A stretch of DNA of 64,000 nucleotides from Nipponacmea schrenckii (Eukaryota > Mollusca > Gastropoda > Lottiidae): assembly GCA_030562195.1 (NCBI GenBank), contig JAUJPP010000005.1, positions 34,149,106 through 34,213,105 of the forward strand, in the 5' to 3' direction. Below the pieces are notes generated by a model. It was not told the DNA's origin, did no database searches, and saw nothing but the letters and a program-made list of their open reading frames with translations. Numbering within the stretch: the stretch's first letter is position 1; each line of letters begins with the position of its first letter. A program made the position numbers and the translations under genes. Positions 1 through 64,000 of the stretch are shown piece after piece.

Positions 1-67
1 TTAAACGAAACAATTGGACTATTTAAACTATATTGCGTATGCATCATTGTATTATATTCGGTGCAAG

Positions 68-331
68 ATGTCGGAATATCGGCTAAATTTGATACAGATG
101 TATTTTCTTATGGGTGTGAAGCAATTGGAAATTGTTTAAGTTTTGCGAGAGAGGAATGGGATTATGCTATCTCTCACGCAATTGCAAACAATTATGTATT
201 GTGAAAACCTATACAGACGGCATAATTGGGATGATATTATAACAGTGGCACAGTTTATAATTAATGAAAATATCGGTTCTGGTGGTTTACATGGTTACAG
301 ATGGATGTATCAGATGGATGGATGTTTCTAA
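68..331 (+). pseudogene. Integrase/DDE-type protein fragment, N-terminal part
   Basis: One reading frame from the ATG at 68 reads through a single TAA (137-139) to the stop at 329-331. The part after the stop contains GIMLSLTQLQ, ENLYRRHNWDD and LHGYRWMYQ. From memory these match the helix-turn-helix region just ahead of the DDE catalytic core in a retrovirus-integrase-like protein family that is widely amplified in fish, cnidarian and mollusc genomes. The core itself (LDGYDKL-type and later motifs) is absent. The internal stop and the missing 3' half make it a relic. Family assignment is moderately sure; loss of function is clear. Confidence 0.6.
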
Positions 332-950
332 ATATATCGAGGTTTGGTGGATTCGAGGTATGTAAATACGTTTAAAACCCCCGCACCCGCGGAGGTGCGG
401 AAAGTTTTATGTGCTTAGTTTTTCTGACTCTCCCCCAGCCATATCTGGCAAAATAGCTATCAGAGGCTGGGAATAGTCAGCAAGTTTCGGACTACCTGGA
501 CGTGTGGTCACCTGAGGAGAATTTCAAAAACTCGGAGTGCATCCACCAGAACCGGAAGTGATAGAAAGAAAAATGAAGTAGTTATATTGTTTAGAAAACC
601 TGTTTATATTCTGGGATTTCCAGATCGACGGATAATAAGCATCTAAGCTAGAAATTTGTTGAAAAACTTTGTTTAAATTTTTTTTTGAAAAAAAATAATT
701 TCAGCATTTTAAATTTTTCAATTGTATCAGATAAATCTTCCTACAATTAACTGTTGTCATTTCACATAATAATCTATAATCATTCCAATATGTCATTCAT
801 TATCATTTTCCCTAAAACTCGTATTGTAATGCTTAAGCTGTCAACTTGATTTCGGTTTCATTTAATGTTAATCCGTTCATGTCCGAGATGCCTCGAGAGA
901 CAAAGTAACACACGCCCGCGTGTAAGAAACAATAATGTTTTTCATTCTCA
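332..950. other. Intergenic, no gene recognised
   Basis: AT-rich DNA without a convincing exon. It contains one short GC-rich hairpin near 382-401 (CCGCACC paired with GGTGCGG) of unknown meaning. Confidence 0.4.
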
Positions 951-1553
951 GTCTAATTGAAATATAGACCTAACTTTCGTTCGTATTTTATTAGTTTCGT
1001 TTCTAATGTTTTTATTAGCTATTGGCTTTGTACTTAACCACTACAGTTAGGTCTAACACTGCCCTTCAATACGGACTGTTCGAACGACCTTTGACCTAAC
1101 TCAGTTTTAACCTAATGACCTCTGTTTTGACCGATCCACTAATTTTGAACTGATACAGAACAGCCAATGAAAAACCCTGGTAGAAAGCCATGCCACATAC
1201 TAGTATTAAACACACATTCTTTTAGCATAAACCTTCTTCGGTGTCCATATTGAATCCATAATAAAGAAATAATTTATCAGCGGTTGACGAAACAACCATA
1301 TTGTTCTACTTTCTATAAATACTTGATAAACTATTCTAATACGTTGTTCGCGTCACATTATCCATTCGCAGGGAATGGAAGCCACGTGATTGGTTAAAAC
1401 TGAGTTAGGTCAGAGGTCGTTCAGACAGTTCGTATAGAAGGGCAGTGTTAGACCTAACTGTTGTGGTTACGTACAAAGCCAATAGCTAATAAAAACATAC
1501 GAGACGAAACTAATAAAATACGAACGAAAGTTAGGTCTATATTTTAATTAGAC
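951..1553. repeat. Foldback (inverted-repeat) element
   Basis: The left arm (951-1112) and right arm (1391-1553) are near-perfect reverse complements of about 160 bp, separated by a 278-bp spacer. Shared landmarks are GTCTAATT, ATAGACCTAACTTTCGTTCG, TTAGCTATTGGCTTTGTAC and GACCTAACTCAGTTTTAACC, each found inverted in the other arm. The spacer has no coding potential. It looks like a non-autonomous foldback/MITE-type insertion; I could not settle a target-site duplication. Confidence 0.75.
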
Positions 1554-1876
1554 TGTTTCATTCTATAACTTTGAATGCCGGTATATTTAAAATCCACCAA
1601 CCACGATAACGTACAGGTCTTATCCTATCGACTCTTTTCGAAACCGATTTTGAAATCCAGAGCAGCAACAAAATAGGCGACATTCGCTTATTGTTGATTA
1701 TTGTCATTATCAAGCCGTTCATAGGAAATTTGTTGATTCTGCCAAGCTAACAAGACAGGTGAACTTTACACCCCAATTAAAAGAACTGTGTATCGACGAA
1801 ACGGAATGTAAAAATTGTACTTTAGTCAGTTTCAGAACAGTGTTTATTGTCTAAAGATTTTCCGGAAAAGGAAAGC
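1554..1876. other. Downstream flank of the secreted-protein gene
   Basis: No exon or repeat recognised. It probably contains the 3' untranslated region of the minus-strand gene that stops at 1877. Confidence 0.3.
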
Positions 1877-4800
1877 CTAATCACTAAATACTGCCTTGAC
1901 ATAATGATAAGCTGACTGAACGTAGTCGTAGAATGTGGGCTCAATAGTTACCCACGATACTCCTTTATCGTGACTTCTGACGTAAGCAAGGCCATTATTG
2001 GATATTCCATACAGATATCCAGTTACATAGTCAACTCCTAAAATAGTAGCAACTGTTGCAGGGAAAGCTGAAATATAATATCAATTTTTAAAATTATAAT
2101 TAGGTTTTAATTTGTATTTCATTTGAGGAGACACTCCATGAAGCTTACCGAAAAATGGAGTAAACATTATTTTAACCCACGAGACCATATCAAAGTTTTA
2201 CCAACTATCAATTCGAATCAAAACAACTCCTAAATTATTGACTATTGGTTTAATTTGTTTAAAGATAAGGATCTAAATGTTTGCCCAAAACCTCGATTTT
2301 TCAGTTGAATTTGTTTTAAAAAAAATAAATCACCTTGATTTTTTCTGTCATCACCAAACATACGATAACACGACGCTTCTTTCCTCATTGGCCTAAAATG
2401 AAATTTCAATACTTGTTAACGTTATCAGTACAATGTTTGAGTGCATTCTCTGATTCATGTAGCACTTGAATGAAATATCAATTTCCACGAAAACAAGTCA
2501 GAAACTGTATAACATCAAACCTGTATTTAAAGAAAGCATCACAGACAATTCTGGATCCATTTTCCTCCACCAGTTCACTTATTCTTGTGAATTCTGCAAA
2601 AATGAAAGATTATTTTCAAATGAATGGTAACACTTTTTTTTTTTTATTAATTTGTGCAATTTCTACTTTCTATTAACTGTTTTCACATACGAACATCTAA
2701 TACACAACATGCTTGCTAACCCTCTACTGCTTACAGTATTTCTGTCAATGTATTAGATTTCACAATAGTCTGACATTGTGAAGACGGTGCAATGGTTGCA
2801 AACAAACCAAGTCTTCATTTGCAATAAGCCATTTATTATATGAGATAGCGCATTTCTAGTGATAGAATTTTACCTGGTAATCTCGGCTGACACAAAGCCA
2901 ATTGGTCACACGGTAGACAGAAATGTGAATTGGCACACTGACAAGCACCTACATCACAGCATCCACAATTTGTTAAAGATGTATTAAAGGAACATGTACA
3001 GTTTACTGATAATGTCCAATTTAATTTTCTAGCTGAAAATGCGAAATGTTTACATAAAATGTCTACTAGTATATGGTTCAATCTATTTCAACATTTGATT
3101 TAAATTGTAAAGAGTTTCCGGACGGCCGGGGGTCTTGTTATCCCATAAAAGATGTGTTTTAAATACTAACTACATGTATTAGAAAAGCTAATGGGTTTAT
3201 TCAATTTATGAATCTCAATCTAAAACTAAAACATCTAAAAATGTATAGTAACAATATCAAGATCAACTAATACAGTTCCGATTTCACCTGGAAAGCTGTA
3301 ACAATCAAATTATAATAATGGAAATATTCGTAGAATATCAAACAATATCATCCATGATGATTGTTCTGTTTTTCTAATGTACTTCCAATACAGCATTGAA
3401 AGATTATATCAAGATTGTTAGTTTAACAATACTGTAATCACTTTACGTACCACATCTTAAAGGTAAATCAAGAGATAGATATTTTAACCCTGACCAATAT
3501 TCTACATCATTGGCCCAGCGATCAGTATATACCACTTCCGCCATGACTATTAAATTCTTGGCTCTTTTCATAGTCATGTTCTTCATGTCGATAATTTCAC
3601 GAACAACGATATCCATAGGTGTACTGAATGTTATTCGTTCAATCTGAAAATGAGCAATTGACACAGTTTTAGAACTTGAAGCAGTATCTTAAGCTTATAC
3701 GAATTTAACGTGCGAGACATGATAAAATACTATTATTTCAAAATACCAAAGTTCAATATTTATTATGTGGGATATACCATTCTAATATATATTAGAGGCC
3801 ACGATGTTTCTAGTGAGTTACATGCTTGGTAAGGGTCGAGATTAACTTTCGAATTATCAACTCGGTTTTCCTTTGTCAGTGGTGTAGTTAGGTTGGACCA
3901 TTAAACCGGGGCCCGTGTGCTACAAGCTATGCACGTTAGAGATCCCTCGATATTGGGAAATCGCATAGAGGATAGGCTAATGCCACTATCCCGATGAACA
4001 GTTCTCATTGCACACTGCATGGCGTTTCCTGTCTTTATATACACGCTAGGCGCAGAAAAGTAGGACGTAAAACTCTTACACTTATTTTCATATCTAATAA
4101 CTAATAGGAATAAATATAAGAACAAGTTTATTCCCACCTCTAGAAATGACTATTTGTCAACAAAAAGACTTACATAGTAACTTCTTACGTTGCCCGAAAT
4201 GTTCCAATCAGTTTGGTAGCCCTGTGCCGAAGCGTCACTGTAAGCTACATGAGTCATGCTTTCCATGGCATACAGAAATAGAGTCACATTAAACGCAGTA
4301 GCTGTTGAATCTAGAGAATGACTTGCAATGATGGTCATGGTCACGTCAAAACTATAATGATAAATAATAAAAAGTTAAATAGTAATAGGATAGTCGCTTA
4401 TTCCGAGTCATAGCCCACGAATCGCAGCTTGTACTCACTAGCATCCTACGTAAATAAAGGGGTGGGTGAGTCATCATTTGTTTTCTGGAAAATATCACAT
4501 TTAACATCAATTACCTTTCTTCAGAGGCCGTAGTACACCCTTGATTCATCTCTAGGATTAGCTCTGGACGCTGAGGTGCAGAGACACTAATTTCTGTTGT
4601 CTCTGTAGTAATCCAAATCATGGACTGTCCAAAATACACACCCAATCCTATATCCAGTTCACTTATGTTAGCAATGTTTGAAAAATCTTCCAGGCGACTG
4701 GTGATCTGAACAACTATTCCAGCATCTGTCTCATTTGCCATTGCCATTTCTCTAGAAACAGCTGGTATAGAGATCTGTCCCATATCACTCTGGTATGATG

Positions 4801-7345
4801 CTGCTGTTGACCATAGCCGGACCACTGATTCATTAATAGCTGCAAGACCACTTTCACCTATACCATGCGTGGCTCCTGCAGCGAACTGCTTAAGAGGAAC
4901 AGCAGCTTCTTCTGATGCTTCATCAAATGGTGTAATGGCGGTAACCTTTGGTGCGACTTCTCCTTCATCAAATACCATGATGATCTGGTTAGTTATAGGA
5001 GCTCTAAGTTGCAAAGACCCATTATTGAATAAATCTGACCGTATAAGCAATGGACGTTTGTACACATAATCAGATATTAATTGGTCATAAAAGGTTTCGT
5101 TTCTTGTCTGACAGGTTAGGTCTACGATGCCTCGAAGTAAAGCACCGGGACCAGCTAATTCTATAATAAACACGATAAAGAAGTCAATAAAAAAAACCTA
5201 TAAAATGACGTATGCTATCTTATGCATACCTTCTCAAATCAAGGACAAATATAATACAGCCTACAAAATGAATGCACCTGGTATTAATTCTCAAACGTCA
5301 AAGAATCTTTCCCATATACAGGCCTATCAACACCCGCTTCAATTAGGCTAAATATATATCATGAAATTACTCTACCTGTAATTACTTACCACTAACTTTA
5401 GCAAAGACGGTTCCATTCAGTATCAAAGTATCTATGGGTAAATCGCTGATCTGTAGTCGGTAGATTGTTGACCACCATAACAAACTTTCGTGTATATTCT
5501 GAAACCAATGTAAGGAGAGATAAAATCATATATAATGATGTATTCAACGACATAAAAATAGGATTCAACATACTACGCCTTGTTTAAATGTTTAAAAGAG
5601 GTACTTCACGATAAATTAAGAAAAAAAAATAATTAAATGGTCACCAGAAATAACTCCGACATTGTAGTTTTAAAACAATGTTCACAAGCAAGACAAACGC
5701 CAGCATCATTATACGAAAATCTAAATCGAGGTGTGCCTTGAACTCTGAATGAACTAATTTTTCAATCTCTAAAGGGGTCTCTTTCTTTCTCGGGGATTAG
5801 TTGCCGAAACGAATTGGGTTGGCGGAGACACCTTCTAGTAGCGTGGATAGGGAAGCAAGACCCAAGATTTGGACCCAGTCTGGACAGCTTGGAATAAAAG
5901 TGATAAACAGAACTTATGACTGTTTTTGAAAAGGACTCCAGTTTCATAAATATTACAAAAAGATTTTCTATTGAAAAAAGAAATAAAAAAAATCGTAATT
6001 TCTCACCGATGCAGATCTGTTAATATAATCTTGACCATCAGCACCATAACTTAATGATATGTTCACGTCAGTGATTAAATTTTCAAACTAAAATATGTGT
6101 AAAAGACAGACAGAAAAGTGTTAAAATATCAAAATGGTATATATTGATAAAGATCAGGTTTTAAAGTGATTTATGACTACTGGAAATAACATTGTTCCAG
6201 TGTGAGATATAATCATGATACATGAATCTGCATAAAGTTAAAATATAATATCAAAACAGATTCAGTAATATGCTATTAGTTCGAAATAACTCTGCACTTT
6301 GTGTATTTAAAATTTAAAAAAAAATCGTCAGAGAAATCTCGCAAGGTCAGTTCAGATTGATTTAATTATAATATTTTGGAACTCTAATATTATGATTTTC
6401 TTACCTGTAAGGAATTCCCATGAATATCAATAGTTACATTAAAAACATTGTTTGATATTAGAGAAATATTAAAGTTGAATTCCACCTTATCGTTAATTCT
6501 GTAATGTTCACTAGAATTCACCATTGCCAGTTCGCCATTGACTTCAAAAGCTTGCGAGTTAATATAAGATAAACATAAACAAATACCATCAAATTATTTT
6601 GAAACAATTTAGACAATTTGAGACAATTAATATGCAAAGATTATTTGGTTGTTTGCTGTGGTGTGACATCCTGTGCTTATCACTTTAATCATGCTCGAAA
6701 AAAGATTGATTGTCTATTTTCTGATAAAAGTATTAAAGATGCACACAAATTATCTCACAGAGGACATTTTTTTTTTCAGTATAGGCCATCTTAGGACATT
6801 TTTGAATAAAATGTAAACTGAGAAAACGTGGTATGTAAATCCACGCATAGGAATTCTTTGACTAGCACTATTATGTGTAAAATTATAGGAGTTACGACAG
6901 CCATAATTTGAAACAAATATTTTTGGGCATATTTAAGCCAACACTGCACTCTATTAAATCAGAATTATTTATGGCTACCATGCTCATCTGTCAATTTTCC
7001 GCCATCCGTCTGTGGTTCCTGCATTTATTGAAATGCTCTAAAATATGTATGTAACACGTTGCTTTTTTAACTACAACGACATTCTATTATTCCTACCTTT
7101 AGCAGGACTAAAAATTAAAAGCATTATGTGCAGCTTTTGTGACATCATAAAACCTTAGTTTAAGTGGAAAGAAAAGAACCACGGAAAGGTGAAAACTGAT
7201 GATACCAGTGTCCCTGATAGGTTTACACATAAAAAGTTTAGAAAACTTCTTCACTTTCCAAGTCTCTCAGGTATTCACTGTGATTTATATTTTACTTACC
7301 GTTAGAACGCTCCAAAATTAAACAAACAAACAAAAATATCGTCAT
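1877..7345 (-). CDS. Uncharacterised secreted protein, 11 exons, 626 residues
   Basis: Exons read 7345-7300, 6550-6405, 6087-6007, 5498-5390, 5160-4515, 4351-4174, 3643-3451, 3032-2874, 2593-2521, 2392-2334 and 2067-1877. All ten introns are GT-AG and every phase matches, giving 1881 nt with one stop. Residues 1-16 (MTIFLFVCLILERSNA) are a typical signal peptide and no later membrane segment is seen, so I infer secretion. There are many N-x-S/T sites. Exon 6 (SHSLDSTATAFNVTLFL) resembles DUF11/integrin-like beta-sandwich repeats. Exon 8 is a cysteine cluster (CTC..CGCC..CQC..CLPC). Near the C-terminus SHDKGVSW matches the Asp-box (S-x-D-x-G-x-x-W) of sialidase-type propellers. A plus-oriented SINE lies in intron 6. 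I do not recognise the family; the gene model is strong, the function unknown. Confidence 0.8.
3899..4078 (+). repeat. SINE fragment in an intron of the secreted-protein gene
   Basis: The segment contains the inverted form of the blocks seen in the full SINE at 28134-28486: GTGCACGTTAAAGATCCCTCG-like, CACTGCATGGCG and GTAGGACGTAAAACTC. The tRNA-like head is missing. Its orientation is opposite to the 28-kb copy. Confidence 0.6.
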
Positions 7346-8019
7346 GTTTTAATCTTATTTTCAAGCACAATATCAATATCATCTACGGGTGTCTGAATAC
7401 GTCTATGGTTTCAACCGAACCAAATCTACAGATAAGTTGGTTTAACGCTGGTTTCACAACTATAGAATATTCCTGAACTGAAAAGAAAATTGATCCAAAT
7501 TTACAGAAATCTTGTGACTTAAAGAGGAAGTGATTGGGTGAAGTTGGCGAATGTAACAAAACTTAAGGATCCTGGAACTATCTGAAATCTTGACATAAGG
7601 GATTTTAAGGAAGTTTTCTTTTTTTTTTTTTCTTAACACACTGACAACATTCAAGTACGTGGAAGGGCGTATATATTTATTACTTGTTATCAATGATTTA
7701 CCAATATTTTATTCTGGCCTTTAATCATTCGTTTTGTGGTACCTATCTATAATACTAGAGTTGGATCGCCATTAATACTGTGAAGGGAAGGGGAGGCGGA
7801 GGTATGATACATAACATGCGAGATTCCCTTTAAACTAACAGTAGAATTATATCTTTATCTATCAGAATTCAAGAAGTTACCTGGATTATTGATCACAATT
7901 TTTCTGATCGATTTGATTAGATTATGATTACCTGTAACGACTTCCTATATCGGCCACATTAGAATACATATCACATTATTGTCAACTAATAACAACTCAA
8001 TATTATCTTCTAATGTTAT
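7346..8019. other. Upstream region of the secreted-protein gene
   Basis: Should hold the 5' UTR and promoter of the minus-strand gene. No other exon is convincing; a T-rich stretch at about 7618-7634 makes a short spurious reading frame. Confidence 0.3.
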
Positions 8020-8646
8020 TTTTTAATTGCAATGCTCAGCCAAATTTAATCAAAGTGAAAATAGTTTGGTTTGACTCTAAAAATTTAAATATTCGCACAC
8101 TTCCGTCATACATTTTCAGTAAATCTAATTTGTTAAAGATAATTAAAATGTATTATTTAAATCAGATAAAATCTGTAGTCTCTTATTTCCTGAAGTCAAG
8201 GGCAAAATAACTTAAAATCTCCGATTAAATAAACATCAATGTCAAATTTGACAAATTCTTTTTAAATATAGATGATCACACTAATTTCATTAAAATATAA
8301 TGAAAACTGTAGACTCTCTTCTGTTCAGTATACAATTTTGAAGCATTTTCATATCAAACATGTTCAAGATCACACCATATTCCATTCAAATCAGATGAAA
8401 ACTGTGGTCTCTATTGTGTTCACATGCCAATTTCGACGCGATTTGACCTAAGTCAAGGGCAATAACTAAAACAAAAAACGTTCATCGAAACATCGTCAAT
8501 ATCAAACTTGACCAAGAACTCATCAATATAAAACATCACAGCAAATTTCATTCAAATCAGAAGCAATATTAAGCGTTCACAAGCCAATTGACGGACAAAC
8601 TGGGGTGACGAAAATATAAGACCACATTATAATGCGGGCGTATAAA
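8020..8646 (-). repeat. Degenerate 'TATACGCCC' family C element
   Basis: Ends at 8632-8646 with the inverted family start (GCGGGCGTATA). It contains decayed copies of the internal unit (AGTCAAGGGCAATAACT, TTTCATTCAAATCAGA, AAAACTGT). Much more diverged than the copies at 43-47 kb. Confidence 0.5.
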
Positions 8647-9139
8647 AATGGATTTGCAATTAGGGTATGAAATGAAATGAAACTTTCTTTTGCCTGTTTG
8701 TTTAGTATCAATACTCTTTTGAAACTGATAATTAAATTTTAATTTATTTTAAAAAATAACATATTAACAAACTTTTCCATCCTCAGTAAGGATGTAGTTG
8801 TCTAAAGATCTACCAATTGAAACCAAGAATAACAATATTTCTATATTATTATCATCAAACCACAAAATTCAATAACAAAATATATAAATATATATATTTG
8901 CCAACTACATGAATGACAAAAAGAAACATTGTTGAAAATTGAATTTTTTTGACACATTTGTACACACAGTTACTTGAATTTAATAAATAGGCTACATGGT
9001 TGTATATTGTTTAACAAATTCTATAATATGCTGAAATAGGTATTCTTTCACTTCTTAGCAAATGATTAGGTAGCCTATCTCCTGACACCTCACATACACT
9101 GGTATGACCAGCATTAACTAGCATCTTGTTATAAGAATT
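8647..9139. other. 3' flank of CCDC51
   Basis: AT-rich sequence directly downstream of the CCDC51 stop codon; probably its 3' UTR. No second gene seen. Confidence 0.35.
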
Positions 9140-10440
9140 TTATTTTCCGCCACTAAATATAGAAATCAAGACAGGTATAGTTAGAGCTAATGCTCCATAA
9201 ACGAAAGCCACTGTCCCTAGAGCGTTCATTTTCATTTTCCATTCAATATTATTTTCTGTTTTTTTCAAAATATTTTCCAAGTCCTTTCCTACATATACCA
9301 CATTGGTTTCATTGTCTTTGGATTTCACTAAACCAAGCATCAGTTTCATTTCTTTAATATCTTGTAAAATTTGCTCTTGCTTCTGTATAGCACTTTGCAC
9401 TGTTCCTGACTGATTGACTGATTTAGTCTGGGAATTTGAATTCTTGTCCAACATAGACTCAATTGCAGGGTAATTTCCAATGCCAGTTTTCAAGTCTTTA
9501 AGAAACTCTTCTATCTTGCTATTTTGAGTATTCATGGAATTTGTTAATTGGGAAATAATGGTCTTCATATTTTTGTGATTTTCAGAGAATGATTGGACAG
9601 TAGAATGTAATTCTTTACACCGTTGATAATAATACATCAATGACAAGGTTCCCAAAAGAAGAGAACCAACAGTTGTAAATAAATTTACATTTTTCATTTT
9701 CTCATCTTTTTCATTTTGGGCCTGATGACTTTGACTAATGGCATCTCCTAGAAGTGAGAAATTAGACCTTTCTAATTCATCGGATTCCTTTAGCTCTTTC
9801 ATCAACTCAGCTTCTTTGACAAACATTTCATGTTCAGCTGTAACTACCTCTAAATACTCTTTCTCAACTCTATCGATTTTCTTTAATTTTTCACTAGCTG
9901 CTTTTAATCTGATTTGAACATCTGACAATTCCTTTTGTACTCTTCTCCGATCTTGTTGTATTTTGATAAACTTGTCCTTTGCCTTAAAAATAAAGAGAGA
10001 TGTCATTTAAGTGGATGACAGCAAAGAATAAGTTTTATCATATAACTTAAACTAGAACAAGTATAATCATATTATTCAAATCAAGTTTTATTAAAACAAG
10101 AGCAAGCATACAGCATATTTCAGAATATATTTTATGCTGCTAGAATAGTATTATTAATTAGAAATTTCAGTTGCTGATACTGTACCTCGGTTATTTTTGT
10201 TTTCGCCATTTCTGCTTTTTCCTGGCCAGTATATTGTCTGTATAGCGAAATCAGATTATTATTGAATATTTTCTCAATCGTGGAATTCGATACTTTCACG
10301 TTGTTTTTTAATAGTTCCGTTGTTGACTTCGTTGAATAAACTTGTACAAAATCGTACGACCGCACAGTATTTTTCCATACATTACAGTATTTTGATGATT
10401 TACCACAAAAGTAAATAAAATTTGATTTGAAAAATGGCAT
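9140..10440 (-). CDS. CCDC51: Mitochondrial potassium channel subunit (coiled-coil protein 51)
   Basis: Two exons, 10440-10186 and 9982-9140, joined GAG|GCA in phase 0 across a GT-AG intron, give 365 residues (human about 411). CCDC51/MITOK forms the pore of the ATP-sensitive potassium channel of the inner mitochondrial membrane with ABCB8. The match is strongest in the stretch after the splice: KEYLEVVTAEHEMFVKEAEL, then SNFSLLGDAISQSH, a long coiled coil just before the first membrane segment (about residues 184-204). The second membrane segment (about 342-361) is almost at the C-terminus, as in the family. The basic, acid-poor N-terminus (MPFFKSNFIYFCGKSSK) fits a mitochondrial targeting peptide. 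It is head to head with PRMT6, with 353 bp between the start codons. Confidence 0.88.
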
Positions 10441-10793
10441 AATTGAAAACTTTATGAGGAAGGTCGAAAGTCTTTCAAAAAATCTACTTTCAGTTTATAT
10501 TCCAATATTTGCGGATCGACTTTTGTATATGAAAACAATGCATATAAAACATATAATTTTTTTCATGTTTCAAGTTATAAAAGATTTGATTAACATCCTG
10601 TAATAACTCTGTTTTATGCATCTTGAACTATACTGTTGTAATTAAGTATGAGATGAAATTCAGAATTTCAAGTTGTACTTTTGATCCGTAGTCTCCTGCA
10701 AATTATTTAAAGTTCCGGTAGGTCTAATGGCTGCGCGCAGTGATCACGTTGGCCGGTTTGTAAACTAACAGTAGAAAGTTCAATATTGATGAA
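10441..10793. promoter_or_regulatory. Putative bidirectional promoter, CCDC51 / PRMT6
   Basis: The two start codons face away from each other across 353 bp, so the 5' UTRs and promoters of both genes must lie here unless there are untranslated upstream exons. A more GC-rich patch is at 10728-10757 (GCTGCGCGCAG..ACGTTGGCCGG). No TATA box is evident. This is positional inference only. Confidence 0.5.
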
Positions 10794-47671
<36,878 letters not shown>

Positions 47672-47740
47672 AAATTCAAATGTCTTTAAATAAGTTGAAG
47701 TGAATTCTAGGAGTATACCTTTTATACGCCCGCATGAATA

Positions 47741-49554
47741 TTTACGTATTTCGACGACTTCAGTCGAAAATGTATTGTAATCTATTTCTGGCCCGAAGTG
47801 AGAACCAGAAATTAATAATTTTATTTGGCTTTGGCCTTGAAAGTTTATTTTCGCTTCAATTTCGATCGGATTTTCACATTTAAAAACGTATATTTGTCAA
47901 CTAACAATTATAGATTTTATACAATTCGTTTAAATCCTGCAATTTAAAATTGAAGGGTCATCGTAAAAAAATTCCAACCGTGATTTCTCCCTTCATATGA
48001 AAGGCACACTTTTGAAAGTTGATCAGTTTATTAGCTATATGATTTCAGTTTTAACAAAAAAAAACTTTCGGTTTACTTTTGTAACTTGCAGTCTATAATA
48101 ATAGCTAAGTGAAAAGTGAAAACTGTTTATAATAACTTGTCGATGTTATCGATTTGTTCAACTGATAAGTTCCAGCTACCATATTGGCTGCAATTTTGAA
48201 TTTGGGTTACAATTCTTCAAGTCGAAGTTCAGGCATTGTTGATTGACCGATTTCGATGAAATGTGTAGCACATGCTTGCATTCAATGCTTATACGCCCAC
48301 ACATTAATGTGGGCGTATTCTGTCTGTCTGTTGATGGATTTTGACGAAACTTACTGTGAGTGTTTATAATCACCCAATCAGACCAATCGAAAAATATTTT
48401 GCCCTGTCCTTGAATTGTTTGTGGACACGATACTGAGCTGAATTCTTGATGGATATTGACGAAACTTGGTGTGGGTGTTTTGTTATAACCCAAGTATGAA
48501 CCCCATTGAAAATCAAATTAATCGAAAAATATTTAATGAGTTACTTGTTCTTAAAAACGTGTCTGCCTTTGTTCTCGAATTCTTTGTGGACACGATAGAG
48601 AGCTGGTTTCTTGATGGATGCTAATGAAATTAGGTTTGAGTGTTTGTAATCACTCAAGGATGAACCCTATTAAAAATCAGACCAATCGAAACATATTTTC
48701 TATGAGTTATTGCCCTTGTTCTTGAATTCTTTGTGGACACGATAGAGAGATGGTTTCTTGATAGATTTTGACGAAAATTGATGTGCACTTTTGTAATCAC
48801 CCACAATCACGGCCCATATCTCGTGACCTTGTAACCTGAACAAAGGTTGTTGCCCCTGACAAGTTCTATCCAATTATATATTGATGTTTGTTGTACAACG
48901 TTTACTTCCGGTATGATTCTCATTTTAAAATGAGGATTTTTAACTTTAAAGACCTCTGTCACTTAACCTAATTTGCATACGTTAAAAATTCTTCTGAATA
49001 CTAATTATGCTTGATCTAGTCGTTCAAATGATAAATAACAAGATATATATTTCAATCAAAATTTATCTCTTTCAAATTTGGAAATTTTGTTCTTTGTTCT
49101 ATAGCGACTGTGCGTGTTTTTAGCGCGAAAAGTTAAAAATGTAGTTTGAGTTTAAATTTAAGGTTTATAATGAACAAATTGACTGCTTTAAATTGATATA
49201 TGAAACATTGCACGTAAACAAAAATATTGGGAAAAAATTGAATAAAAATATTTGGTCAATTTGGAGTTAAAGTTATTATGTAACAATGTGTGTTAATTTT
49301 GAAAATGGAGTTAAAGTTATTATGTAACAATGTGTGTTAATTTTGAAAATGAGTAAAAAGTATTGTGTAACAGGTCAATTTGCTGGTGTTCATATCTAAA
49401 AACTTCAATGTATTTGTCAACTAACCATTATTGATTTTATGCAATTCGGTTAAATCCTTTACCGACGATTTGTAATTTAAAATTGTATTGTAAATAAGTT
49501 CTACAGAATATTGTAAGGTTGTCGAAATACGTTCAGCATTGTAAGCAATTCTAG
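47741..49554 (+). mobile_element. Helitron-like element, family B, plus orientation
   Basis: 5' end TACGTATTTCGACGACTTCAG and 3' end GTCGAAATACGTTCAGCATT, hairpin ATTGTAAGCAAT, TCTAG followed by T. The ACGTATTTCGA/TCGAAATACGT pair is the family's subterminal inverted repeat. A family C-like start (TTATACGCCCACACATTAAT) at 48290 shows a further insertion within it. Confidence 0.7.
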
Positions 49555-49861
49555 TTTTGTTTGTTTTTGAGTTATTGCCCCAGGCTCTATATTTGTTGTG
49601 GGTACTATAGAAACTACAATTTTCAATGAATTTTGATGAAACTGGGTGTGAGTATTTGAATTCGAAATTGACAATTTTTCACTGAACAGTTATTTGCCCT
49701 CGACTTGGTAAAATCAGGTCTAAATTTTATTGTAGGTGCAATAGAATCTCAATGGATTTTGATGACACTTTGTGTAAGCATTGGAATTGATAAGACGATG
49801 GTCAAGCTCGAATTTGACGATTGTTTGATGAACTGTTAACGACTTATTGCTCTTAACTTAA

Positions 49862-50167
49862 AGGGATAATAGGCGTTAGAACGAACATAAAATTTTAAGT
49901 TCACTCAAATTTGGACAATAACAGTATATATCCTTGACCCCTACTGTTGAATTCCACAATGATGTTTTAGCGTTGATTTACCAGACGCTTTTATTCTCAA
50001 ACTGAATGGAATCGTCGCTGGCTCACTTTTTTTTAAAATTCCGAATATTTTTTTATTGTGGCTTTTTAAAATTTGTTAGTGTGGGATGCATACTTATTTA
50101 ACTAATAGTCAATATGAAACACAAATATAAGCCGTAGGACGAGTGTATTCTAACGCCTATTATCCCT
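49862..50167. mobile_element. 306-bp MITE with AGGGATAATAGGCG termini
   Basis: Perfect terminal inverted repeats of about 20 bp (AGGGATAATAGGCGTTAGAA and its inverse) and intact TTAA on both sides (49858-49861, 50168-50171). No coding capacity. The TTAA target fits piggyBac- or Kolobok-type mobilisation. Confidence 0.88.
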
Positions 50168-50603
50168 TTAAGTCAAAATTTTATATCGGGTGCAGTAGAA
50201 GCTACAATATTCAATAGATTTTGGTGAAACTTGCTATGAGCCTTGCAATTAATTAGACGGCGGTCAAGTTAAAATTTGAAAATTTTTCAATGAACTTATA
50301 TTTAAGTTATTTCCCTTGACTTAGTCGCGTCAAAATTGTATTTGCAATAGAAGCTAAAATTTTCAACGGATTTTGATGAAACCCGGTTTGCTCATCGGAT
50401 TTGATAAGGCGGTAGACATGTTCAAATTAGATAATTTCGATGAACGATTTACAGCCCTCGATTAAAATCGCGTCACAATGCAATAGAAGCTACAATAATG
50501 GATTTGGTGAATGCATTGGAATTGATAAATCAAAGGAACAATGATTCAACAATACTGCTGTTTGGGCATATGTTACCTTGCCTGGGAAGCTATCTTACTT
50601 TAA

Positions 50604-51091
50604 AGAGGCCCAGGCTTGATCTTTAGGGGTCGTTTTGGGCCTTTGTTACAATTAAACAGTCCTCAGAAATACTCAAGCTCTAAGAAAATCGCAAAATACC
50701 TTGAAAAATACCTCAAACAAAAAATTTCACTTTTCATTTTTTTCCGTGCTGTACGCGGCTGGTCTCCAGTCAGTCTGAAAATTGTGTTTCCTTTTGACAA
50801 AGTCTACAACTGAAAATGCGTTGTAGTCTATTTATATAGATGACCGCTATTGCACGACGGGAAGGATAACTCTTTTATTATCAAGACGAACGTTTTCCAA
50901 TATGGCGGGACGTTCGTAATTTCTTACGACATTATGATTTTTCAAACACGGATAATTATCGATACACATGGATTTGAAGGCTCAAATTTCAAAGGTAAGC
51001 TCTGTAGACTATTTCTGATTAGCTAACAAAAAGATTTCATGTGTTTTAGGCTGTCGGATGATTGTCCGAAACAAATAAAGCCTGGGCCGCT
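50604..51091. mobile_element. MITE with AGAGGCCCAGGCTT termini, copy 2
   Basis: Same family as 14901-15376 along its whole length. Ends AGAGGCCCAGGCTT and AAGCCTGGGCCGCT, with TTAA on both sides (50600-50603, 51092-51095). Confidence 0.85.
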
Positions 51092-51095
51092 TTAA

Positions 51096-52585
51096 AGATG
51101 ACGAATTGTTTGAATAAAAATGGGAAGTAACGATTTTTTGTATAAACACATTTTCAGCTGTTTATTGAATATTTCACAATGCAAATCAGAGATCAAGATG
51201 GATAACGGACGTTATGTCAAGGAGATTTCATAACAGGATGACTAGGATCCGGTTATTGCTCGAAATCGAAAGTGGATCTTTTATCTTTAAATTTCCTCCA
51301 TTGACTATGGATCTATCAATTTTATTTGATAAAAGTATCGATATTATTTTCTTTCCATTATAATCTTACCAAACATGTATAAAAATATTATGATTCTAAT
51401 GGCGCTAGGTTTGCTAACAATAGCGAATTGTATCGTAATAAGCTGGGTTTATACTTTTTACGTCGTTAAACGCCGTAAAACGTTAACGCCCGCATGCGCC
51501 GACCTTTTCGTGTCATAAACTATGAAATTACATAACTGATAGAGATAACCATGGTAAGAATCGTAGTTTAGTGCAATCGATGTCTATTATTATACGTATA
51601 ATCATAGTACATGTCCAGGAACATCCATACTTACCATCTCGACCCAACGTCTCGCCAGATATTTTCCATCTTCACCTGGTCTTTAAAATCAGACCAGGTT
51701 TTCACGTACAAACACTTAAATTTTTCAACCTCAATTATCAACCTCTCATCTGTGTTATCAACGTTGTCCATGTTTGAAGAAAAGATCCAAATCACTCCTT
51801 GTCTGTGTTATACAATAGCTACTTGTGATTGGTTGAATTGCCGGCGTTTGCTAGCGTAAACGCTGGAAAGTTCAACACAGTTGAACTCTGGAAAAAGTTA
51901 CGGCGTGTCTCGCTGGCGATATAAGTATAAATCGATGCACTGAAGAACGCCGGCAAACGCCGTATTCCAGCGTATAAAGGCGTTTATGGCGTCAAACATA
52001 GGCGTGCTGGAGGTTTTGAAACTGGGGTTGCGGGAGAGATTTGTGCCCGAATTCTACTGAACGCGGCCCCAGCCCGGATACGGCGGGAGGTGCTCCCCCA
52101 GAAAATTTTGAAAATCTTCATTCAATCTGTTGCATATCGCAAGCCCACAAGGCTTCCACATGAATATCTCGATATTCGGGTAGTTTGCTTCAATAGAATC
52201 TAGGGATTCGGGCAGGAATCGGTTCCCGGTAATATTAGTGGGTATTTTAAAAAAAAAAAAACAAGAAGACTCGGGAACTGTCAGTGCCCGAATATGTCGA
52301 GAATTTTGCCCGAATATGACGGGGGTGCAACCATCCCCCCCTACCCTGCTCTCACCTCCCGTACACCTATGGGGTTAAAAGCCTTAAGTATAAACCCACC
52401 TATGTTTGTTTTGTGAAAAACTAAAAATTTTGTACCCATATCAAATTTCATTGTAAAGACAAAAATGACAAAGATTGGGTAGTCTAGACTGTTAGCAAGG
52501 TTACACTTTACAAACCAATAGGATTGTATAAGCTTAGAAACACTTATTTTTTCTAACAAAATGTCTTTTTACCTTAATTTTTTTT
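51096..52585. other. Intergenic between PRMT6 and the SAMD3-like pseudogene
   Basis: No exon recognised. 51440-51500 and 51830-52010 share GC-richer AACGCC/GGCGTT words and could be the ends of an old element. 52020-52370 is a GC-richer block (CGGCGGGAGG, CCCGAATATG repeats) of unknown nature. Confidence 0.4.
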
Positions 52586-53752
52586 TTATAATATATCAAG
52601 CAGAAAACACTCTCTCACTTCAGTTTTCAAACTACTATGACAAAAAAAAAAAAAAAAAAAAAAACACCTTTGAATAAATTCAAAGGTTTGAGTTGCCTTT
52701 GGATGATATTCCAAATTAAATATATAGTAAACTCCAAACACTACCATCACTGCCTCATCTATAGTGTCTAAAGTTGTTATCACTTTATTCTCCAATACAA
52801 TATGGAATAAAAGGGCTGTACAAATCTCCTAAAAAAGTAATAAAAGGATAGATGGAAGAGATGCAATGTAAGAAATACAACCTCTTTAAACGTTGAAAAT
52901 AAATTATATTTATAAGCAGAAATATAAAGCATAACGGGGGTGTTTGGCAACCCCAAAAGATACACCCATTTGACCATGATAACGATAACTATTAAAAATA
53001 TTCCCTATACTTCTGTTCAGCAAAGAAAATCATCAATCCTAGGTGAACCAATGTGTTCATTTCCTTTCTTCAATATTATTGGAAAAAAGGGAAATTGTTG
53101 TTACTTCCTATGATATTATAGGAAACAGAAAAAAACAGTGGCTTTCGTGTTGGAAAGCTTTCAAACCTCCATCCAATGCAAAAGAGTCAAAGGCTAATTT
53201 CAAAGGACACAATCCCTATAATTAATCTAACTTCCACCTACCAATCACTGCAATTACTGGAGCACCATCCTTTCTCCTGATAGACTCAACTTGTTTAACA
53301 TCTGTACTATGGAAGACAATCCCTGCCATAATTAATCATTCTTAATGCTTAATTCGGTGTTAAACATTAGTACAGTAAAATCAACATTTGTACGCTTAAT
53401 TTGACATTCGTTCACTAAATTCATAATTTGTTGTTAAAAATTTATCATTCGAATAAAGAATATTACTGAACAAATTAACGATAAAGCCGAACTAATATTG
53501 CCCACTTCATAACGCCGAATGAAGTTTACCGAACAAATGTTGAAAAACATTTCTCGCATTTCATGAGAACGATATCATTATGACGACATGTGGCGCTGCT
53601 CAATTTTAGTTAGGGCTTCGTTCCTATTTGATGAGGCCATTCCTTTTACTTCAACTCCAGTAAATAGGAAAGGAAACAATGGTATTGTGACGGATCAAGG
53701 TGACTCTGGGGTGCGAAACTCGGTCGTTTCATAGCTAAATTCGCCTAGACAT

Positions 53753-54907
53753 GTGTCTGTACTTGTATGGAACATTAATGGTCTGAAATCATCCGTATCT
53801 GATAAATCGTTTGTTAACTTTCTTTCATATTATGATCTACTTCTGTTTAGTGAAACTTGGATTAAGGATGAAGCTACAATTGCCATCAATAACTTTTCAG
53901 AGGGAATATTCATAAATCGGCAAAAATCATTCCAATTGGGAAAGCGTTACGATATATGTGGTGGTTTAGCTGTATATTTCAAACCATTTCTAAAGGATTT
54001 TATTCAAGTCAAGGACATATGTGACTGGGGTGCTTGCGTTCTCAAGTGTGATAAAAGGATATGTTTTGATATCAAAACCACTTTCATTATATTTACATAT
54101 ATCCCTCCTGATAACAGTTCATTCCATAACATTCTCGATTTGGATCCATTTCTCAAAATTGAGCAGCTATATCGTAAATTTTGCGATGAGGGTAATGTTT
54201 TAATATGTGGTGATTTAAATGGCCGAACCAGAAGTGAACTTGACTTTATTGTAAACAACAACCTTGATCATTATTTAGATAGTGCTCCATATGATGATCC
54301 GAATATTGATGACTTTTCCATAAGATTTTCTGAAGATAAAATCCTTAATGCCTTTGGTAAGCGTATACTAGAACTCTGCAAGTCTACTGGATGTTTGATT
54401 TGCAATGGTAGGCTTGGTAATGACATTGGGATTGGTAAATTCACATATCACTCGGCTAAAGGTCATAGCTTGATCGACTACTTAATTGTCCCTCCTAGCT
54501 TTTTACCCTATATAATAGATTTCGATGTACTTGATCCCACGGAATATTCTGACCACTGTGCATTGAGTTTCAAACTTGAGCTTGCGTCTAGTTTTAGACG
54601 TATCACAGCTTCAACTTCAAGCAATGAGGTAGTTATGAACGTAAGGGTTAAATGGGAAGCCTGTAAGGTTAATGAATTCAGAGAGTTAGTATCTTTGAAC
54701 TTTACCAAACTTCAGGATATTATTCAAACGCATTGTAATGATGTACATGTCCTGGTCAGTGAGGTTAGTGATATTTTTAAGAATATCATTCAAACTATAT
54801 TTGGCAAAGTTCGCTTCACACTACCCATAACAAATGGCTATCGTAAGATCAAAAACGATCCCTGGTTTGACTCTTCGTGCAGGAAATCCAGGAAGTCTAA
54901 CACATAA
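53753..54907 (+). pseudogene. LINE endonuclease domain (APE type), truncated ORF2
   Basis: 384 codons are open. The exonuclease-endonuclease-phosphatase fold covers about residues 1-280: WNINGL (N), LLFSETW (catalytic E), FTYIPPDNS, ICGDLNGRTR (GDxN), LIDYLIV and YSDHCALSF (SDH). This nuclease nicks target DNA to prime reverse transcription. The frame is open upstream to a TAG without an ATG; the first codon shown is GTG, so the true start is probably lost. After SSCRKSRKSNT the frame ends at the deletion that removed the reverse transcriptase. Confidence 0.82.
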
Positions 54908-54918
54908 CACAACATTCT

Positions 54919-55764
54919 TTATTCCAATCATTAGTTGAATCGATCTTAAACTACGGTTGTGAGGTATGGGGTTTTACCCGGGCCCAAAACCCATCGAAAA
55001 GATTAAAAATGATTTCCTACGTTACATTTTGTTTGCTGGTAAAAATACACCCTTACTAACATTATTTGGTGATACAGGTATTTTCCCATTGTATGTTACT
55101 AGGAGAGTTAAGATTATTAATTATTGGCTAAAAATCTTGTCTTCGAACAATCCACTATTGTATACTACCTTTAAAACTATGCGCGCTGATAGCTTTCACG
55201 GTAAAGAAAATTGGGCTAGTAATCTCCACAAATTGCTTGATGAGTTGGGTTTTAGTATAGTCTTTACGGAAAATTATCCTGTTAACATTAAGCTTATTCA
55301 TTCTATTCATAATCGGATAAAAGACCAGTATATTCAGGAATGGTCATCTGCAATCGCTGCATCCAGTAAGTTAAGATTTTACCAACGTGTTAAAGTTAAT
55401 TTTAGAACTGAGTTCTATCTAGAATCAAAACTGTTAAATAAAGCTTATAAGAATATTATTTTCAAACTAAGATCTGGTACATTGAAGCTTAATATCGAAA
55501 TAGGCAGATATTTTTAAAATAGACCGTGATAAAAGAATATGTAAAATTTGTCAGACTAAATCTGTCGAAGATGAATATCATTTATTGCTTTGTTGTCCAG
55601 CATACACTATGCTAAGACATAAATTTCTCCCTCGTTTCGCCTGGTCATTTCCTTGCTTGTCCAAATTAGACAGAATATTGAAATTTGACAAAATTATTGA
55701 CCTGCGTAATCTCGGGAAATATTTAGTGGAAGCTATGAAATTTAGATCTAATTTAATTTCTTAA
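54919..55764 (+). pseudogene. LINE ORF2 C-terminal region
   Basis: 54966-55517 encodes the post-RT region (EKIKNDFLRYILFAGKNTPL, LYVTRRVKIINYWLKIL, RIKDQYIQEW). After a one-base break near 55515 it continues to a zinc-knuckle-like CKICQTKSVEDEYHLLLCCP and a stop at about 55764. This is the usual C-terminus of CR1/RTE-like LINE proteins in marine invertebrates; clade not resolved. Confidence 0.75.
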
Positions 55765-58700
55765 CTATTGTGTATTTACAATTTTGTATGAATTGCATGT
55801 ATGAACTTATTATTTTTGTATATTATTATATGATTCTGTAAATTATTTTTGTAAAATTAGGGGCTATAGCTACATTTGTGGCTTTGTCTGAAATAAACTA
55901 TCAACTATCTATTTGTTTCGCCAATTTTTATGGACGGCCAGTGGCTGTGTACAAAGTAAAGAATCTTATTATGAATTCCAATTTGATAAAAAGCGAAGAT
56001 TTTAATCAAACTCTTGGTACTCTTTATTCATTGGAATGTGAGATTTTGAGATAAATATGGTGCCTATACCATGAAATGTTTTCAAAATGGCAAATTTTTG
56101 TACAGTCCACAGTGATGGTGGTTGGACAGATAATTTGATGGAATTTGCAAAATCCCAACTACCGGTACATGGTTTCTTCAGACGTGTGAATATATATAAA
56201 ATTCCAATATAATAGTATTTTCATGCAAAGTTTAGTTACTGGCCAGATAATCAAACTCTTGGTTCTCTTTATTCATTGGAATGTAAGATTTTGAGATAAA
56301 TATGGTGCCTATACCAGGAAATGTTTTGAAAAATGGCCAATTTTTGTACAGTCCACAGTGATGGTTGTGGGACAGATATTTTGATGGAATTGGCAAAATC
56401 CCAACTACCGGTACATGGTTTCTTCACACCTTTGAAGATATCGAAAATTCCAATATAAAAGTATTTTCATGACAAGCTTAGTTACTGGCCAGTTCGAGAC
56501 GAATTTTTGAATAGTCCACTCTGATGGTGGTGGGCTATGTTTTGATGGAATTGGCAGAATCCCAACCACATGGCGCCTTCAGACCTGTGAATATCCCCAA
56601 AATTCCAAAGAAATGGTATTTTCATGCCAAACCTAATGACTGGTCAGTCAGTGATGAAGACTCTTCATGGCCATTTTTTGAAAAATGGACAATTTTTTAA
56701 CAGGCCACGGTGATGGTGGTTGGGCATAAATTTTGATGGAATTGGCAGAATCCTAACCACACGGTGCCTTCAGACCTGGGAATAAATCAAATAATTCCAA
56801 TGTAATGGTATTTTCATGCAAAATTTAGCGACTGGCCAGTCAGTGATAAAGACTTCATGGCAAATTTTTTGAAAAATGACCTTTGTTTGAAAAGTCCACG
56901 CTGATGCCAAACGTAGTGACTGGCCAGTCAATTGATAAAATATGGTCAATTTTTTTATCAGTTCACGCTGATGGTGGTGGGGCATAAGTTTTGATGATGG
57001 AATTGGTAGAATCCCTACCACATGTGGTGCCTTCAGACCTATGAAAATCCAAAAAATTCCAATGAAATGGTATTTTCATGCCAAATTTAGCGACTGGCCA
57101 GTCAGTGATAAAGACTCTTCATGGCAAATTTTTTGAAAAATGACCTTTGTTTGAAAAGTCCATTCTGATGGTGGTGGGGAATAAATTTTGAATTGGCAGA
57201 ATCCCAACCAAATAGTGGCTTCTGACCTTTATGCCCCACCACCATCAGCGTGGACTGTTAAAAATTGACGACGAGCCATAACAAGTCTTCATCTTTATCT
57301 GGCCAGTAACTAAACTTGGCATGAAAATACTATTATATTGGAATTTTAGATATATTCACACGTCTGAAGAAACCATGTGGTTTGGATTTTGCAAATTCCA
57401 TCAAATTATCTGCCCACCACCATCACTGTGGACTGTACAAAAATTTGCCATTTTGAAAACATTCCATGGTATAGGCACCATATTTATCTCAAAATCTCAC
57501 ATTCCAATGAATAAAGAGTACCAAGAGTTTGATTAAAATCTTCGCTTTTTATCAAATTGGAATTCATAATAAGATTCTTTACTTTGTAAAGGCCACTGGC
57601 CGGCCATAAAAATTGACCAAATAAATAGGAACGAAGCCCTAACTCAAATTGAGCAGCGCCACTTGTCGTCATAATGATAATGTTCTCATGAAATGCGAGA
57701 AATGTTTTTCAACATTTGTTCGGTAAACTTCATTCGGCGTTATGAAGTGGGCAATATTAGTTCGGCTTTATCGTAAATTTGCTCAGTAATATTCTTTATT
57801 CGAATGATAAATTTTTAACAACAAATTATGAATTTAGTGAACGAATGTCAAATTAAGCGTACAAATGTTGATTTTACTGTACTAATGTTTATCACCGAAT
57901 TAAGCATTAAGAATGATTAATTATGGCAGGGATTGTCTTCCATACTGTACAAGGCTAAAATTAAACAAAGGTTTTTTTTTATTGTTTCTGATTGCAAATA
58001 CTAAAAAAAAAAAATCTGGCAAAGTAAAAAATAAAAATGTTATCTAACAAAAAGTAATTATTACAGATAAAAGCAGTGCCAAAGATAAGGGCTACCACTT
58101 TAGTTCACATGTCTGTCTATTACTTACCAGATTTTAAATTATTCAAATTTTTAGTAAAGAGAATCAACAAGGTTTTTTTTATCCTACAGAGTATAGTATG
58201 GTCTTCTAATGTTTGGAGGACACTTGACAATATTACTTAAAGATTACTTACCTGGTGAAATTCTAACAGACCATCCTCCTTGAAGTATGTCAAAAGCAGT
58301 TGGATAAAGGCAGCTAGCTTGATGTGTGGATGGACTGCCTTAACTTGACTGTCCATTATACTTATTTCCTTACGAAGGGTTGTGAATAATTGAAAATTTC
58401 CTTTTCCCATTATTTACGTAACTAAGTAATGAATGGCCAGTTAACGTTTCAAAGTGCTGACACAACACAACACCTCTTTCTGTAAAATGTATGGAAATTC
58501 TTTTAATATATCTGTGGTAACACCAGAATTTATTATCTTCCTCTGTAATGGGTATGTTTCATTCATGTACTGAACCACAGTTCCTTGACAAGTGAAGTTT
58601 TTTGACCTTTGGAATTCCGATTTCATCCACTCCTTTTTCTTATTTAAAAGTTCTTCTTCTTCACTATCTATTGCCACACTCCATGTATCCAAACAACCAT

Positions 58701-59195
58701 ATGTTTTGGTACACAATTTATTTGCTTCTATTTCATTTCCTGTAGATGAATCACTGCTTTTTCGATTTAAATTGTTGAGCCGATCCATGATACAGGACAT
58801 AACACTTGAATAACCGTTTCCTATGACTTTTCCCATAATATTGTCACCTAAAGATTGTTCATATCGACTGACGAAACGCGACGCTATGATATGCACATCT
58901 TTGAAATTCGGTTTCTTGCATACATCCCTAATACTGTGCACCAAAATTCTTATCGTCTCCCTTCTCAAATATTCAGCTGGTCTTTTATTTTCTTCACACT
59001 CGTCAAGAAAGAGCTTGGGAAATTTCTCCCAAGGTATCTTAAATGACTGCGCCCAAAAAGAAGGAGGCATTCCTTGGTCATCCGAAGAAGAGCTTCTATG
59101 CGAGCTTGAACAAGGTGAATTCAACAGGATTGTTAAAGTGCTGTGATCTGTATAATATGTACTTTCAATACTGGTATTTGAAGAGTTTCCATCAT

Positions 59196-59643
59196 CTGAA
59201 GAATATGAAAGAATAACCCTTAAAAATAATGGAGACATCCTACCACACAAGGTTATGATCATTACTCACATATTGTTTATATATCATAAACAAGCAGACA
59301 CCAAAAAGACAATATGCTCACCTGCAGCCACTCTGAGGAGTGCAAAAAACACAAATAGCATACAAAATTGAAAAAATAATGGATGCTATAAAAATTGTGT
59401 TCTATATCATAATGATGCTGGTTTTGGAATATAATGGACATTTAATGATGATGAGGCTGTATACCAAATTTCATAAAGATCTATGATGATGTAGCCACAG
59501 ACCCAGTTCCATGATGATTCTATAATAATTGTGGTCTAGATCGCCCCAACAAGTTATACAATATCTGTATCACCAAGATCACTATAAAAGTCCCCTTTGT
59601 CATGCCAAGAACCCACAACAAAAAGCGTAGAAAATTATGGATA
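59196..59643. other. Intron 1 of the SAMD3-like gene
   Basis: AT-rich, with a few ATGATG-rich words; no gene or clear repeat seen before the LTR element. Confidence 0.4.
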
Positions 59644-59648
59644 GTACT

Positions 59649-60131
59649 ATGACAGTGTGATGTTATAGAAACTAATCAGCCCTAGACTCTCCAATAGTAA
59701 CAGAAGCTTAATTACATTAATCCATTTATTCCTGTTATTACCTTATTCAACTGTCAGCTAAACATTTCATTTTAAACAGCTTTAATCTTTTTATGTTTTA
59801 ATTGTCTATTGTTTCACTAAATCTTGGATTAATCTATTGTATTTCAATTGGTAATTAATTAATGTCAATGCAGCAATTTTAATATAAATACTGACCGATA
59901 TGATATGAGAGACATCTTGGATTTACCAGATCAACCATTCAGACGGACTATGCCAATGTATATGGAAATATTGTAACCATTAGTATTTTAACAGGATCAA
60001 GTGCATCTTGGATTGGCCAGAACACCTATGCAGACGGACAACGCCGATGTATTTGTAAATATTGTATCCAGATATTATTAAACAGTTTTAAGTTCTTTAT
60101 CATAGTTTTAGTGTATTTTCTCACTACTACA
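59649..60131 (+). repeat. Left LTR
   Basis: Contains a TATA-like TATAAATACTGACC near 59884. It also has an imperfect internal duplication of about 90 bp (CATCTTGGATTTACCAGA...CAGACGGACTATGCCAATG versus CATCTTGGATTGGCCAGA...CAGACGGACAACGCCGATG). The LTR should supply the promoter and poly-A signals. Confidence 0.9.
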
Positions 60132-60210
60132 ATTGGTGGAGATCCTACAAGATTCCGGTACCCTCAAAAGAAAAGCCAGTAAGTGTACCCCCTACAATAG
60201 AAGAACAGTT

Positions 60211-61161
60211 ATGGAAAGTATCATTCCCAGAAAGGTATTGGATCTTTTAAAACTTATGGGATTACAGAATTTTCCAGTTAACTGGTCGATAGAAGAAAAG
60301 AATGAACAGTTCTCACTTATGTTGACATGGAACAGAAATTCTCACAGGTTTGCTTCGACCTATAAACCACTGGTTAAATCTGAAAGCAGGCTGAAACGAG
60401 ACAGAATGAGATATCAACAGTACAAAGAGAAGAGAGCATATATTAACTCCAGTACCACATCCACTTCAGTAATAGATACTGGTCGAGAAACAGGCAAGGT
60501 TTCAATTCAAACAGCTGAAATTACAATGTTTACCAGTGAAATAGGCAGCCAAACTTCCAATGCCATTCACCACGATAAGGGTATAGCAGCAAAGATAATG
60601 ACTAGCACCACATCTTCTCAGACAGATGAAGCTACAATGAAACGGTCTGTCAAAATGTTTGCTGCTTCGACAATCCAGAAAGTAGCAGAGAAGGTTGTGA
60701 GAAGAAAACTAAGTATACGGAAAGCAGGAAAGATGGAATACCTGGTGAAATGGAAGAATCTCCCTTCAACTATGAACACGTGGGTAATCGACGATGACTT
60801 AGATGCTAACGCATCTGAGTATATTCGTAAATATTCGTCAAGAATACCTGGGCCTACCAGACGAGACAAAAGGCATATGCAACATATAGCGTATTTGAAG
60901 GCGGAACAACCGAAATTAATAAAGAAGCGAATGGAACATAGTACTTTAAGTGAAATGGTTTTAAAAAGAAGAACACTGTTGAATGGTGACACTGAATATT
61001 TTATAAAATGGACTGGGCTGCCATCTACAATGAATTCATGGGTTTTAGAGCAGAATTTAGACGATAACGCCTGGGATTATTTAAACGAGAACGAGTGTAA
61101 AATAGAGTGTCAAGAATGTGGTGGATATGCATATTATGCGGATAGATTTAATCGTTATTAA
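60211..61161 (+). CDS. Double-chromodomain protein of the LTR element, 316 residues
   Basis: First ATG at 60211 (MESIIPRKVLDLLK); the frame is open upstream to the LTR without another ATG. The N-terminal part (NWSIEEKNEQFSLMLTW, KSESRLKRDRMRYQQYKEK) is like N-terminal regions of other invertebrate retroelement proteins I recall. A Ser/Thr-rich linker follows. Then come two chromodomains, each with the retroelement-style pattern: about 60688-60840 (VVRRKLSIRK, MEYLVKWKNLPSTMNTWV) and about 60949-61095 (MVLKRRTLL, TEYFIKWTGLPSTMNSWV). The aromatic residues Y and W are present (EYLVKW, NTWV; EYFIKW, NSWV). The tail has CQECGGYAYYADRF. Chromodomains bind methylated histone tails and, in Gypsy chromoviruses, sit at the end of integrase to steer insertion. 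A free double-chromodomain product is unusual; its role is inference. Confidence 0.85.
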   Translation: MESIIPRKVLDLLKLMGLQNFPVNWSIEEKNEQFSLMLTWNRNSHRFASTYKPLVKSESRLKRDRMRYQQYKEKRAYINSSTTSTSVIDTGRETGKVSIQTAEITMFTSEIGSQTSNAIHHDKGIAAKIMTSTTSSQTDEATMKRSVKMFAASTIQKVAEKVVRRKLSIRKAGKMEYLVKWKNLPSTMNTWVIDDDLDANASEYIRKYSSRIPGPTRRDKRHMQHIAYLKAEQPKLIKKRMEHSTLSEMVLKRRTLLNGDTEYFIKWTGLPSTMNSWVLEQNLDDNAWDYLNENECKIECQECGGYAYYADRFNRY

Positions 61162-61227
61162 TCGTGTGTGTGCTGACTTTTCTTCTTTAAGCCTCGAGGA
61201 CGAGATTTTTCACGGAAGGGGCGTATT

Positions 61228-61710
61228 ATGACAGTGTGATGTTATAGAAACTAATCAGCCCTAGACTCTCCAATAGTAACAGAAGCTTAATTACATTAAT
61301 CCATTTATTCCTGTTATTACCTTATTCAACTGTCAGCTAAACATTTCATTTTAAACAGCTTTAATCTTTTTATGTTTTAATTGTCTATTGTTTCACTAAA
61401 TCTTGGATTAATCTATTGTATTTCAATTGGTAATTAATTAATGTCAATGCAGCAATTTTAATATAAATACTGACCGATATGATATGAGAGACATCTTGGA
61501 TTTACCAGATCAACCATTCAGACGGACTATGCCAATGTATATGGAAATATTGTAACCATTAGTATTTTAACAGGATCAAGTGCATCTTGGATTGGCCAGA
61601 ACACCTATGCAGACGGACAACGCCGATGTATTTGTAAATATTGTATCCAGATATTATTAAACAGTTTTAAGTTCTTTATCATAGTTTTAGTGTATTTTCT
61701 CACTACTACA
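61228..61710 (+). repeat. Right LTR
   Basis: Same length as the left LTR and without a visible difference. It ends 12 bases from the donor of exon 1 of the minus-strand SAMD3-like gene. Confidence 0.9.
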
Positions 61711-61931
61711 GTACTCACTAATACCTGACCCAGTAATTTGTCTGCGTGCTTCAGCCAACAGCCTTCTTGCTGGAATTAGCTTTACGATATCAGATATACC
61801 CTCTGCTTGGACATACTGAAGAGATTGCACACTACCAACACCCAAGTCCTCTAATTTTTTCTTGAGAAGGCTTATCTGTGTTGTAGATAAATCTGGCATT
61901 AATTCTTTTATCAGTAAAATAACCTCACTTT

Positions 61932-62541
61932 TTGGCACTTTTATTACCATTTTCAATGATTGTGTATATATGCACTAAGATTCTGGTGAACTTCTTTTTT
62001 AAGAGCACCCCACCTGAACAGAATAGACAGATTAGTTCTGGAAGTCCAATTCGTGCATCAGGAGGAGGGTTAGGAAAAGCACAAAGAAAGATGATGAAAA
62101 TGTTGTTAACTACAATTATGGTTTTCCTTCTGCTTTACCTTCCAAGTCATGCTTTAACACTTCAGTCTTATATTAGATCCATCATCAATTCAGAATACAG
62201 TACATCTGAAATTGAGCATCTTATACAACAAATACTTCAGATTTTGTATTACTTGAATTTCGGTAGCAAATTCTTTATATATAACATATGCTCAAAAAAG
62301 TTTAGACAAATCTTACTTAATTTTGATACCAGTGCGTGTTTCAGCTAGAGATCTGGAAAGACAGGAACAACCACGACCTAATATTATAAGGAATGAAAAC
62401 TCTTATTTAGTCGAAATCCATTTATCTCAGATACATTGGTCCGAATTGCCCTCTCTTCAAGAAGAGTTTGTAGCTAAGTCACCACACTGTTATATCAGGA
62501 TTGATGAACATGATAGAAACACATCAGTTGTATTATCATGA
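61932..62541 (+). pseudogene. Class-A GPCR C-terminal fragment
   Basis: 61932-62348 is open. It reads a TM5-like LALLLPFSMIVYICTKIL, a cytoplasmic loop ending KAQRKMMKML, TM6 VFLLLYLPSHALTLQ and TM7 ILYYLNFGSKFFIYNICSKKF. The usual NPxxY is changed to SKFFIY, with a short basic helix-8 after it, as in divergent molluscan peptide receptors. A possible tail (62323-62541, DLERQEQPRPNIIRNENSY) is in another frame. TM1-TM4 are not found upstream on this strand. The start overlaps, antisense, the first exon of the SAMD3-like gene by about 25 bp; an AG at 61979-61980 could instead be the exon start. Called a partial or broken gene. Confidence 0.5.
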
Positions 62542-63189
62542 TGACCAAAATTCCACTTATATATAGCTTGCCATATAGTTACTTTGTAAAAAAAAAAACC
62601 AAAAAAAAAAAACGTGCAGTTAGATTTTGTTCCTTTAGTACAGGCACGATGCTTCAATAATCCCACATTATTGTCACGAGAGACAAATAACCTCACTTTG
62701 CAGACATGCGTCACAATTTGATTTATCCAATCGGGAAACTCCTAACATTTGGAGCAAAGGAATGGTTATCATAAGGCAATCGTCCTCTAAAAACTTTAAC
62801 TGTATCAATTATCAGAAATCATTTCGTACTAAAAGTGTGTGTGGATTTGTTATTCAAACATAGAAGTAAATTCTCTACTAAATAAGATGGGATTGTGAAA
62901 TTAACGGTAGGATGTTGATAATCGTACCGTTGCTTAAGGAGCACGGTATTTGGACTTGAGCATTATACTTGGGAACTTTTTAAACTTTCGGTTGTGTTGG
63001 ATGTTATAACTGATTTTAAAATGAGTTTTAGGCGCTGAAATAAATGCTTCTCATTTGTCATTGGCTCTTTTGTGTAGAGTTGAAAATGATCAACTTTCTT
63101 TTTGGTCAGCAGAAAGGTTTTAACAATTAGGTCTGATGAAAAAATTTGACAAGACACCAAATACCGAATGGGAATGTTTCTAACACATC
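62542..63189. other. Intergenic, no gene recognised
   Basis: AT-rich, with A-rich tracts at 62588-62614. No exon or repeat family recognised. Confidence 0.4.
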
Positions 63190-63570
63190 ATCACAGGGTT
63201 ACCAGGGTTATCATTTGAAAAGATCAAAGTAGGTGTTTTTGATGGTCCACAGATTCGATCCCTCCTTCATATCCACCTTGAAGAAGGCAGCATAGTAATC
63301 CTTTATGGCATTCGTTCAGAACTTCCTTGGAACAATAATATGAGGCGGATAACTACGATGAACTTGTGAACAGAATCCTCCTCGAATTTCGCGATCTTGC
63401 AACATAAAAGATCATGGAAGAACGCCACAAAGGGGGCTGGAACACGGGTGTGATGGCCGATGTAATACTCTGAAAGACGCTTATCAAACTTTGGATATAG
63501 ACTTTTTCTGAGAAATGCTTCGAGAAATACGACACTGCCAGCAATGGTGTACTTCGATCTAAAATCATAT
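63190..63570 (+). pseudogene. Relic of a transposon-associated protein (KIKxGVFDGPQIR family)
   Basis: Frame pieces read FEKIKVGVFDGPQIRSLL, then in other frames FVQNFLG, ELVNRILLEFRDL and MEERHKGGWNTGVMADV. From memory these are the conserved blocks (KIKAGVFDGPQIRxLL, VKNFLGN, YxELV, MEERYQGRWxxxMMADYCW) of a protein copied many times in arthropod and mollusc genomes. There are several stops and frame breaks and the middle (CRMSxKxHFLxSHLDRFPENLG) is absent. Confidence 0.6.
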
Positions 63571-63976
63571 TTGAATGTTTTTGTTTTTTGTTTTTCTCTA
63601 TAACATTATATGTTTATTAATTAATGGCTGTCACAACATTGTTCTTTAATAATTCTCGATTTTTCTTTTTTTTTTTTTAAATAGAATCTGATATTGCATA
63701 AAATCTGTAGCTTACAGAAACAAACAGACTTCAGATTGAACTCAGCTCACTCAAATTGACAAAAATACAAGTTTTTCCCTAAATGCAACTATTTCTGTAA
63801 ATTTATGGTTTTGTTGTTACTGAAAATTAAATGTATAATTGATTAATTTTGTTTTTGTTTTAATTGTAATCAGTGTTTTATGTTGTTTTGTGATAAGTAA
63901 AGACCGTTTTTTGATAATTTTTTTTTCACCTGGAAATATCCCAAAAATAGTGAAATAAGTTGTATGATACACGAGT
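63571..63976. other. Intergenic, no gene recognised
   Basis: AT-rich with homopolymer tracts; nothing identified. Confidence 0.4.
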
Positions 63977-64000
63977 AGTTTCAATTGCTTTAGCAATTCT
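63977..64000 (+). mobile_element. Possible 3' end of another family B Helitron-like element
   Basis: The window ends in hairpin ATTGCTTTAGCAAT followed by TCT, which is how family B copies end (ATTGTAAGCAAT TCTAG). The CTAG and flank lie beyond the window. Confidence 0.35.

Follow-up and report, generated by a model that had tools for sequence, protein, structure and literature searches.

A putative non-autonomous LTR retrotransposon whose only open reading frame encodes a double-chromodomain protein

Introduction

Retroelement chromodomains are known as tails of integrase. In the retrotransposon chromodomains assigned to group II, the first and usually the third cage aromatic are lost and the tryptophan is kept, and the available text of the reports concerned gives them as plant-only (PMC3350952; PMC3605345). 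TR-GAG elements, also of plants, have two LTRs round a single open reading frame (ORF) and no pol, and have been suggested to be parasites of other LTR elements; a new insertion reported for them is a precedent for mobile single-ORF LTR elements (PMC8704663). TRIMs are shorter than 1000 bp with repeats of 100–250 bp, and the biv-TRIM of bivalves has repeats of 202–218 bp and an inner domain of 77–80 bp (PMC6934838). Also, maize Bs1 is a gene-transducing LTR element that carries pieces of host genes (PMC13317346), and in the LTR elements of bdelloid rotifers extra ORFs have been added to the conserved ones (PMC5408684).

Here, we analyse an LTR element within a 64-kb stretch of DNA (33% G+C), the whole of which is referred to below as the window. 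The initial annotation had described a retroelement with a double-chromodomain protein as its only gene, and knew of no described family with this layout. Likewise, none of the papers listed in our search of the literature, judged by title, abstract opening and passages and with subscription papers and Repbase outside its scope, describes such an element, and the word 'chromodomain' has no occurrence in the available text of a survey of bivalve transposons (PMC10294476).

Element boundaries and non-coding features

The whole element measures 2062 bp, with an internal region of 1096 bp. Its boundaries and non-coding features, in window positions, are listed below.

59644–59648, no strand: left copy of the target-site duplication GTACT; a 4-bp GTAC is equally possible
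59649–60131, plus strand: 5' LTR, 483 bp, ATGACAG...CTACTACA, identical to the 3' LTR at 483/483 bases
59883–59888, plus strand: TATAAA word in the 5' LTR, possible promoter (consensus match only)
59913–60093, plus strand: tandem duplication within the LTR: two copies with a period of 91 bp, 76% alike across 90 bases
60077–60082, plus strand: ATTAAA word that could serve as the LTR's poly(A) signal (consensus match only)
60134–60143, plus strand: primer-binding-site-like word TGGTGGAGAT, beginning 2 nt after the 5' LTR
60179–60184, plus strand: GTAAGT in the leader, ahead of the ORF, resembling a splice donor (consensus match only)
61214–61221, plus strand: polypurine tract GGAAGGGG, six bases before the 3' LTR
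61228–61710, plus strand: 3' LTR, 483 bp, identical to the 5' LTR
61711–61715, no strand: right copy of the target-site duplication GTACT, matching the left copy

Direct comparison of the LTRs bore out their annotated identity over the full 483 bp, with GTACT (or GTAC) on both sides. When the T at 59648 is included the repeat has 484 bases; the border is ambiguous by 1 base, and the pairing of a 484-bp LTR with a 4-bp duplication (GTAC) is as possible as that of 483 bp with GTACT. LTR retrotransposons in general have direct repeats at both ends and, outside these, a short target-site duplication, as found here. The doubt that the LTRs could be an assembly duplication was dispelled, because the 5-bp duplication is present at the outer edges only. 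From the 0/483 differences between the LTRs it follows that the element appears to have moved very recently, gene conversion aside, as originally proposed; the further proposal, that such a layout works for mobility, goes beyond what one copy can show.

The word GTATT (61223–61227), in the 5 bases before the 3' LTR, differs from the target duplication at one position, and extending the LTR match by these bases gives 488 bases at 99.8%. This likeness reflects either chance or a target preference. Troyka, with CG...CG ends and 3-bp duplications (PMC12440569), was ruled out by its differing ends and duplication length.

Within the LTR, the order of TATAAA, tandem duplication and ATTAAA would suit a U3-R-U5 arrangement. 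The annotated primer-site-like and purine-tract-like words both proved to sit where they are expected in an LTR retrotransposon. The primer-site-like word occurs twice in 265 kb (the window plus a 201-kb genome sample), and only the occurrence at 60134 adjoins an LTR. We take it to resemble the complement of the 3' end of an animal tRNA-Ala; ARAGORN detected no tRNA genes in the 64-kb window, and a literature search found no paper on a tRNA-Ala primer site. The GTAAGT of the leader, ahead of the ORF, may be a hint that a longer relative is spliced. A structured leader was also considered and rejected: positions 59910–60215 fold no better than shuffles (z 1.50; 96/100 shuffles folded at least as well).

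Genomic surroundings

Relative to a leftward pair of gene-like frames (61723–61956 and 58441–59262), the element is in antisense orientation, and the joined empty site has a splice-donor-like word, GTGAGT, at the insertion point. An insertion into an intron of this frame pair is possible from such features. Neither frame matches a Pfam family. A likeness of the pair to SAM-domain genes was supported neither by Pfam nor by a convincing solved structure (best E 0.28).

Several other features were observed in the window. A fragment of a rhodopsin-type GPCR (7tm_1, PF00001; 61923–62345, plus strand; 30.7 bits against a cut-off of 30.5) adjoins the element. A LINE-type endonuclease frame (53735–54904, PF03372) lies between inverted repeats (53308–53629 and 57623–57944) that are 98% alike, and pieces of this repeat region (53308–57944) recur in genome sample L019 at 87–97%. 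The GPCR fragment and the endonuclease frame point to an animal genome. Positions 30516–36366 hold large tandem arrays whose units measure 56 bp and 22 bp (about 20, 10 and 73 copies), with smaller ones next to them; in the 22-bp array, the minus strand has long open frames of repetitive sequence. Inverted 161-bp tandem arrays with GGAC/GTCC runs at their edges (43651–45961) are also found in genome sample L013 at 86–94%. Direct repeats of 710, 311 and 165 bp that are 97–99% alike (23135–26551) perhaps represent a nested or tandem transposon.

The double-chromodomain protein

The coding features of the element are the following.

60211–61161, plus strand: the only ORF, double-chromodomain protein of 316 residues, first ATG to stop
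60211–60660, plus strand: N-terminal 150 residues, with 0 Pfam families at E<=0.01
60682–60843, plus strand: chromodomain 1, residues 158–211 (PF00385, 43.3 bits against a cut-off of 25.1)
60952–61068, plus strand: chromodomain 2, residues 248–286 (PF00385, 34.0 bits against the same cut-off of 25.1)

The ORF fills the internal region, starting 79 bases past the 5' LTR and ending 52 bases before the purine tract; its stop-to-stop frame is 60112–61158. The longest open frame of the internal region has 342 codons, compared with 87 on average and at most 256 among 1000 sequences drawn from a first-order Markov model. The annotated frame of 316 residues with two chromodomains was upheld by a Pfam profile search in which the piece of each domain was scored separately. 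Similarly, the reported lack of gag and pol agrees with the search of the ORF: seven Pfam families were listed at E<=1, none of them for gag, protease, RT, RNase H or integrase, although the filters of this search remove most matches with E beyond about 0.1. Beside the chromodomains, no integrase-tail family was found at the same threshold.

The N-terminal 150 residues carry a net positive charge and are rich in S/T (23 K/R, 15 D/E, 35 S/T). A similar basic N-terminal motif may occur in hypothetical proteins of bivalves. Among solved structures, the best match of chromodomain 1 is HP1 (E 3.8e-6). The best chromodomain match of chromodomain 2 is CBX3 (E 2.6e-6), ranked below 7ue2, a designed repeat protein whose matching stretches are each insignificant. 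AlphaFold2 applied to the ORF alone gave a mean pLDDT of 41.6 and a pTM of 0.18, and the model was discarded.

Alignments to HP1 and CBX chains place the methyl-lysine cage (Y24, W45 and Y48 of HP1) at K157, W181 and L184 in chromodomain 1 and at T245, W267 and L270 in chromodomain 2. Each chromodomain has thus lost the first and third cage aromatics and keeps the middle one. In chromodomain 1, K157 stands opposite a tyrosine of CBX5; another alignment pairs that tyrosine with K161, also non-aromatic. The first cage position of chromodomain 2 falls immediately beyond the edge of the HP1 alignment; it was assigned by extending that alignment by a single residue, where we take HP1 Y24 to fall. 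The three-aromatic cage of a classical H3K9me-reading chromodomain is absent, and both domains fall within the group II definition, that is, without the first and usually the third cage aromatic. Because two cage residues are lost in each domain, simple reading of H3K9me, and steering to it by the HP1 route, is unlikely as judged from the residues.

Chromodomains 1 and 2 align over 53 residue pairs, 22 of them identical (score 123, best of 2000 shuffles 48). Over these 53 codons, differences at positions 1, 2 and 3 number 20, 16 and 34, and 11 of the 19 degenerate identical residues use different codons in the two domains. Neutral simulations matched to the observed number of base changes kept as many residues in 3/5000 cases, and 92% of those simulations held a stop. 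The 28-codon block round the conserved core shows position 1/2/3 differences of 7/4/20 (binomial P 0.0004 for position 3) and keeps 16/28 residues, a level that neutral simulation reached in 2/5000 cases; its dN is about 0.30, with synonymous divergence not computable. On the strength of residue identity, silent-site bias and the simulations, we read the chromodomains as an old duplication, both copies of which were probably maintained under protein-level selection. The signal comes from comparing the two chromodomains with each other, with the N-terminal half outside that comparison, and the selection could have taken place within the element or, before entry into it, within a host gene.

Copies and relatives

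Neither the LTR nor the internal region has a match at E<=0.01 in the 201-kb genome sample, which comes from one contig, and the ORF has none there at E<=1. Other repeats of the window do recur in this sample (megablast, 53 match rows). The element family is not very abundant in the 201 kb; a sample of this size could well miss one that is present at less than about one copy per 100 kb.

No protein relatives were found among 2508, 107 and 18 candidates (E<=0.01, 10 and 10, respectively), in collections whose animal coverage is not established. With the same qualification on animal coverage, viral contigs gave no match, and 20 stretches of genome contigs fitted a pattern, 0 of which were confirmed. 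PHROGs returned two weak matches (E 0.0021 and 0.047).

Interpretation

With moderate confidence, we consider this a recently moved non-autonomous LTR retrotransposon that has an accessory chromodomain protein of its own and depends on an autonomous partner to move it in trans. The target-site duplication at the outer edges only, the length of the ORF and its filling of the internal region, the two chromodomains and the marks of selection all argue for this reading, as does the TR-GAG precedent as described in the available text (PMC8704663). Protein-level selection on both domains would fit an accessory protein better than debris. Counterpoints are the single copy, with none further in 201 kb of one contig, and the lack of relatives in the protein and contig searches. 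In the proposed mechanism, the LTR promoter would produce an RNA serving as both template and mRNA, and an autonomous LTR element would supply Gag, protease, RT and integrase in trans. One end of the accessory protein could bind the partner's particle, its integrase or the element RNA, and the other end a partner on chromatin, either in place of H3K9me or in addition to it. The protein may in this way bias packaging, nuclear retention or target choice in the element's favour.

The ORF might instead be a passenger, derived from a processed double-chromodomain host gene that an LTR element captured recently, in which case the selection would be that gene's past. Bs1 is a described precedent (PMC13317346), stand-alone chromodomain proteins are host-like, the best chromodomain matches among solved structures are HP1 and CBX3, and only one copy is known. 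We regard such a capture as unlikely: the ORF holds no gag or pol family at E<=1 and closely fits the space from primer site to purine tract, its domains have lost cage residues that canonical HP1 keeps, and no host parent gene is present in the 201-kb sample of one contig.

Rather less probable still is an internal deletion of a chromovirus-like Gypsy element, joining a gag start to a pol tail with tandem C-terminal chromodomains and leaving a defective copy that rides on intact relatives. The chromodomains do occupy the 3' part of the ORF, close to the LTR and the purine tract, on the same side as in chromoviruses, and share the cage pattern of group II chromoviruses (PMC3350952; PMC3605345). 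However, no integrase, RT or gag family appears in the ORF at E<=1, the 150 residues ahead of the first domain are without a family match at E<=0.01, and the breakpoint would have to fall just before the first chromodomain. A full-text literature search, judged by title and abstract opening, also found no LTR retrotransposon with two chromodomains. That there is no functional family at all, only an isolated insertion or a host locus wrongly read as an element, its open frame being incidental, strikes us as improbable. The missing second copy in 201 kb from one contig is in keeping with such a case, whereas the target duplication, the LTR identity, the ORF length relative to controls, the two significant chromodomains and the codon-position bias all speak against it.

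A more specific form of the preferred accessory-protein reading is put forward tentatively, as a doubtful possibility: an animal family of LTR parasites in which gag and pol were replaced by a free two-chromodomain tether that acts in trans on the partner's integration complex, evolved apart from integrase, and is group II-like and not H3K9me-reading. The initial annotation had suggested a free targeting factor that works in trans, or a captured host-like chromodomain gene. Of its account, the real insertion, the stand-alone double-chromodomain ORF, the young LTRs and the lack of recognisable pol are borne out, and H3K9me steering by the HP1 route is weakened, with two of three cage residues lost. 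If true, a stand-alone double-chromodomain protein as a small parasite's only product would separate targeting from catalysis, and one could ask whether a tether supplied in trans decides where, or whether, the partner's machinery inserts the parasite. It would also mean that non-autonomous LTR elements keep a non-Gag protein under selection.

Comparison with known systems

What appears new here is a pair of diverged sister chromodomains apparently kept as protein, with a group II-like cage and no integrase-tail family, in an element inserted antisense beside a splice-donor-like word. By its anatomy, as read from the DNA, the element is an LTR retrotransposon that falls under the definition of neither TRIM nor chromovirus. 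It is a small non-autonomous LTR element, as are TRIMs, which are known in invertebrate animals, but its 2062 bp, 483-bp LTRs and 316-residue ORF lie outside the TRIM definition (PMC6934838). With group II chromoviruses of the Ty3/Gypsy type it has in common a chromodomain on the 3' side of the coding region and the cage pattern (PMC3350952; PMC3605345). It differs from them in having two chromodomains in place of one and no integrase, RT or gag family at E<=1, and no gag-pol element with a chromodomain at the integrase C-terminus is seen. In addition, group II is plant-only in the available text of these reports, while the host here is apparently an animal.

Like Bs1, it is an LTR element with an ORF of possible host origin (PMC13317346), but no host gene pieces or gag remnants were identified in it. 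The LTR elements of bdelloid rotifers also carry extra ORFs, added there to conserved ones, whereas the ORF of the present element stands alone (PMC5408684). TR-GAG elements likewise have two LTRs, a single ORF and no recognisable pol. The single ORF found here has no Gag family at E<=1, with which a divergent Gag-like N-terminus is still compatible, and the element differs from TR-GAG in lacking a recognisable Gag, in the two chromodomains at the end of its ORF and in its apparent animal host (PMC8704663).
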